Below, one piece after another: positions 1-64,000 of a DNA stretch of 64,000 nucleotides. Under the pieces are notes generated by a model. It searched no databases. It was not told the origin of the DNA and worked only from the letters and a program-made list of their open reading frames with translations. A program made the translations under genes and the position numbers. Every line of letters begins with the position of its first letter. Position 1 is the stretch's first letter. This stretch comes from Candidatus Fermentithermobacillaceae bacterium (GTDB taxonomy: Bacteria; Bacillota; Sulfobacillia; Fermentithermobacillales; Fermentithermobacillaceae): assembly GCA_018052455.1 (NCBI GenBank), contig JAGPNE010000002.1:1-64000 (forward strand). Reading direction: 5' to 3'.

Positions 1-422
1 TCTCAATACAGGCTCAGATCCTAAACCTAATGATGGACCTGCAGGAGCAGCTGCAGATTGCCTATATGTTCATTACCCACGATCTATCCGTGTCGAAGCA
101 CATTTCAGACCAAGTTGCCGTTATGTATATCGGGCGCATAGTGGAAAAAGCGTCCAGTAATGAGCTGTTCGCAAATCCGTCTCACCCGTATACCAAAGCC
201 CTTCTGGGTGCTATTCCCATACCGAGCCTGAAACATAGGCACAAGAAGAGACAGGTGTTAGGAGGTGAGGTTACGTCCCCAATCAATCCTGGGGAAGGTT
301 GCAGGTTTCGTCCTCGATGTTTGCAGGCGTTACCAGAGTGTTTGGATGCAGAGCCAGAGTTGCGCGAGATCTCTAAAGGGCATTTTGTAGCATGCCATTT
401 TTTCGGGCTGGAGCAACGATGA
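1..422 (+). CDS. Oligopeptide/dipeptide ABC transporter ATP-binding protein, C-terminal part
   Basis: This is the 3' end of an OppF/DppF-type ATPase that energises peptide import at the cytoplasmic face of the membrane. The gene starts upstream of the window; the reading frame enters at base 3 with SIQAQILNLM, the segment that follows Walker B in this family. The switch histidine follows in FITHDLSVSKHISD. The C-terminal oligopeptide-transporter extension is present, with PYTKALLGAIP and the cysteine-containing GCRFRPRC. The substrate-binding lipoprotein gene begins 47 bases downstream, so the two probably belong to one transporter operon. The family call is firm; the actual substrate cannot be told from this fragment. 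Confidence 0.9.
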   Translation, partial: SIQAQILNLMMDLQEQLQIAYMFITHDLSVSKHISDQVAVMYIGRIVEKASSNELFANPSHPYTKALLGAIPIPSLKHRHKKRQVLGGEVTSPINPGEGCRFRPRCLQALPECLDAEPELREISKGHFVACHFFGLEQR

Positions 423-469
423 AATGCCAGAACAAAAGCGATAACAGATTCTGAAAGGGTGAAGCAAAA

Positions 470-1978
470 GTGAAGTCAAAATGGGTGAGATGTTTGGTAG
501 TGGTTGCCTTGTCTTTGACTCTTTTCGCAGGCTGTGTTCAAGAAGAGGGAAAGTCAGAAGCCCGGGATTCAGTTATTGTAGTGCTGGAAAGCGATATTGA
601 CACATTAGACGCTCTGCAATCAGTTTCTGTAACCGATACATGTGTTGCATGCAATATCTTTGATAAGCTGATCACCTACGACAAAACAAAAGGAGCCTTT
701 GTCCCTGTTCTGGCAGAGAACTGGTCGGTTAGCGACGACGGAAAAACATATACGTTCTACCTTAGAAAAGGGGTAAAGTTCCATAACGGAGACGAGTTGA
801 CTGCTAAGGATGTTGCATTCACATTCAACGAAGCAAAAGAGTGCCCCTACAGGGCAGACGTCGTCGGCCAGGTCAAGGAGGCACGCGTAGTGGATGACTA
901 TGCTGTCGAAGTAGAGCTAAACGATGTTTACGCTCCTTTTTTGGCCAGCATGGATGAATTCGGTTGCATCGTTAATGAAGCTGCCTATACGGAGCAAGGC
1001 GATGCGTACGGAGAGAATCCCATAGGGACTGGGCCTTACAAATTCGTGAAGCGGGAGTCGGGCCAGAAGATCATTCTCGAACGATTTGACGACTATTGGG
1101 GCGAATTGCCTCCAATCAAGACAGTCGAATTCCGGATCATTACGGATTTGAACACTGCCCTGATTGCTCTGGAAGCGGGAGAAGTTGACTTTCTGTACAA
1201 CATCCCAAAAATCTCTCGGGAAGCAATAGACGAAAACCCTGATTTGGATCTCCACGAGTATAGCTCCACACGACTTACCTATATTCTGATGAACTGTGAT
1301 ACAGAACCGTTCGACAACGTGTTAATTAGACGTGCAATGAACTATGCAATAAACAAGCAAAGCGTTATCGAAGTAGCTGAAGAAGGTTTGGCGCAGGAGA
1401 CGGCAGGTATATTCAGTCCTGAGATTTTCGGGTTCAGTGAAGTCAAGGGCTATAACTATGATCCAACGGAGGCTCAACAGTTACTCAAAGAAGCAGGATA
1501 CGAGAGTGGTTTTGCGGTGACTCTAAAGACCATGGATGAAGGTGGATTTCGCAAGACTGCAGAGGTTATTCAGGACAATCTGAGGAGCATTGGTGTGACC
1601 GCCAAAATAGAGGTCGAAGAGAGAAACGCCTACATTCAAGACCTGGCTAAGGGTAATTACCAGATGGGTATTATTGCAGTATCCACCGCTCCCGATGTAG
1701 GTTGCTACTCAATTATCTTTAGAAGTGGAGAAGGAGGCAACTTCTCTAGATCCAGCAATCCCAGAGTGGATGAATTGTTTGAAGCAGGAGAGAGGACAAT
1801 CGTAAGCGAGGACAGACTTGCGATATATGCGGAATTAGCCCAGATTCTGAGCGACGATGCAGTCGTAGTCCCACTTTACTACCCTACAGGGGTCTGTGCT
1901 TCAAAGGCCGGTCTCAAGGTGGACAATATTTGGAGTATTGGGGTAGTTGAGATAAAAGACATGTACTGGGAACAATAG
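470..1978 (+). CDS. ABC transporter substrate-binding lipoprotein, peptide/nickel family (SBP_bac_5)
   Basis: This is a 502-residue extracellular solute-binding protein of family 5, expected to be lipid-anchored outside the membrane and to deliver peptides or similar ligands to the permease. The N-terminus is a lipoprotein signal with lipobox LFAGC, the Cys being residue 22. Family features are ENWSVSDDGKTYTFYLRKGVKFHNG near residues 84-108, GTGPYKF near 185, and the block RRAMNYAINKQSV in the middle. Length matches the family (about 500-550). It follows the ATPase closely, with SD GAAAGGGTGAAG upstream of the GTG/ATG region. Ligand is unknown. Confidence 0.9.
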   Translation: MKSKWVRCLVVVALSLTLFAGCVQEEGKSEARDSVIVVLESDIDTLDALQSVSVTDTCVACNIFDKLITYDKTKGAFVPVLAENWSVSDDGKTYTFYLRKGVKFHNGDELTAKDVAFTFNEAKECPYRADVVGQVKEARVVDDYAVEVELNDVYAPFLASMDEFGCIVNEAAYTEQGDAYGENPIGTGPYKFVKRESGQKIILERFDDYWGELPPIKTVEFRIITDLNTALIALEAGEVDFLYNIPKISREAIDENPDLDLHEYSSTRLTYILMNCDTEPFDNVLIRRAMNYAINKQSVIEVAEEGLAQETAGIFSPEIFGFSEVKGYNYDPTEAQQLLKEAGYESGFAVTLKTMDEGGFRKTAEVIQDNLRSIGVTAKIEVEERNAYIQDLAKGNYQMGIIAVSTAPDVGCYSIIFRSGEGGNFSRSSNPRVDELFEAGERTIVSEDRLAIYAELAQILSDDAVVVPLYYPTGVCASKAGLKVDNIWSIGVVEIKDMYWEQ

Positions 1979-2134
1979 CGGTCGACTGCAGAATCAAGAA
2001 AGAGCGTCTGCACTATGCTTTTGGACCTACGAGAGTCCAGAAGCACTATGCGAGGATTGCAATGAAACGAGTCTCAACTGGTGACAGGGACAGTTCCGAT
2101 TTCATTTTTAGAGTCGTAGGTTGTGGCTTACAAA

Positions 2135-2164
2135 TGTTCCTGCCACCAGTGTTCCTGCCACCAG
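2135..2164. repeat. Tandem 15-bp direct repeat (two copies)
   Basis: The unit tgttcctgccaccag occurs twice back to back (2135-2149 and 2150-2164) in the 290-base spacer between two convergent genes. Just upstream, near 2090, is a gtgacagggacagttcc-like sequence resembling intergenic repeats common in clostridia. No gene or clear terminator is visible in the spacer. Confidence 0.75.
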
Positions 2165-2270
2165 TTTCTATAAACAACATCAAATCCTATCTACATCGAT
2201 CCGTTGAACAAAGCCCGGGTGCGCATTTGTTGTGAATCACCTGCTGTTTGGGCGGTTCTTTTCAGTTTCT

Positions 2271-2957
2271 TCACTCTACTTTCTCAAACTGATCCTTTGT
2301 AGCGCCGCAAACTGGGCATGTCCAGTCATCTGGAAGTTCTTCAAAAGGAGTGCCTGGCGGAATACTGTGCTCAGGATCCCCTTTTGCTGGATCATACCTA
2401 TACCCGCACACAGTGCATTCATATATATCTCCCATTTCGACCCTCCTTTCCTCTTTGATGTAAGTAGGCGCCGTAGGCGGTGTAGTCCCACGTTTCACTT
2501 GATGATAATAGGCATAGGTCATAGGTTTGCCCTCTCTCAAGACCTTTGCGTCAGTCACTTCTCCTATGAAAATAGTGTGAGTGTTGGCGTCAACTTCTTG
2601 AATGACTTTGGCTTCTATGTAGGCCAGAGAGTCATCGGCAGTGAGGTAAGGTATGCCATTTTCAGTAGTTTCGTACTTTACACCCTCAAACTTGTCTACG
2701 TCTCTGCCTGACTTGAACCCAAATTGCCCAATCAGGGAAATGGGCGTTTCTTCAGGCAGCACCGACACGGCAAAAAGCCTGCTTTTCTCTATAAGCCCAT
2801 GGGTGAAATTCTGTTTGTTTATGCTCACAGCCAAGGTTGCAGGCTCGCTGGAAATCTGAAAAACTGTATTGGCCGCTTGGCCGTTTATGCGTCCGTCGGC
2901 CTTAGAGGTCACCACGTATACTCCATAAGTGATGTTGTGTAACGCTTTTAGATCCAT
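2271..2957 (-). CDS. hrb: Flavin reductase-rubredoxin fusion (high-molecular-weight rubredoxin)
   Basis: This 228-residue protein joins an N-terminal FMN-binding flavin-reductase domain (about 1-165) to a C-terminal rubredoxin (about 175-228). The rubredoxin iron ligands are visible as [12 protein letters not shown] and WTCPVCGA. Known relatives (Hrb of Moorella) pass electrons from NAD(P)H to the flavodiiron protein FprA, and the FprA homologue is the upstream neighbour on the same strand, 91 bases away. SD GGAGGG lies seven bases before the ATG. The pair probably acts in cytoplasmic O2 or NO reduction in an anaerobe. Confidence 0.9.
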
Positions 2958-3048
2958 GGTCAGCCCTCCGTTTCAAATAGATTGGTGCTTGAGTCTAGAG
3001 TTTGCCTACCGACTACCTGAAAAACACAATTCTGGGTTTGTCTATTGG

Positions 3049-4233
3049 CTACTTTTCGGTTTTCAAAGCCTCTGCCAACCTCTTGCCTACTTCTTTGAGA
3101 TCTTCCAACTCTTTTTCATCGGGAACATATTGGATATTCACAAAGGGCTCAGGAACTTCCCAACCCATATCCTTGAGGATCCCCTCTGTCTCCCTGGCGC
3201 CTTGACCTCCCCAGCCGTAAGAGCCAAAGGCAAATCCTACGCGGTTTTTAGGACGAAGTCCTTTTACATACGTCAAAAATTCTGCAACCGATGGGAGCAT
3301 TCCGTTATTGAGAGTAGGGCACCCTACGAGAACCAGTTTTGCATCGAGGATCTCGGGAACCACCTGGGATATGTGATTGGTTTGAAGGGACTTCATGGTA
3401 ACCGGAATGCCGCTATCTTCTAGCCCTTCTCTCAGGGCAAGGGCCATTTTCTCCGTGGAACCCCACATAGTGTCGTACACGATAAGGGCTTTTCCATCTG
3501 TTTGATCGCTGGCCCACTTGCGATAGTTTTTCAATATTACGGGTAGGTCCGACCGCCAGATAAGGCCGTGGCTGGGCGCGATAATGTCAACGGGGAGGTT
3601 TTCGACTACATCAAGAGCTTTTAGCACCTGATCGCCATAGGGAAATACTATGTTGGCGTAATATGAAGCTGCGTTTTCCAGCACTACATCTAGACCCAGT
3701 TCATCTACAAACCTTTCTGTGCTGGCTATGTGCTGCCCGAAAGCGTCATTTGAAAAGAGCAGTTTTTCTTCAGGCACGTACGTCACCATGTTATCAGGCC
3801 AGTGGACCATGGGAGTTTCTACGAAAGTTAGAGTTCTTGAACCTATATCTATTTGGTCGCCTGACTTAACCAGCACGTATTCCCAGTCTTTCTTGTAGTG
3901 TCGCTCCAGACCCCGTTTGGCCTTGGCGTTGGTTATGATCTTGGCATTAGGAGCTATTTCCATAACCTTGGGGACGCTTCCCGAATGGTCCATTTCTACG
4001 TGATTAACCAAAACGTAGTCGATCTTTTCAGGGTCTATGACAGACGCAATTCTCGCCAACATTTCGTCAGCTAAATAGTGCTTCACAGTGTCTACCAAGA
4101 CTACCTTCTCATCTACTATAAGGTACGAGTTATATGTAGAACCTCGCGGTGTAACGTACCCGTGAAAGTACCTCAAATCCCAATCAATTCCCCCAACCCA
4201 ATAAATGCCTGGCTTAACTTGTATTGCTTGCAT
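3049..4233 (-). CDS. fprA: Flavodiiron protein FprA (A-type flavoprotein)
   Basis: This is a 394-residue flavodiiron protein that reduces O2 and/or NO with electrons from rubredoxin. The N-terminal metallo-beta-lactamase-like domain (1-250) has the diiron ligand motif HVEMDHSGSVP near residue 78 and PSHGLIWR near 225. The C-terminal flavodoxin domain (about 253-394) begins ALIVYDTMWGSTEKMA, the FMN phosphate loop. SD AAGGAGGG precedes the ATG by eight bases. It is first in a two-gene minus-strand operon with the rubredoxin fusion. Length and domain order are those of typical FprA. Confidence 0.94.
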   Translation of the reverse strand: MQAIQVKPGIYWVGGIDWDLRYFHGYVTPRGSTYNSYLIVDEKVVLVDTVKHYLADEMLARIASVIDPEKIDYVLVNHVEMDHSGSVPKVMEIAPNAKIITNAKAKRGLERHYKKDWEYVLVKSGDQIDIGSRTLTFVETPMVHWPDNMVTYVPEEKLLFSNDAFGQHIASTERFVDELGLDVVLENAASYYANIVFPYGDQVLKALDVVENLPVDIIAPSHGLIWRSDLPVILKNYRKWASDQTDGKALIVYDTMWGSTEKMALALREGLEDSGIPVTMKSLQTNHISQVVPEILDAKLVLVGCPTLNNGMLPSVAEFLTYVKGLRPKNRVGFAFGSYGWGGQGARETEGILKDMGWEVPEPFVNIQYVPDEKELEDLKEVGKRLAEALKTEK

Positions 4234-4436
4234 TGAGATCTCCCTCCTTAACCAGAATTGAAAACTAGAAGTTACTGAGTAAATATGATGCTAATCACTA
4301 AGACTAATGATGCGAAGAACATATCTTGATCCGGACTGCTTAGCCTATGCATGCATCGAGCATCCTAAACTCAAGCCGCCAATAACCATTCTAAGGTACA
4401 TCTGCTCTTTTTTCAAACTGGCAGAAGCAAGGGGGA

Positions 4437-4515
4437 AGCAAGGGGGACGGCACTTTTTGCTTCGCATGTTCAAAGAAAACTGCAATGTGAAGCAAAAAGT
4501 GCCGTCCCCCCTGCT
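4437..4515. repeat. Palindromic copy of a dispersed intergenic repeat
   Basis: Two inverted arms of about 29 bases (4437-4465 and 4486-4515) contain gggacggcactttttgc and its complement and would form a long hairpin with a 20-base loop. The same core occurs singly at 21382-21413 and twice at 61451-61505. All copies are intergenic. The rest of 4234-4611 shows no gene. Confidence 0.85.
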
Positions 4516-4611
4516 TTGGAAATTGAGCTTTGCAATCTGTCCCTTGTTAGTTCCTTGCCTCAGGATAAATGCGTGTTTGTGAGTTACTCTCCTCTTGTCG
4601 ACGACATTTGG

Positions 4612-4640
4612 TTGACACCGGAAACTAGCTGTGTTATAAA
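4612..4640 (+). promoter_or_regulatory. Sigma-A type promoter of the tryptophan operon
   Basis: A consensus -35 TTGACA (4612-4617) and a -10 TATAAA (4635-4640) are separated by exactly 17 bases. The start point would fall near 4647, about 45 bases before the T-box stem I. It is the best-matching promoter seen in the window. Confidence 0.85.
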
Positions 4641-4689
4641 ACGCGTAATCGAATAGTGCAAAACACAAACCGTTGAACAAGACTAGTAA

Positions 4690-4932
4690 GAATGAGCACC
4701 TGCATTCAGAGAGCCACTAGATGATGAGAATGCGGCTGCAGGTTCACTCTGAATGGACTTGTGAGGGAGGCCCGAAATCCTAACAAAGTAGGCGCCTACG
4801 GAGTTCCTGTCCGTTACCATAAGGATACATATGACAGTATGTACAATGAGCGGGCGTTAAGTACGTCAATTGGGGTGGCACCGCAGAAGCGAGAGCTTTT
4901 GTCCCTATAGAGGGGACAAAAGCTCTTTTTTT
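4690..4932 (+). promoter_or_regulatory. T-box leader, probably tRNA-Trp responsive
   Basis: The leader carries the T-box core GGGGTGGCACCGCAG (4872-4886), which pairs with the uncharged tRNA acceptor end. It is followed by a perfect 14-bp terminator hairpin (4892-4905 with 4913-4926) and eight T residues. Stem I begins near 4690; a short helix (CAGAG with CTCTG) precedes a loop reading GAATGGACTT, in which TGG (4754-4756) is the likely specifier, i.e. tryptophan. The trpE gene lies directly downstream. Starvation for charged tRNA-Trp should favour read-through. The T-box call is firm; the specifier is inferred from position and context. Confidence 0.93.
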
Positions 4933-5035
4933 TCTGTAACGTCACTTCTTTACAGTCCTTAGAAAGAGATGCGGTCTGACTGGTCCTGCGAGTATGAGTG
5001 ACTATGACAAAACGAGGTGGTTTTTGGTGGAAACT

Positions 5036-6487
5036 ATGAGTTATGCCCAGATTGAGGAATTGAGCAGCAGGTATAAGGTGGTACCCGTAAGCAGAGAGAT
5101 ATATGCAGATGTGGTGACGCCGATCGGGCTTCTCTCCAAGATTTCCCGAATTAGCAATCGTTACTACCTTTTAGAGAGCGTGGAGGGCGGAGAAAAATGG
5201 GGAAGGTATTCGTTTTTAGGTTTTGATCCCATCGTACACATTTCATGTAGACGCAATGAAATTACTGTAGAAGAAGAGGGCACACCGCGAACATTTCATT
5301 GCGATCATCCATATGCTTTTTTGAGACGTTTTCGCTCGGACTATAGCGGACCTAGACTTGCTAGTCTACCTCCTTTTACTGGGGGATTGGTCGGCTATTT
5401 TTCTTACAACATGATCGAGTACACAGAGCCTTCGCTCGATCTTAGACCTAGTGAGTTCGATGATTTTGCTCTTATGCTATTTGATAAGGCGATCGTATAC
5501 GACCATATGCGTCAAAAGATAAGCGTGATTGCAAATATCCGTACACACGATCTGCAAGGAAATTACCGCAAAGCCATGGATGATATGGACGACATCGTTT
5601 CTACTATTACCAGGTACGCTCCCTTACCAGAGCCAAATGCAGGGCGTGTTTTGTCGTTTGGCTGCAATGTCTCTGAAGAGGAATACAAAGCGATGATTCT
5701 TGAAACCAAAAAGCGCATAGAAAGCGGAGGCATATTTCAAGCAGTCATCTCAAGACGATTTGAAGCCGAATACCATAACAGTCTTATTAACGCCTACCGA
5801 GTTCTGAGGACAACCAACCCTTCTCCGTACATGGTCTATCTGCAAGATAAGGACGTTCAAATAATGAGCACTTCTCCAGAAACGCTGGTTAGGCTCAAAG
5901 ATGGTGTGCTTACAACTTTTCCTATCGCAGGTTCCAGACCTAGGGGTGAAAATCTAGAAGAGGACGGACTTCTAGAAAAAGAAATGCTCGAAGACGAAAA
6001 AGAATTATCAGAACACAACATGCTTGTTGACTTGGCAAGAAACGATTTGGCAAAAGTCTGCAAATGTTCAACTGTAGAGGTCAAAAATTACAAGCACGTA
6101 CAGCGCTATTCCAAGGTAATGCACATTGCTTCCGAAGTGCAAGGGCAAATTGAAGATGGTAAAGACGCTTTCGACGTGCTGCAGGCAGTTATTCCCGCAG
6201 GTACTGTATCGGGAGCCCCCAAGGTAAAGGCGTGTCAGATCATAGAAGAAATCGAAAGAGACCCTAGAGGGATTTACGGTGGAGCAATCGGGTACATAGA
6301 TTTCACCGGCAACATGGATATGTCTATAGGGATAAGAATGGCAGTCAGAAAAGACGGCAAAGTGTATGTTCAGTCGGGATCGGGGATCGTTGCAGATAGC
6401 ATCCCTGAAAATGAGTGTGAAGAGTCAAAAAAGAAGGCTGAGGCAGTTTTAGAAGCTATTGTTTTAGGAGAAGAGGTGGGCTTTTAG
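5036..6487 (+). CDS. trpE: Anthranilate synthase component I
   Basis: TrpE converts chorismate plus ammonia (from the amidotransferase subunit) to anthranilate, the first step to tryptophan. The N-terminal regulatory part has RYYLLESVEGG; LLES is the tryptophan feedback-inhibition motif. The chorismate-binding domain shows IFQAVISRRFEAEY, STSPETLVRL, FPIAGSRPRG and VPAGTVSGAPK-like AVIPAGTVSGAPK near the C-terminus. I prefer the ATG at 5036 (483 aa, SD GGTGG five bases upstream, family-like start MSYAQIEELS) over ATG 4994, which lacks a clear SD and would add 14 residues. The stop overlaps the trpG start by one base. Confidence 0.96.
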   Translation: MSYAQIEELSSRYKVVPVSREIYADVVTPIGLLSKISRISNRYYLLESVEGGEKWGRYSFLGFDPIVHISCRRNEITVEEEGTPRTFHCDHPYAFLRRFRSDYSGPRLASLPPFTGGLVGYFSYNMIEYTEPSLDLRPSEFDDFALMLFDKAIVYDHMRQKISVIANIRTHDLQGNYRKAMDDMDDIVSTITRYAPLPEPNAGRVLSFGCNVSEEEYKAMILETKKRIESGGIFQAVISRRFEAEYHNSLINAYRVLRTTNPSPYMVYLQDKDVQIMSTSPETLVRLKDGVLTTFPIAGSRPRGENLEEDGLLEKEMLEDEKELSEHNMLVDLARNDLAKVCKCSTVEVKNYKHVQRYSKVMHIASEVQGQIEDGKDAFDVLQAVIPAGTVSGAPKVKACQIIEEIERDPRGIYGGAIGYIDFTGNMDMSIGIRMAVRKDGKVYVQSGSGIVADSIPENECEESKKKAEAVLEAIVLGEEVGF

Positions 6488-7062
6488 TGATTTTACTGAT
6501 CTATGACTGTGATAGTTTTGCTTACAATTTGCTGCACCTTATTGGTGACACGCAGGATGTAAGTTTGAAACGTAGCGACGAGACTAGCCTTGAGGAAGTT
6601 ATGGAGATGTCTCCCTCGCACATTATCATTTCGGCCGGCTTTGACCATCTAAGGAATAAAACATGTAAGGAAATCGTCCGTCACATGAGAGGGCACGCCG
6701 TCATACTTGGCGTGTGTTCGGGCCATCAGGCAATATGTGAAGTATTTGGAGCTTCGATCATTTCCGCTGAGCAGCCTATGTATGGTAAGCAAAGTAGCAT
6801 CCATATAGCAAACGGAAGCCCTATTTTCAAACGGTTGCCCCCAATAATTCAAGTTGGCAGATACCATTCGTCTGTAGTTGAAAAACTGTCGTTGCCCGAT
6901 GAGATCCTAGTTATTGCAGAAAGCGATCGTGGAGAAGTAATGGGGGTTAAACACAGGTATCACGAAATATACGGTCTTCAGTTTAACCCCGAATCCATAC
7001 TTACGCCGCAGGGCGACGCAATCATGAGAAATTTCCTATCTATAGGTGGTGAAAACAGATGA
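6487..7062 (+). CDS. trpG: Anthranilate synthase amidotransferase subunit, divergent catalytic site
   Basis: This 191-residue class I glutamine amidotransferase should supply ammonia to TrpE. It starts at GTG, overlapping the trpE stop by one base, with SD GAGGTGG. The nucleophile region GVCSGHQ keeps the Cys, and RYHS is conserved. Two key features are missing. The usual FHPES, whose His belongs to the catalytic triad, reads QFNPES near residue 173. The usual SPGPG oxyanion-loop region reads ISAGFDHL. It may therefore have weak or no glutaminase activity, act as a structural partner, or leave TrpE using free ammonia. Gene identity is clear from position and overall similarity. Confidence 0.9.
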   Translation: MILLIYDCDSFAYNLLHLIGDTQDVSLKRSDETSLEEVMEMSPSHIIISAGFDHLRNKTCKEIVRHMRGHAVILGVCSGHQAICEVFGASIISAEQPMYGKQSSIHIANGSPIFKRLPPIIQVGRYHSSVVEKLSLPDEILVIAESDRGEVMGVKHRYHEIYGLQFNPESILTPQGDAIMRNFLSIGGENR

Positions 7063-8075
7063 TAAAAGAGGGGATAAGGCGACTTTTGAATGGGGAAGAC
7101 CTTTCTTTCGAAATGACTAGATTGGTCATGGACCAGATAATGAGCGGTAATGCAACAAACGCACAGATATCGGCGTTTATAACGGCTATGCGCATGAGAG
7201 GCGAAACTATAGATGAAATTACTGCTTGCGCTGTGATAATGAGAAGACATGGTGCAAAACTCAAGCATGACAATGATGTTTTAGACATTGTAGGAACTGG
7301 AGGAGACGAGGCCCACACGTTCAACATATCTACTGCCTCTGCCTTAGTAGTGTCTGCAGCGGGCGTACCAGTTGCGAAGCACGGCAATAGGAGCGTTTCA
7401 AGCAAGTGCGGCAGCGCCGACGTGTTAGAAGCGCTGGGCGTGAAAATAGATGTACCTGTATGTTTGAGCGAAAAAATCCTGGCGGAAATTGGCCTGTGTT
7501 TCATGTTTGCTCCCAACTATAATTCCTCAATGAAATATGCGGCGCCTGTTAGAAAAGAAATCGGGGTGCGTACGATCTTCAACATTCTCGGACCCCTCGC
7601 TAGCCCTGCGAACGCTGAATACTTGTTATTGGGCGTTTACGATGAAAATCTTGTAGAGCCTCTGGCTGGCGTTCTTTCAAACCTTGGTGTGAAGAAAGCT
7701 ATGGTAGTTCATGGGCACGATGGTTTGGATGAAATATCCCTAACAGCTCCGTCTACAGTCTGTGAAGTAAACGATGGTCGCCTAAACAGTTTCTTTTTGG
7801 ATCCGCGCCAGTTTGGTCTTGAACTGTGTCAGCCTTCTGACCTAAAAGGTGGGGGTCCCGAGGAAAATGCAGACATTGTGAGACGCATTCTAGCGGGCGA
7901 GAAGGGACCACAGAGAGATATTGTGCTGCTTAATTCGGCGGCGTGTATTTACATGTTTTACCACAATATGACACTGAGAGAGAGTCTGACACTAGCGGCG
8001 GAAGTCATAGATAGCGGCAGGGCGCTTCGGCAGCTGCAAGAGTTCGTTCGATTATCAAATGACGTGGAAAACTGA
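7059..8075 (+). CDS. trpD: Anthranilate phosphoribosyltransferase
   Basis: TrpD transfers phosphoribose from PRPP to anthranilate. The 338-residue protein has the family motifs DIVGTGGDEAHTFNIST (about 80-96), KHGNRSVSSKCGSAD (about 109-123, the glycine-rich PRPP and anthranilate site) and VHGHDGLDEIS near residue 222. Length is normal (about 340). The ATG overlaps the trpG stop by four bases, with SD AGGTGG nine bases upstream, indicating translational coupling. Nothing unusual was seen. Confidence 0.96.
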   Translation: MIKEGIRRLLNGEDLSFEMTRLVMDQIMSGNATNAQISAFITAMRMRGETIDEITACAVIMRRHGAKLKHDNDVLDIVGTGGDEAHTFNISTASALVVSAAGVPVAKHGNRSVSSKCGSADVLEALGVKIDVPVCLSEKILAEIGLCFMFAPNYNSSMKYAAPVRKEIGVRTIFNILGPLASPANAEYLLLGVYDENLVEPLAGVLSNLGVKKAMVVHGHDGLDEISLTAPSTVCEVNDGRLNSFFLDPRQFGLELCQPSDLKGGGPEENADIVRRILAGEKGPQRDIVLLNSAACIYMFYHNMTLRESLTLAAEVIDSGRALRQLQEFVRLSNDVEN

Positions 8076-8151
8076 TCTTACGCTTGGATCCGTTGGCAGG
8101 ATCCACGACCGATCACATAGGCAAGATTGCACGAGGAAGAAGGTGGGCACT

Positions 8152-8964
8152 GTGATTCTAGCGGATTTGGCGAAGGCTTCTAGGACTCGGGTAGAATCGG
8201 CAAAGGACAGAGTTACGCTAAGCGAGCTAAGGGACCATGTGCTATGCCACGGCAAACCGAGAAAGTTCAATCGTAGAGAGGATTTTGCTTTTGAGAACAG
8301 TCTCAAAGACCAAGAAATATCTTTCGTATGCGAAGTAAAAAAGGCATCTCCGTCTAAGGGAGTTATAGCGCCGGAGTTTCCTTACCTACAGATTGCGTTG
8401 GAATACGAAGATGTCGGTGCACAGGGGATTTCCGTTGTGACTGAGCCTGAGTTTTTCAAAGGAAGCGACGCTTATCTCAGAGAGATTAGCGAAGCAGTTG
8501 ATATTCCTGTGTTACGGAAAGATTTTGTTGTAGACGAGTATCAGATCTACGAGGCCAAGGTCTTAGGAGCAGATTGCGTGCTTCTTATATGTGCTCTTTT
8601 GGATGCAAAAGTAATAAAAAGATTTATAGGTATATGTGATGACTTGGGTCTATCTGCTTTGGTTGAGGCTCATAACGAAGATGAAATTTTTGCTGCGATG
8701 ACTGCGGGAGCAAGAATGATAGGGGTCAATAATCGGGATCTCAACACATTTGAAGTGGATTTTAAGGCCTGCATTAGTTTGCGACCATTGGTTCCTGAGC
8801 ACATTATATACGTTGCAGAAAGTGGAATCCAAACACGTGACCATGTGTTGGCACTTGAACAGGCTAGAGTGGATGCCGTTTTGATTGGGGAAGCCCTGAT
8901 GAAAAGTTCTGACAAGAAAAGGATGTTGTCCTATCTCAAGGGTGATATCAGTGACCAGGATTAA
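8152..8964 (+). CDS. trpC: Indole-3-glycerol phosphate synthase
   Basis: TrpC closes the indole ring of CdRP, giving indole-3-glycerol phosphate. TIM-barrel motifs are visible: FVCEVKKASPSKG (catalytic Lys), TEPEFFKGS, VLRKDFVVDEYQIYEA, GVNNRDLNTFEVD and VAESGI. The frame is open back to an ATG at 8059 inside trpD, but GTG 8152 is preferred. It has AGGTGG five bases upstream and gives a 270-residue protein starting VILADLAKASRTR, the normal family N-terminus. The 3' end overlaps trpF. Confidence 0.95.
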   Translation: MILADLAKASRTRVESAKDRVTLSELRDHVLCHGKPRKFNRREDFAFENSLKDQEISFVCEVKKASPSKGVIAPEFPYLQIALEYEDVGAQGISVVTEPEFFKGSDAYLREISEAVDIPVLRKDFVVDEYQIYEAKVLGADCVLLICALLDAKVIKRFIGICDDLGLSALVEAHNEDEIFAAMTAGARMIGVNNRDLNTFEVDFKACISLRPLVPEHIIYVAESGIQTRDHVLALEQARVDAVLIGEALMKSSDKKRMLSYLKGDISDQD

Positions 8965-9610
8965 GATATGCGGATTGACTCGAGAAGAAGAAATAGAAGC
9001 GGTGAATGAAGCTCTTCCAGATTACATAGGTTTTGTCTTCGCCAGCACTAGTAGGCGAAGGCTGAGTTTTACTTGTGCTCATCGTCTTAGATCTTATCTT
9101 AACCCGTCTATTATGACGGTAGGCGTATTCGTAGACGAAGACATCGACAATGTGGTAGGAGCATGTGAGTGTGGGATCGTAGATGTGGTTCAACTTCATG
9201 GGACAGAAGATGACATGTACATCAAAGCCCTAAAGGCGGGAATTTCTAACGAAATCATCAAGGCAATTAGAGTCAGAGATCACCGCGATGTAGAAGCAGC
9301 AAAGTTATTACCCAGCGATTACCTGTTATTTGATACTTATCATCAGGGCACATGGGGTGGCACAGGGATGAGTTTCGACTGGTCTTTGATCGCAGGAGTG
9401 GAGAGACCTTTTTTTCTGGCAGGTGGCATAAATGAGGACAATATAGATAAAGCAATTGAGCAATGCAGGCCATACTGCGTAGATGTAAGCAGCAGCGTGG
9501 AGACAAACGGGTATAAAGATCCCACCAAAATAAAGAGCATTGTAAGAGCAGTAAGAAAGTTAGACAAAGGGCAAACAGGACAGGAGGAACCCTGTTTCAC
9601 AAAATGCTAA
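8942..9610 (+). CDS. trpF: Phosphoribosylanthranilate isomerase
   Basis: TrpF catalyses the Amadori rearrangement of PRA to CdRP. The protein begins ISVTRIKICGLTREEEI, with the catalytic Cys in KICG, and has YIGFVFA, VQLHG and LLFDT in order. The phosphate-binding end reads FLAGGINEDN and DVSSSVET, where SGVE is the usual form. Start is GTG 8942 or, with the better-spaced SD AAGGG, GTG 8951. Both overlap trpC. The length of 222 residues is slightly above the usual 200-210. Confidence 0.95.
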   Translation: MISVTRIKICGLTREEEIEAVNEALPDYIGFVFASTSRRRLSFTCAHRLRSYLNPSIMTVGVFVDEDIDNVVGACECGIVDVVQLHGTEDDMYIKALKAGISNEIIKAIRVRDHRDVEAAKLLPSDYLLFDTYHQGTWGGTGMSFDWSLIAGVERPFFLAGGINEDNIDKAIEQCRPYCVDVSSSVETNGYKDPTKIKSIVRAVRKLDKGQTGQEEPCFTKC

Positions 9611-9648
9611 TCAGCTGGGCTTTTGTGGAGCAGGTGAGGAGGTAAAGC

Positions 9649-10677
9649 ATGGGTTTAGTCTACAAGCAGAAGCTGATGTCTTGCGAGGAACTAAAAGACG
9701 CATATCCTGTGACGTCAAAATGTCGTGAGACGAAGGCCGCAAGAGATAGGCAAATAGAACAGGTGCTGACAGGAGAATCCGACAAGTTTCTGGTTATTAT
9801 CGGCCCTTGTTCGGCTGATAGAGAGGATGCCGTACGCGATTACGCAACTCGAGTGGCACGAGTTCAAGAAAAGGTAGCAGACCGACTGATCTTGGTTCCG
9901 AGGATCTTTACGAGCAAACCCAGGACTACTGGCAAAGGGTATAAGGGAATTGTTCACGGCCCAGATCCCCATGGCCCCTCCGATCTGCAGGCAGGGTTGG
10001 TAGCCGCAAGGAGGCTCCACCTGCAGGTGCTAACGGAAACTGGGATGACAGGTGCTGATGAGCTTTTGTATATCGACGGTTGGCCGTATATAGAAGACCT
10101 TGTCTCGTACGCAGTCGTAGGCGCTAGGTCAGTCGAGAATCAGCAGTACAGGCTTACTATCAGCGGATTGGAGTGCACTGTGGGATTTAAGAACCCTACA
10201 AGCGGCAACCTCTCGGTTATGCTCGATTCCTGTGTTGCTGCACAATCAGGGCATGGATTTCTCTATCAGGGCTACGAGGTGCTTAGTGCGGGTAACCCGC
10301 TTGCCCACTGTGTTTTGCGGGGCGGGGTGAACGGGTACGGTCAGTTTATGCCGAACTACCACTACGAGGATCTGATGCGAGTTTTGGAAATGTACGAGCA
10401 GCGGAGTCTGTCAAATCCTGCTGTCATCGTAGATGTTAACCATGCAAATTCGGGCAAAATTTACTCTGAACAGCCAAGAATTGCAAAAGAGGTGCTGTAC
10501 AGTCGTTTGATCAGTCGCGACGTTAGACAACTGGTCAAAGGGCTCATGATAGAAAGTTACATTGAGTCAGGTAACCAGGATGTGCATGGGGGTGTTTATG
10601 GGAAATCAATTACAGATCCCTGCTTGGGCTGGAAAGAATCTGAACACCTAATTTACGCAATTGCAGAATACATCTAG
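9649..10677 (+). CDS. 3-deoxy-7-phosphoheptulonate synthase, type I-alpha (AroG/F/H-like)
   Basis: This enzyme condenses PEP and erythrose 4-phosphate, the entry step to the shikimate pathway. The 342-residue protein matches the E. coli AroG/AroF/AroH type: [59 protein letters not shown] and [12 protein letters not shown]. It lies inside the trp operon between trpF and trpB with a strong SD (AGGAGG). It should therefore respond to tryptophan starvation through the T-box. A different, type I-beta DAHP synthase is encoded in the convergent aro operon. Confidence 0.95.
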
Positions 10678-10729
10678 AGGATTGGCAGAGGTTGGGAGAA
10701 CCTATTTGGAAGAAAGGTTGGTTGAGAGT

Positions 10730-11914
10730 ATGGCGAAAGGTAGATTTGGGATTTACGGTGGGCAATATGTGCCCGAAACGTTGATGAACGCACTTTTGGA
10801 GTTGGAAGAGGCTTACGCCTATTTCAGCAAAGATGCTGACTTTGTAAGTGAATTGGACGACCTGCTTGCGAACTACGCCGGAAGGCCCTCTCTTTTGTAT
10901 TATGCGGATAAGATGACCAAAGATCTAGGCGGAGCCAAAGTATACCTAAAGCGCGAAGATCTTAATCATACAGGTTCTCATAAGATAAACAACGTATTGG
11001 GCCAGATGCTTTTGGCCAAACGTATGGGCAAAACACGGGTGATTGCCGAAACTGGAGCCGGTCAGCATGGAGTAGCAGTAGCTACTGTTGCAGCTCTTAT
11101 GGATATGAAATGCGAGATATTTATGGGCGAAGAAGATACGAAACGGCAATCCCTTAATGTATACCGGATGAATCTGTTAGGTGCAAAGGTAGACGTGGTT
11201 TCTAGCGGAACCCGAACCTTAAAAGATGCAGTAAACGAAGCCATGCGCGAATGGAGCAGGCGAGTTCACGATACTCACTATGTTCTTGGCTCGGTAATGG
11301 GTCCCCATCCGTTTCCAACCATCGTTAGAGATTTTCAAAGCGTGATAGGGCGTGAAGTCAGACGGGAGATGCTTGAAAGAGAAGGCAAGCTTCCCGATGT
11401 TCTGCTGGCGTGCGTTGGAGGTGGCAGCAATTCAATGGGGCTGTTCCATGAGTTTCTGAATGACGAAAGCGTCCGCCTTATAGGGTGTGAAGGTGCCGGT
11501 CACGGAACTCATACCGGAAAGACTGCCGCGACCATGGCAGTTGGTAAAGTAGGAATCTTTCACGGTATGAAATCCTATTTTTGCCAGGACAAACATGGTC
11601 AAATAGCCCCGGTCTACTCAATTTCAGCCGGACTTGATTACCCCGGAATTGGTCCTGAGCACGCTTTCTTGGCCGATATCGGTAGGGCACAGTACGTTTC
11701 GGTAACTGATGACGAAGCGGTAGACGGTTTTGAGTATCTGGCGAGAACTGAAGGGATTATTCCAGCAATTGAAAGCGCACATGCAGTCGCGTATGCGCGA
11801 GAGATTGTCCCTGAGATGAGCCGCGATGAAATAGCGGTCATATGTCTTTCGGGCAGGGGCGATAAGGATGTTGCGGCTATTGCCAGATACAGGGGGGTGC
11901 AAATCTATGAGTGA
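10730..11914 (+). CDS. trpB: Tryptophan synthase beta subunit
   Basis: TrpB makes tryptophan from indole and serine using PLP. Landmarks are the N-terminal [14 protein letters not shown], the PLP lysine in [21 protein letters not shown], and the phosphate-binding [10 protein letters not shown]. The frame is open back to an ATG at 10661 inside the DAHP synthase gene. ATG 10730 gives 394 residues and the family-standard N-terminus, so I chose it, although its SD is weak. The 3' end overlaps trpA by eight bases, fitting the tightly coupled alpha/beta complex. Confidence 0.96.
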
Positions 11915-12683
11915 CTTGCGTAAAGTGTTTGCCAAAGGGAGAGCGTTTATCCCGTTCATAATGGCAGGAGATCCTTCAATAGAGGTGACTCAGAAACTGG
12001 TGTTGGCTATGGAGAAAGCAGGTGCCGATTTGATTGAGATAGGCATACCGTTTTCTGATCCCATTGGGGAAGGACCTGCAATTCAAGAAGCTAGCATTCG
12101 AGCGTTGTCGGGCGGTGTTAACGTGGACAAGATTTTGAGCGCTATGGAATCGATAAAAGAGAGTCATGACCTTCCGATCGCATTCATGGTATATGCGAAC
12201 ACGGTTTTTGCCTACGGCAGCTATGAATTCATGCGAAGATGCAGGGAAGCAGGTGTGCAGGCGCTGATCGTACCTGATCTACCGTATGAGGAAAAAGGAG
12301 AGCTGCTCCCATATTGCTCGGCGCATGGAATTACGTTGATCTCGATGGTGGCGCCAACATCCAGAGATCGAATGAATCTTATCGCCAAAGAAGCGGAGGG
12401 TTTTCTATACTGTGTATCGTCTATGGGAGTGACAGGTGTGCGTGAGAGGATTGGGGACGAAGCGCGGGAGATGGTGAGAGACGTTAGAACAGTTACCGAC
12501 ATTCCGGTTGCAGTGGGGTTTGGTATTTCCAAGCCGGACCAGGCCAGGGAGATTGCTAGTTTTGCTGACGGGGTAATTGTAGGAAGCGCAATAGTCGAAA
12601 TTATGGGAACGTACGGTGAGGGGTGTGTCCCTTATGTGTTAGAGTATGTGCACGTAATGAAGGATGCAATTGCTTATATATAA
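11907..12683 (+). CDS. trpA: Tryptophan synthase alpha subunit
   Basis: TrpA cleaves indole-3-glycerol phosphate and channels indole to TrpB. The 258-residue TIM barrel shows [11 protein letters not shown], the catalytic Glu in [19 protein letters not shown], the catalytic Asp in IVPDLPYEE, and [14 protein letters not shown] 11907 follows SD GGGGGG by seven bases and overlaps the trpB stop. An earlier in-frame start at 11868 would lie well inside trpB and is not favoured. It is the last gene of the operon, followed by a hairpin at 12694. Confidence 0.95.
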
Positions 12684-12693
12684 TAGACAAATA

Positions 12694-12727
12694 GCGCCCG
12701 CTTTGTAGATCTGTAAGCAGCGGGCGC
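12694..12727. terminator. Hairpin between convergent trp and aro operons
   Basis: A perfect 9-bp GC-rich stem (gcgcccgct 12694-12702 with agcgggcgc 12719-12727) lies between the trpA and aroQ stop codons. The downstream T-run is weak (cacttgtttt), so it may work as a bidirectional terminator or simply as a 3' stabiliser. Confidence 0.65.
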
Positions 12728-12756
12728 CACTTGTTTTGCTTGGGATTTCAATCTGC

Positions 12757-13200
12757 TCAGTAGGGATTTTCCACATGCAGTGCGAGCCACTCTAAGGCAA
12801 ATAGGTAGCCGTAGACCCCTAACCCGCATATTTGCCCAACAACTGCCGGTGCAGTCACTGATGTGTGTCGGAACTGTTCTCTTGCGTATATATTGGATAA
12901 ATGCACTTCTACAACGGGAATTCTTAGCGATTCAAGGGCGTCTCTTATGGCGTAACTATAATGGGTAAAAGCCGCTGGATTGATAATAAGTCCGTCATAT
13001 TCTGTTCGTGCTTCTTGTATGACATCAACTAGTTCTCCTTCATGGTTTGATTGAAACGTCTCTACGCTTACACCCAATCGCTCACCTTTTTCCTTTAGCA
13101 TCGCGTTCACTTCAGAAATGCCCAGGTTTCCATAAATATCTGGTTGCCTATCTCCTAGAAGATTGAGGTTGGGGCCGTGAATTGTAAGGATCTTTTTCAT
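12757..13200 (-). CDS. aroQ: 3-dehydroquinate dehydratase, type II
   Basis: AroQ dehydrates 3-dehydroquinate to 3-dehydroshikimate. The 147-residue protein begins ILTIHGPNLNLLGDRQP, with the lid-loop YGN, then SNHEGELVD, INPAAFTHYSYAIRDAL and VEVHLSNIYAREQFRHTS, all type II hallmarks including the catalytic Tyr and His. Its ATG overlaps the end of the aroKB gene by four bases. It is the last gene of the nine-kilobase aro operon. Confidence 0.95.
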   Translation of the reverse strand: MKKILTIHGPNLNLLGDRQPDIYGNLGISEVNAMLKEKGERLGVSVETFQSNHEGELVDVIQEARTEYDGLIINPAAFTHYSYAIRDALESLRIPVVEVHLSNIYAREQFRHTSVTAPAVVGQICGLGVYGYLFALEWLALHVENPY

Positions 13201-14879
13201 CTGTTAACACCTCTCCTTGCAATAGTTAACACTTCTTGGTTGTCGAGAGCTCTTCTTACAAGTTCCCAGTCAAAATTGTCTATTATCCTAGCCCTGCCTA
13301 GCCCTTCACACAGCACGAACCTTGCGTTCCCTTGGGCAGATTTTTTGTCTAGTTGGAGAAATGGGCTGAGTTTGGAAAAACTAAGGTCAGTCCGAGTAGG
13401 CAATCCAAGGGTTTTCAACAGTTCGATGGTTCTATTCATCTCTTCAGATTCCATAAGCCCCATGTTCACTGAAATAGACATCGCCAAGACCATTCCGATA
13501 CTTACTGCCTCCCCATGACGAAGGGCTCCATAGCCTGATGCTGCCTCAATTGCATGACCAAGGGTATGGCCGAAGTTTAGAATCATGCGCGGCCCTTTTT
13601 CTAAGGGATCTTCTTGGACTACCTTAGCCTTTAGTTCGCAACTTCGTTTCACGAGGTACTCGAGGGTTTCTACCTCTCTTTCCAAGATCTGGCGAGATTT
13701 ATTCTCCATGAAAAGGAGAAACTCTCGGTCCATTGCTACACCATATTTGACCACCTCTGCGAGCCCTTCGACGTAGTCGCGCTCGGGCAGAGTGGCTAAA
13801 GCGCTTATGTCGGAAATTACTAATTCAGGGTTATAGAAACTTCCTATGAGGTTTTTCGTCTTATGATGATTAACTGCGACTTTGCCGCCTATACTCGAGT
13901 CTACCTGGGCTAAAAGTGTGGTAGGGATTTGAACTAACGGGACTCCTCTCATATAGGTTGAAGCCACAAATCCCGCCAGGTCACCGATTACGCCGCCCCC
14001 TAGTGCTAATACGGGGGTATTGCGCGTTGCGTTTTTTGCTGCCAGGTTATCATATACGTACGATGCAGTTTTCAGGCTTTTGGCGTGTTCGCCGTCAGGC
14101 ACTATTACGATCGCCGGTTCAAGCCCTAAATGCGACATACTCTCAATCAATTTGCCCGCATACAGTTGATTAATGAGGGGGTTCGTAACTACAACTGGTT
14201 TTTGAGAGTATCCTGAACGTTCAAAAATCGAGAGCAGAGTAGTGCCAGATTGTTCAAGAAGGTTCTGCCCGATGAGTACGCAGTAATCATCGCCCAAATG
14301 TGTATCAATGGGCACGCAATGAAGGTTTGGAATCTTGGCTGATTTGGCACAATCTATGTTCTTGCAGTCGGACACATATGACAAAACAAGGGCGCAGCTT
14401 TCATCTGCGGTGAGATTTGTTGTATCAAGCACGAAGTCGCAAGATTTCAGCGCAGGCAATCTTTGATTCAGCAGATTTTCTACGCGCTCCATAATTCCTG
14501 TTTCGTCGCTGCAAGTCAGCAAAGGTCGAGACCGGTCGTTTTTTGTGCGGTGCATTATCTCGCTAGGGGCTGCTGTGAGGCCTATAAGTACACCGGACTC
14601 TTTTGCGGCAGCCACATTTTCGGGGTCCATGAGAGATCCACCGCCCAACGCGATGACCGTGTTCTGCAGCGCAAATACTTTTCCTAGTATTACCTTCTCT
14701 ATTGACCGGAAACCGGTCTCACCTTGTTCGTCAAAAATCGCAGATATAGGTTTTCCAACCTCAGTTTCTATCAAAGTATCGGTATCTACAAACGGCATGC
14801 TCAAAGCACTGGCAACCATCCTGCCGGTAGAAGTTTTTCCACACGCCATAGGCCCACAGAATAGAATACTAGTTCCCAT
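13197..14879 (-). CDS. aroKB: Bifunctional shikimate kinase / 3-dehydroquinate synthase fusion
   Basis: One 560-residue reading frame carries two shikimate-pathway enzymes. Residues 1-165 are shikimate kinase: Walker A GPMACGKTS, the shikimate-binding DTD, GFRSIE and ALGGGSL, and a lid with RSRPLL. Residues 190-560 are 3-dehydroquinate synthase: PDGEHAKS, LALGGGVIGDLAGF, PTTLLAQVDSSIGGK, EVVKYG, and the zinc ligands in FGHTLGHAIEA and LRHGEAVSIGM. A similar AroK-AroB fusion is known from Thermotoga. SD AGGTGG lies upstream of the ATG, and aroC ends 13 bases before it. No frameshift is apparent in the join region. Confidence 0.95.
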   Translation of the reverse strand: MGTSILFCGPMACGKTSTGRMVASALSMPFVDTDTLIETEVGKPISAIFDEQGETGFRSIEKVILGKVFALQNTVIALGGGSLMDPENVAAAKESGVLIGLTAAPSEIMHRTKNDRSRPLLTCSDETGIMERVENLLNQRLPALKSCDFVLDTTNLTADESCALVLSYVSDCKNIDCAKSAKIPNLHCVPIDTHLGDDYCVLIGQNLLEQSGTTLLSIFERSGYSQKPVVVTNPLINQLYAGKLIESMSHLGLEPAIVIVPDGEHAKSLKTASYVYDNLAAKNATRNTPVLALGGGVIGDLAGFVASTYMRGVPLVQIPTTLLAQVDSSIGGKVAVNHHKTKNLIGSFYNPELVISDISALATLPERDYVEGLAEVVKYGVAMDREFLLFMENKSRQILEREVETLEYLVKRSCELKAKVVQEDPLEKGPRMILNFGHTLGHAIEAASGYGALRHGEAVSIGMVLAMSISVNMGLMESEEMNRTIELLKTLGLPTRTDLSFSKLSPFLQLDKKSAQGNARFVLCEGLGRARIIDNFDWELVRRALDNQEVLTIARRGVNR

Positions 14880-14892
14880 TTTGTTCCACCTA

Positions 14893-16065
14893 TCATCTCA
14901 TAGTCAAGGGTAGATTTTCCAAATCGTTCTTCAGGGCGATCTTGATTCTCTCAACGGTATCGCTACCGTATCTTTCCATAAGGGCTGAAGATAGCTCTAT
15001 AGCTACCATGGCTTCAGCAACTGTACCGCACGCAGGTACAGCGCACACGTCGGATCTCTCAAAATGTGCCATCGACGGTTTTTTTGTTTCGAGGTCGACT
15101 GATTCAAGAGACGTTCTCGTGGTAGAGATCGGCTTCATAACTGCCTGAATGACCAGGGGTTGACCGTTCGTGACACCGCCTTCAATGCCTCCTGCGTTGT
15201 TGCTCCTGCGTGCTAATTTGTTACTTTGCGCGTCTAAGACTATTTCATCATGAACCTCGGTTCCTCTCAGCTCAGAGCATTTGAAACCCAGGCCGATTTC
15301 AACTCCCTTTACTCCCGGAATGCTCATAACCGCTCCTGCCAACCTAGTGTCAAGTCGTCGGTCCCACTGGACGTAAGTTCCTAATCCAGGTGGCAGACCG
15401 CTTGATAACACTTGGAAGATGCCGCCTATCGTATCTCCTAACTGTGCGCATTCGTCTATGACAGCAACCATTTTTTGTGACGCATTTGGGTCAGCGCACC
15501 TCACCGGTGAAGAAAGGGATAGTTGTTCAATTAACCTGATGTCCGGGGGTATATTTTGAGCCCGGACCGTTCCTATTTGTATCACATGGCTGGTCACAAG
15601 TATGTGAAATTCTTCCAAAAATCTTTTGGCTACCGCTCCGCAGGCGACTCTGGCTGCCGTTTCTCTAGCGCTGGCTCTCTCAAGCACGTTTCTGAGGTCT
15701 TGGAAGTGATCATATTTAATTGCTCCCGCCAAATCTGCGTGTCCTGGCCTGGGTCTGGTTACCCTGGTTTCTTTGGGCATAGGTGCGGAGGAAATATCCA
15801 TTATAGAAGCCCAGTTTTCCCAATCCCGATTCGGAATAAGCATGCATATAGGACTGCCTATGGTTTTGCCTGCCCTTACGCCTGATAGTATCTGAACGGC
15901 ATCTTTCTCTATATCCATCCGAGGACCGCGACCGTAACCCATCTGTCTTCTAGATAGATGATGGTTGATGTATTCTTCTTCAATGGAAAGGCCCGCTGGC
16001 ACTCCATCAATTATGGCTGTTAAGCATTTCCCGTGTGATTCTCCTGAAGTCAAAAAACGAAGCAT
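14893..16065 (-). CDS. aroC: Chorismate synthase
   Basis: AroC converts EPSP to chorismate with reduced FMN. The 390-residue protein has the three family signatures: GESHGKCLTAIIDGVPAG at the start, GYGRGPRM with the following EKD, and the later RASARETAARVACGAVAK. GGIEGGVTNGQPL and PVPAVPV-like AVPACGTVAEAMVA complete the pattern. Length is typical. SD GGAG lies eight bases before the ATG. It sits in the aro operon between aroE and aroKB. Confidence 0.96.
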   Translation of the reverse strand: MLRFLTSGESHGKCLTAIIDGVPAGLSIEEEYINHHLSRRQMGYGRGPRMDIEKDAVQILSGVRAGKTIGSPICMLIPNRDWENWASIMDISSAPMPKETRVTRPRPGHADLAGAIKYDHFQDLRNVLERASARETAARVACGAVAKRFLEEFHILVTSHVIQIGTVRAQNIPPDIRLIEQLSLSSPVRCADPNASQKMVAVIDECAQLGDTIGGIFQVLSSGLPPGLGTYVQWDRRLDTRLAGAVMSIPGVKGVEIGLGFKCSELRGTEVHDEIVLDAQSNKLARRSNNAGGIEGGVTNGQPLVIQAVMKPISTTRTSLESVDLETKKPSMAHFERSDVCAVPACGTVAEAMVAIELSSALMERYGSDTVERIKIALKNDLENLPLTMR

Positions 16066-16095
16066 TCTCTCAGCTCCTCTCTACGCGCTTCGATT

Positions 16096-17112
16096 CTACA
16101 AGTCCCTTCTTTCCTCTGAGGGGTAAAGTGACACTGCCTTTTTCATAGCTTCGACAGGCGCCTTTTGCCCAGTCCATAGTTCAAAAGACTCTGCCCCCTG
16201 CCAAACCAGAATGGAGCGGCCGTCTATGGTTGGGAACCCCTTGCATGATGCTTCTAGTATAAGAGGTGTTCCTTTAGGGGTATAGGTCAAATCGCATACT
16301 AAAGGTCTTCCTTTGCAATTGATGAGTTCAGGGAAGGGGTTAGTCCGTTCGACAAGCCCCAAAGGAGTAGCATTTATGAAGATATCGAAGTCGAGAGAAT
16401 TTGCAATTGAGTGTAGTTCGCATAGCTTACCCGGTGTTAATTCAGGGCAGTTTTCTACCGGTTCCGTTTTGTCGTGGCCGGATTTTTTAGGATCGGGTGT
16501 AGATATAGCTTGTTTCATAATGCGACACAGATCAAAAGCTTTTGAGAAAGTTCTGTTTACTACCACTATTTGACTACAACCCGCCTTGGCCATGGCGTAT
16601 ATCGCAGCTCTAGCTGCTCCTCCTGCTCCTGCTACGACAGCTGTTTTGCTTTTGAGAGACATTCCTACATCGTGTTTTATAGCATCTAGGATGCCTTGTA
16701 TATCTGTGTTGTAGCCTATTAAGCGCCCTTCATAGTTTATCACCGTATTTATTGCATTTGACGCATGCGCTTCAGGTGATAGTTCATCGACAATCTCCGC
16801 AGCGCGTACCTTATGCGGAATTGTAATATTGACGCCTAACAAACCCAGAGCACGTATTCCCACCATAGCTTTTTCAAGTTCATCGGGGCACACGTCAAAG
16901 GGCAAGTAACAGATATCAAGGCCACAGTAGTGAAAGGCGGCGTTCTGCATTTTAGGCGATAAGCTATGAGATACTGGATGCCCTATGAGCCCAGTCACCT
17001 TGGTTGTGCCACTGATCTTATATGGGTATGCATTTGGTAATTCGCACGTTTCCTTGGTAATGTTATACAGATTCTGTTCCACTTGAGAGGTTTCTTCATC
17101 TGAATTGACCAT
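16096..17112 (-). CDS. aroE: Shikimate dehydrogenase
   Basis: AroE reduces 3-dehydroshikimate to shikimate with NADPH. Conserved stretches are GLIGHPVSHSLSPKMQNAAF, NITIPHKV (catalytic Lys), NAINTV, GYNTDIQG, the nucleotide-binding AGAGGAARAAIYA, VVNRTF and INATPLG. At 338 residues it is longer than usual (about 280). It has an extra N-terminal segment of about 38 residues and an insertion of about 30 polar residues after MKQAISTPD. SD AAGGAG nine bases before the ATG supports the long start. It is in the aro operon. Confidence 0.94.
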   Translation of the reverse strand: MVNSDEETSQVEQNLYNITKETCELPNAYPYKISGTTKVTGLIGHPVSHSLSPKMQNAAFHYCGLDICYLPFDVCPDELEKAMVGIRALGLLGVNITIPHKVRAAEIVDELSPEAHASNAINTVINYEGRLIGYNTDIQGILDAIKHDVGMSLKSKTAVVAGAGGAARAAIYAMAKAGCSQIVVVNRTFSKAFDLCRIMKQAISTPDPKKSGHDKTEPVENCPELTPGKLCELHSIANSLDFDIFINATPLGLVERTNPFPELINCKGRPLVCDLTYTPKGTPLILEASCKGFPTIDGRSILVWQGAESFELWTGQKAPVEAMKKAVSLYPSEERRDL

Positions 17113-17189
17113 GTCACGCTTGCTCCTTGCGCAATTTGCCGAGATTACAAAACGTAATGACTGCGTACCGTTACCATTTCACGGATCTA

Positions 17190-18476
17190 TTACTGTTTCA
17201 CCTGTTCTATAAGGTCCCAAAATTCTGGAAAAGATATGTCTACGCAGCTTGGGTTATTTGTCATCGTAGTTCCCGATGCTAAACTGCCTGCTACCGCCAT
17301 AGCCATAGCAATCCTATGATCGCCGTAAGTTTCAACTTCTGCGCCACATAGAGGGGTAGGTCCTTCGATAACAAGTCCGCTAGATGTTTCTTGGATGTTT
17401 GCACCCATCTTTTTGAGCTCTTTGGTAATGGCACTCAAACGGTCTGATTCTTTTACTCTTAACTCCTGGGCACCTGATATTCGGGTAACACCCTTCGCCT
17501 GAGTACATACTACGGCAAGGACTGGAATCTCATCAATGAGATTAGGTATTTGTTCCGGTCGTACTTCGATTGCAGTCAAGTCTGAACTTTTGACCCTGAT
17601 GGATGCAACTGGCTCGAAGCCGTATTGTTTATTATCTGTCAGAGTTATGTTGGCTCCCATATGCTGCAGCGCTTCCACAAAACCTATTCTAGTGGGATTG
17701 ATACCTACGCTGGCTATTGTTAGATCCGATTCTGGTAGCGCTGCAGCAAGAGCCAAGAAATACGCGGCTGATGATATGTCGCCGGGCACAGGGACCCTTG
17801 TCCCACGAATACGTGTTTTGCCCGTTATAGTCGTCTGCATGCCCTCAGTCGAAATTTCTGCTCCAAACCATTTCAACAGCCGTTCCGTATGGTCCCTCGA
17901 ACGATAGGGCTCTTCTACAGTCGTACATCCGGTTGCGTTGAGACCGGCGAGCAGAATCGCCGATTTCACTTGTGCGCTAGCGATTTTCAGTTGGTAGTAG
18001 ATTCCGTGGGTGTTTCCTCCTTTGATCATTAAAGGTGCGTAGCAACCGTCCTTTCGGCCGCAGATGCAGGCTCCCATCTGGCGTAGCGGTCCTGTAACTC
18101 TGTCCATAGGCCTATTTCGAAGCGATGAATCACCAGTAATTACTGAGCAGAATGGGAGAGATGCTAGCGTACCGGTAAGAAGCCTCATAGTAGTTCCAGA
18201 GTTACCCGCGTCTAAGACCGTATCAGGCTCTTTTAAAGATTCTGGCCCACCGCTGTGGATAAGTATATTGTTTTGGCTCGGGTGCTCTACTGTGACGCCC
18301 AGTTTCTCAATACAGGTGAGGGTAGAGGAGCAATCCAGGCCGGAAGCGTATCCGGTTATTTCAGTTGTTCCAGAAGCAATAGCTCCTATGATAGCCGTTC
18401 TGTGAGAAATAGACTTATCACCAGGTACTCTTATAGAACCGGTTACACCTTTGTTCGGTTTTGCTAGAGTCTTCAC
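17190..18476 (-). CDS. aroA: 3-phosphoshikimate 1-carboxyvinyltransferase (EPSP synthase)
   Basis: AroA adds the enolpyruvyl group of PEP to shikimate 3-phosphate. Diagnostic stretches are GSIRVPGDKSISHRTAIIGA, LDAGNSGTTMRLLTG, IRVKESDRLSAI and TYGDHRIAMAMA. The frame opens upstream at a TTG (18524). However, GTG 18476 has a perfect GGAGGA six bases upstream and gives a normal 428-residue protein (VKTLAKPNKGVTG), so I use it. It follows tyrA by 44 bases in the aro operon. Confidence 0.95.
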   Translation of the reverse strand: MKTLAKPNKGVTGSIRVPGDKSISHRTAIIGAIASGTTEITGYASGLDCSSTLTCIEKLGVTVEHPSQNNILIHSGGPESLKEPDTVLDAGNSGTTMRLLTGTLASLPFCSVITGDSSLRNRPMDRVTGPLRQMGACICGRKDGCYAPLMIKGGNTHGIYYQLKIASAQVKSAILLAGLNATGCTTVEEPYRSRDHTERLLKWFGAEISTEGMQTTITGKTRIRGTRVPVPGDISSAAYFLALAAALPESDLTIASVGINPTRIGFVEALQHMGANITLTDNKQYGFEPVASIRVKSSDLTAIEVRPEQIPNLIDEIPVLAVVCTQAKGVTRISGAQELRVKESDRLSAITKELKKMGANIQETSSGLVIEGPTPLCGAEVETYGDHRIAMAMAVAGSLASGTTMTNNPSCVDISFPEFWDLIEQVKQ

Positions 18477-18520
18477 AACTATTCCTCCATGACGTTTATT
18501 CATAGATACAGTATTCAGGT

Positions 18521-19453
18521 TCAAATATCCTCTGCCATTTTCCCGAATATGAGATCTCTTAATGCTTTGGCAGCGTACAGGTGTTGTTTCAAGGCTGCCA
18601 CGTCTCCTGATTCTACCAAAGAGGCTACAGAAGTCAGTTTTTCTATCAGCAGCGACAGTCCTTTCTTTGTTTCGGCGGCATTCGTGATCAGCATATCGGT
18701 GACCATTTCTGGATTCGATGAAGCTACTCTTGTTGCATCTTTGAAAGAGCCGGCAGCCATTTTCAGTGCGGTTGGGTGCGATTGGGATATGGAGTTTAGA
18801 CCGTCTAAAAGCGATACTGCTAACAGATGTTCAACATGGCTTGTAAACGCGCATATAAGGTCGTGCTCGGCAGGGTCTACATATAAAGGTATAGCGCCTA
18901 TTGAATTGGCCATGTTACTGAGTATATCGATTGGGTCAGTTCTGAATCCTCTTCTGCCACACGCTTCATTAAATACAGGGGGACAGATCACGAAATACCT
19001 GCCTTGAAACAAATCAGGTTCTGCGGCATCTATCCCCGAACGTTCAGTACCAGTCAATGGATGGCAACCGGCATAGGCTATGTCTACTTTTTCGCAAGCA
19101 GGTGATGATAGGAGTTTGGCCATGCTATTGTACATGAATTGTTTGGCGCCTCCCAGATCGGTGATTATGGCACCTGGTTTGAGATGGGGCAGAGTTTTTT
19201 CGGCCACCACGGGCATTGTTCTTAGCGGGGTCGCAAGTATGACTATATCTGCATCTCTGCATGCGGTCACCGGGTCAGCGGTCCCCCAGTGAATTGCTTT
19301 TTTGCTCAGTGCTTTGTCCAGTATTGTCTGCTCAAGATCTACCCCGATCACTCTTGATACTGCAGAAGATTCTATAAGAGATTGCCCCAAAGAACCGCCT
19401 ATTAGTCCGAGCCCTATTATGGTTACGCGTAATGAGGCTAATCCGCCTAACAT
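18521..19453 (-). CDS. tyrA: Prephenate dehydrogenase
   Basis: TyrA oxidatively decarboxylates prephenate to 4-hydroxyphenylpyruvate, the committed step to tyrosine. The 310-residue protein starts with a Rossmann fold ([21 protein letters not shown]), then VILATPL, and ITDLGGAKQ, and has the catalytic region [14 protein letters not shown]. The all-alpha C-terminal dimer domain follows. Its start overlaps the DAHP synthase stop by seven bases. Presence of tyrA but no pheA in this operon agrees with the Tyr-type reading of the T-box. Confidence 0.94.
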
Positions 19454-20481
19454 TTTGAAGAACTCTCCAGATGCCTGCCGACCGCAGCGGCAATTGTTCT
19501 GACGTCTTGCATTAGTTCAGCGAACACACCAGGTTTGAGGCTTTGCGCACCGTCTGACAGAGCGTTTTCTGGATCTAGATGAACTTCGATCATCAAGCCG
19601 TCCGCTCCTGCAGCGATGGAAGCCTTAGCCATAGGTGGAACCAAGGCGCTAGCTCCTGTCGCGTGGCTAGGGTCAGCGATTATAGGCAGATGGCTCAGTT
19701 GCTTAACCAAAGGAACTGCGCTCAAATCCATAGTGTTTCTAGTATACGTTTCGAAGGTGCGTATGCCTCTTTCACACAATATTACTTGATGGTTGCCGCT
19801 GGACATGATATGTTCGGCGGCCATCAGCCATTCTTCGATTGTACACATCATTCCTCTTTTTAGAAGCACAGGTTTTTGTATTTCTCCCAATGCGTGGAGA
19901 AGGCTGAAATTCTGCATGTTTCTTGCGCCGACCTGTAGTATATCCGCAAATTCGCTCACTAGTCTGACGTCTGAGGGGGACATGACTTCGGTGACTATGG
20001 GAAGGCCGGATTCTTCCCTTGCTCGAGCTAGCATTTCGAGGCCCTTTACTCCTAGACCTTGAAAAGTATATGGGGAAGTTCGAGGCTTGTAAGCTCCCCC
20101 ACGCAGCACGTGCGCTCCAGAGTCCTTTATGGCTAACGCGGTATCTATGATAGATTCTTCGTTTTCTATGGCGCAGGGACCGGCTATAATCACTATGCCG
20201 TCTCCGCCTATCCTGAGACCGTTGGAAAGCGTGATGACCGTGGGTTCCTGTTTGAACTCCCGGCTGGCGAGCTTAAACGGTCGCAGGACTCGAATGATTC
20301 TTTCAACGCCAGGAAGGACCTCAATTTTGCCTTCATCAAGATTCCTTTCATCGCCAATGATGCCGACTATGGTTCTTTCAAGGCCCGCAGACACATGCGT
20401 TTGTAAGCCTGCGTCGTGTATTTTGTCTACCAATGTATTCAGTTCTTCTTTAGTTGAGCCTGCTTTCATAACAACAATCAT
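19447..20481 (-). CDS. aroF: 3-deoxy-7-phosphoheptulonate synthase, type I-beta with N-terminal regulatory domain
   Basis: This is a second DAHP synthase of the Thermotoga/Bacillus type. Residues 1-70 form a ferredoxin-like (ACT-like) allosteric domain starting [14 protein letters not shown]. The catalytic barrel follows: [64 protein letters not shown] and IADPSHATG. Such N-terminal domains bind tyrosine or phenylalanine for feedback control in known members. Its ATG overlaps the aroH stop by one base, so it is translationally coupled to chorismate mutase. Confidence 0.95.
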
Positions 20482-20867
20482 TAATATCCTTCTCCCTTCT
20501 CAAGACTTCTTTGCGGCAGGTCTTGCCTCAATACGCAAGCTCTTCCAATATAGACATGGTTGATTTCCTCTTGCGTTCTCTCTGTGTTGACTAGCATGAG
20601 CACTCTTATGCACTTAGACAACCCGTTTCTTACGTTTGCCTCTTGGGTACCAAACAGAGGAACCTTTAGCAGACCCAGGTTTCTTGCGGCGGTTGCAGGA
20701 TAAGCAGTGTCAAGATCGGCCGTTGAACTGAAGATGATACACGCTACGGTCTCAGAATCAACGCTGTTTTGGACGAACATTTGGCTTAGCAACTCTTCAC
20801 TTGCTTCTATTATATCCTTCTTGCAGTTAGACGTTGCTGTTGTGGCACCTCGTATCCCTCTTAACAT
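20481..20867 (-). CDS. aroH: Chorismate mutase, AroH type
   Basis: This protein converts chorismate to prephenate. The 128-residue sequence starting [14 protein letters not shown] is the monofunctional AroH fold of Bacillus. Also present are the segments [33 protein letters not shown] and [13 protein letters not shown] 20867 has SD AGGAGGT six bases upstream. The frame is open for 23 more codons, but that part has no SD and is not family-like. It is the first gene after the T-box and couples to the DAHP synthase. Confidence 0.94.
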
Positions 20868-20991
20868 CTTATGACCTCCTTTCGTCTTTTCCCCTTTTGC
20901 CTTATGCAGAGTCAAGCTGCTTCCTGAGAGGCGCAACCTGAAAATCCTCCTGATACCGCCTCTCTATCCGGTGATACCGACGCTTGTATCC

Positions 20992-21325
20992 GAAAATAAA
21001 AAATCCGCCCCTGGAAGGGACGGGTTCTTTGCCCGCGGTACCACCCTTTTTGATACTTGATGATCAAGCTCCGCTCTACAGGTACGGCGACGTAACCTCC
21101 ATGGTGAATACTTCAGCTAATCTATATCCACGGTTGTAGCTACTCGCGATACCGTCTTCCTTTTAACGGTGGAAGCTCCGCCTGAGTCTACTGCTGCCAA
21201 AAACCTGCAGGTTCAACCGGTAGCTCCTGGGCGTATTCGGCGGGTCTACCGACCAGGTCGCACCAGCCCCTGGCTCTCTTTGCGGGTCAAACCGCCTACT
21301 ATTCCCGATCATCGCCTGCTCTACG
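20992..21325 (-). promoter_or_regulatory. T-box leader of the aro operon, probably tRNA-Tyr responsive
   Basis: On the minus strand the leader contains a perfect T-box core AAAAGGGTGGTACCGCGG (21033-21050). It is followed by a terminator (CCGTCCC with GGGGCGG, loop of five) and an A/T-rich tail ending near 20992. Stem I starts near 21310 with AATAGTAGGCGG, whose GGCGG pairs with CCGCC. Directly after that helix comes GAATACGCC, so TAC (21233-21235) is the likely specifier, meaning tyrosine. A TTGACA box at 21345-21350 may be the promoter -35, but its -10 is poor. Operon content (aroH, DAHP synthase, tyrA) fits tyrosine control. Confidence 0.93.
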
Positions 21326-21381
21326 TGAGCCTATTGGTTTGTAATGTCAAATCTAACATCGTGTGAAGCAAGAAGTCAATA

Positions 21382-21413
21382 GGAAGCAACGGGGACGGCA
21401 CTTTTTGCTTCGC
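21382..21413 (+). repeat. Dispersed intergenic repeat, single copy
   Basis: This is a single copy of the gggacggcactttttgc repeat, flanked by agcaac and ttcgc as in the palindromic copy at 4437. It lies upstream of the aro T-box. The remaining 240 bases up to the exonuclease gene show no gene. Confidence 0.8.
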
Positions 21414-21654
21414 TAAGAGCAAAGAGCAAAACTCGCGGTAATCCCATGACTTGGCGCAATTAATTGGCTCATGGAACGAGCCATTTCCTTTTTGTTGATT
21501 GCCACCGGGTTCTCGGGCATAGGTGCTCATCTAGTGAGTCGCTCTCATCGAACGTCTCTTCAATGTTGAAGGCTAATTCCTGAAAAGTGAAGAATAACCA
21601 TTGTGGCACAGGCGCACCGCAGTGCACAGTTTAGTCTAGGAGTGTGATACGCAT

Positions 21655-22518
21655 ATGATGAACTTCATTGCCATCGACTTGGAAACCGCAAATAGTGATA
21701 TGGCATCTATCTGTCAAATTGGCATTGTAAGGTGCAAAGACGGTGCCATAGCCGAGGAATGGAGCACATACGTGGACCCAGAAGATGAATTTGACAGGGT
21801 GAATGTGAGCATTCATGGAATCGACGAAACGGCAGTTGAAGGTTATCCTCCGTTTTCAGAGTTTTCAGACACGCTGCGTTCGTATCTTGAAGGCAATGTG
21901 GTAGTCTGCCATACTCATTTTGACCGTGTGGCTTTGCATAAGGCGAGTGAGCGTTACAACGTAGACCCTATAAGTTGTATCTGGCTCGATTCGGCGATGG
22001 TAGTGCGTCGAACGTGGAAGAACTTCGTGCGAAAGGGATATGGACTACACGATGTGTGTAAGTTTCTAGAATACGACTTCAAGCACCATGATGCCTTACA
22101 GGACGCAAAAGCTGTAGCTCATATTATGGTTGTTGCTTGCGACGAAACTGGGTTAGATATAAGCGGGTGGTTAAAGCGAGTAGAGATGCCAATTGATAGT
22201 TCTGCAAGCCGTTCAAGCGATTCCTACGCTTGTGAAGGAAATCCTGATGGTCCTTTGTACGATGAGGTGATCGTTTTTACTGGCGCTCTCGAGGTGCCGC
22301 GTCGAGAAGCCGCAGACCTAGCTGCAGCTCTGGGGTGTCATGTCTCAACTAACGTGAACAAGGAAACTACATTGTTGGTAGTAGGGGACCAAGATTTGAA
22401 AAGACTTGCAGGTCACAACAAAAGTTCTAAGCACAGAAAAGCAGAAGAACTTATCAGAATGGGTTACCCAATACGGATTATCAAAGAGAGCGATTTTCTC
22501 CAATTGATCAAAGCATAA
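21655..22518 (+). CDS. DnaQ-like 3'-5' exonuclease with C-terminal BRCT domain
   Basis: Residues 4-165 are a DEDDh exonuclease: [10 protein letters not shown] (first D and E), [17 protein letters not shown], and [13 protein letters not shown] with the catalytic His and Asp. Residues 200-287 resemble a BRCT domain: [24 protein letters not shown] and [16 protein letters not shown], like the BRCT of DNA ligase or epsilon-like proteins. It probably acts in repair or replication proofreading. SD TAGGAG lies about 12 bases before the first of two adjacent ATGs. It is not obviously linked to the downstream threonine genes. Confidence 0.9.
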
Positions 22519-22586
22519 GCGACCTAGGACAACAATTCAGGATGGATCTGATATATCCAGAAACACCCAACAAGGAGGCAATCAAA

Positions 22587-23660
22587 TTGAGCTGGCCTGG
22601 CATAATATCGGCATACAGAAAATTTTTGCCTGTAGATGTAAATACTCCCCTAGTCACCCTTTTCGAAGGAAACACACCACTGGTCCCTGCAATTTCTATC
22701 TCCAAGAAAATAGGTGCCGACGTCTACTTGAAATATGAAGGGCTAAATCCCACAGGTTCTTTCAAAGATAGAGGTATGGTCATGGCTGTGGCGAAAGCCA
22801 TAGAGAGCGGCTCTTCAGCAATCATGTGCGCTTCTACTGGGAACACGTCTGCATCTGCAGCGGCCTACGCAGCTCGATGCGGTATGAGGTGTATTGTTCT
22901 GATTCCAGAAGGAAATATCGCCTTGGGCAAGCTAGCCCAAGCCTTATTCTACGGAGCTCAGGTAATTGCAATCCAGGGTAACTTCGATGAAGCCCTGAAA
23001 CTAGTGCGGAAAATTACGGCAGAACACCCTATTACTCTGGTCAACTCCCTTAATCCATACCGGATAGAAGGCCAGAAGACCGCCGCTTTTGAAGTCTGCG
23101 ATACGTTAGGAAGGGCTCCCGACTACTTGGCCATTCCTGTGGGGAACGCAGGAAACATAACGGCATATTGGCAAGGCTTCAGGGAATACAGAGAAGCTGG
23201 GAAGATAGATAACCTTCCAAAGATGATAGGTTTTCAAGCTGAAGGTGCCTCTCCTATAGTAAAAGGCCATGTGGTGGAAAATCCTGAAACAGTGGCTACG
23301 GCCATACGGATCGGAAATCCTGCCAGCTGGGAAAGGGCTGTGGAAGCAGGGAAAGATTCAGGCGGCTTCATAGATAGTGTTACTGACGCAGAGATCCTTT
23401 CGGCTCAGAGACTCTTGGCTCAAGAGGAAGGAATCTTCGCCGAACCAGCTTCTGCCGCTTCTTTGGCAGGGGTGCTCAAACATGCTCAAAAAGGACTGTT
23501 TGACCCTGGGGATACTGTGGTATGCGTTCTCACAGGGCACGGGCTAAAGGATCCGGATATTGCCATTGAGCAGGTCGAAAAACCGCTTTCTTTGCCGGCA
23601 GATGAAGGAGCCATATTGGAAGTAGTGCTAGAAGGCACGAATAGCTACGAGAAAAGCTGA
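22587..23660 (+). CDS. thrC: Threonine synthase
   Basis: ThrC converts O-phosphohomoserine to threonine with PLP. The protein shows [16 protein letters not shown], the PLP lysine in [45 protein letters not shown] and ILTGHGLKD-like [12 protein letters not shown] prefer the TTG at 22587, with a strong AAGGAGG eight bases upstream (357 aa starting [15 protein letters not shown], as in relatives), over ATG 22542, which has no SD. It is followed by thrB in the same operon. Confidence 0.95.
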
Positions 23661-23673
23661 GGGGGTGAAGACT

Positions 23674-24567
23674 GTGGTGAGAGTGCAGGTACCTGCTACG
23701 TCAGCAAACCTAGGACCTGGATTCGATGTTTTGGGCATTGCGCTTGACCTTTACAACTATATCTATATAGAGGAAACGTCGGGTTTGAACATAAGTGTTT
23801 CGGGAGAAGGGGAAAAGGACATTCCATGCGGAGAGCACAATATGGTTTATAAAGCCGCTCAAACTGTATATTCCTGCGTAGGACTGAAACCTTCTGGGTT
23901 TCGAATTGTTTTGGAGAATAACATACCTGTAGCCCGGGGACTGGGTTCGAGTGCAGCGGCCATAGCAGGGGGCCTGGTAGGGGCCAATGCTCTTTTGGGG
24001 AATCCTCTGAATCGTGGTGAACTCATACCCATGGCTGTGGCGTTAGAAGGCCATCCTGATAACGTAGTCCCTGCCCTCTTAGGAGGTTTCACGGCAGCTT
24101 TGCGCTGTGAGGAAAGAGTATTCTACCAGCGCTTGGAACCTCCTAAGTCGTTGTGTTTTCAGGTAGCAGTGCCTGACTTTACTCTACAAACAAAGGTAGC
24201 GCGAAACGTGCTACCCTCTACAGTGCCTTTGGAAGATGCCGTCTTCAACCTGGGAAAGACAGCGCTTTTGGTCGCGGCTATTGCATCAGGAGATCTGGAG
24301 ACTGCAGGAAAAGCCATGGACGACAAGTTGCATCAGCCATACAGGATGGATCTGGTGCCTGGTATGACCGAAGTTTTTGCCGCTGCCAGAGAAGCCGGAG
24401 CATTAGGTGTGGCCCTGAGCGGTTCTGGCCCTACAGTCATAGCCCTTTGTTGCCAGAGTTCTCCCCAAGTAGGAGGGGCCATGAAAAGTGCATTTGAACG
24501 TAGCGGAATAGGGTGCAAGGTAATGGAACTCAGACCCTGCCAAATGGGTGCGGTAGAATTGGAATGA
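23674..24567 (+). CDS. thrB: Homoserine kinase
   Basis: ThrB phosphorylates homoserine; it is a GHMP kinase. Motifs are RVQVPATSANLGPGFDVLG, the ATP-binding VARGLGSSAAAIAGGL, HPDNVVPALLGGF and VALSGSGPTVIAL. GTG 23674 is placed eight bases after GAGGGGG and gives 297 residues. GTG 23665 in the same frame overlaps that SD and is less likely. It follows thrC by 13 bases and appears to end the operon. Confidence 0.95.
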   Translation: MVRVQVPATSANLGPGFDVLGIALDLYNYIYIEETSGLNISVSGEGEKDIPCGEHNMVYKAAQTVYSCVGLKPSGFRIVLENNIPVARGLGSSAAAIAGGLVGANALLGNPLNRGELIPMAVALEGHPDNVVPALLGGFTAALRCEERVFYQRLEPPKSLCFQVAVPDFTLQTKVARNVLPSTVPLEDAVFNLGKTALLVAAIASGDLETAGKAMDDKLHQPYRMDLVPGMTEVFAAAREAGALGVALSGSGPTVIALCCQSSPQVGGAMKSAFERSGIGCKVMELRPCQMGAVELE

Positions 24568-25395
24568 TTGTTCAGGATAACGTCTGGAATGATTGCAGCG
24601 TTACTCTTTCACCTTGTCCCAGCCGTTTCATCCCCATGTGTCTGTTCTTTTACTCTGACTTCTAGAAGATAGAGTTGCATGATTTGTATAGATTATCAGG
24701 ATAGGGTTCTACAGATCTTTTGAGGCCAAGCCCAAAACTGTATGTTTGCGGTTCGAGTTTGCGTTCGTGTCTCACACGAAAACTCAGAGAGTTGGAGAAG
24801 TCGCCAGCGCTTACCAGCTTACTGTTGGGGATAATGTGAGGATATTTGATTATGTGAAAGGGCTAGATGATGATCTAGTCTCATAATTGGTGAAAAAACT
24901 CAATTTGGATCCGCAAGATATCCCAATGGAGGCAACCGGGTTCTGATCCTAGATGGACCAACTAAGGAGACCGATCCCGTTTGAGAGGCCTATATTTTCG
25001 ACAAATTCACAAGAACTTCACAGAATCGAACGACAATTATCATACCCACAGGCTGAGCCTGGTTAGGTTCGTAAATAGAATAATTGTTCGCCAAGACGCG
25101 CAAATAGAGAGATTCGACCCTCATGAAAACCCGTTAGGAGGAAGCGATTACCACAGGATGATATGGAAATTACAGAGCGAGAGATATTTGTCTTGAACAT
25201 GCAGACAAGTTTTGCATGTGCTCTTCTGTCTAGATTGGCCAGTTGGGTACTCGAATCATGTAGAATTTGTCGCTTTACGTCGAGAGAAAGACTTGCTTTG
25301 TTTACACTACCTGATAGAATCGAGTCAACAACCGCGTTTTTGTTTGTTTGAACGAAAGAGCTTTGACGTTTGCAAAGAGGCATTATGGAGTAATG
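24568..25395. other. Long gene-poor spacer with a possible decayed reading frame
   Basis: About 830 bases between thrB and the first c-di-GMP riboswitch hold no convincing gene. On the plus strand one frame stays open from 24691 to a TAA at 24884 (it contains VGEVASAYQLTVGDNV), then continues for 19 codons to a TGA at 24944. This has no start codon of quality and may be a pseudogene remnant. I do not recognise the family. Confidence 0.4.
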
Positions 25396-25475
25396 ACCTT
25401 TTGGCAAACCTAGGGGAACCTGGGGACGCAAAGCCATAGGGCCTCTCCCTCTTGGGGTGGCAGCCTGGCTGCAAT
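25396..25475 (+). promoter_or_regulatory. Cyclic di-GMP-I riboswitch (GEMM), copy 1
   Basis: The conserved GEMM-I pattern is present: GGCAAACC, then a hairpin CCTAGG-GGAA-CCTGGG with a GNRA-type loop, then GGGGACGCAAAGCCATAGGGCCT, and finally GGTGGCAGCCTGGCTGC. It lies about 260 bases before the adhesin ATG. The arm CCTCTCCCT (25442-25450) is complementary to AGGGAGAG (25489-25496) and, with one wobble, to the adhesin ribosome site AGGGAGGG. This suggests a translational switch. Confidence 0.93.
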
Positions 25476-25736
25476 GATTGAACCTGACAGGGAGAGAAGA
25501 GGTTTATGGCCATGGGTTCCTTAATTTGTGTACGTTGTATCATTACATGTTTTGCTTCGCGTGGTCTAGTTTCCAATCTTCTCTCCTTTATCACATCCTG
25601 CAGGCAAGGATCTTTGTTTCCTGTTGGGTCCGTATTGTAGACCTATGTACACTCTATATGTCATGTGTACTTGCGGCGGCCCGGTAGAACAAAGGTGCAG
25701 TTTCGCCTCAGAGATGCATAGGGAGGGTTGAGTATC

Positions 25737-28328
25737 ATGAAGAATAACGGAAAACTCCTAGTTACAATATCTATCTCTATTGTTCTCGCTATTTTACTCA
25801 GTAATGTTTGTCTAGCGTACGCCGAAACTATCGCGGCTTTTGACGATCCAGATCCGATTCCCTTTGATTCAGACCGATCTGAAGATCCTGCTCCTACCTA
25901 TGAACGCCAGTCAGATGAGTTTGAAGAGTCTTTAGATCAGTACGATTTGCCAGATGGGGATGTTGCAGAAGGTTATATAGACCCCATCCAACAACCAGAC
26001 GAGCCTAGTGAACGGCAAGGTCGTGCTGAGACGGGGACTGAGGTAGATACTTCATTGGAAGATGAATCTCCAGGCGACATTAGCGATTCAGATGGAAACG
26101 AAGAGCCCGAACTACCCGAACTAGATGTTCCAGAGCACATGGATGAAGACGAATCTGATTTGGGTGAGGGAGTCAATGAGGCCTCTGATGATGTAGATTC
26201 TACAGATGAGCCACCAGGTGATGAAAAAGACCTGGATCCGGATGAGGAATTGGATGTAGATGAATCTGCAGATCCGGTCTATGTCAGCGTAGTCATCGAG
26301 CATATAGTGAAATGGAACGAAACTGAGCGATTAGTAGGTAATGAAGTGCTGAAAAACATTTATGTGGGCGCTTCGGTTGTGGGTGCGGTTTATGCCCTTA
26401 CCGAACCGGGCCTAGAGTTTATCGGAAGCGACCCGGATGTGATTTTGGCAGGAGAAGATGAAAACCTTATACGGCTTTACTACATAATAGATGCTCCAGA
26501 TATTCCACTGCCCGAGGCTGCCGACTTTGCCCCGGGAGAGGGGGTTGAAATAGATTCCCCTCACATTGAAGTTTTCGAGGGAGTTTTGAAAAGTACGCCA
26601 GGGATCAATTCAAACAAGTATGTTTTGCAATGTGACCAATGGGGAAATATGGATTGGCCGGAGCCTGGGTCCCTTCTATTGAACAAGGGCGCTGAAGGGG
26701 TTGAAGGCAGCGGATACAAGTGGGACATCACTTTGACTATTGAAGGCAAGAATCTGATTGAAACTACTGATATCGTTTTGGTTATAGACTGTTCCAATAG
26801 CATGCAAAATGACAACAAGATCACCAGAGCAAAGGAAGCGGCCCAAGCATTTGTGGAAAGTCTTTTGACTCCGGAAAGCCAAGGGCAACTAAGGATAGCT
26901 GTCGTATCGTTTGGCAGTTATGCAAAAACAGAATGCAATTTCTGTGATTACAATCAAAAAAGCACCCTGGTTAATGCCATAAACAACATACACGCTAACT
27001 GGGGTAATTACGGCGGTACCCATATGCAAGCCGGGATTAGGAAAGCTAGAGGTTTGTTTAGTAATAGCAGTGCAGATCACAAGGACATGGTGATTCTTGG
27101 AGACGGTGCAGCGACGTACAGCTACAATATAAAACAGTTTTCAGAGAGTTATTTTGATTTTTGGTATAGAAACTCCTACTTGGGTGATCGCTATTACAGG
27201 AGCAACACTAGCATTCCCGAGAGTAGTTTTAACTATAACGGGACTATAGGTGATGGAACGAGAGAATACTACTGGTACTATCAGGACGTGGAGTACCTTG
27301 ACCCTTACCACTATTCTTATATCTACCACATATACTACATTCGTCACGGAGCCAGTGCAGTAGCCGAAGCCGGTTTTGCCAAGAATCAGGGAATTGAAGT
27401 GTACTCCATAGCTTTGTCTGCAGGTTCCGAAGGCGAATGGGCGCTAAGCCAGATAGCGAACGATGGCAAATACTACGAAACCTCTGATCCTGATTCGTTA
27501 GAGCAAATCTTCCTCGAGATTTCTGGAAGAATATGTTACGCGGCCAGTAACGCTGTGGTGACAGATCCCATTGGAGAAATGTTCTATATACCTGGCATCA
27601 CAGGGGAAAACGTAGATGAATTGGTAGAGGTTAGTCACGGACAAGTACAGTACGATGAATCTTCTAGGACTCTTAGGTGGGATATTGGCACTATTGCGGA
27701 AGACAGTATATACACAATGAAATATCGTTTATATATGAGTTTTGATGCTGACTTAGGGGTAGCTTACCCTACAAATGGCGATACTCCTATCGACTATCAA
27801 AACATAGACGGGAATAACGCCAGAAAATACTTTGAAGTACCCACCTGCAAGATGAGAGGGATAACCTTCGAAAAACTCTTAGACGACACGCTATACCAAG
27901 ATACCGAATTTGACGTTGTCCTCCAAGGACCAGAGGGTCCTTACCAAAAGACGTGGACTGTTTCCCTTACACCTGGAAGCAGAAAGACTGTCAAAGGCTT
28001 GTTGCCTGGAACCTACACTGTGCGTGAGATAGTGCCTATGAATTTCGAACTTATTGGTATCTATACAGGAGAAGATTGTTTGGGCGGTACTGGTGGCATA
28101 TGCAGTCTGGAAGTATCTGATGAAGATTGGAGCATAGACGTTTCGGTTACCAATCGTCGTTCAAACGATGGTTGGTTTTGGGATGATGACCAGGTTACTA
28201 ATACTTTTCAGGTTGCAATTTGGAGCGGCGGCATATGTGGATCGGATTTGATCCTGAACAATCTAAGGTGTGCTGCGTTGCCTAAACTTTACTATGCAGA
28301 TTCTGAAATGCCTAGTTTGGATGTTTAG
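25737..28328 (+). CDS. Secreted adhesin-like protein with acidic N-region, VWA domain and SpaA/Cna-B-like domain
   Basis: The 863-residue product has a signal peptide ending near AYA-E (residue 30), then about 155 residues very rich in Asp and Glu. A von Willebrand A domain (about 340-580) has a MIDAS-like DCSNSM at Asp351 and GGTHMQAG. It contains an unusual Tyr-rich insertion (about 461-537, for example YYWYYQDVEYLDPYHYSYIY). A SpaA/Cna-B-like fold follows (about 706-800: ITFEKLLDD, LPGTYTVREI). No LPXTG anchor is seen at the C-terminus. ATG 25737 sits nine bases after GGGAGGG; a TTG nine bases earlier abuts the SD. It is probably a surface adhesin under c-di-GMP control. The 260 bases before it hold no clear gene. 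Confidence 0.85.
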   Translation: MKNNGKLLVTISISIVLAILLSNVCLAYAETIAAFDDPDPIPFDSDRSEDPAPTYERQSDEFEESLDQYDLPDGDVAEGYIDPIQQPDEPSERQGRAETGTEVDTSLEDESPGDISDSDGNEEPELPELDVPEHMDEDESDLGEGVNEASDDVDSTDEPPGDEKDLDPDEELDVDESADPVYVSVVIEHIVKWNETERLVGNEVLKNIYVGASVVGAVYALTEPGLEFIGSDPDVILAGEDENLIRLYYIIDAPDIPLPEAADFAPGEGVEIDSPHIEVFEGVLKSTPGINSNKYVLQCDQWGNMDWPEPGSLLLNKGAEGVEGSGYKWDITLTIEGKNLIETTDIVLVIDCSNSMQNDNKITRAKEAAQAFVESLLTPESQGQLRIAVVSFGSYAKTECNFCDYNQKSTLVNAINNIHANWGNYGGTHMQAGIRKARGLFSNSSADHKDMVILGDGAATYSYNIKQFSESYFDFWYRNSYLGDRYYRSNTSIPESSFNYNGTIGDGTREYYWYYQDVEYLDPYHYSYIYHIYYIRHGASAVAEAGFAKNQGIEVYSIALSAGSEGEWALSQIANDGKYYETSDPDSLEQIFLEISGRICYAASNAVVTDPIGEMFYIPGITGENVDELVEVSHGQVQYDESSRTLRWDIGTIAEDSIYTMKYRLYMSFDADLGVAYPTNGDTPIDYQNIDGNNARKYFEVPTCKMRGITFEKLLDDTLYQDTEFDVVLQGPEGPYQKTWTVSLTPGSRKTVKGLLPGTYTVREIVPMNFELIGIYTGEDCLGGTGGICSLEVSDEDWSIDVSVTNRRSNDGWFWDDDQVTNTFQVAIWSGGICGSDLILNNLRCAALPKLYYADSEMPSLDV

Positions 28329-28388
28329 TAGAGTGGTTTTTTCTGAGTCGATGTAAGCAGGCAAAAATACGATGGGTATGGGTGTAAA

Positions 28389-28934
28389 ATGAGGCACAAA
28401 ACGATCATGGTTTCTTTAATAGCGATAATCTGTCTTGCATCAGGGGTAACCTATTCTTGGTTCACGGCTAGAGAAACTGGAGAAAACAGACTTGATATGG
28501 GTACGGTGGAGGTCGAAGTAGTTGAAGATTTTCAGTCTGTGACGGACGCTGTGAGAAATGTTGAGTACAAGAAAACAGTGCAAGTACAGAGCAATGGCAC
28601 TAAAAACACATATGTGAGAGTGAAACTTTTTCCAGAGTGGAGCGAACCGAGTTTGCCCGTATCTAACGTGCAGTTTAACCTAGCTGATAATTCAGATTGG
28701 GTACTCCATGGGGACGGGTATTTCTACTTCAAGTACTATCTTACGCAAGGGCAGGTGACTAGCGAACTTCTTCAGAGCGTGACTTTTACAGATTTGGGCC
28801 CTGAATACAGCGGCAAAACTCTCAGTGTGAAAGTATTGGTCGAAGGCGTTCAAACTACTCATGATGCTTGGAAGGAGGTATGGGGGCTTACAGAATTACC
28901 ATTTGAACCGGATATGCCCTGGAATCCGAGTTAG
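28389..28934 (+). CDS. SipW-dependent type signal peptide protein (TasA/camelysin-like)
   Basis: This 181-residue secreted protein has a short hydrophobic signal with SGVTYSWFTARETGENR, the pattern cut by the SipW-type signal peptidase in TasA/camelysin-like proteins. The mature part is a beta-rich domain with YVRVKLFPEWSE and a conserved WVLHGDGYFYFKYYL. A very similar domain recurs in the protein encoded at 29073. TasA relatives polymerise into biofilm fibres, so a fibre or pilus subunit is likely but not shown. SD is weak. It lies 60 bases after the adhesin gene. Confidence 0.82.
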   Translation: MRHKTIMVSLIAIICLASGVTYSWFTARETGENRLDMGTVEVEVVEDFQSVTDAVRNVEYKKTVQVQSNGTKNTYVRVKLFPEWSEPSLPVSNVQFNLADNSDWVLHGDGYFYFKYYLTQGQVTSELLQSVTFTDLGPEYSGKTLSVKVLVEGVQTTHDAWKEVWGLTELPFEPDMPWNPS

Positions 28935-28971
28935 TAGTTTCAGAGATATTTTCTGTCACATCTAATTGACA

Positions 28972-29050
28972 TTATTGGCAAACTTAGGGAAACCTAAGGA
29001 CGCAAAGCTATAGGGCCTCTCCCTTTAGGGTGGCAGCCTGGCTGCAAAAA
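28972..29050 (+). promoter_or_regulatory. Cyclic di-GMP-I riboswitch (GEMM), copy 2
   Basis: It matches the GEMM-I consensus: GGCAAACTTAGG-GAAA-CCTAAGGACGCAAAGCTATAGGGCCT, with a clean GAAA tetraloop, then GGTGGCAGCCTGGCTGC. The next gene starts only about 25 bases later. Its SD region contains AGGGAGA, which is complementary to TCTCCCT (29018-29024 region) in the riboswitch arm, so ligand binding could expose or hide the ribosome site. A TCTAAT -10-like box lies at 28969-28974. Confidence 0.93.
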
Positions 29051-29072
29051 AAGCAGAGAGGGAGATACCGAA

Positions 29073-29639
29073 ATGAAAAAGAGAAATTTAGTGTTAGGTT
29101 CGGTTGTGGTTCTAGCGGCACTCTTGGTAGTAGGTGGCACAATGGCTTGGTTCACAGCAGAAGCTGATCCAGTAGAGAATAAGTTCACCGCTGGAAAGGT
29201 TGAAATTGAACTGCATGATGAGTTTCCAGAAGACGGCATACCGAACGTAAACCCTGGTGATGAACATTCTAAGGTAGTGTACGTGAAAAACACAGGTACC
29301 ATACCCATATACGTTAGGGTTAAGTTGACACCTCAGTGGAGTGGCTTGCCAGAGGAGTTTACACCTAGCGATGAGGTTGTTACATATCCGATCGCCCAAG
29401 GAGCCAAATGGGTTTTGCATACAGACGGTTGGTATTACTTCACGGAGAGCGTCGCTGTTGAGTCAGAGACTGAGCACTTAATCGATAAGGTCATATTCGC
29501 TGGCAAGGATATGACCAACGAGTACCAGGGTGCAACGTTTACCTTGAAAGTAGAAGCCGAAGCGATCCAGGCAACTAATGGAGCGGCTGAAGGCGAATGG
29601 GGAATCAATCCGGAGTTACTTAGGCCAACAACTCCCTAA
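29073..29639 (+). CDS. SipW-dependent type signal peptide protein (TasA/camelysin-like), riboswitch-controlled
   Basis: The 188-residue protein has signal MKKRNLVLGSVVVLAALLVV followed by GGTMAWFTAEADPVENKFTAGKVEIEL, the hallmark N-terminus of SipW substrates. The mature domain contains NPGDEHSKVVYVKNTGTIPIYVRVKLTPQW and WVLHTDGWYYF, paralogous to the preceding gene product. It is the first gene after the second c-di-GMP riboswitch, so its level should follow c-di-GMP directly. It may be the main fibre subunit. No sipW peptidase gene is seen in the window. Confidence 0.86.
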   Translation: MKKRNLVLGSVVVLAALLVVGGTMAWFTAEADPVENKFTAGKVEIELHDEFPEDGIPNVNPGDEHSKVVYVKNTGTIPIYVRVKLTPQWSGLPEEFTPSDEVVTYPIAQGAKWVLHTDGWYYFTESVAVESETEHLIDKVIFAGKDMTNEYQGATFTLKVEAEAIQATNGAAEGEWGINPELLRPTTP

Positions 29640-29723
29640 CGGGATTCTAGGGCAGTTGCACTGAATTCTGACCTTTTGTTGGCCATTTGGTGTGGCATTT
29701 TGGATTCATGGATAAAGCGAAAA

Positions 29724-29850
29724 GGCCGCCGTCTATCAGCCTGCAGTTCTTTGCATGAGTACGTAGTCTGGCCTGTAGCGGTGGCCTGGTTTCATAGAGA
29801 AACTTGGGTCGCATACCGAAAGGATGTGCGACAACCAAGAAGAGTTGGTG
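29724..29850 (+). promoter_or_regulatory. Structured leader of the LPXTG protein gene (unclassified)
   Basis: Three helices can be drawn. GGCCGCCG (29724-29731) pairs with CGGTGGCC (29779-29786). GTCGCAT (29808-29814) pairs with GTGCGAC (29826-29832), capped by CC-GAAA-GG. ACCAA (29834-29838) pairs with TTGGT (29845-29849), covering the GGTGG ribosome site. It does not match a riboswitch class I know. The 216-base spacer holds no other gene. Confidence 0.4.
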
Positions 29851-29855
29851 GTCAT

Positions 29856-30650
29856 ATGGATCGAGCATCAAGATTATATAGGGCAATTGGGTGCTTCCTC
29901 CTAGTAGCAGGTGTGGTGTTTTCGCTTGTTCCTACTCGGGTCTACGCTCATCCAGCTGATCTGGAGCTCAGAGGAACGCATTTGGGCTTGGAACTCGTAC
30001 CTCCGGCTCCGGTTTCCAGACTGTTTGAGCTTTCCAACATGAGCCCTGGTGACTCTGAGGAAAAAGCTCTCACTATTAGGAACGGGTATTCGGAGTCTTT
30101 TACTCTATACATGACGGCGATCAGGGGAGACGCAGCGCAGGGGCCTAACGACCTTTTTGATGTCTTGCACGCGGTCGTGACGTTTAGGGGGACGCAATTT
30201 TACAATGGGCTCTTACGGGATTTTGCAACGTCGTCTACTTATCTGGGATTATTGGAGCCTGGCACTTCAGACAACCTAGTGGTCACGGTAAGTCTGCCTG
30301 GCCCTGGGACAGGCAATGACTACCAGGGTTGCAGTGCTTCAGTGCAATGGGTTTTTACTGCCGAATCCAAGGACCCTGAATTGCCGTATGAACCTCCTAC
30401 TGAACCTACCGAAGAAATACCCGAAGAAGAAGTCCCTCAGACTCCTCCTTCAGACGAACCAGAAACGTCCGATGACCAGGTTATAGAAGAACCGGGTGAA
30501 ATCACGGAAGAACTGCCTGAACCGATAGTACCGGGGGCCGGGCCTGTTCCCCTTCCCAAAACCGGTGAGATATCCCATTGGGTGTTCTATGGAGTAGGGG
30601 GAAGCATTACCCTATGTGGTGTTGCATTAGGATTCAGAAAAAAGGAATAG
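29856..30650 (+). CDS. LPXTG-anchored surface protein with TasA-like ectodomain
   Basis: From ATG 29856 the product is 264 residues. It has a signal peptide ending near VYA-HP, an ectodomain resembling the preceding fibre proteins (SPGDSEEKALTIRNGYSESFTLYMTAI, then VVTVSLPGPGTGNDYQG), a Pro/Glu-rich spacer (about 175-225) and a sorting signal LPKTGE with a hydrophobic segment and RKKE tail. A sortase should attach it to the wall, where it could serve as the base of a fibre. The frame extends 60 codons upstream, but that segment is not protein-like and overlaps the structured leader. A sortase gene follows. Confidence 0.87.
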   Translation: MDRASRLYRAIGCFLLVAGVVFSLVPTRVYAHPADLELRGTHLGLELVPPAPVSRLFELSNMSPGDSEEKALTIRNGYSESFTLYMTAIRGDAAQGPNDLFDVLHAVVTFRGTQFYNGLLRDFATSSTYLGLLEPGTSDNLVVTVSLPGPGTGNDYQGCSASVQWVFTAESKDPELPYEPPTEPTEEIPEEEVPQTPPSDEPETSDDQVIEEPGEITEELPEPIVPGAGPVPLPKTGEISHWVFYGVGGSITLCGVALGFRKKE

Positions 30651-30654
30651 AAAA

Positions 30655-30691
30655 ACAAAGCAGGGTTGAGTTATCCTGAGCCCTGCTTTGT
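30655..30691 (+). terminator. Hairpin between LPXTG gene and sortase gene
   Basis: An 11-bp perfect stem (acaaagcaggg 30655-30665 with ccctgctttgt 30681-30691) is followed by a weak T-tract (tgcaatctttt). It may attenuate transcription into the sortase gene. Confidence 0.6.
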
Positions 30692-30712
30692 TGCAATCTT
30701 TTGAGGGTGCCA

Positions 30713-31312
30713 ATGAGGAGAGCTGTTTCTAGTGTATTAATAGTCATTGGAGTGTTGGTGATCATCTTTCCCTCTCTTCGGGTCGTCTATTTTGAACGCA
30801 AACAGGACGATATCCTAGAAGCATGGGAAAGCCTTACGTGTCACCTGGAAGAAGACGCCTTCCATGAAGGATCTGAGGCTCAAGACTTCTGGGGAAGCAT
30901 CGAACTAGAAGATATAGATGGGATCTTGGAGATCGAGAGAATAGATCTCAAGGAACCCGTTTTCAAGGAAGTAACAGAGACCAACTTGTACGTGGGTGTT
31001 GCCAAGATCCAGACCGAATCCGAACTAGGTGCCATTGGCAACTATGCAATAGCAGGGCACAGAAACCGCACCTACGGCAAACATTTCAACAGGTTGGGAG
31101 AGCTTGAGAAAGGTGACCTGATAAAGGTCTCATGTGCTGAGGAACTGTACACCTACGAAGTATACGAAGTGCTCATCGTTAAGGCAGAAGACAGCTGGGT
31201 TATACAGGGAAACGGAAAAGATAGCCTAATTACCCTAGTCACATGCGACTACAGCGTGAAGCCTACAGGTAGGCTTGTGGTAAGAGCTAAGAGTATTGAA
31301 CAGGGGCACTAA
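30713..31312 (+). CDS. Sortase (class D-like)
   Basis: Sortases cleave LPXTG-type signals and join proteins to cell wall or to each other. The 199-residue protein has one N-terminal membrane segment (SVLIVIGVLVIIFPSL). The catalytic His lies in IAGHRNRTYGKHF (about 120), the catalytic Cys in TLVTCDYSVKPTGRLVVRA (about 180), and the Arg in that same segment. The length and TLVTCDY motif suggest class D. ATG 30713 is five bases after GAGGG. The adjacent LPKTGE protein is the obvious substrate. Confidence 0.92.
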   Translation: MRRAVSSVLIVIGVLVIIFPSLRVVYFERKQDDILEAWESLTCHLEEDAFHEGSEAQDFWGSIELEDIDGILEIERIDLKEPVFKEVTETNLYVGVAKIQTESELGAIGNYAIAGHRNRTYGKHFNRLGELEKGDLIKVSCAEELYTYEVYEVLIVKAEDSWVIQGNGKDSLITLVTCDYSVKPTGRLVVRAKSIEQGH

Positions 31313-31388
31313 TGCGCAAAGAGGAAATGCTGATCCGCCATGAAGAAACCGTCGCAATGAGAAGATGCCAATGTGAAGCGATATGATA

Positions 31389-31415
31389 GGCAGGCCGGAA
31401 GAAGCACGGCCCGCC
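31389..31415 (+). terminator. Terminator hairpin downstream of sortase
   Basis: An 8-bp GC-rich stem (ggcaggcc 31389-31396 with ggcccgcc 31408-31415) is followed by CTTTTCC on the plus strand. It lies between the convergent sortase and carboxypeptidase genes and may serve both. Confidence 0.6.
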
Positions 31416-31448
31416 CTTTTCCATGAGACTATTTTGTCCTTTACCCGC

Positions 31449-32885
31449 CTATTTCGTAGGATCTTTGCCCATAATAAAGGTGTATATGTCATCACACACG
31501 GCCTTAATGTTCTCCTCACCCAAGTATGCCATGTGACCAGACTCATAGCCCTTTACGAAAACGCGATCCATAGGTAGACCAGAATGGTTCAGAGTATAGT
31601 ACAATATGCCGATCTGAGTGCAGATATCATACCAACCATTGACGAAGAATGTTCGCATAGTGGGCGTCCGACGCATAGCCGAGCTGAGGCTCTCCGAGGT
31701 ATTTCGGCCCTTGATATCATTGTTCCAACTAGACCACAGAGAGTGAGAATTGACAAAGTTGCGGTCTGTTTTGATACCCAGCATAGGGAAAACTTCACCG
31801 CAGAGCACTGACTGGAAGAACGAGTTGTACTTTCCTTCCGCCGGGTCGTCGTGTACTCCCCACTTCTGCTCATCTAACAACGGCGTGTACAGAGGCCGAG
31901 TAATCCTGCCGTCCAAACGAGCCACGGAACGGCCTTTATGGCGTATGACTTCGCTGCGATACTCTACGTCCTCCAGAACTAGCGCACGCTTATCCAAGTA
32001 CTCACGGGAAACCCCAGTATAGTACATAACACGTTCGATTACGTGCTCCCTAGCTTCTCCTTTCAAGGATTCTCCTTGATACAAGGCCAGGAGGTACTCG
32101 GTATCAGCAAATTCTTTGGCTTCGGCTACGAATTCCTCGACCGTCTGGTTGGAAGGATGATTATGGTACCAGTTGACTGCGGCAAGAGTGGGGAAGGCCA
32201 AGACAGCCGAGTAGACAGGGGGTTTATCCCCGAAGTGTTTGCCAACAGTGACTGTGTTTCCGATCATAACCAGACCGTCAAAGGTGACGCTGTATGCACG
32301 GTCCGAGCCTGAGAGAGACCCCATACCAGCGACGGTGCTAGCCCTGGTGCAACCATAGCTTTCTCCTATCAGGTACTTGGGACTTTCCCAGCGGTTATAG
32401 CGGGCCAACCAGCTCTGTACGAAAGTGAGAAAGGCTTCGGCATCCGGTTCTATGCCGTAGAACATATCCTTTTTGGATTCGTCGAGCAAACGGCCAAAAC
32501 CTGTGCCCACTGGATCCACCAGGACTAGGTCGGCGATATCTAATAGGCATTGTTCATTATCGCAGTATTCATAAGGAGGGAGTGGAAGGCAATCGTCGTC
32601 AACTTCACCATATTTTACTCGCTTTGGACCCAAGAAACCGACGTGCACCATCATAGAAGAAGTGCCAGGACCACCGTTAAAGCCGAACATAACGGGGCGG
32701 GATTTCAGATCTTCAACGTCGGAACGGAAATATGAATACGAAAATATCGAAGCAATGGGTTTTCCTTCATCGTCATAAAACACGTTGTCTTCGCTTACGG
32801 TGTGGTAGGGTATTTTGACGCCGCGTAAGTTGATACTTCCTTCTCCGACAAAGCGAGAAGGGGTAAAGATATCTGTTTTGAGCAT
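31449..32885 (-). CDS. Serine carboxypeptidase-like peptidase, family S10
   Basis: The 478-residue protein has the S10 layout: the oxyanion-region motif FNGGPGTSSM, the nucleophile in IGESYGC (about Ser176), Asp in NGWYDICT (about 418) and His in ESGHMAY (about 450). DPVGTGFG is also conserved. Most S10 enzymes are secreted, but no signal peptide is visible, so it may act in the cytoplasm on peptides. SD AGGGAGGAG precedes the ATG. It is transcribed towards the sortase locus and looks like an independent gene. Confidence 0.9.
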   Translation of the reverse strand: MLKTDIFTPSRFVGEGSINLRGVKIPYHTVSEDNVFYDDEGKPIASIFSYSYFRSDVEDLKSRPVMFGFNGGPGTSSMMVHVGFLGPKRVKYGEVDDDCLPLPPYEYCDNEQCLLDIADLVLVDPVGTGFGRLLDESKKDMFYGIEPDAEAFLTFVQSWLARYNRWESPKYLIGESYGCTRASTVAGMGSLSGSDRAYSVTFDGLVMIGNTVTVGKHFGDKPPVYSAVLAFPTLAAVNWYHNHPSNQTVEEFVAEAKEFADTEYLLALYQGESLKGEAREHVIERVMYYTGVSREYLDKRALVLEDVEYRSEVIRHKGRSVARLDGRITRPLYTPLLDEQKWGVHDDPAEGKYNSFFQSVLCGEVFPMLGIKTDRNFVNSHSLWSSWNNDIKGRNTSESLSSAMRRTPTMRTFFVNGWYDICTQIGILYYTLNHSGLPMDRVFVKGYESGHMAYLGEENIKAVCDDIYTFIMGKDPTK

Positions 32886-33363
32886 TAATTACTCCTCCCT
32901 AAAGTATGGATTGATACAACGCCATTAAGACTTCAGCATAGGTCAATGAGAATCCTGTCTGAATTGGGGCTCGGTGGCTATTTATTGCTAAATGGTGCTG
33001 AGAAATTGGCTCCAACGCCTCTTATATCTCGATAGACAGTTTTTCTGTGACTGCCGTGTTTTCGTTGTGTACGAGAAGCCAAAGGGCCTTGGGATTTTGA
33101 AGAAATCGCGGTATCCTATATTGTGGATGCCTAGTAATTTGGTAGAATAGAATCAGGCGGGTGCTCAGAAATGGAAAAGCTTGGATCAAGTCCTTGCGGC
33201 AAAGAAAGAGACTGATAAGTATCAAATATGGCGAATTTGTGCGGCCCCTTTGCCGTCACTTGAGATACAATTAGAGTAGGAGCAATATGACCGAGCTTAG
33301 ACTTTGACATAAAATCTTACGCGATAAATGTCGACCGAAAAATCGAAATAAAGGAGGAGGCTT
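32886..33363. other. Intergenic region, nothing recognised
   Basis: About 480 bases between divergent genes. A TTGACA box near 33307 lies upstream of the lipoprotein gene but has no good -10. A strong SD AAAGGAGG sits just before the ATG at 33364. No RNA or gene was recognised. Confidence 0.5.
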
Positions 33364-34011
33364 ATGTCAGCCAAAACGCTTCGGACCATCACCTCGATTT
33401 TTGTCCTCTGCGCAATGGCGGTATCCGTATCCGGGTGCTCTGCGACTAAGCATGTTCGCCTGAGCGAGGATGATATCCCCGTAGGAGTTCAAGAACTAGT
33501 TAAACAATGTGCTGATCCTGCTGTTTTTCAAATCAATAATGTGGAGTATTACGTATTTGAACCTGAAGATGATGGATATTTCCTTATTGCCTTTGCCGAG
33601 GCGGATCTAGTACGCCATAACGACCATCACGACGAGTTTCTAGTGTTTGGTCTGGTAAAAGAGTCTGTTGATGAGGAAGGTAACCAAGTATGGACAGGTG
33701 ATCTGTGTGCCGGGGGCGGTTACACTTGCTCATGTGAAAAAGGCGCGTTGAGCGCCGTGTTTTCAAGAGATGATTTCTGCGCCCAAGCTGGGTGCAAATA
33801 CAGTGCGGGTTGGGTGAAAGACTCAAAGGTATCCAAGATTGAAGTTATTAGCCCTCAAGGCGAAACAGTAACGGCCAGGATGAAGAATGGGTTTTGGTGG
33901 GCAGGCCCTTACGATTGGGGAAGAGATTTCTCAAAAAGCAGGGTGGTTGCTTACAACAAGGCGGGAGAGGTCCTGCACGACGTGGATCTGATGAGTTTGT
34001 GGTCTTTGTAA
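33364..34011 (+). CDS. Hypothetical lipoprotein
   Basis: The 215-residue product has a lipoprotein signal with lipobox VSGC (Cys at about residue 25), so it should be anchored on the outer face of the membrane. I do not recognise the family. The mature part is acidic and has several Cys residues (CAGGGYTCSCEKG, FCAQAGC), and a Trp-rich end (NGFWWAGPYDWGRDF). The ribosome site AAAGGAGG is excellent. It stands alone between a divergent peptidase and the thiamine operon, so context gives no function. Confidence 0.75.
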   Translation: MSAKTLRTITSIFVLCAMAVSVSGCSATKHVRLSEDDIPVGVQELVKQCADPAVFQINNVEYYVFEPEDDGYFLIAFAEADLVRHNDHHDEFLVFGLVKESVDEEGNQVWTGDLCAGGGYTCSCEKGALSAVFSRDDFCAQAGCKYSAGWVKDSKVSKIEVISPQGETVTARMKNGFWWAGPYDWGRDFSKSRVVAYNKAGEVLHDVDLMSLWSL

Positions 34012-34099
34012 TCTCTAGACCAGCTTGGGTGATTGTATTTGCATGGGTTTGACATTCAAGATATTGTGTGATTGACTTGAGTCGATGACAACTAAATAA

Positions 34100-34200
34100 G
34101 CGATGAGCATTTGCGGGGGAACTCCTAGGAGTTGAGAAGGTAGAACCTTACCCTTTGAACCTGTTGGTCAATACCATCGTAGGGAAGCAAACTAGCTGAG
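34100..34200 (+). promoter_or_regulatory. TPP riboswitch (THI element)
   Basis: The conserved THI pieces are present in order: GCGGGGGAACTCC, GAGTTGAGAAGG, ACCCTTTGAACCTG and GTAGGGAAGC. A terminator hairpin follows directly, and the thiD-C-M-E genes lie downstream. TPP binding should favour termination. Confidence 0.95.
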
Positions 34201-34214
34201 CGTTTGAACTTTAG

Positions 34215-34247
34215 AAGGTGCTCTTCCAATACGAAGGCACCTTTTTT
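34215..34247 (+). terminator. Riboswitch-controlled terminator of the thiamine operon
   Basis: The stem AAGGTGC (34215-34221) with GCACCTT (34237-34243) runs into a six-base T-tract. Its place right after the TPP aptamer makes it the likely expression platform. Confidence 0.85.
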
Positions 34248-34410
34248 GTTGTTAGGTAGTAAAAGACACGGACGTGAAATTGTGTTCGGCTACCTAAGAA
34301 AGTTCTTGAGAACAAAGACAGCATATGTGCGCTCAATGCCACGTTACCTCCAAGACCCGAGAAAGCTCACCAGCAAGGCGGTCCAAACCGCAAAGGAGGT
34401 GACGACACTA

Positions 34411-35214
34411 ATGAAGAAAGTCCTGACTATTGCCGGGTCTGATTGCAGCGGAGGCGCAGGAGTTCAGGCCGACCTCAAAACTTTTTCTGCCCATGGTCTG
34501 TACGGTATGAGCGTCATAGTTTCTGTAGTGGCTGAAAACACTGTTAGGGTAATTGACATAGAAGACGTGAGCCCGCAGGTGATACAAAGCCAGATAGACG
34601 CCGTATTTGAAGACATTAGTCCCGATGCCGTGAAGATAGGCATGCTTTCAAATGCAAAAGCCATGGAAGCTGTGGTAGAGAAACTTGAGGAATACAGACC
34701 TGGGAACGTTGTCCTAGATCCAGTCATGTATGCAAAAAATGGACATCCTCTTATGGCGAAAGATGCCATAGACACCTTGATAGCCAAGGTTCTACCTCTG
34801 GCAGACGTCCTTACCCCAAATCTCCTAGAAGCGGAGAAAATAACAGGTGTGTATATAGAGACTGTTCATGACATGGAGAAGGCGGCAGAAGCCATATACC
34901 ATCTCGGAGTTAAATATCCTTTGGTAAAAGGCGGTCATCTGGAAGGGGACGCAATAGATGTCCTTTACGACGGTAAAGAATTCACTTACTTTGCTTCAGA
35001 GCGCATAGAAACAAAGAACACCCACGGGACAGGCTGCACCTATTCTTCGGCCATAGCTTCTAACTTGGCTCTGGGCTTTGACGTAAAAGAAGCGGTAAGG
35101 AGAGGGAAGAAGTACATTACAGAAGCCATTAGATGTTCGGTGGACATTGGCAAGGGCCATGGCCCTGTCAATCACTTCTATCAGTTCGCGGAAATCTTTG
35201 AAAGGAAGTATTGA
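34411..35214 (+). CDS. thiD: Hydroxymethylpyrimidine / phosphomethylpyrimidine kinase
   Basis: ThiD phosphorylates HMP and HMP-P in thiamine synthesis. The 267-residue ribokinase-like protein has [61 protein letters not shown] and the catalytic [18 protein letters not shown] 34411 follows GGAGGTG by nine bases. The frame is open farther up, but that stretch overlaps the terminator and is not family-like. It is the first gene after the TPP riboswitch. Confidence 0.95.
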
Positions 35215-35218
35215 GCAT

Positions 35219-36511
35219 ATGACATACAAGACCCAAATGGAAGCGTCGAGAAAAGGTATAGTGACCCGGGAGATGAAGGAAGTTGCCCACCATGAAGGCA
35301 TGGATCTCCAAGACTTGTTGTCCTTGGTGTCATCGGGACAGGTGGTCATACCTGCGAATGTAAAACACAAATCCCTTGAACCCAAAGGGATAGGTGCAGG
35401 TCTTAGAACCAAGATCAACGTTAACTTGGGAGTTTCAGGAGACTGTGCCGACTATTCTGAGGAAATGGAAAAGGCCAATCTGGCTATTAGATGCGGTGCT
35501 GAATCTATTATGGACCTTAGCAATTACGGAAAGACCAGAGACTTTAGAACAACTTTGATAAATATGTCCCCTGCAATTATAGGTACAGTCCCTATCTACG
35601 ATGCAATAGGCTACTGCTCAAAGGATCTCAAAGATATTACTGGAAAAGAGTTTCTAGATGTTGTGGCCTCCCATGCCAAAGAGGGCGTCGACTTCATGAC
35701 TATCCACGCAGGGGTAAACAAAAGGGTGGTGGAACTATTTGACCAAAAGAAGCGCCGCATGAATATGGTTTCCCGAGGCGGTTCCCTTACACTTGCCTGG
35801 ATGAAGATGACAGGGAAGGAAAACCCATTTTACGAGTATTTTGACGATCTTTTAGATATTCTGCGCGAATATGATGTGACTATTAGCCTAGGTGACGGCT
35901 TTAGGCCAGGGTGCATCCATGATTCTACAGATGCTTTCCAGGTGTCTGAGCTTGTGGAGCTGGGACGTCTGGTTGAAAGGGCTTGGGGAAAGAATGTGCA
36001 GGTAATGGTAGAAGGACCTGGACACATGGCCCTGGATGAGATTTCTGCCAATGTCAAACTACAAAAAAGATTGTGTCACCAAGCTCCTTTCTACGTATTA
36101 GGACCAATTGTTACAGATATTGCTCCTGGATATGACCACATTACTTCTGCCATAGGAGGAAGTATAGCGGCAGCCAGCGGCGCGGATTTTCTGTGTTACG
36201 TAACCCCTGCAGAGCATCTTAGGTTACCAGATCTCCAAGATGTGAAGGAAGGGATCATGGCAGCCAAAATCGCCGCCCACGCAGGTGACATTGTAAAAGG
36301 AGTAGAAGGCGCCAGAGATATGGATAACAAGATGTCAGATGCCAGAGGCGCTTTGGATTGGGATGCCATGTTGGAACTGGCCTTGGACAAAGAGAAGGCC
36401 CAAGCGTATCGACAAAGCGTATCTCTTGAAGATACCAGGACCTGTTCCATGTGCGGGAAAATGTGTGCAGTTCTAACTACGAAGAAAGTCCTAGAAGACC
36501 TAGATCTGTGA
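35219..36511 (+). CDS. thiC: Phosphomethylpyrimidine synthase (short form)
   Basis: ThiC is a radical-SAM enzyme that turns AIR into HMP-P. The 430-residue protein has [68 protein letters not shown] and [20 protein letters not shown]. The iron-sulfur motif reads CSMCGKMC, that is CX2CX3C, whereas the E. coli-type enzyme has CX2CX4C. From memory this shorter motif is normal in the short clostridial type. ATG 35219 is four bases after the thiD stop. Confidence 0.95.
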
Positions 36512-36528
36512 AGAGGGAGGATGCTGAT

Positions 36529-37362
36529 TTGAACTTAGCAATAGATGACATATGCCAAATCCTCGATAAGGTTCGTTTCCAAAAACCCCTTATACACCAT
36601 ATTACTAACTACGTGACTGTTAACGACTGCGCCAACATGGTTCTGGCAATTGGCGCATCGCCAATAATGGCTGATGATATAAACGAGGTGGAAGATATAA
36701 CTTCGATATCTTCTGCTTTGGTCCTAAACATAGGCACCTTGAACCAAAGGACAATAGAATCAATGATAACGGCTGGAAAGAAGGCCAACGCAATTGGCAT
36801 TCCAGTCATTTTCGATCCGGTAGGCGCCGGCGCTTCGCAACTTAGGAGCGAAACTACTGAGAAGATCATAGACCAGGTCAAGGTAGCAGTCTTAAGGGGC
36901 AATATGTCCGAGATAGGGTTTGTGGCCGGCTTGGATTCAAAGACAAAAGGAGTGGACGTGTCAGAAACTGACAAGAATATGAGCCTTGCTTCAGCGGTCC
37001 AAATTGCCAATAAGGCGGCTAAAAAGCTGGAGTGCATAGTTGCAGTAACAGGGGCTACTGACGTCATAACAGACGGAAGGGGTACAGTATTTGTTGAAAA
37101 CGGAAATAAGCATTTATCTAACGTGACAGGAACCGGTTGTATGTGCACATCTTTGGTGGCTTCTTTTTGCGGAGCCTCGGGCCCGGGCGATCTCTTTTCA
37201 GGGTGCGTAGGGGGCATATGTGCCATGGGAATATGCGGCGAGATGGCGTACGAAAACGCAGGTACATTCGGTTACGGGAGTTTTCACATGGCCATTATAG
37301 ATGCAGCCAGCAAATTGACTTCTGAAACCATGGCTAGGAGGGCGAAAATCAGTGAAGCCTAA
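36529..37362 (+). CDS. thiM: Hydroxyethylthiazole kinase
   Basis: ThiM phosphorylates thiazole alcohol in the salvage branch. The protein has PLIHHITNYVTVNDCANM, GASPIMADD, VFDPVGAGASQLR-like IFDPVGAGASQLR, LRGNMSEI and the catalytic VTGTGCMCTSLVASF. TTG 36529 with AGGGAGG eight bases upstream gives the normal 277 residues and lies after the thiC stop. The in-frame ATG at 36451 would overlap thiC by 60 bases. The end overlaps thiE by 11 bases. Confidence 0.94.
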   Translation: MNLAIDDICQILDKVRFQKPLIHHITNYVTVNDCANMVLAIGASPIMADDINEVEDITSISSALVLNIGTLNQRTIESMITAGKKANAIGIPVIFDPVGAGASQLRSETTEKIIDQVKVAVLRGNMSEIGFVAGLDSKTKGVDVSETDKNMSLASAVQIANKAAKKLECIVAVTGATDVITDGRGTVFVENGNKHLSNVTGTGCMCTSLVASFCGASGPGDLFSGCVGGICAMGICGEMAYENAGTFGYGSFHMAIIDAASKLTSETMARRAKISEA

Positions 37363-38005
37363 GGCAGATCTCAGCTTGTATTTGGTTACCGATAGGGACC
37401 TTATGACTACCTCCACGTTAGAAGAAGCGGTAGAACAAGCCATATCCGGAGGGGTCACCTTGGTTCAATTGCGGGAGAAGAAGGCGTCTTCTCGAGAGTT
37501 TTACGAGTTGGCTGTAAGGGTTAAGGCGGTAACTGACAAGCACAAAATACCCTTGATAATAAACGACAGGGCCGATATTGCCTTGGGAGCGCATGCTTCG
37601 GGAGTGCATGTGGGCCAGTCTGATATCCCTGCAGAGATAGCGAGAGAAATCATGGGAGATGACAAAATAGTAGGTGTTTCTGTATCCAATGTGAAAGAAG
37701 CTGTAGAAGCCCAAGAAGGCGGAGCTGACTATTTGGGCGTAGGCCCAATGTTCCCTACTGATACTAAGAAAGGCGCTGAAACTGTCTCCCTTGAGGAACT
37801 TACCAAGATAAGGGAGGCGGTAACCATACCCATAGTGGTAATAGGCGGCATAAACGAGAATACTATTCCTAGATTTGAGGGGATAGATATACAAGGAATA
37901 GCTGTAGTGTCTGCCATAATGGGAGCCGAGGATGTTGCGGGAAAAGCTCGGAGGCTCAAAGAGATGTTTCAAGGAAATATTCTTGAAGATTTGGAATCAA
38001 ACTAA
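37352..38005 (+). CDS. thiE: Thiamine-phosphate synthase
   Basis: ThiE joins HMP-PP and thiazole phosphate. The 217-residue TIM barrel shows LYLVTDRDL, GGVTLVQLREK, LIINDRADIALGAHASGVHVGQ, VGVSVSN, YLGVGPMFPTDTKKGA and VVIGGINENT. The GTG start lies nine bases after AGGAGGG and overlaps thiM. No thiamine-phosphate kinase gene follows; the next gene encodes a HAD phosphatase. Confidence 0.95.
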   Translation: MKPKADLSLYLVTDRDLMTTSTLEEAVEQAISGGVTLVQLREKKASSREFYELAVRVKAVTDKHKIPLIINDRADIALGAHASGVHVGQSDIPAEIAREIMGDDKIVGVSVSNVKEAVEAQEGGADYLGVGPMFPTDTKKGAETVSLEELTKIREAVTIPIVVIGGINENTIPRFEGIDIQGIAVVSAIMGAEDVAGKARRLKEMFQGNILEDLESN

Positions 38006-38067
38006 AGGCAGATCAGTGTTAATCTAGTGATGCAAAGGAAGAGTTTAAGGATGGGGAGGACGCAGGC

Positions 38068-38730
38068 TTGTTGGATTTCGAAGGAGCTTTATTTGATCTA
38101 GATGGTACTTTGCTAGACTCTATGTGGCTATGGGAAAAAATAGATGAAGAGTTTTTGTCAAGGCGAGGCATAAAAGTGCCGCCTGATTATTTCCATACAA
38201 TTGCGCCCATGACTTTCAGAGAGACAGCCGAGTATACTCGGGAACGGTTTCACCTAGACGAGCCTCCTGAAGAGATTATGGCTGAATGGAACGCCATGGC
38301 CAGAGATGCCTATGCGTACAAAGTACCTCTTAAACCCTATGCAAAAGAGTATCTCCAGTATCTCAAGGGAAAAGGAGTAAGACTAGGTACTGCAACATCC
38401 CTTCCTGATATCCTCTCAGAACCTGCCCTTAAAAGACTAGGGATCTACCATCTTTTTGACGCGTTCACTTCAACAGATGAGGTGAACCGAGGCAAATCCA
38501 GACCCGACTTGTATATTCTAGGAGTTAGCAAACTAGGCGTTCCTCCGGAAAAGTGCGTAGTCTTTGAAGATACCCTAGAAGGCATAAAAGGGGTTTTAGC
38601 CGCAGGTATGAAGCCATGCGGTGTATACGATGAGCATTATGCTTCTTCCCAGGAAGATATGAAGAAGCTGTGCGAAGCATATATTTATAACTTCAGGCAG
38701 CTTTTGCCTTCTTTAGATGTAGGGTTATAA
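38068..38730 (+). CDS. HAD-superfamily phosphatase, phosphoglucomutase-like
   Basis: The 220-residue protein has HAD motif I FDLDGTLLDS, motif II GTATSLP, motif III KSRPDLYILGVSKLGVPPEKCVVFEDTLEGI, and a helical cap. TTG 38068 follows GGGGAGG by eight bases. It is the fifth gene of the thiamine operon, so dephosphorylation of thiamine monophosphate or a pathway intermediate is a reasonable guess, but not shown. Its last 70 bases plus the following spacer are duplicated at 55769, on the far side of the island. Confidence 0.88.
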   Translation: MLDFEGALFDLDGTLLDSMWLWEKIDEEFLSRRGIKVPPDYFHTIAPMTFRETAEYTRERFHLDEPPEEIMAEWNAMARDAYAYKVPLKPYAKEYLQYLKGKGVRLGTATSLPDILSEPALKRLGIYHLFDAFTSTDEVNRGKSRPDLYILGVSKLGVPPEKCVVFEDTLEGIKGVLAAGMKPCGVYDEHYASSQEDMKKLCEAYIYNFRQLLPSLDVGL

Positions 38731-38803
38731 TGCTCGTGATTCAAGTTGCGCAGTAATATTTTAGGATCTTTGAATATGTCAGATTGTGCAGAAAGGGATT
38801 CAC
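38659..38803 (+). repeat. Direct repeat flanking the island, left copy
   Basis: These 145 bases (3' end of the HAD gene and spacer) match 55769-55913 base for base apart from a few substitutions, with equal length. The right copy leads into an intact nitroreductase gene, while the left copy leads into a deleted remnant of it. Confidence 0.95.
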
Positions 38804-38873
38804 GATGAGATTTCCGATTACTTAGAGACCTTAGAGCCCCTTTGCCCAGAAATCAAAGCTAAACTCATATTTA
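38804..38873 (+). pseudogene. Remnant of nitroreductase 5' region
   Basis: The sequence from gatgagatttccgat to about 38873 aligns with 55998-56067, inside the nitroreductase gene. It lacks the first about 84 bases of that gene (start codon included) and diverges after about 70 bases. It is a fragment of a duplicated gene, not expressed. Confidence 0.85.
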
Positions 38874-38989
38874 TCTATGCCAAGTTCTAAAACGCCTTGA
38901 AATACGGGTGTTTACAGCGTTTTTGAGCGTTGGCCTTGTGCCTTTTCCCTCGTTTTTCCTTTGCGGGAAGAAATGAGGGAAATTTTCGT

Positions 38990-39480
38990 CTATCCTTCTC
39001 CTACTACCTTATCAAGCAGCCTTGCGGAAGTACGCTTTGCTTCCCTTGGAGCATGAATATAGATGTTCATTGTGGTACTAACACTAGCGTGGCCCAAAAA
39101 GTTCTTGCACATCTTTCGGTGCTTCCGCAGAACGTAGCAAGGTGTAAACTTCATAATAGGTGCAGTCTTTTTCCTTTGCCACCACATAGTACTTCAGATT
39201 GAACAGTTTGCCATATTTGAAACGGCAAAGGTGCTGCTCTTTCTTTGCTTCCCGCGAACCTCGCCAATGCGAAGCCCTGTAAAGCAGGCGATCTGAATAG
39301 GCAGCAGGGCGGGATTGTCTTTGGCTTTCAGGAACGCGGCCAACGCCGAATACTGCTCGTAGGTGATGGTCGTTACGGAACAGTCGTTACCGTTCTCATC
39401 GGGAAAAAAGTTCGTAATCCTCTTTCTTGCCGCGTCTTACCACATACTGCATGGGATTGAATGAGATAAGCTGTTTTGGA
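38990..39480 (-). pseudogene. Tyrosine recombinase (integrase), degraded
   Basis: Two parts of the catalytic domain are readable on the minus strand in different frames. The first, near 39245-39380, is YEQYSALAAFLKAKDN and ACFTGLRIGEVRG, with the catalytic Arg. The second, near 38990-39187, is MCKNFLGHASVSTTMNIYIH, carrying the His and catalytic Tyr end. Stops and frameshifts separate them, and the N-terminal arm is missing. It resembles integrases of Tn916-like elements and marks the old end of a mobile element. Confidence 0.8.
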
Positions 39481-39829
39481 ACTACCGCGAAACGGAACGA
39501 GCCTTGCAATACAGGGAGTATAGGCAAATGTATCCTACGCTCCATGCGTCTGCCCTTCTCCGCTTGCGGCGCTGGCGTTTTTCGCTCCGTCCCCGCTGCC
39601 CTGGGGAAAAGATCACGCTCTTTTCGGCTGGAAACATCGTGGCGCGCCCGTCGCCCGGCTCTCTGTATGCCGCTACTCGCGGTTTGTGCCCGGTTTGCCG
39701 TTTTATTCAGTTATGAAGCTGTGCTTGAGGAAAAACTATGTCCTCATACGCCTGTTCATTTTCAGGCGAAGAATAAACGGGCAATCAACAGTATTTTCTC
39801 AGATACACCTCCATGTGGCGCAGGCTGCG

Positions 39830-40135
39830 TTCAACCGAAGTGCCAACAGCGGCCTTGCTTATGCCCTCTGCCCTTGGCTATGGCCGCGTGGAGCTGCTGA
39901 TTCGTGACTTTGCGTTGGTATATCTCGCAGGGGGACAGGGACACGAACACGATGTCATACTCGATGCCGTCGTCCCGGCCAAGGGAGAAATAGGCTTTGT
40001 GCCAGTATGTACGCAGGAGATAGGCCGCCTCTTATAGCTCAAGGCTGCGCAGCAGGGCTGTAACCTCGTCCGGCACGTGGATGAAGCAGTCGGACACATA
40101 AACGGGTAGTAATCCCCCAGATTGATTTTTATCAC
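39830..40135 (-). pseudogene. Sigma-70-like regulator of a conjugative element, degraded
   Basis: From GTG 40135 the minus strand reads VIKINLGDYYPF after SD GGAGAAAAA. After a small indel the family continues in another frame with CFIHVPDEVTALLRSL, an in-frame stop, then HKAYFSLGRDDGIEYDIVFV and SPCEIYQRKVTNQQLHAAI. This is the sigma-70 region 4-like protein found beside integrase genes in Tn916-type elements. It is clearly inactive. Confidence 0.65.
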
Positions 40136-40630
40136 TTGATTTTTCTCCGTTTCGAGTTTTTGGGAGTGGCGAATCGAAACGGAGGCGGCGGAGAACGGCA
40201 ACGGGGATAGCCCCGCACTTTGGGCCAAGTTGGCCCGAAGTGGCATAGGGGCTTGTCCGTCACATGGGCATGACGATTAGGCCCGGCCCTGCCTGGACTT
40301 TTGGGGAACGGTGATTTACAGAAAGATAGCCGGGTCTACTCGAAACGGTAAACCCGGCTGTAGAAACTGATGTATCAAGCGGTTCTCTGCCCACAGGGAC
40401 ATCCCATGACGAGGCCTGCCCAGTGTAGTTACCCTTGAACTTCCGTGCTGTTTTTACCTGTACATTGGGATGGGTGCGAACCAGCTTGACATTGTCGTGT
40501 CGTAAGCCCATACAATATCCGATCTGTAAAGCGCGGCAGAGCCTCCTATTATAGGTAACGCCGCTTTACGGAGATTTCATTGCCGGTTCCTGCTGACTTG
40601 TATAGAATCTGGCAATGTTTTGTCGAACGT

Positions 40631-40669
40631 AAAAAATCAGGCGACCTTGTTTTCCAAGACCGCCTGATT
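40631..40669 (-). terminator. Rho-independent terminator after the LRR-SLH gene
   Basis: On the minus strand AATCAGGCG pairs with CGCCTGATT (9 bp, loop of about 17 with a small inner helix) and is followed by a T6 run. It lies about 110 bases past the LRR-SLH stop codon. Confidence 0.8.
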
Positions 40670-40737
40670 GGGATTTTCATATTCAGTTTTTCTTTTTCGA
40701 GACTTTGTCGCTGTATCTTTTCTATTTTCGCGGGGAG

Positions 40738-40776
40738 ACGGGAAGGACAGGCGGTATATGGCCCTGTCCTTCCCGT
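40738..40776. repeat. 14-bp inverted repeat at the 3' end of the LRR-SLH gene
   Basis: acgggaaggacagg (40738-40751) and its perfect complement (40763-40776) would form a strong hairpin just after the stop codon. There is no T-tract on the minus strand, so it may protect the mRNA end rather than terminate. Confidence 0.7.
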
Positions 40777-40782
40777 TTGCCG

Positions 40783-43700
40783 TTATTTCATCAGAAGGTT
40801 GTACAGCATCTGCGCCATTTCCGCGCGGGTGGTGGTGTCTGTCGGTGAGAGCTTGCCATCGCTGCCGCTGACAGTGCCTGTTTTAACGAGCAGCGTCAGA
40901 GCTTCCTTCGCCCAAGAGGCGATATTTCCAGTGTCGGAGAAGTCTGCAAGCGTCTTGCCGGAATTGCCCTGGGGAAGCTGGCCGATGACGTTCAGGGCGT
41001 TGTACAGCAGGGTAAATACTTCCTGCCGGGTGATCTCTCTGCCCGGCGCGAACATATCGTTGCCTACGCCCGCCGAGATACCCAGCCGCTTTGTCGCTGC
41101 CAGATAATTCGTGTAATAGGTGTTGCCCGCGTCCGCGAAATTGTCCGTAGGGGTTGTGTCTGGCGCGATGCTATAGGCCCGCATCAGCAGGACGATGAAT
41201 TCGCCCCGTGTCAGTTTGGCGTCCGGGCCGTAGTTCCCGTTGCCTGTGCCTGCAGTGATGCCCCGCGCTCCGATGAAGGCCACGGCCTTTTTGTACCACG
41301 CGGCGTCGGCCACGTCCTTGAAGCTCACGGGATTATAGCCCACAGCATATTTACTGAAATGGGTAGTGGTAAAAGTGACCGTACCCGTGGCCGCGTCAAA
41401 GTGGCCGTTCGGGAGGCAGACCAGCTTGCCGCTGCCGTCCAGATACCAGATGATCAGGCTTTCGGGAGTTTTCAGTTCCTCCGCCGTGGGCGTATAGGGA
41501 ATGGTCACGGCGATGGGGGCGGCGTGGTTGTTCCACGCCGTTTGCGTGCCGTCAAGCGTCAGGGTGAGCTGGACAATCGGTCTATTACCGACAGCGGCTT
41601 TTTCCGCTTCGGAGAGGCCAAAGGCGTCACCCCGTGCGACGGTGATACCCGCCGTTTTTTCCTCCGTGCCCGTCAGGGACGAGAGCATATTATCGGAGAA
41701 GGTTACGCTGCCGAAGCCTGTTGTTAGCGTCAGCGCGCCGCCCCTCTGATCGACTGACAGCGCGGAGGCCGGAAACTCCAGTCTGTAGGCGCTGACGCCG
41801 GATATATTGGGCATGGAGACGGAGGCATTCCCGGCGCGCAGCAGATTTTCCGCTTTGGCCCCGTTCAGGCTGGCTGTGCCGATGGAGTCGCTGACCATCA
41901 CGGGCAGCGTATCCGTTGTGACGCCGCTCTGTTTCACGTCGGCGTTATAAGTCTGCGTGGTAGAGTCACCACCGCCTCCCGTTTTGGTGGTAAATGCCCT
42001 GTCCTCGCCGTAGGCTGTGCCCGCGCTGCTCGTGGCGTAGGCGCGCACATGGTAGGGCGTACTGGCCGCAAGGCCGCTGATGGCCGTATTGAAGATGCCC
42101 GTGCCGCTGCCTACGGTCACTTTCGTAACGCCCGTGCCGCCGACGGCAGGATTGGCCGACGAACCGTACACAAAGCCGCGTTCCGTCACCGACGCGCTGC
42201 CGCTTGCCGTGACGTTGCCGTTGAGCGTCGCGCCGGAGGCCGTGATGCCCGATGGGTCATTGGTTACGACGGTCGGGGCCACAGGATCGTCGTCCCCGCC
42301 GCCGCCCGTGGACATCCACGCTATGGCTAAGGCATAGTAGTTTGTCGTGACGCCCCCAACGCTACTCGACCCCGCAGGAATGTAATCATCTTCGCTGTCA
42401 GCGGTTGTAAGGCGTACAACACCCACGCCGGTATAGGTGCTTGAAGCGGTTGTATAGCCGGTGTCGCCGTCATAATCACGCCCGTATATCGCTGTAATGG
42501 TAAGTGTTCCGTCCGCATTGATACCCACAGGGCCATTCACCCCGGCAAAATTGCTAAGAGCGACCGTGAAAACCTCGCTACCTGCCGGAGTGGAATCCAG
42601 CGTTTTCACAAAGCGTTCTGTAATAACGCTGCTGAAATCAGGCTGTGAAAGCTCCAGCACTTCATACATCGTATCATCGCCGTAGCTCGCAGCTATAAGC
42701 GCGTCGATGAGGCCGCCTTCATCTTCTGTGCCCAATTCGTTGCTTATAACAAGCGTCGTACCCGCGCCGATGTACCACAATTTTAACGATATGCCCGCCG
42801 AATCCTGCGCGCCCTCCTCGGTGACGGCGCTGCCCTTGATGGTTGCCGTAAGCGTCGCGTCGGCGGTCCGGGCCGTTGTCGCAGCGCCCGTGAGCGTGAT
42901 AACGATGGTGTTGCCCGTGCCTTTGGCGGCGGTGTAGGAAAGACCGGCAGGAAGCCCGGTCAGCGTCACGTCGGAAGCCGACACGCCCGTCGCTACCGTG
43001 CCGGAGGTCACGTTGATTTCCCACGCTTTATCTCTGGCCGATGGGGTCTTGTTGTCGATTTGCAGGATGGCGGTATCGTCCGTGGCCGTCCCCGCGACGG
43101 TGAGGGTATCGGAGGGCATCCACGCGATGGCAAAGGCATGATAGTTTATTGAACCGCTTGAACCTGCGTCAATGTAATACCCCGGACTACCAGCCTCAAC
43201 GAAATTTGTATCGCCCGGAACAAGCGTTGTGGGATAATTGGAATAGCCCGTTTGCCCATAATAATCGCGCCCAAATATCGGTACGATTATAAGCGTTCCG
43301 TCCGTATTGATGCCCACCGGGTTGTTTATTCCGGTGAAGTCAGAGAGCTTTGCCGTAAATATCTCGCTTCCGGCAGGGCAGTTTGACAGAGTATCAAGGA
43401 AGATCTGCGATATGATGCCCCCCGAAGCAGGCTCTAACGCCACAAGAGCATCATACAAACTACCATCTCCGTATCCTCCCGCAATCAGCCTGTCAATCAG
43501 CCCGCCTTCCTCGTTGGAGAGGACAAAGGTGGTGGCCGCCGGGTCCGTGCCGCCCGCGTAGGCCTGCTCATATCCGTCGTTCCAGTCCATCACCTTCCAG
43601 CCGCGGCCCGTCGCAACGGCCACATCGCTCTCCGGCGCGACGTTGCCGTCCGCCGGGGAGGCCGCCGTGTCAATGACATACAGTTTGTAATTCTCCGTGG

Positions 43701-44691
43701 TCGCGGCCAGCGCCGAGACGATATTTGTCATCGCTGCGCCCTTGATTCTATTGCAGTAGAGTTTCACCTGCATCAGAGCGGTATTTTGCGAAATATCCAG
43801 CGCCGTCAGCTTGTTTATGGCGCAGTTGAGCACCGTCATCGCCGTGTTGTGCGTCACGTCCAGTGAGGTCAGCTGGTTTTTCTCGCATTGCACCCGTTTG
43901 AGCGCCGTGCTCTGCGGTAGCGTCAGCGAGGTCAGCGCGTTATTTGTGCATTCGAGATTGCTGAGCGCTGTGTTTGCCGACAGGTCCAGCGAACTGATCG
44001 CGTTGTTGCGGCAGTTTAGTCCGACTAGGGCGGTCTGCGCGGATACGTTCAGCCCCGTAAGGCCGCAGTTGGCGCATAGCAGGCTGGCGAGCAGTGTGTT
44101 GGCGCTCAGGTCCAGCGCGGCAACCGCGTTATTGGAGCAGTTGAGCGTTTGAAGCGCGGTGTTGCCGGAAACGTCCAGCGCGGTGATCTGGTTATCCGAA
44201 ACATTCAGTTCGGTCAGTGCTGTATTTTGGCTGACATCCAGCGTCGTCAGGCTGTTATGGTAGACGTCCAGCTTGGTCAGCGCCGTGTTTTGCGTCACGT
44301 CCAGCGCCGTCAGGCTGCCGCTGCGGCAGGTGAGGCTCTCCAGATAAGGATTTTCCGACACGTCCAGTGCGGTGGTCGTATCGGCCAAAACGCAATCGAG
44401 CAGTGTGACCTTGCCATATATCGTAATGGTCTGGGAACTGATCGTATAGGATTTATACAGGCCGACATTATCCTCGCCAGTATCCTTGACGGCGTTGCCG
44501 TTGAGATCAACCCAGACGCCCGCCAGATCTTCCGCATTTGCCGCCTGCAGGCTCAGCATGATGTTGGAGCCGATTGCCCGCGAAGTCGTCAGCGTCATCA
44601 CCGGGTCAGCAGAATCCGCCCACGCTGTAACGGGCAGCATGACCGCCGCCATCGCAGTGCACAGCAGCCACGCCAAAAATTTCTTCTTCAT
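40783..44691 (-). CDS. Large surface protein: leucine-rich repeats, duplicated module, Fn3-like domain, SLH domains
   Basis: This 1302-residue protein starts with signal peptide MKKKFLAWLLCTAMAAVMLP. About residues 108-317 are ten 21-residue leucine-rich repeats of the form LDVSQNTALTELNVSDNQIT. Two related modules of about 130 residues follow (about 386-520 and 644-795, sharing GGLIDxLIA, PAGSEVF and YGRDY). Then come a Fn3-like domain (about 804-902) and three C-terminal SLH domains (about 1120-1302) that would bind cell-wall polymer. ATG 44691 is six bases after AAGGTG. GC content is well above host level. It is probably an internalin- or adhesin-like S-layer protein; the target is unknown. 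Confidence 0.88.
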   Translation of the reverse strand: MKKKFLAWLLCTAMAAVMLPVTAWADSADPVMTLTTSRAIGSNIMLSLQAANAEDLAGVWVDLNGNAVKDTGEDNVGLYKSYTISSQTITIYGKVTLLDCVLADTTTALDVSENPYLESLTCRSGSLTALDVTQNTALTKLDVYHNSLTTLDVSQNTALTELNVSDNQITALDVSGNTALQTLNCSNNAVAALDLSANTLLASLLCANCGLTGLNVSAQTALVGLNCRNNAISSLDLSANTALSNLECTNNALTSLTLPQSTALKRVQCEKNQLTSLDVTHNTAMTVLNCAINKLTALDISQNTALMQVKLYCNRIKGAAMTNIVSALAATTENYKLYVIDTAASPADGNVAPESDVAVATGRGWKVMDWNDGYEQAYAGGTDPAATTFVLSNEEGGLIDRLIAGGYGDGSLYDALVALEPASGGIISQIFLDTLSNCPAGSEIFTAKLSDFTGINNPVGINTDGTLIIVPIFGRDYYGQTGYSNYPTTLVPGDTNFVEAGSPGYYIDAGSSGSINYHAFAIAWMPSDTLTVAGTATDDTAILQIDNKTPSARDKAWEINVTSGTVATGVSASDVTLTGLPAGLSYTAAKGTGNTIVITLTGAATTARTADATLTATIKGSAVTEEGAQDSAGISLKLWYIGAGTTLVISNELGTEDEGGLIDALIAASYGDDTMYEVLELSQPDFSSVITERFVKTLDSTPAGSEVFTVALSNFAGVNGPVGINADGTLTITAIYGRDYDGDTGYTTASSTYTGVGVVRLTTADSEDDYIPAGSSSVGGVTTNYYALAIAWMSTGGGGDDDPVAPTVVTNDPSGITASGATLNGNVTASGSASVTERGFVYGSSANPAVGGTGVTKVTVGSGTGIFNTAISGLAASTPYHVRAYATSSAGTAYGEDRAFTTKTGGGGDSTTQTYNADVKQSGVTTDTLPVMVSDSIGTASLNGAKAENLLRAGNASVSMPNISGVSAYRLEFPASALSVDQRGGALTLTTGFGSVTFSDNMLSSLTGTEEKTAGITVARGDAFGLSEAEKAAVGNRPIVQLTLTLDGTQTAWNNHAAPIAVTIPYTPTAEELKTPESLIIWYLDGSGKLVCLPNGHFDAATGTVTFTTTHFSKYAVGYNPVSFKDVADAAWYKKAVAFIGARGITAGTGNGNYGPDAKLTRGEFIVLLMRAYSIAPDTTPTDNFADAGNTYYTNYLAATKRLGISAGVGNDMFAPGREITRQEVFTLLYNALNVIGQLPQGNSGKTLADFSDTGNIASWAKEALTLLVKTGTVSGSDGKLSPTDTTTRAEMAQMLYNLLMK

Positions 44692-44726
44692 GAATAACAC
44701 CTTAATAACACCTTCTTTCTCAAAAA

Positions 44727-45143
44727 TTAGGGTTGTGCTTTAATATCCCGTCTTGTATCAGGCGGGCTTGCACGCAGCCGTTCCATCAGTTCGTCCAGCT
44801 TCGCGCCGTCCACCGGCTTCAGGATGGTTCCAAAAGCCGGTATCCCTTTCGCGCTTTCAAGCTCTTTGGCATACGCCGTCACGAACACGATGCGGGCCGC
44901 AGGGTTTTGCGCGAGTATCTTTTTCGCCAGTTCCGCGCCGCTCATTTTTGGCATGGACAGGTCAAGGAAAAACACGTCCGGCCGGACGCTCTGCGCGGCC
45001 TCCAGCGCCGCCGCCGACGCCGTAAACGCGCCAGCGATCTCCACCGCGTCATAGCGGGAGAGCCAGTAGACCATCTCGCTCAAACACGGGGCTTCGTCGT
45101 CCACGATCATCACACGCGTGAAAAACTCCCTCCTTTTCTTCAT
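44727..45143 (-). CDS. Single-domain response regulator
   Basis: The 138-residue product is a stand-alone CheY-like receiver: acidic pair in VMIVDDEAP, phosphoacceptor Asp in DVFFLDLSMPKMSG, Thr in VFVTAYA and Lys in GTILKPV. No output domain follows. It ends 36 bases before the LRR-SLH start, so both may be one transcript. It may be phosphorylated by the 7TM kinase encoded upstream. The start could also be the internal ATG of MIVDDE, since an AGGAGG lies inside the first codons. Confidence 0.88.
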   Translation of the reverse strand: MKKRREFFTRVMIVDDEAPCLSEMVYWLSRYDAVEIAGAFTASAAALEAAQSVRPDVFFLDLSMPKMSGAELAKKILAQNPAARIVFVTAYAKELESAKGIPAFGTILKPVDGAKLDELMERLRASPPDTRRDIKAQP

Positions 45144-45234
45144 ACTGCGCTTGCTTTAGCATGGGGGCGTAACAAAACGTAACAAACTCAAAAACGTATG
45201 TTCCATGCGTGTTTTGCGCTTCGCGCAGACGCAA

Positions 45235-45279
45235 AAAGACCGCTTTTCAGGGGCGTTTTGCACTTTTCAAGCGGTCTTT
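45235..45279 (-). terminator. Terminator after the SARP-type regulator gene
   Basis: On the minus strand AAAGACCGCTT and AAGCGGTCTTT form an 11-bp perfect stem, followed by TTTTTG. It separates the kinase/regulator pair from the orphan receiver and LRR-SLH genes. Confidence 0.82.
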
Positions 45280-45310
45280 CGAAAAAATCTTCAGAAGAAT
45301 TTTTGGCGCG

Positions 45311-46432
45311 TCAGACGGTGGCTTTCATGCGCCTCACGCGGTCGAAATATTCGCGGTATTTGGCCTGCGGCCTGACGCGATACTCTTTTTTCAGCATGCG
45401 GGCGTATTGCTCAAACCATTCGCAGTAGGCGGGGAGGTTGCCGCCCTCCATGTAAATATCTAAAAGCGCCTCGTAGCCTTCGGTGGAAAGCGGGTTTCGC
45501 GCAAGCAGCGCATTCAATATATTCTCCGCTTCGGGCGCGCGGCCCGCCAGCGTGTGGCACGCGGCCAGCCCCAGCGCGATGCGCTCGTATTCGGTCTCCG
45601 TCTCATAAGCTGTTTCGACTGCCCATTCGTAGCCCTCGCCCTCCAGGTACGGCCTTGTATACAGGTTCAGGGCGCGCGCGGCCTCTACCGCGTTTTTTGT
45701 GGATATAACGGGATTGCCCTCGGCAAAGGCCATGAAATCCGTGTAGTCGCACACGCCGGGCGCTATGGTCAGGCGGTAATCGTCGCCCATTTTCAAGTGT
45801 TCTCCCTCCGCGTCCAGCGCGCAGAGCAGGCTGCGGAGCCGGTAGATGGTCATGCGCAGGTTGACCGCCGTGCCTTTGCTGTCCTGATCGTCAAACAGGG
45901 CGCGCAGCATTTCATCCTTGGCGGGGGCCGCGCCGCGCAGGTCTATGAGATAAAGGAAAAGATCCCGCACCCTGCGGGTTTCCCATTTGACTTCCTCGGC
46001 GGCAAGCAGCTCAAAGGCTCCGAAGCAGCGGATTTTCATGCGGTTGTCCGGCGCGGACGCGCGGTTCAGGAGCTTATGCTGCGCGCGAAGATGCTCTATG
46101 GTTTCGTCCAGCCGCGCTTCCTTTACGGGTTTGAGCAGGAAGTCCAGCGGGAAGGTGCTGAACGCCTCCAGTGCGTATTGCGCGTAGGCCGTGACGAATA
46201 CCACGACGATACCGGGGCACACCGCCTGAATTTCCAACGCCAGCTCCAGCCCGGTCAGGCCCGGCATGTCGATGTCCAGAAACGCCGCGTCGGGGCAGCC
46301 CTCCGCTGCCGCCGCAAGGGCGGCGTTCGGGTCGGAAGACATGCCCATTACTTCAATGTCGGGGTATTTGTGCAGCAGCCATTTGAACTCGTCCAAACAA
46401 TGCTGTTCGTCGTCAACGATGAATACGCGCAT
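45311..46432 (-). CDS. Response regulator with winged-helix and BTAD (SARP-like) output
   Basis: The 373-residue protein has an N-terminal receiver (MRVFIVDDEQ, FLDIDMPGLTG, VFVTAYA, FLLKPV; 1-120). A winged-helix DNA-binding region follows (KIRCFGAFELL, VRDLFLYLIDLRG, VNLRMTIYRLRSLL; about 135-225), then a helical bacterial transcriptional activation domain (about 235-370). ATG 46432 is preceded by GGAAGGAGG and gives the normal receiver start, although the frame extends upstream inside the kinase gene. It overlaps the kinase gene by 20 bases, so they form one two-component pair. Confidence 0.9.
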   Translation of the reverse strand: MRVFIVDDEQHCLDEFKWLLHKYPDIEVMGMSSDPNAALAAAAEGCPDAAFLDIDMPGLTGLELALEIQAVCPGIVVVFVTAYAQYALEAFSTFPLDFLLKPVKEARLDETIEHLRAQHKLLNRASAPDNRMKIRCFGAFELLAAEEVKWETRRVRDLFLYLIDLRGAAPAKDEMLRALFDDQDSKGTAVNLRMTIYRLRSLLCALDAEGEHLKMGDDYRLTIAPGVCDYTDFMAFAEGNPVISTKNAVEAARALNLYTRPYLEGEGYEWAVETAYETETEYERIALGLAACHTLAGRAPEAENILNALLARNPLSTEGYEALLDIYMEGGNLPAYCEWFEQYARMLKKEYRVRPQAKYREYFDRVRRMKATV

Positions 46433-48290
46433 TTTTATCAGCCTCCTTCCACGGGATTTCCATGCTGACATCGCACCCGCCGCCCTCCGGTACAGCAAAC
46501 ACAAGCTGCGTCCGGTAGAGCCGCGATAAGCGGCGGTTGATATTTTCGATGCCCACCCCGTCGCGCGTAGCCGGGGCTTTTTCTCGCAGACCCAGGCCGT
46601 CATCGCGCACGCCGATGAGCGCCCTGCCCTTATTTGTCCGCTTGGCGTAGATTGTCACCGTACCGCCGCCCGGCTTTTCGCGCAGGCCGTGGACAAAGGC
46701 GTTTTCCACAAGCGGCTGCAATGACAGGGGTGGCACCAGCAGGCGTTCCGATTCGATGTCGTATTCCACCCGCACGCGCTCCCCGAAGCGCGCCTGTTCC
46801 AGCGCGGCGTATGCGCGCACAAGCTCCAATTCCTGCCCCAGCGCAATCCGTTCCTCGGTATCGTAATCATAATAGCCCCGAAGGTAGGTGCTGAACTCCG
46901 TCAGCAGCTTGCGCGCATTGTCGGCGTCGGTGCGGGACAGATTGATGATGCAGGCCAGCGAATTATGTATGAAGTGCGGGCGTATCTGATTCTTGAGGAG
47001 CATCACTTCCATCTGCTGCGAATGGTTGTAGCGCTGCGCCACCACAAAACAGTACACGACGAACAGTGCCATGTAGTCGATGGACGTTGCCGTTAATAGG
47101 TAATACTCGGCAGGCCACAGCCCGATGAACAGATCATAAAGCGCGAACAGCAATATGAACGCCATCGCGCCCAGCAGCGCGGGCGCGCCTGTCTGTCCCC
47201 GCCATGCCGCGCGCCCAAGCTGAACCGCCACGAACGCCGTCACAATCAGTAATATGAAATTGAGAACCATGTATGCGTTCGTTATGACCGCAAAGGGCAG
47301 TGCGATAACGCCCAGCGACGCGACGCAGCAGTAGGCAAACAGCGTAACGACCTGCCACTTGCGAGCAAGGCCGCCGTATGCGCAATAGACAAAATACAGG
47401 AGCAGAAATTGTATCCAGATCAGCGAGAGGTAGTCTATCCAGCCGTACCCCGATATGGGCATGTTGGGGAATATGAAAGTGGACAGCATATCGCCCGCGA
47501 TTAGGAGGCGCAGCATCACCAGTACGCCGATACCCGCGAGTATCAGCATGTCTTTTTCCCGCCGCTGGGCTGTATAGAAAATGAAGAAGAACAGGCAGAT
47601 GAACGCGAGGCCGCCGAAGGAGAACATGCCCACGTCGGATAGCGCGGCATTGAACGCCGCGGCCTGTTCGTATGTACCGAATATGACCGGTTCCCACATA
47701 CCGCCACCGGCATAAGCGTTATTGCTGATTTGCAGGATGAGATTGAAGCTGTCCGCTTTCGCCGTGAAAGCGCCAAGCTGGGGTCGGTACTCCGACGCGG
47801 GCACGCTGGCCTTATCCCCAAAGGTTCCGTTCTGCCCGATCAGTTCACCGTCCGCGTACAGGCGGTAGGCCGATGCCTCGTTTTGGATGCGGAAGCCGTA
47901 TTCCGTCCCTGGCTCTGCGCTGGTCACGCGGACGCGATAGGTGGCAATGCCGAAGCTGGGCAGCTCGCCCAATTCCGTTTCGTAGTAGTTCCATTCGCTG
48001 GGCGCTTCGACAATCTCAAAGGCTTCCGTGCCGCACTCGATCTGCGCGTCGGTCAGCGCCCGATTCCAGTAAAACTCCCATTCGCCCGCGATTTCAAACG
48101 CACTCTTTTGGTTCCACTCAGCGAGATTCAAAACGCCGTTCTCTGCGCGGGGCGTTACGGCATTGGAAGCGGACGCGTAGGAGTATATTCCCGCCATAGA
48201 CATGATTGCTATGAGTATGGGCAGCGCCACAGACGCCACTCGTTTGAATTTCATCTTTTCCCACATCCGATCAGCGCCGGACGGCTTCAC
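46413..48290 (-). CDS. LytS-like sensor histidine kinase with 7TM-type sensor and extracellular jelly-roll domain
   Basis: The 625-residue membrane kinase has an N-terminal signal or anchor segment, an extracellular carbohydrate-binding-like domain (about 45-210: WEFYWNRALTD, YRVRVTS, YGFRIQNEASAYRLYADG), seven or so membrane helices (about 220-420), and a His_kinase core with IRPHFIHNSL (phospho-His near 437) and an ATPase domain with LVENAFVHGL and GVGIENINRRL. It resembles 7TMR-DISM kinases. The start is uncertain (GTG 48290, or ATG 48266 or 48254), as no SD is strong. Confidence 0.88.
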   Translation of the reverse strand: MKPSGADRMWEKMKFKRVASVALPILIAIMSMAGIYSYASASNAVTPRAENGVLNLAEWNQKSAFEIAGEWEFYWNRALTDAQIECGTEAFEIVEAPSEWNYYETELGELPSFGIATYRVRVTSAEPGTEYGFRIQNEASAYRLYADGELIGQNGTFGDKASVPASEYRPQLGAFTAKADSFNLILQISNNAYAGGGMWEPVIFGTYEQAAAFNAALSDVGMFSFGGLAFICLFFFIFYTAQRREKDMLILAGIGVLVMLRLLIAGDMLSTFIFPNMPISGYGWIDYLSLIWIQFLLLYFVYCAYGGLARKWQVVTLFAYCCVASLGVIALPFAVITNAYMVLNFILLIVTAFVAVQLGRAAWRGQTGAPALLGAMAFILLFALYDLFIGLWPAEYYLLTATSIDYMALFVVYCFVVAQRYNHSQQMEVMLLKNQIRPHFIHNSLACIINLSRTDADNARKLLTEFSTYLRGYYDYDTEERIALGQELELVRAYAALEQARFGERVRVEYDIESERLLVPPLSLQPLVENAFVHGLREKPGGGTVTIYAKRTNKGRALIGVRDDGLGLREKAPATRDGVGIENINRRLSRLYRTQLVFAVPEGGGCDVSMEIPWKEADKNARIHR

Positions 48291-48350
48291 GCTTTATGCT
48301 TTTGGTTATACGGGCTGACAGTTCATAAGAAGCGCTTTTATTACGATGCG

Positions 48351-48378
48351 ACTATAATCTTAACATGTTGTCTTCCAA
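48351..48378 (-). promoter_or_regulatory. Putative promoter of the 7TM kinase operon
   Basis: Minus strand TTGGAA (48373-48378), 16-base spacer, TATAGT (48351-48356), about 60 bases before the kinase start. Match to consensus is moderate. Confidence 0.45.
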
Positions 48379-48402
48379 CCATCAATGAAAACGCCCTCTT
48401 CT

Positions 48403-48975
48403 GTGATCGGACAGTGATATTATCACCATGAAATGGGACTGAGAAAATGTCACCATGAGAGAAAGAGAGGACGTTTTTTTGAGCACAAAGGAAGCAAGAG
48501 CTTTCTTTATGCAAGAAGTAGTTGAAGGAAGGATAACAGTAAGAGAAGCAGCAGCATATTTGAACCGTAGCGAGCGACTGGTGAAAAGGTGTTCTAGCCC
48601 TAGTTCATGGCAATAGAGGCAGAACAGCCAACACGGCCTAGCTAAAGATATGGTCGCTTTGCTGGCTCAAAATGAATACAAAGGCGCAAGTCTGTAAGCA
48701 GGATACTTAAAGAGAGGGGTATTGTGAACCCATACTCGCATAAGTCTTGTAATCCCAGGAAGAGCAGGACTAGAGCTCCAGAGGAAGGGATGCTGGTACA
48801 AGAAGTACAACAAACAATTTGCAGTGGAACCTGCCGATGTGGAATCTGCTTTCGCTGCGCCCATGGGTAAGGGAAAAATGGAGTCCATAATATGCCTCAG
48901 GGAAGAGCGGACAGCCACTGGCTCAACCATCTCTTACTATGGTCAAAAGTATCAGTTAGTTGATGACAAAGTAAC
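48403..48975 (+). mobile_element. ISNCY-like insertion sequence remnant, copy 1
   Basis: Broken frames give a helix-turn-helix start (MREREDVFLSTKEARAFF, ITVREAAAYLNRSERLVKR) and, farther on, transposase-like KYNKQFAVEPADVESAF and ISYYGQKYQL, with several stops between. The first 386 bases recur almost unchanged at 55382-55768 in the same orientation. This copy runs longer and ends by about 48975 near the broken RES-like gene. The spacer to 48952 holds no other gene. Confidence 0.75.
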
Positions 48976-49894
48976 ATATTGCCATTGCCATCCAAAGCTG
49001 TGATTCAGGTGAATCCACTGCATTAGCATTTGCGGAATAATGTAGTCCTGTTTATATGGAGCATGTCCACTCGCGTTGAGAAACGAACATGCCAGCATCA
49101 GCGGATGTGTTTCAATGTACCGAGCTATAACCTCGAGCCAAAGGTCGAAGTTGCTATACTTCGTAGCCGCTCCCCAGCGAACTATCTCATTCGGAGAATA
49201 CAGAGAAACAAATTGCACTTCATCAGTCACTTCGCGATCTTTTAACGAATCGTCGTATTTATATTCATATTGATACTCGGAGTAATAGTATTTAATTGGA
49301 TAGCCTGTTTCTTGCTATGCCAAAGGGAGCATCATTGACAAGTACAGACTTGGGAATCCCGCCAAGCCAAACCTTGCATTACTTGTGTTCTGGGACCTAG
49401 AAATAGGTATGTGAAATAACTCGTCAGCGTTGTCGCGAATCTCGCTTGAAAAAGACTCACCGGTCTGACCCTGAAAAACTCGCTCCTTCGTGTGGTGCGA
49501 ATGCCGGTATAATAGGATCTGTTTCCCCACAACAATTCTTGTCCAATCATCAGTTGTTCCAATGAACAAGTCATCTTTTATATTCTCAATTAGCGCGTCG
49601 AACGCAATCTGGGCCCATTTCGGGTCGGCGTTTTCGTGGTGCATTAGCGCTGCCGAAATAAAACCAAAGTTGTGCTTAATCGCGTGTCGTATGTCAGACA
49701 AAACAGCCCCAGCTTTCTGCTGACTAGATTCAGAAAAATTCACTGCCATCGCATTGCTCAAAGTTCTCAAAGAAACATGTCTTTTCTTCTTCGTATTCTT
49801 CTGCGATGACAAAATCGCCTCCAAAGTATCGCTCTGGAAGAGAGACTTTCCGCAAAACACCTTCGATGCTCATATAACTAGAAGACATAATCAT
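48952..49894 (-). pseudogene. RES-domain-like gene, disrupted
   Basis: Reading starts at ATG 49894 (ggagg four bases upstream) as MIMSSSYMSIEGV and needs one frameshift near 49750 to continue as NAMAVNFSES and DIRHAIKHNFGFISAALMHH. RES-like features follow: SNARFGLAGFPSLYLS. An in-frame TAG at 49315 stands where a Trp would be expected (LPLA-stop-QETGYP), and the same frame continues with FVSLYSPNEIVRWG and YKQDYIIPQMLMQWI to 48952, where IS sequence takes over. It is the last gene of the defence-like operon. RES proteins include NAD-degrading toxins, but this copy should be dead. Confidence 0.5.
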
Positions 49895-49905
49895 TTTGCC
49901 TCCAT

Positions 49906-52578
49906 CTACTTTCTCTTCCGACGGTTAATTACACTGCTGCGAAAATCTATAAATTGATCCATTTCTTCTCTCAGTTGATCAGGAGGAATTATTTGAGTAC
50001 CATCGCTGACCGGTGCGTCATGTCCAGTTAGCCACCGGGAGCTAATTTTCATGCCCTTATCAACCGCGGCGATATCAGCGTCATTGATATCCACGAGGTG
50101 CTTGAGCCGTTGTGTCTGAACTGCGCGTTCATGGCGCTGCACTACACTATTAAGCAACTCCTGTTCAACGAAGCATTCCCAAGTCTCACGGATCGCGCCA
50201 ACAATATCCCTCGCATCCTTCTCGTAAGCCGCATCGTCACGTGCGCGATATGACTTCTCTGCCTCCTGGATGCGCTCATTAAGCCGTTTGATACGTTCGC
50301 CAACCGTAACATGCCGCCACTGTTCCGCTGTCGTTGGCTCACCCGCGCCATTTTGCGAACGGGCGATATGAACATACTCAATATTTGCGAATGCACCTGC
50401 AGGCTGTTTGGTTGCGGCTGAGTTTTTGAGTAAGCCTTGCTGCTCATAAAGATACTGCACAAAAGTAAAATCGTGTGAGAAAACTAGCACTTGTCGCTTT
50501 TCAGCCTCAATAAGAAGACGACGTGCCACCGCTTCTCTGTAAGATTGATCTAGGCTACAGACCGGATCGTCGAAAACCAGTGTGGAATTATCACCAGATT
50601 CCGTGAGGTCGGCGAAAAAGCCGGCGATTGCCGCTATACGTTGTTCGCCTTCGCTAAGCACCGTCGGCACAGATATAGTCGGAGCTCCTACCAAGCTGAC
50701 TCTGATATAACTGACGCCACGAGCCGATTTGTCGAAAACCAGCTCGACCGGGACACGATCAAGCCCGAGCATTTTTGTTTCGCTGGTAAATGACGCACAG
50801 ACTTTGTCGACATATTTCTTTGAGAGCTTCGTGTTTTCCCGGCTGGCGGCAGTGGTTTCACAGGTTTTAGCTGCCGCTTGCAGGCAGCTGATTTCGACCA
50901 GTAGGTCGTGTTGACCTTCAATATCGGCCCTGTCTGCTGCTATTTGCTGCCGTAACTTCAACTCTTGCTCGCGCGTCTGTAACTTGCTGGCCTCAAGAGC
51001 ATTGGAATCGGAACTACCGTACTGTTCAGCAGCCGCAGTCTCTTCAGTGGCCGCCTTATTCAGCGAGGCTATTGATGCTCTAAAAGTCTCCTCTAATTTA
51101 ACAACATCTTCGGGCGGATTGTCGGGGTTTTCCATTATAACAAGCCAGTTGCGTAGAGTTGTCGCACTGGCTATTAAAGGTAGCAGCGCCTCTCCGGTCC
51201 GTTCATCGTATGTAGTAACCAAATTTACAAGGTCTTGATTGACAGCAGTCTCAATCGGTAGGGCCTTAAGTGCAGCAATATTGGTTCTTCGCGCATTCTC
51301 GGCTTCTTGTAACTCAGTTTGCGCTTCGCCCTTCATAAACTCTTCAAAACACCTAAACCGTTCACGAGCATCGAACTCAAGCGGTTGCTGACAGAGAGCA
51401 CAGACCGCCCCGTCTGTAAGATCAGGGAATTCATGATCAGGTATATCCTCGACAAACTTTTTCGCGGCAAGCCACATTGACCGCCATTTTTCAGAACCGG
51501 TTGCAGGCAGTATCATGTTTTGCTGGATTTGCTTACTGGCTTCATCGACTGCACGCTGTGTTGCCAAGACTCTTTGATGGGTTTTGACTGATTCCTTGAC
51601 GCGGGTATCGCTCAAGCCGTTAGATATCATCTTGAGATTTCGTGCCAATGTGGAAAGTTGTCCGGCACGGATGCGGGCCTGAGTCGCCGCTTTGGCTGGA
51701 TCGCTTACGGTTAGAACCTTTAACTTATCAGGAATTTCTCCGAGTTCTGTGACTTCTTCGTCCAAAAGCGGAGTCATTTTTCTAAGCATTTCCAAACCGG
51801 TTTTTTCCCCAAGATGTTCGAATATCTCAGCTCCAATTCCCGTCTCCAGGTCTGGCCATGATCGTTTACGATGTTCTGCCTGCTGACGATCATATTCAAT
51901 TACAGCGCCGATAGCGCTGAGTGCAGAAGTATAGTCCGACAGCACCTGAAGCGTTGGTGGAACAAAGGCCACTTCATTGGAAGTTGCAACTTGTGCGGCG
52001 GCTGATTTTGCATCAAAAACTCGTACTCGCTGCAATGGACTGGATTCCAGAGGCTTGCCCGATTGCCAACTCAAATCTTCAATAGCAGACGAACCGACAT
52101 GATAGCTAATCACAGCCTTTGGCACTGGTGCTGGCCTAAATGCATTCGGCAAAACCTTCTCTGGCCCTCTGGAAGCGGCGGCCTGTTTCAGTATTCGTAC
52201 ATAGCCAGACTTGCCGCTACCGTTTCGTCCGGCGATAATAGTCAACCCTGCACACGCAAATGGCACTGTTGCTCCGGGTGCTAGATCATTAGCTCCTTCG
52301 AGATGGGTAATCTTGTCAATACAAACCGGCGGGCTTCCAGATGCCGTGGCTTGTAAATGGGTTGCATCCAGAGGCACATATTTGGGCAAGGCCGGCGAAG
52401 GTGGTGTGTTTGCCCACGGAGCGGGCTTTGCAAATTCAATGCGTTTTGCTTCCTCCGCATAGGCACGATAATCAGCCGTACCCAGTACTTCTCCTTGAGC
52501 AAGTCTTCGAAGGAGATCTCGTTGCCACAGCTGGAGCTTGGCTCCCCAATCTAACAAACTAGTCTCTAAGTCACTCAT
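49906..52578 (-). CDS. AAA/ABC-type ATPase with zinc-hook-like coiled coil (RloC-like family)
   Basis: The 890-residue protein has an N-terminal helix typical of this group (WGAKLQLWQRDLLRRLAQG), Walker A IIAGRNGSGKSGY (about 120), a long alpha-helical middle with a zinc-hook-like CALC (about 395), ABC signature LSEGEQRIAAIAGFF (about 640) and Walker B TLVFDDPVCSLDQ (about 665). The C-terminal part is helical. SMC/Rad50-like ATPases of this kind (RloC, AAA_13) are common in phage-defence loci. SD GGGAGG eight bases before ATG 52578 decides the start. It follows vsr by 35 bases. Confidence 0.87.
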   Translation of the reverse strand: MSDLETSLLDWGAKLQLWQRDLLRRLAQGEVLGTADYRAYAEEAKRIEFAKPAPWANTPPSPALPKYVPLDATHLQATASGSPPVCIDKITHLEGANDLAPGATVPFACAGLTIIAGRNGSGKSGYVRILKQAAASRGPEKVLPNAFRPAPVPKAVISYHVGSSAIEDLSWQSGKPLESSPLQRVRVFDAKSAAAQVATSNEVAFVPPTLQVLSDYTSALSAIGAVIEYDRQQAEHRKRSWPDLETGIGAEIFEHLGEKTGLEMLRKMTPLLDEEVTELGEIPDKLKVLTVSDPAKAATQARIRAGQLSTLARNLKMISNGLSDTRVKESVKTHQRVLATQRAVDEASKQIQQNMILPATGSEKWRSMWLAAKKFVEDIPDHEFPDLTDGAVCALCQQPLEFDARERFRCFEEFMKGEAQTELQEAENARRTNIAALKALPIETAVNQDLVNLVTTYDERTGEALLPLIASATTLRNWLVIMENPDNPPEDVVKLEETFRASIASLNKAATEETAAAEQYGSSDSNALEASKLQTREQELKLRQQIAADRADIEGQHDLLVEISCLQAAAKTCETTAASRENTKLSKKYVDKVCASFTSETKMLGLDRVPVELVFDKSARGVSYIRVSLVGAPTISVPTVLSEGEQRIAAIAGFFADLTESGDNSTLVFDDPVCSLDQSYREAVARRLLIEAEKRQVLVFSHDFTFVQYLYEQQGLLKNSAATKQPAGAFANIEYVHIARSQNGAGEPTTAEQWRHVTVGERIKRLNERIQEAEKSYRARDDAAYEKDARDIVGAIRETWECFVEQELLNSVVQRHERAVQTQRLKHLVDINDADIAAVDKGMKISSRWLTGHDAPVSDGTQIIPPDQLREEMDQFIDFRSSVINRRKRK

Positions 52579-52613
52579 AGCAACAACCTCCCGTTCAGGA
52601 AAGTGCAATGCTT

Positions 52614-53024
52614 TTATCGAAGAACTTTGATGAGCTTATCAGCCAGTACTGGTTCGTTCTTCTTTTTAAGTTCACATTCCCATATACGCAATACTGTCCA
52701 CCCGCGAGAAACAAATAGAGCGGTTATCTCTTTATCATGTCGAATGTTCCGTTCCCGCTTCTTCTGCCAGTAGTCTTTATTATCTTCGGGACGTGTATTC
52801 CGGCAATCGTGGCCGTGCCAGAAACACCCGTCTACAAATATTGCTATCTTTCTATTGAGAAAAACAAAATCCGGATGGCCCTTTACATGATAATTCCGAC
52901 GCCAGCCAGTAATTCCATTTTTCTGAAAGATTTGAATAAGCCTTACTTCCGTGGATTTATTCCCCTGGGCTTTGACCTTTCGCATTATTTCCGAGCGGTC
53001 TTTTTTGTCGAATATGTCGCTCAA
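52614..53024 (-). CDS. vsr: Very short patch repair endonuclease
   Basis: Vsr nicks T:G mismatches made by deamination of 5-methylcytosine. The 136-residue protein has the family motifs DIFDKKDRSEIMRKVKAQGNKS, NYHVKGHPDFVFLNRKIAIFVDGCFWHGHDC and WTVLRIWECEL, with the Asp and His of the active site. It lies six bases after the DUF4928-like gene in an operon led by a cytosine-5 methyltransferase, its usual partner. Confidence 0.95.
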   Translation of the reverse strand: MSDIFDKKDRSEIMRKVKAQGNKSTEVRLIQIFQKNGITGWRRNYHVKGHPDFVFLNRKIAIFVDGCFWHGHDCRNTRPEDNKDYWQKKRERNIRHDKEITALFVSRGWTVLRIWECELKKKNEPVLADKLIKVLR

Positions 53025-53030
53025 CGCCCA

Positions 53031-53960
53031 TCACCTTTCAAACTCAATACGCAGGCTGGGGTCGGTTTCCGCAAGGACAATTTCATTATATTTGTCCACG
53101 ATGTCCGCAATCGTGGCATTGCGATTTCTCTCATCAAACAAGCTATGTTCATAAATGTTCGAGGATAAAAACTGCTGAATATCCCAAACGTCGACGCGGC
53201 CGTCAAGCCCCGCATCCGACGCTAAATCCAACGCCGTGCGGACACGATCGAATATAGTTATTATCACAGGATGGCATCCGGCCCGCAGATTAAGTCTGCA
53301 TTTTTCTAAGAGGGGAGCGCCGGGAGCGGTCGTACAGTGAATAATCGTGCTGTTTATAACAAAATCTCCGCTTCGCTCCGTAGGCGCATCGGCTACGGAT
53401 GCCCCATGGACTTCAAACGCTCCCATTGGTAGAATCATAGAAAGTTTAGCTGCCACGAGATGCTGAAGTACCATACCAAGGTATTGTGTCCCTGGGTTTT
53501 GTGCTTGCCTCTTTCTTGCCTGCTCGAAAAGATCCTCCAAGTTAGCTCCAATTGTTTTCGACGTATCGGAGGTCAAGACAAACGGCTGGTTTCTAAAATA
53601 CTCGCGAACTTGCTCAGCCCAGAAATCTTCTATGACAGCAAAGTCCACTGGTTCCTCTGCATTCCATGCATTGAGGAATTCCACATACTTTATCATCAAT
53701 CCCATGCTGCCGCGGCTGGTACGCCCGCCTTCGGATGCGAGTATTTGCGTGATGCCATGCTCATTCAAGATTTTCTTGAGGTTGCCGCCGCCGAGTCCGG
53801 CGACTTGGCCTTTACTGCCAGTCTGGTAATCATCCGGGTTAAGCGGGAATGCGTCGCCGCTAACCATACGGGTAAATTGAACGAGGAGCGAAAGCGAGCC
53901 TTTAGTCACTATATTATTTTCGTTCTGAAATGCTCTCAACTTTTCTTCAGTGTTAACCAT
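53031..53960 (-). CDS. DUF4928-like protein, probable restriction endonuclease
   Basis: The 309-residue protein matches my memory of the DUF4928 group found with cytosine methyltransferases: RTSRGSMGLMIKYVEFLN, LVAAKLSM, HGASVADAPTERSGDFVIN, IIHCTTAP, and a C-terminal RVDVWDIQQFLSSNIYEHS. APTERSGDF with a downstream acidic and HCT segment could be a PD-(D/E)XK-like site. No known restriction signature was confirmed. ATG 53960 is nine bases after GGAGG and overlaps the methyltransferase by eight bases. Being between methyltransferase and vsr makes the cleaving partner its likely role. Confidence 0.75.
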   Translation of the reverse strand: MVNTEEKLRAFQNENNIVTKGSLSLLVQFTRMVSGDAFPLNPDDYQTGSKGQVAGLGGGNLKKILNEHGITQILASEGGRTSRGSMGLMIKYVEFLNAWNAEEPVDFAVIEDFWAEQVREYFRNQPFVLTSDTSKTIGANLEDLFEQARKRQAQNPGTQYLGMVLQHLVAAKLSMILPMGAFEVHGASVADAPTERSGDFVINSTIIHCTTAPGAPLLEKCRLNLRAGCHPVIITIFDRVRTALDLASDAGLDGRVDVWDIQQFLSSNIYEHSLFDERNRNATIADIVDKYNEIVLAETDPSLRIEFER

Positions 53961-55062
53961 TATAAGCCGCCTCCGCAATCTTTACTAGGAATTTCTGGCC
54001 TATGAAACGGGCGACAGGAAGCGCTACCGCATCACCCATAGCCTTATAGCCGTCGTTGTATGTACCTGGGAGAATGAAGGTATCGGGAGCCCCCATAAGA
54101 CGCGCAGCCTCACGAACGGTCAATAGCCTTGCGTGTACTTCTCCATTTCTCTTGACGACTAAAAATTGTTTACTGCTGCCACCCTCCGGCGTCCTCAGAC
54201 AGCCGGCGATGCCGTCAAAGCGTAATTCTAATTGCTGCTGTCCATGACGGGTCCTTCTATATCCCGTAGCATATACTGTCTCGTGTTTTTCGAGCATGGT
54301 TTTGTGTTTTTCCGGTATCAAGCGTATTACATTGTCCTTGTCAAAAGGCACGTTTGTTTCGATGATATCTTTGAGGGCGACATGACGTTTCGGAGGCTTT
54401 TCCGTATGCCACCATATCCAGCCTGGTAAGGTCTTTCCCAACTCCGCCGCCGTCTTGTTGTGCAACCAACACGGCTCTGTGCCAATAAGTTCTTCGGGAA
54501 TATGATGTCCATGCTGAACAGCGATTATAAAAACTCTCGGCCTTGACTGCGGCAGAAAAAGAGAAGCGTTAAGTATAATCGCGCCACAGTCATACCCTCT
54601 ATCAGTGAGCGCTATATGCAGTTTTCTATAGTTGTTTCCATTGCTGGTGGACAGAAGGCCAGACACATTTTCTACAAGTAGAACGCGAGGCTTTTCCGGC
54701 ATTTCGTCGAGGATTCTAAGCCACTCCCATACCAATCCGCTTCGGCAAGCGTCGATACCCCCGATAGAACCGGCAAGCGACAAATCCTGGCAAGGGAAAC
54801 TCGCCCACGACAAGTGGGCGTAAGGCAGATCAGTACCTCTAACATTTTTGATATCATCCAATAAAAAATGCTCAGAATGGAAATTAGCCGCATATACGTC
54901 AGCCTTTTGCTGGCTAACATCATTTGCCCAAACAGGCGAGAACATATCTTTCAAACCATAAGCGACCAAACCGCTTCCGGCGAAAAATTCATGCATCCTC
55001 CACGGAGCAGATGAGAGATCAATTTTATCTTCATCAGTAAGTGGTAAAGCGCACTGGAGCAT
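53953..55062 (-). CDS. dcm: DNA (cytosine-5)-methyltransferase
   Basis: This enzyme methylates cytosine C5 at a specific DNA site. The protein has motif I FFAGSGLVAYG, the catalytic Cys in SFPCQDLSLAG (about 90), ENVSGLL (VI), QSRPRVFI (VIII), LTVREAARLMGAPD (IX) and GDAVALPVARFIG (X). ATG 55062 is preferred: AAGGAAGG lies eight bases upstream, giving 369 residues. The upstream XRE gene ends 40 bases earlier. The recognition sequence cannot be predicted. Confidence 0.94.
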   Translation of the reverse strand: MLQCALPLTDEDKIDLSSAPWRMHEFFAGSGLVAYGLKDMFSPVWANDVSQQKADVYAANFHSEHFLLDDIKNVRGTDLPYAHLSWASFPCQDLSLAGSIGGIDACRSGLVWEWLRILDEMPEKPRVLLVENVSGLLSTSNGNNYRKLHIALTDRGYDCGAIILNASLFLPQSRPRVFIIAVQHGHHIPEELIGTEPCWLHNKTAAELGKTLPGWIWWHTEKPPKRHVALKDIIETNVPFDKDNVIRLIPEKHKTMLEKHETVYATGYRRTRHGQQQLELRFDGIAGCLRTPEGGSSKQFLVVKRNGEVHARLLTVREAARLMGAPDTFILPGTYNDGYKAMGDAVALPVARFIGQKFLVKIAEAAYNG

Positions 55063-55102
55063 TTCCACCATCCTTCCTTGAGTGTCCACCGACGAATTAC
55101 TC

Positions 55103-55303
55103 TTATTCCTTATGCAGAAGTTCTTCTACTCCGCAGTCGAACAGAGTGCATAACTTATATATTGTTTCAAAGTCGATTCTTGTTGCTTTGTCATTATACA
55201 GATTAGAAATCGTATTTCTTGAAAGCCCTGTTTTCTCGTGAACGTCTTTTATCGAGTAGCGCCGGCTTCCCATTAGCGTGGACAAATTGCTGTGAACAGA
55301 CAT
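55103..55303 (-). CDS. XRE-family helix-turn-helix regulator
   Basis: The 66-residue Cro/CI-like protein has the HTH SIKDVHEKTGLSRNTISNLYND and a short helical tail (IDFETIYKLCTLFDCGVEELL). SD GGAGGG lies eight bases before the ATG. It is the first gene of the methyltransferase operon and may act as a controller (C protein-like) timing restriction and modification. A good promoter lies 33 bases upstream. Confidence 0.9.
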   Translation of the reverse strand: MSVHSNLSTLMGSRRYSIKDVHEKTGLSRNTISNLYNDKATRIDFETIYKLCTLFDCGVEELLHKE

Positions 55304-55335
55304 TGGTTACTCCCTCCATAGCCTTTCTCCAGCAA

Positions 55336-55364
55336 ATTGTACCACTCTTCCTGCGCATCGTAAA
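55336..55364 (-). promoter_or_regulatory. Promoter of the XRE-methyltransferase operon
   Basis: On the minus strand TTTACG (55359-55364), a 17-base spacer and TACAAT (55336-55341) form a good sigma-A type promoter about 33 bases before the XRE start codon. Confidence 0.75.
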
Positions 55365-55381
55365 CGGCATTATGCGCACAC

Positions 55382-55768
55382 GTGATCGGACAGTGATATT
55401 ATCACCATGAAACGGGACTGAGAAAATGTCACCATGAGAGAAAGAGAGGACGTTTTTTTGAGCACAAAGGAAGCAAGAGCTTTCTTTATGCAAGAAGTAG
55501 TTGAAGGAAGGATAACAGTAAGAGAAGCAGCAGCATATTTGAACCGTAGCGAGCGACTGGTGAAAAGGTGTTCTAGCCCTAGTTCATGGCAATAGAGGCA
55601 GAACAGCCAACACGGCCTAGCTAAAGATATGGTCGCTTTGCTGGCTCAAAATGAATACAAAGGCGCAAGTCTGTAAGCAGGATACTTAAAGAGAGGGGTA
55701 TTGCGAACCCATACTCGCATAAGTCTTGTACTTCCAGGAAGAACAGGACTAGAGCTCCAAAGGAAGGA
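55382..55768 (+). mobile_element. ISNCY-like insertion sequence remnant, copy 2
   Basis: It repeats 48403-48788 in direct orientation with only a few changes, including the start of the transposase with its HTH. It stops abruptly at aggaagga, exactly where the duplicated HAD sequence begins. The short shared run aggaag at the join suggests recombination there. Confidence 0.85.
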
Positions 55769-55913
55769 ATGAAGAAGCTGTGCGAAGCATATATTTATAA
55801 CTTCAGGCAGCTTTTGCCTTCTGTAGATGTAGGGTTATAATGCTCGTGATTCAAGTTGCGCAGTGATATTTAGGGATCTTTGAATATGTCAGATTGTGCA
55901 GAAAGGGATTCAC
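55769..55913 (+). repeat. Direct repeat flanking the island, right copy
   Basis: This matches 38659-38803 (3' end of the HAD gene plus spacer) at full length. It supplies the ribosome site AAAGGG of the downstream nitroreductase gene. Confidence 0.95.
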
Positions 55914-56669
55914 ATGGATGTTGGTCTGTATGATTCAATATTTCGAAGGAAGTCCGTTCGAAAATATAACATGGATCCCATAAGTCAAGGGACCATAGGT
56001 GAGATTTCCGATCACTTAGAGACCTTAGAGCCCCTTTGCCCGGAAATCAAAGTCAGATTCATGTTTGCAGAACATGGGGAAATAGCAAACTTGCTTCCTG
56101 TGAGATGCCCCCATTACCTTCTCATGTTCTCTGAGACTGAGGACAACTATTTGTACAACGTAGGGTTTATAGGACAACAAATAGACTTGTACCTTTCTGC
56201 TAGGGGATTGGGAAGCTGCTGGCTAGGCTTGGCTAAACCCCACCAAGAAATATCCGGCACAGAGGAACTGGATTTTGTGATCATGCTGGGCTTTGGAGAG
56301 GCTGCCGAACCATTGTACAGGGAAGAGGTTTCACAGTTCAAAAGAAAGCCCTTGTCCCAGATATCTTCCGTCCTAGGGGCAGAGGAGCTTCTAGAACCTG
56401 TGCGCTTGGCTCCTTCTGCAGTAAACAGGCAGCCTTGGTACTTTTACGGCACGCCACAGGAACTTCATGTAGCAAGGGAAAAACTGAACCCTGTAACTTA
56501 TCCCATCTACAACAGGCTTAATCAGATAGATACAGGGATAGGTTTATGCCATCTGGTTCTAAGCGCTGAGCACCTGGGCAAGTCACTTTCATTCCAATTT
56601 GGCGATGATGAAAGACAAGATCCTCCCCCTGGATATCAGTATGTAGTTACTGCAAGTATTGAGCCGTGA
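55914..56669 (+). CDS. Nitroreductase-family protein (TM nitroreductase-like)
   Basis: The 251-residue flavoprotein has the FMN-binding N-terminus SIFRRKSVRKY and a second site motif APSAVNRQPWYFY, with GFIGQQIDLYLSARGLGSCWLGL in between. It matches putative nitroreductases whose substrate is unknown. ATG 55914 is six bases after AAAGGG. It was probably the gene after the HAD phosphatase in the ancestral thiamine operon, before the island separated them. The GNAT gene follows. Confidence 0.88.
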   Translation: MDVGLYDSIFRRKSVRKYNMDPISQGTIGEISDHLETLEPLCPEIKVRFMFAEHGEIANLLPVRCPHYLLMFSETEDNYLYNVGFIGQQIDLYLSARGLGSCWLGLAKPHQEISGTEELDFVIMLGFGEAAEPLYREEVSQFKRKPLSQISSVLGAEELLEPVRLAPSAVNRQPWYFYGTPQELHVAREKLNPVTYPIYNRLNQIDTGIGLCHLVLSAEHLGKSLSFQFGDDERQDPPPGYQYVVTASIEP

Positions 56670-56722
56670 TAGTTGCATCTAGGCAGCTTCAGGTAATAAT
56701 ATGCGATGAGAGGCGACATCAA

Positions 56723-57382
56723 ATGATCACCATGGGAAAGTACGAAAAAAGATGTAAGCCTAAGTGTCTAGACCTAATAGTCCAGTTTTTCAATCACCAC
56801 GCAGACCGAATGGGCCAAGAACGATGGATCGATCTATCCCAAGCCGAGACCATTCTCGATGAGTGGCTGGAAGACGGGCTCCTTTTTGTGTGTGAAGATA
56901 CAGGGTTTGATAGCAGCAGTCTGTCAGAGGGCCTGTCTGCGCCTCCAGATGGATCACCAGACCAGGGGTCCGAAAGGGTGCTGGTGGGACTTGTAAGGCT
57001 GCGTGAAGACCACGGCACATACTGGATAGAAGACATTATGGTGGACGAGGAGCGGCGCCATAGAGGGATAGGCTCTGAGATCCTAAAAGAGGTGGAAAAC
57101 TGGGTCCTTTCAAAAGGAGCTACTTCTTTGTTTCTAGACGTGGTCCCTTCGAATCTCGGTGCCTTGGATTTTTTCATGGGAAATGGATATGTGTATTTGA
57201 ACACCATAGAATTGCGCAAAGACCTGCAGCACTCTAACGGTTCTTCAGCGCTGAGTACAGATGGTTCCGATTCGAAGGAAGCAAAGACTCCCAAAACCAC
57301 AGAGGTGACATTCCTAGGAAGACATTTTCTGGTGCGAGGGGAAATCGAGTTGCGCGAGGAAAAGAACGGGCACAAGGTCTAA
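56723..57382 (+). CDS. GNAT-family acetyltransferase
   Basis: The 219-residue protein carries the acetyl-CoA-binding pattern YWIEDIMVDEERRHRGIGSEIL, with RRHRGIG as motif A, and FLDVVPSNLGALDFFMGNGY. A polar C-terminal tail of about 50 residues follows. ATG 56723 after GAGAGG is preferred; a GTG at 56666 overlaps the nitroreductase stop but lacks an SD. The substrate is not predictable. The 175 bases downstream are non-coding. Confidence 0.87.
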   Translation: MITMGKYEKRCKPKCLDLIVQFFNHHADRMGQERWIDLSQAETILDEWLEDGLLFVCEDTGFDSSSLSEGLSAPPDGSPDQGSERVLVGLVRLREDHGTYWIEDIMVDEERRHRGIGSEILKEVENWVLSKGATSLFLDVVPSNLGALDFFMGNGYVYLNTIELRKDLQHSNGSSALSTDGSDSKEAKTPKTTEVTFLGRHFLVRGEIELREEKNGHKV

Positions 57383-57557
57383 TCAGAACCTGCTGATTTT
57401 TTGTCTCAGAAGCGCTAGGTTACAGATTCTATGACTTGTGCTGCTATTTTCCTCGCAAGTCTGATAGGGCTCGATGATAAAAACCAGAAGGCGCGGCCAT
57501 GGCAGAACGCGGTCGATCGCCACAGGTGCGCCTCCCAATCAAAGATATTCTTGGCAC

Positions 57558-58280
57558 TCATAGGATTTTGCTAAGGAAAGCCTTTGTCCTTTCATGTCTG
57601 GGATGGCTGAAGAATTCCAAAGGCGGTCCTTCCTCTACCAGTAATCCCTGGTCCATGAATATGACCCTGTCTGCTACTTCCCTGGCAAATCCCATTTCAT
57701 GGCTAACCACGATCATGGTCATGCCTTCCAAGGCAAGTTCCTTCATGACGGCAAGGACTTCGCCTATCATTTCAGGGTCCAAAGCCGAAGTAGGCTCATC
57801 AAACAGCATGAGCTTGGGTTTCATAGCCAGGGCCCGCGCAATAGCGGCCCTTTGCTGTTGTCCTCCTGACAGTTGGCGAGGGTAGGCCGACTCTTTGTCA
57901 GCTAGACCTACTTTTTTAAGAAGAGCCCTTCCCATCTGGTGAGCTTCGTCAACTGGCATTTTAAGGACCTTGGTGGGCGCAAGGCATACGTTATCCAAGA
58001 CCGTAAGGTGTGGGAACAGATTGAACTGTTGAAACACCATTCCAGCAGTTTGCCTAACCAGGTTAATATCTACGCTGCCGTCATCTAGGTTTACGCCGTC
58101 TATATACACTTGACCTGAACTTGGTTGCTCCAGGTGGTTGATGCATCGCAACAAAGTGCTTTTTCCAGAACCGCTAGGACCAATTATGACTACAACTTCA
58201 CCTTTTTCAACTTCCAAGTCTATGCCGCGAAGCACATGGAGATCTCCAAAATACTTGTGCAGATCTTTGACCTTAACCAC
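57558..58280 (-). CDS. Polar amino-acid ABC transporter ATP-binding protein
   Basis: This 240-residue ATPase of the GlnQ/HisP type powers amino-acid import. Walker [17 protein letters not shown]-loop [11 protein letters not shown], signature [15 protein letters not shown], Walker [15 protein letters not shown] and switch VVSHEMGFA are all present. It overlaps the permease gene by eight bases. SD lies inside the permease end. Confidence 0.95.
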
Positions 58281-58929
58281 CGGCTTTGAGCCTCCCCTCT
58301 AAGAGGCCTAACATTCTGCTGATCGTAAAAGTCAACACAAGGTATATTAAGGCGGTAGTGAAGTATGCCTCAAATGGCCTAAAACTCTGTCCTGCCATCA
58401 TTTTTGAGCGCATCATGAGGTCTTCCATCCCGATTACCGAAACGAGGGACGATTCTTTGAGCAGGGTCACGAACTCGTTACCCATGGGAGGAATGACGCG
58501 CCTAATGGCCTGAGGCAAGATTACATACTGCATAGCCTGGCCGTAGGTCATACCCAAGGATCGAGCCGCCTCCATCTGACCTGATTCTATAGATTCAATG
58601 CCGCTTCTGTAGATCTCGGCCATGTAGGCTGACGAGTTGAGGGTTAGAGATACCAAGGCGTCGATAGATCCTACAGGTTTGTAGTGAAGTATTTGAGGTA
58701 AGCCGAAGTGCACCAGATAGATTTGGGCGAGGAGGGGGGTGCCCCTTATGAAATCTATATACGCCTGACACGGAATTCGGAGCATCTTGTTCCCGCTAAT
58801 GCGACCGAGCGCAATCAGCAGTCCAAGCAAGATTGCGATCAGAAAAGACACAAATGTGAATTGAACTGTGATTCCAACACCTCTTACCAAGAAGGGGAAA
58901 TACTTCGCGACTATGTCTAGATCAAACAG
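58273..58929 (-). CDS. Polar amino-acid ABC transporter permease, likely CTG start
   Basis: This is a HisM/GlnP-type inner-membrane permease with the EAA-like motif [38 protein letters not shown] and about five membrane helices. With the first standard start (TTG 58890) there is no SD. Reading on to CTG 58929, seven bases after AAGGAGGG, adds [14 protein letters not shown], the usual permease N-terminus. No ATG, GTG or TTG occurs in between. I therefore propose the CTG start (218 aa). It sits between the binding protein and ATPase genes. Confidence 0.88.
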
Positions 58930-58980
58930 ATTGGTTCCCTCCTTAAGTCGAATTTCTTCTGCTCAACCTCGGCATGGCTC

Positions 58981-59024
58981 AAAAGGGGCCACGGATGGAC
59001 GTTTCTGATCCGGCCCCTCTTTTC
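58981..59024 (-). terminator. Intercistronic hairpin between binding protein and permease genes
   Basis: The minus strand can form AAAAG-GGGCC paired with GGCCCCTTTT (with one bulge) around an inner GGAT...ATCC helix. It ends in TTTT. It may reduce transcription into the permease and ATPase genes. Confidence 0.65.
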
Positions 59025-59094
59025 GGCAGGTGTATTCAAAGGAGCCCTTGGTTTCGGCCTAGGCGCCAAGCTGTTTGGCTCTTTGGCCCCGGGG

Positions 59095-59913
59095 TTACCT
59101 GGGTCCAAAGTACTTTTCGTAGATTTCGTCATACTTGCCGCTTGCTTTTATCTTCGCAAGGCCTTTGTTTACTAGCTCATGTATGTCCTTATCCTGCTTG
59201 CGCATGGCAATGCCGTAATACTCAACCGTGAAGGCTGGCTCGGGTATGATTATCTTTGAGTCAGGGTTGTTCTTTAGGTACTCTTGAATCACAGGCAAGT
59301 CTGAAATCACTGCATCTACTCCGCCGACTTTGAGTTCATTGAATACGTCGGCAGCTTGTTCTAGCCTCTTGATAGTCAGCCCGGCCATGTTTTCCTCTTT
59401 GAATTTCGCGTCCAAGTCTTTGGCTGCGTAATCCGCTGTGGTGTTTATCTGCACCGCAACTGTCTTCCCCGAAAGGTCATCTAGTGTCTTAATTGGAGAA
59501 CCTTCTTCTACGCACCACGCTTGACCAGATTCAAAATATGGGTCTGAGAACTTTACTTCCATTGCCCTCTCGTCGGTAATAGTCATTCCCGATACGATGA
59601 GATCGGCCTCCCCTGTCTGCAGAGCGGCAATTAGGCTGTTCCAGTCCATGTTTTTGTATTCGACCTCAAAATTGGAGGCCTCTGCAATAGCGTAGATAAG
59701 ATCAACGTCGAACCCTGTAAGTTCCCCGGTGTCTGGATCTACGAATTCAAAGGGCGCAAATGTGCACTCTCCAACCGCGACAAGTTCTGCAACGGGTGCG
59801 CCAGGTTCCTCTTCGCCGGTTTGAGGAGGCGTCTCAGGTTGTTCAGTGCATCCTGCGAAAAGGGCAAGGACAAGCAGAAGCGAAAAGCATAGAATTCCAA
59901 ACCTCTTTTTCAT
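59095..59913 (-). CDS. Amino-acid ABC transporter substrate-binding lipoprotein
   Basis: The 272-residue lipoprotein has lipobox LFAGC (Cys near 22) and a SBP_bac_3 domain: FAPFEFVDPDTGELTGFDVDLI, ADLIVSGMTITDERA, FSDPYFESGQAW, VAVQINTT and KIKASGKYDEIYEKYFG. It probably binds a polar amino acid. It heads the binding protein-permease-ATPase operon and follows a likely promoter. Confidence 0.93.
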   Translation of the reverse strand: MKKRFGILCFSLLLVLALFAGCTEQPETPPQTGEEEPGAPVAELVAVGECTFAPFEFVDPDTGELTGFDVDLIYAIAEASNFEVEYKNMDWNSLIAALQTGEADLIVSGMTITDERAMEVKFSDPYFESGQAWCVEEGSPIKTLDDLSGKTVAVQINTTADYAAKDLDAKFKEENMAGLTIKRLEQAADVFNELKVGGVDAVISDLPVIQEYLKNNPDSKIIIPEPAFTVEYYGIAMRKQDKDIHELVNKGLAKIKASGKYDEIYEKYFGPR

Positions 59914-60024
59914 GTTAATATCTCCCTTCCATTTTGTGTTTGCCGTACTATGCCGCTAGAATATACAAAGCGGCAATGCCCCTAATTCTCGAATCATATG
60001 CTACGGCTTGAGTTACTGTGCATG

Positions 60025-60053
60025 ATTATACATCTACGAGGGTACTATGGTAA
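60025..60053 (-). promoter_or_regulatory. Putative promoter of the amino-acid transporter operon
   Basis: Minus strand TTACCA (60048-60053), 17-base spacer, TATAAT (60025-60030). It lies 110 bases before the binding-protein ATG. A small GCCGCT/AGCGGC hairpin lies between. Confidence 0.6.
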
Positions 60054-60080
60054 GTAGTAAGTTGTAGTATGTCAGAGTGT

Positions 60081-61424
60081 CTACTTGATCTTGTTGCTCT
60101 GTCTCCAGATATTCATCGCTTGTGCGTCTCGGACCAAATCATCTCGGAAGTCAGGGTGGGCAATCGATATCACAAGTTCTGCCCTCTCCCAGGTGCTGCG
60201 GCCTGCTAGATTAACGATACCCCACTCCGTAACAAGGTACATCGCCTGGCTGCGCGGATCTGATACGATGCCGCCAGGAGGTAAGGTTGGTACTACGCGG
60301 GATTTCACCTCCTTTGTGTTTCGATCTACGTATGTCGATGGCATACAGACGAAAGATTTCCCTTCTTTAGCCATAAGGGCGCCTGTGACAAAGTCCAGTT
60401 GGCCTCCGGTACCGCTTATGTGTCTCGTGCCTGCGGACTCCGAACAGACCTGCCCATATAGGTCTATCTCTACGCAGCTATTTATGGCGATCAAACGATC
60501 ATGTTGCGACATGACTTCAGGCGAATTAGTGTATTCTACGGGGAAAGAGGCTAACCCTGGGTTGCGGTGTACCCAATCATAAAGCTCACGACTACCCAGA
60601 CCAAAAGACCACACGCCCTTTCCTCGATCGATTGATTTGAGCTTGTTGGTGAGTTTGCCTGCTTTATACATATCAAGATACGAGTCGCATAGCATTTCAG
60701 TATGCATACCCAAGTCTTTGAGGTCAGACGATGCAATCATTTGTCCGACCAAGTTAGGCATAGCGCCTATTCCAAGCTGGATCACTGAACCGTCCATCAC
60801 ATGTTCGCATATGAGCTTAGCTATCTCCTCGTCTTCTCTTGTTGGGGCAACCGGGCTTAGCACCGCCAGAGGCTCATGAGCACCTTCTACCACAACATCT
60901 ACCTCAGATATGTGGATAGCCTCAGCGTATCCCCCGCAAGCCCATGGAAGGTGTTCATTTACCTCGACTATAACCGTCTTTGCCTTATCGATTATGGTCT
61001 TAGTAGAAGAGTTAGTTAGAGACAAGTTGAAATATCCGTATTCGTCCATGGGAGTAACTGCAATGCAAGCCACGTCTACATCCAGATATTTTCGGTAAAA
61101 AGTCGCCTGGTTCCTATACATCATAGGTATGTAGTTGCAAAGACCGCGGTCATGGTATCTTCTCTCAGGCCCGCTAAAGTGCCAGCTGTTATACGTGAAG
61201 CTATTCCTTTGTGGATCACATTCCACAATCTGAAGCGGTTTCGGCAAAACCCCGCCCCGCACCTTAACATCTTGAAGCTCATCCTTCCGCCTAGCCAAGG
61301 CTCCATCTAAGAGCTCAGGGAGATTCGAATTCATGCCATAATCCACCCAATCGCCGCTTCTCACCACCTTAACCGCATCATCCGGAGTCTTCAGCTTCCG
61401 CCTATACTCACTTACCAAACTCAT
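60081..61424 (-). CDS. Acetyl-CoA hydrolase/transferase family CoA-transferase
   Basis: The 447-residue enzyme resembles 4-hydroxybutyrate or butyryl-CoA:acetate CoA-transferases of anaerobes. Segments include SGDWVDYGM, DVACIAVTPMDEYGYFNLSL, VIQLGIGAMPN, the catalytic Glu in MHTEML (about 240) and SGTGGQLDFVTGA. It would move CoA between short-chain acids in fermentation. It follows the two-component genes on the same strand after an 80-base spacer with repeats. Substrate choice cannot be read from sequence. Confidence 0.92.
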   Translation of the reverse strand: MSLVSEYRRKLKTPDDAVKVVRSGDWVDYGMNSNLPELLDGALARRKDELQDVKVRGGVLPKPLQIVECDPQRNSFTYNSWHFSGPERRYHDRGLCNYIPMMYRNQATFYRKYLDVDVACIAVTPMDEYGYFNLSLTNSSTKTIIDKAKTVIVEVNEHLPWACGGYAEAIHISEVDVVVEGAHEPLAVLSPVAPTREDEEIAKLICEHVMDGSVIQLGIGAMPNLVGQMIASSDLKDLGMHTEMLCDSYLDMYKAGKLTNKLKSIDRGKGVWSFGLGSRELYDWVHRNPGLASFPVEYTNSPEVMSQHDRLIAINSCVEIDLYGQVCSESAGTRHISGTGGQLDFVTGALMAKEGKSFVCMPSTYVDRNTKEVKSRVVPTLPPGGIVSDPRSQAMYLVTEWGIVNLAGRSTWERAELVISIAHPDFRDDLVRDAQAMNIWRQSNKIK

Positions 61425-61450
61425 ATCGTCTCTCTCCTTTTTCCGTCAAG

Positions 61451-61505
61451 CACCGGGGACGGCACTTTCTGCTTCAGAAGCATGGGGGACGGCACTTTTT
61501 GCTTC
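61451..61505 (+). repeat. Two tandem copies of the dispersed intergenic repeat
   Basis: The core gggacggcactttttgc occurs at 61455 (with one change, tttct) and again at 61485, both in the same orientation, within the spacer between the response regulator and CoA-transferase genes. Confidence 0.85.
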
Positions 61506-61506
61506 A

Positions 61507-62127
61507 TCACTTGTGCTTCAGGTAGAATATGGCCAACTGCGTACGATCCCTTAGATCAAGTTTTTCTAGAATTGCGCTTACATAGTTGCGCACTGTGCCT
61601 TCGCTAAGATAGAGTACCTCGGCTATCTCACGATTACTCAAGCCTCTTGCCACCATCTCTATGATTCTCTCTTCTTTTTCAGTAACTCCGAAGTCCGAGA
61701 TGCTAGTCTTTTTACCGTCTTTCAGCAGGTTGGGCAGTCTGGTTACGACAGCGTCTCCAAATACATTCTGACCATTTTGGACCGCCTTCAAAGCAGGAAT
61801 GATGCTTTCAAAATCCTGCTTCAGGATGTAGCCTTTTGCACCCAATCTTAACGCTTCCACGATGTACTCATCGTCTGAAAACGTAGTCAGAAACAGGATA
61901 CGAGCGTCAGGGAATTGGCTCAAGATATCTTCGCAAGCCTGAAGTCCTGTCATTTCCGCCATGCGAATGTCCATTAGCACGACATCAGGTCGGAGTTTTG
62001 CGAAAAGTGATACTGCCTCGCTTCCGTCGGAGCCTATCCCGATAACCTCGATGCTGCCATCCGTTTGGAGAATCGTCTTAAGGGATTGGCATACCAGAGG
62101 GTCATCATCTACTATGAGTACGCGCGT
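61507..62127 (-). CDS. NarL/FixJ-type response regulator, likely ACG start
   Basis: The protein has a receiver (RVLIVDDDPLVCQSL, phospho-Asp in VVLMDIRMAE, TTFSDD, GYILK) and a LuxR-type HTH (GVTEKEERIIEMVARGLSNREIAEVLYLSEGTVRNYV). The first standard start in frame, GTG 61980, would remove the acidic pocket. The frame continues upstream without ATG, GTG or TTG to ACG 62127, eight bases after AGGAGG, giving TRVLIVDDD, a normal receiver start with ACG in place of ATG. The AGGAGG overlaps the kinase stop codon. I annotate the ACG start (206 aa). Confidence 0.88.
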   Translation of the reverse strand, partial: TRVLIVDDDPLVCQSLKTILQTDGSIEVIGIGSDGSEAVSLFAKLRPDVVLMDIRMAEMTGLQACEDILSQFPDARILFLTTFSDDEYIVEALRLGAKGYILKQDFESIIPALKAVQNGQNVFGDAVVTRLPNLLKDGKKTSISDFGVTEKEERIIEMVARGLSNREIAEVLYLSEGTVRNYVSAILEKLDLRDRTQLAIFYLKHK

Positions 62128-62132
62128 AAAAG

Positions 62133-63281
62133 CTACCTCCTTTTGGGGACAGAGATGAACAGCCTGAACCCGCTTTTATGCTCGATCACAAATTGCCCGC
62201 CTAAGGCTCGCACTCTATCTTCTATACTGAGAAGGCCAAGACCTTCTCCCGAACCAAGATGCAGCTCGGTGCCGTTGTCCTGGACTATGAGTTGGTAGAG
62301 CGCGGGATGTTCGACAAGAATGACTGTGACCAAAGTCGCATCTGAGTGATGGATCACATTGCTCAATGCTTCTTTGATTACGGCTATGAAGCAGTACGCG
62401 ATGGCCTTTTCGGGTTCATCTTCGAGTCTGTAATCCAGACGAATAGGGCAGAATGTGAAATCTTCGACAATAGCCTCTACTTGTGTCTTGAGGTCAATGG
62501 ACTCATCGTGTAGGTTGCGGACGCTAGCCCGTATGCTATCCATAGCCTGTGACAGTGTTTCGCGGATGACCGACAGGCCGCGCCTCTTTTCTTCGTCCTC
62601 TTCGGTAACTATGAGAGCGCCTATTTGAAGAATTAACCTCGACAAAAGGTGACCTACATGGTCGTGGATTTCCCGGGCAATGCGGCCGCGTTCATTCAGT
62701 GTTGCCAGTCGGACCTCGTAGTCTTGGTTTTCGAGAAGTTCTCGGTTCCTTTGAGCCAGAAGCATGGCCTTTTCATAGCTGTCATCGCGCAGTCTGTTTG
62801 CTTGGCTCCGGCTGTATTCCAACGCATTTTGCCTTGACGCCAATACATAAGATACCGCTGTGAGTGCAGAGAATACGAGGAACCCTTGGAGAGAAAGGTG
62901 CACAAGCGATACTATAACGCCTACTGTGATCAGCGAAGCCCATATTGGCCAGGCATTTCGCTTTGAAGTTTCAGCAGGAGGCGGAGGGTCGAGGTACAAA
63001 AGGCGCGTGTCTGGTTGTTCGAAAGGATTCTTTTGGATCTTGGTCATGGCATCATAATGGACCAGAGGCAGGAAAGTAATGAATCTTGGCCGCACAATGC
63101 AGAATAAGGTATACAAGATGGTGCTTGCCATCACAATTACATCGCGGCTGCTATAGCCGTTTAATGCAACTATTGTTATTGCGCATAGAAGAGCTGCCAC
63201 CGTGGTGGCTTCATCTGCTTCTATCGGAAGCACAACCAAACAGCAAATCAGTAGAAGCAGTCTGTCGGCAGCACTTTGCAT
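62133..63281 (-). CDS. NarL-family sensor histidine kinase
   Basis: This 382-residue membrane kinase has several hydrophobic segments in the first 155 residues, then a HisKA_3 dimerisation domain with the phospho-His in RIAREIHDHVGHLLSRL (about 205). The ATPase domain has VIKEALSNVIHHS and GEGLGLLSIEDRVRALGG. It pairs with the response regulator whose gene begins at its stop codon. Signal and target genes are unknown; the CoA-transferase gene downstream is a candidate target. Confidence 0.92.
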   Translation of the reverse strand: MQSAADRLLLLICCLVVLPIEADEATTVAALLCAITIVALNGYSSRDVIVMASTILYTLFCIVRPRFITFLPLVHYDAMTKIQKNPFEQPDTRLLYLDPPPPAETSKRNAWPIWASLITVGVIVSLVHLSLQGFLVFSALTAVSYVLASRQNALEYSRSQANRLRDDSYEKAMLLAQRNRELLENQDYEVRLATLNERGRIAREIHDHVGHLLSRLILQIGALIVTEEDEEKRRGLSVIRETLSQAMDSIRASVRNLHDESIDLKTQVEAIVEDFTFCPIRLDYRLEDEPEKAIAYCFIAVIKEALSNVIHHSDATLVTVILVEHPALYQLIVQDNGTELHLGSGEGLGLLSIEDRVRALGGQFVIEHKSGFRLFISVPKRR

Positions 63282-63750
63282 ATTAACTCTCCCTCTGTCC
63301 CAGTGCCTCTTACGGCACCAAGTCTAACACATGAGTTGTAAGGCAGCAATTGGAAATGGTGGTTCAGCCAACATGCCAATCCGGGGTAGGGAGATCTTCT
63401 TATCTAGAGGCATGTGGATGAGAACTGCCCAGACCCAAAGAACCGGCCAGAATCCCGGTTCAAAGCAGAACATCTGCTACATTGTCCACACAACAAGCAG
63501 AAGGCGAAGCCCAGATTCTATGACTTTTGTCACCTCAAGAAACTGATCAGAAACACTTACAATGTGGATCACAGAAGAAGTAAAGTAGTAAAGAACATGC
63601 TAGTAAAAGGACATATCCGGTGGCCGAATGCGTTTCAGTAGTCTCATAAGAGATAGAAGCCGCGGTGTCTGTGAACTCTCTAGTCAGATGATAGAAGCGA
63701 CGTAATAGAAGGAGCTTTGAGGCAAAAGCCGCTAACCTGGAGGAGTGCAT
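63282..63750. other. Intergenic region, nothing recognised
   Basis: About 470 bases between divergent genes. No RNA element or gene is recognised. The region should carry promoters for both the sensor kinase (minus) and the ABC ATPase (plus); no strong box pair was seen. Confidence 0.5.
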
Positions 63751-64000
63751 ATGCTCATTGAGGTAAAGAACTTGGTAAAACGCTACGGAAACTTGCTTGC
63801 TCTCGATCATTTCAGTCTGGAAGTAAGGGAAGGCGAGATCGTAGGCTTGCTAGGTCCTAACGGTTCCGGTAAGACCACCCTCATCAACTGCGTTTTGTCA
63901 CTGCTCAAGTACGACAAAGGAACCATTCAGGTATTCGGCAAAGAAATGAGGCCGGATGCATATGACATAAAAAGAGATATTGGCATTGTGATGCAAAACG
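63751..64000 (+). CDS. ABC transporter ATP-binding protein, N-terminal part
   Basis: The gene runs off the right end of the window. The first 83 residues start MLIEVKNLVKRYGNLLALD, with Walker A GLLGPNGSGKTTLINC and the Q-loop approach DIGIVMQN. This is the pattern of drug- or lipid-type exporter ATPases (CcmA-like). SD GGAGGAG lies before the ATG. It is divergent from the two-component system, which often regulates such exporters. Confidence 0.92.
   Translation, partial: MLIEVKNLVKRYGNLLALDHFSLEVREGEIVGLLGPNGSGKTTLINCVLSLLKYDKGTIQVFGKEMRPDAYDIKRDIGIVMQN

Follow-up and report, generated by a model that had tools for sequence, protein, structure and literature searches.

Several fibre systems are built on TasA-like proteins. 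In Bacillus subtilis the tapA-sipW-tasA operon provides TasA fibres that form by donor-strand exchange (PMC9674648, PMC10151520). In Clostridium perfringens the sipW-bsaABCRSD locus makes a SipW-dependent filament, and whether BsaA is expressed is governed by the BsaRS two-component system and by temperature; srtB adjoins sipW, but deletion of SrtB has no effect on BsaA polymers or on the pellicle (PMC7395162). Wall attachment is a separate step. Bacillus cereus has TasA/CalY heteropolymers and a wall-associated chaperone-like protein, CapP, in a system that is explicitly sortase-independent and in which a disordered C-domain keeps CapP at the wall (PMC13082335).

Two other groups of proteins are relevant. 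The pilus tip proteins GBS104, RrgA and SpaC, and the type V pilus tip Mfa5, which has a type IX secretion signal, carry a MIDAS-bearing VWA domain inserted in an Ig-like domain and followed by stalk domains (PMC7835359). In C. difficile c-di-GMP riboswitches control the sortase-anchored surface proteins CD2831 and CD3246, in this case by class II transcriptional ON switches before the adhesin genes, and a zinc protease has a class I OFF switch (PMC4591827, PMC6200980).

The locus discussed here is from an uncultured anaerobic bacterium and lies at 25396-31312, with all parts on the + strand, in a window of 64,000 nt (the whole stretch analysed, from contig JAGPNE010000002.1). It looks like a protein-fibre kit rooted in the cell wall, with a sticky tip, and switched by c-di-GMP. 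The order is riboswitch RS1, VWA gene, first SipW-type subunit, riboswitch RS2, second SipW-type subunit, LPKTG anchor and sortase, and every element of the set given in the first-pass annotation was found, in the order given there. We put a probability of about 0.62 on the reading that the locus encodes a cell-wall-rooted TasA/camelysin-type fibre, with a base and a VWA adhesin, that is made when c-di-GMP is high; the mode of assembly, the position of the tip and the direction of the switch are what we infer.

With regard to the described systems, the locus shares with B. subtilis the TasA-fold subunits processed by SipW and an accessory protein, in B. subtilis thought to start the filament, but the accessory protein here resembles TasA, has an ordinary signal peptide and an LPXTG signal, and comes with its own sortase; the locus also has a VWA adhesin and c-di-GMP riboswitches. 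To our knowledge TapA is neither LPXTG-anchored nor riboswitch-controlled. BsaA is the nearest named subunit family (TIGR04090), although no VWA protein or riboswitch is reported for the C. perfringens locus, and there is no TasA-like fibre with the C. difficile switches. We found no description of this fibre system in searchable papers, and the locus appears to be an undescribed variant of the TasA/BsaA fibre systems.

The second subunit (29073..29639, +) is the candidate major fibre subunit. It passes TIGR04088, the SipW signal model, and TIGR04090 (85.7 bits against a cut-off of 60), and matches Peptidase_M73/camelysin at 8e-10. The first and minor subunit (28389..28934, +) also passes TIGR04088 (21.6 bits, cut-off 19) and aligns with the other subunits, and falls under the TIGR04090 cut-off of 60 with 43.6 bits. 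The best match of the subunit profile in the PDB is TasA 8AUR (E 4e-10), in a match that spans the N-terminal region with the donor strand, so that TasA-fold subunits with a SipW-type signal are both found here. The processing peptidase had been placed outside the window, and indeed a SipW-type signal peptidase is encoded elsewhere in the genome, at C4:10361-10927 (TIGR02228, 119.8 bits), which disposes of the possibility that the genome has no SipW. As judged from sequence, it can process both subunits. In most related clusters the sipW gene is inside the cluster.

The anchor gene (29856..30650, +) is best read from the ATG at 29856 rather than as a longer ORF with a TTG start. In the protein an ordinary signal peptide is followed by a TasA-like domain, a Pro/Glu-rich stalk and an LPKTG sorting signal (LPKTG at 30552-30566) that passes TIGR01167 with 21.4 bits. 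The claim that its ectodomain resembles the SipW-type subunits is borne out by profile and by model: in hhalign the anchor profile matches the subunit profile at 98.8% (E 1.3e-16), in contrast to 0.8% for a control against the sortase, and the top three PDB matches of the anchor model in Foldseek are all TasA, the model being of modest confidence (pLDDT 66). A search of viral folds with the same model gave generic jelly-roll proteins that score similarly by fold alone, and thus the TasA fold match would be weak evidence without the profile match.

The sortase gene (30701..31312, +; PF04203, 3.3e-29) is likely to start at the ATG at 30713, and His120, Cys182 and Arg191 are invariant in the family alignment. 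The whole genome has exactly two LPXTG proteins, both of them anchors, and two sortases, each adjoining an anchor, and the sortase is therefore dedicated to the anchors. These form two paralogous anchor-sortase clusters, the second being subunit-anchor-sortase on contig C16. The contig breaks off right after SipW both here and in the sibling genome G002, which suggests that C4 and C16 may be joined, with SipW heading the second cluster. Between the anchor and sortase genes there is a strong hairpin (30654..30692, +; RNAfold -27.7 kcal/mol), and strong hairpins are in the same place in six other clusters. Scans for sigma-70 promoters and for terminators gave nothing above shuffles.

The VWA protein (25737..28328, +; 863 aa) has a low-complexity N-terminus, a MIDAS-bearing VWA domain inserted in a GBS104-like Ig domain, a CnaB-like C-terminal domain and a tail with a conserved GWFxDD..N.F.V motif. 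Pfam gives VWA at 1.4e-18 and the GBS104-like tip-pilin Ig domain (PF21426) at 2.3e-14, and the MIDAS residues in alignments are D351xS353xS355, T428 and D456. This insertion is the arrangement of GBS104, RrgA and Mfa5; Mfa5 (6to1) matches at E 1.2e-28, and the top seven PDB matches of the AF2 model in Foldseek are all pilus tip adhesins, including Mfa5, SpaC, RrgA, PitA and GBS104. The first-pass annotation had called it a VWA/SpaA adhesin. The VWA part of the name stands, and for SpaA there is no Pfam match in the protein; a CnaB/SpaA-like C-terminal domain is suggested by relatives (a weak DUF7601 match) and by an invariant Lys713/Glu764/Asn806 pattern. Gram-positive pilus tips are known to carry an LPXTG signal. 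Here neither LPXTG nor SLH was found in the VWA protein, nor does it have the type IX signal of Mfa5, and it is encoded beside TasA-type subunits. Loss of LPXTG by a frameshift was considered and rejected, the anchorless tail being common to relatives. By its domains and model the protein has the architecture of a pilus tip adhesin, and is without an anchor of its own.

The conservation of gene order, suggested earlier as a check, holds within the family and far beyond it. The module (VWA)-SipW-subunits-anchor-(sortase) is represented by 37 anchor loci across Bacillota, with subunits in 29, SipW in 23, an adjacent sortase in 13 and VWA in 8, some loci being cut by contig ends. The order VWA-SipW-subunit-anchor-sortase is kept in G010/G012 and in Tepidanaerobacteraceae, and for clusters with no adjacent sortase there is one elsewhere in 10 of 12 genomes. 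VWA adjoins the fibre genes in so few of the loci that the module cannot depend on it. This bears on an alternative that we think unlikely, in which the locus provides a matrix of TasA-like protein, and besides it an LPXTG protein and a VWA protein that is secreted, as separate, co-regulated surface proteins and not as one structure. The lack of VWA in most related clusters is in keeping with it, as are the family members without fibre genes, in which a homologous VWA stands alone fused to SLH domains, an observation that we count for the wall-rooted fibre as well, and the TasA/BsaA matrices that elsewhere are largely released (PMC7395162). However the TasA-fold anchor is encoded with subunits in 29 of the 37 loci, and in the fibre genomes the VWA protein, having no anchor, needs a binding partner if it is to remain at the cell surface.

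Both riboswitches are c-di-GMP-I aptamers well above the RF01051 gathering score of 35: RS1 (25393..25476, +) upstream of the VWA gene with 55.7 bits (E 3.5e-8), and RS2 (28967..29049, +) inside the operon before the second subunit with 64.4 bits (E 2.7e-10). There are only four RF01051 matches in the 1.54 Mb genome. By eye from the alignment RS1 and RS2 are about 85-90% identical, and on this basis are probably duplicates. RS2 is 24 nt from the start of the second subunit gene, and its predicted expression platform (29017..29065, +) consists of CUCUCCCUU (29017-29025), which belongs to the variable P3 arm, and GAGAGGGAGA (29056-29065), the Shine-Dalgarno region with which it pairs. The predicted unpaired probability of the Shine-Dalgarno rises from 0.13 in the free RNA to 0.78 with the aptamer formed, a change reached by 2 of 400 shuffles (0.5%), and RS2 is thus predicted to be an ON switch, in which ligand binding exposes the Shine-Dalgarno. 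For RS1 the distance to the VWA start is about 250 nt, and its putative platform (25489..25727, +), a weak fold prediction, comprises AGGGAGAGAAGAGG (25489-25502), a run of complementary pyrimidines around 25578-25590 and the Shine-Dalgarno of the VWA gene, AGGGAGGG (25720-25727), for which the predicted unpaired probability goes from 0.01 to 0.40 with the aptamer formed, the change being smaller with another transcript end.

The association of riboswitch and fibre recurs at homologous positions in related clusters. A c-di-GMP-I or I-GGC riboswitch directly precedes a fibre-subunit gene in 13 clusters (RS2 and 12 others) and is absent from that position in about half of the clusters. Other riboswitches of these types stand before the gene for a secreted transglutaminase, which is often a neighbour of the cluster, and in this genome a secreted transglutaminase-like protein (C5) is in the same c-di-GMP regulon. 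The genome has three GGDEF proteins. Its flagellar gene flgB is likewise under a c-di-GMP riboswitch, and as this one has a terminator after it, motility is probably switched in the opposite way to the fibre.

It is improbable, in our view, that the same fibre is turned OFF by c-di-GMP. Class I switches in C. difficile are almost all OFF (PMC6200980), and in other clusters the ON prediction is clear in only three (L112, L137 and L138), with most neutral and three leaning slightly the opposite way. However the 24 nt after RS2 leave no room for the terminator mechanism of the C. difficile OFF switches, the shuffle-controlled folding of RS2 favours ON, and riboswitches of class II, the class that acts as ON switches in C. 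difficile, are found before the homologous VWA genes in G003 and G006 and before the sipW operon in G179.

A classical pilus, with pilins polymerised covalently by the sortase and the VWA protein as a sortase-loaded tip, is very improbable, for although the VWA protein resembles the tip pilins RrgA, GBS104 and SpaC, and the locus is of pilus type with its own sortase, which in addition matches the profiles of classes C, D and E, the whole-genome search found C-terminal sorting signals on anchors alone, the SipW-type, TasA-like subunits and the VWA protein have no sorting signal or pilin motif that we could find and so cannot be polymerised by the sortase, and BsaA, the nearest of the subunits that have been studied, forms its polymers without sortase (PMC7395162).

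In the wall-rooted fibre that we favour, the sortase would link the base protein to peptidoglycan, and the base would supply the first strand of the filament, as TapA does for TasA. Subunits would then add by donor-strand exchange, with no part for the sortase, and the VWA protein would bind to the filament, the free end being the likeliest site. Binding of c-di-GMP to RS2 would fold the aptamer, release the Shine-Dalgarno of the second subunit gene and raise translation, and RS1 may act likewise on the VWA gene, less certainly. The C5 transglutaminase-like protein may cross-link the fibre. We offer more tentatively the suggestion that this is an undescribed class of Gram-positive fibre, widespread in anaerobic Bacillota, in which TasA-type filaments, growing with no help from sortase, stand on a sortase-anchored TasA-like base, with a VWA tip that has lost its anchor, an in-operon riboswitch that sets subunit translation, and cross-linking by the co-regulated secreted transglutaminase.

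Wall attachment of TasA-type filaments is unsettled, the best-studied cases being called sortase-independent or largely released, and for a large group of anaerobes a base that shares the filament's fold and has a sortase to itself is an answer that can be tested directly. With a riboswitch recurring before a subunit gene, c-di-GMP has a simple way to act on fibre production. The cluster also occurs in the cultured Tissierella creatinophila DSM 6911, Anaeromonas frigoriresistens and Tissierella sp. P1, and is thus testable now.

The locus lies on contig C20 of a 1.54 Mb Bacillota genome in 30 contigs and spans 25393-31312 with all elements on the forward strand: a c-di-GMP-I riboswitch (RS1, 25393-25476), a VWA protein gene (25737-28328), the gene for a first SipW-type subunit (28389-28934), a second riboswitch (RS2, 28967-29049), a second subunit gene (29073-29639), an LPKTG protein or anchor (29856-30650) and a sortase (30701-31312). 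The combination proposed in the first-pass annotation is thus present. The SipW peptidase to be sought outside the window was found on contig C4, with a score of 119.8 bits. LPXTG proteins and sortases each number exactly two in the genome and occur side by side as two pairs, and there is a second, paralogous subunit-anchor-sortase cluster at C16:443899-446007 (L092:15900-18008), at a contig edge and with its subunit truncated. As the SipW gene also ends at a contig edge, it may head this second cluster. The congeneric sibling genome G002 encodes SipW, anchor and sortase and has the second cluster too (L093); SipW, VWA, anchor and sortase are all missing from the sibling G001.

A strong hairpin separates the anchor and sortase genes (30654-30692). 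Such hairpins, of differing sequence, are found in seven clusters (the window, L092, L093, L053, L054, L125 and L126) and perhaps keep sortase expression below that of the structural genes. Directly downstream of the window's cluster is a serine carboxypeptidase S10 family protein (31449-32885, reverse strand), unusual for such a bacterium. Other regulatory RNAs in the window (4664-4909, 21013-21321, 34105-34203) are ordinary: two T-box leaders and, ahead of a thiamine gene cluster, a TPP riboswitch.

Both subunits have a SipW-type signal, and the second, the candidate major subunit, passes the BsaA-family cut-off. The best match of the subunit profile in the whole PDB is TasA (8AUR, 4e-10; 5OF1, 6.5e-10), and the alignment spans the N-terminal part, which in TasA fibres provides the donor strand (PMC9674648, PMC10151520). 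In the anchor an ordinary signal peptide is followed by a domain, a stalk rich in Pro and Glu, and LPKTG. The suggestion that its ectodomain resembles the subunits is borne out by profile-profile comparison (98.8%, E 1.3e-16, against 0.8% for the anchor and sortase profiles as negative control). The top three PDB matches of its AlphaFold2 model (pLDDT 66) are three TasA structures, but as viral jelly-rolls are also matched the fold is insufficient on its own.

The VWA protein groups with fibre tip adhesins both by sequence (Mfa5, 1.2e-28) and by its model, for which the top seven fold matches are to Mfa5, SpaC, RrgA, PitA and GBS104. Alignments show the MIDAS residues and, in the C-terminal domain, an invariant Lys/Glu/Asn set that we take to be typical of CnaB isopeptide domains. 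The protein's conserved C-terminal tail carries no anchor. In G003 and G005, family members without fibre genes, the homologous VWA is fused to three SLH wall-binding domains; the G006 homologue, truncated where its contig ends, has VWA and MBG repeats. An adhesin carried by the fibre would be expected to lose its self-anchor in genomes with fibre genes, and it is mainly for this reason that we place the VWA protein, by inference, at the fibre tip or bound to the fibre.

The module recurs in related genomes, in which a search for conserved gene order had been proposed. An anchor-based search of 84,980 species genomes gave 35 loci, in Tissierella, Tepidanaerobacter, Gudongella, Anaeromonas and Clostridium sp. 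Cult2 among others. With loci from other genome searches there were 37, several cut by contig ends, which we annotated with models built in this analysis. Subunits are present at 29 of the 37, SipW at 23, an adjacent sortase at 13, a transglutaminase gene at 9 and a VWA gene at 8; a sorting signal is recognisable at 31, a count biased upward as the LPKTG stretch was one of two search patterns. The genes most often follow the order (VWA)-SipW-subunit(s)-anchor-(sortase). Where the cluster has no neighbouring sortase, 10 of 12 genomes encode one elsewhere. Two clusters (L059 in G025, L067 in G102) have xPxTW in place of LPXTG, as VPATW or APPTW, right beside their sortase, suggesting that the specificity of this enzyme has shifted. 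At L137 and L138 SipW-like domains lie near the anchor in long proteins of ~670 and ~760 aa, against ~190 aa for the usual SipW.

Each component is a member of a known family, and we file the locus with the TasA/BsaA fibre systems, as a variant. In the literature searched, which covered few subscription journals and preprints, we found neither SipW-type fibres joined to an LPXTG base and sortase of their own nor a TasA-type gene preceded by a c-di-GMP riboswitch.

There are only four c-di-GMP-I riboswitches in the genome, the two outside the window preceding flgB (C16) and a secreted transglutaminase-like gene (L001/L071, C5:7623-8609). According to Rfam scans and a covariance model made with these RNAs, 13 clusters have a riboswitch of the c-di-GMP-I or I-GGC type ~20-55 nt ahead of a subunit gene, usually between two operon genes. 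Most of the remaining riboswitches on fibre loci precede a secreted transglutaminase-like gene (L112, L125, L126, L131, L132, L135, L138, L141 and L143), often right after the anchor or sortase and directly downstream of the cluster, so that its product may be an enzyme that cross-links or processes the fibre. Tandem c-di-GMP-I riboswitches before such genes in Bacillota were reported earlier in a paper (PMC12452182) in which we found no tie to fibre genes. Upstream of the VWA homologues of G003 and G006, and likewise of the sipW operon of G179, the riboswitch is of class II; switches of more than one class have thus come to serve the same functions. In G175 a VWA homologue has tandem c-di-GMP-I riboswitches ~1 kb away on the other strand (L058, 7470-7715, reverse strand). 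Just after RS1 is a 44-codon ORF (25508-25642), its Shine-Dalgarno maskable by the aptamer, that may be a leader peptide or the remnant of a lost gene.

Class I switches of C. difficile are mostly OFF by termination (PMC6200980). RS2 leaves too little space for a terminator, as only 24 nt separate it from the start codon. Its variable P3 arm is predicted to pair with the Shine-Dalgarno, whose predicted openness rises from 0.13 in the free RNA to 0.78 once the aptamer has formed. Since the Shine-Dalgarno tends to open anyway when the aptamer is forced (mean +0.14), it matters that shuffled arm and linker gave the same change in only 2 of 400 trials. Elsewhere the ON-sign change is pronounced in L112, L137 and L138, small or missing in others and slightly reversed in three. 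We put the probability that RS2 is ON with c-di-GMP at about 0.7-0.75. Behind the flgB riboswitch lies a terminator-like hairpin; the same is true of C. difficile, in which c-di-GMP turns flgB off.

What the sequence shows directly is which parts are present, the families they belong to, their conserved order and where the riboswitches lie. From this we infer fibre assembly, the VWA tip position, cross-linking and the sign of regulation as follows. High c-di-GMP would raise translation of the second subunit and the VWA protein, SipW would release the subunits, and the base protein, fixed to the wall by sortase, would seed a donor-strand fibre that carries the VWA adhesin and is possibly cross-linked by transglutaminase, while flagella would be shut down.
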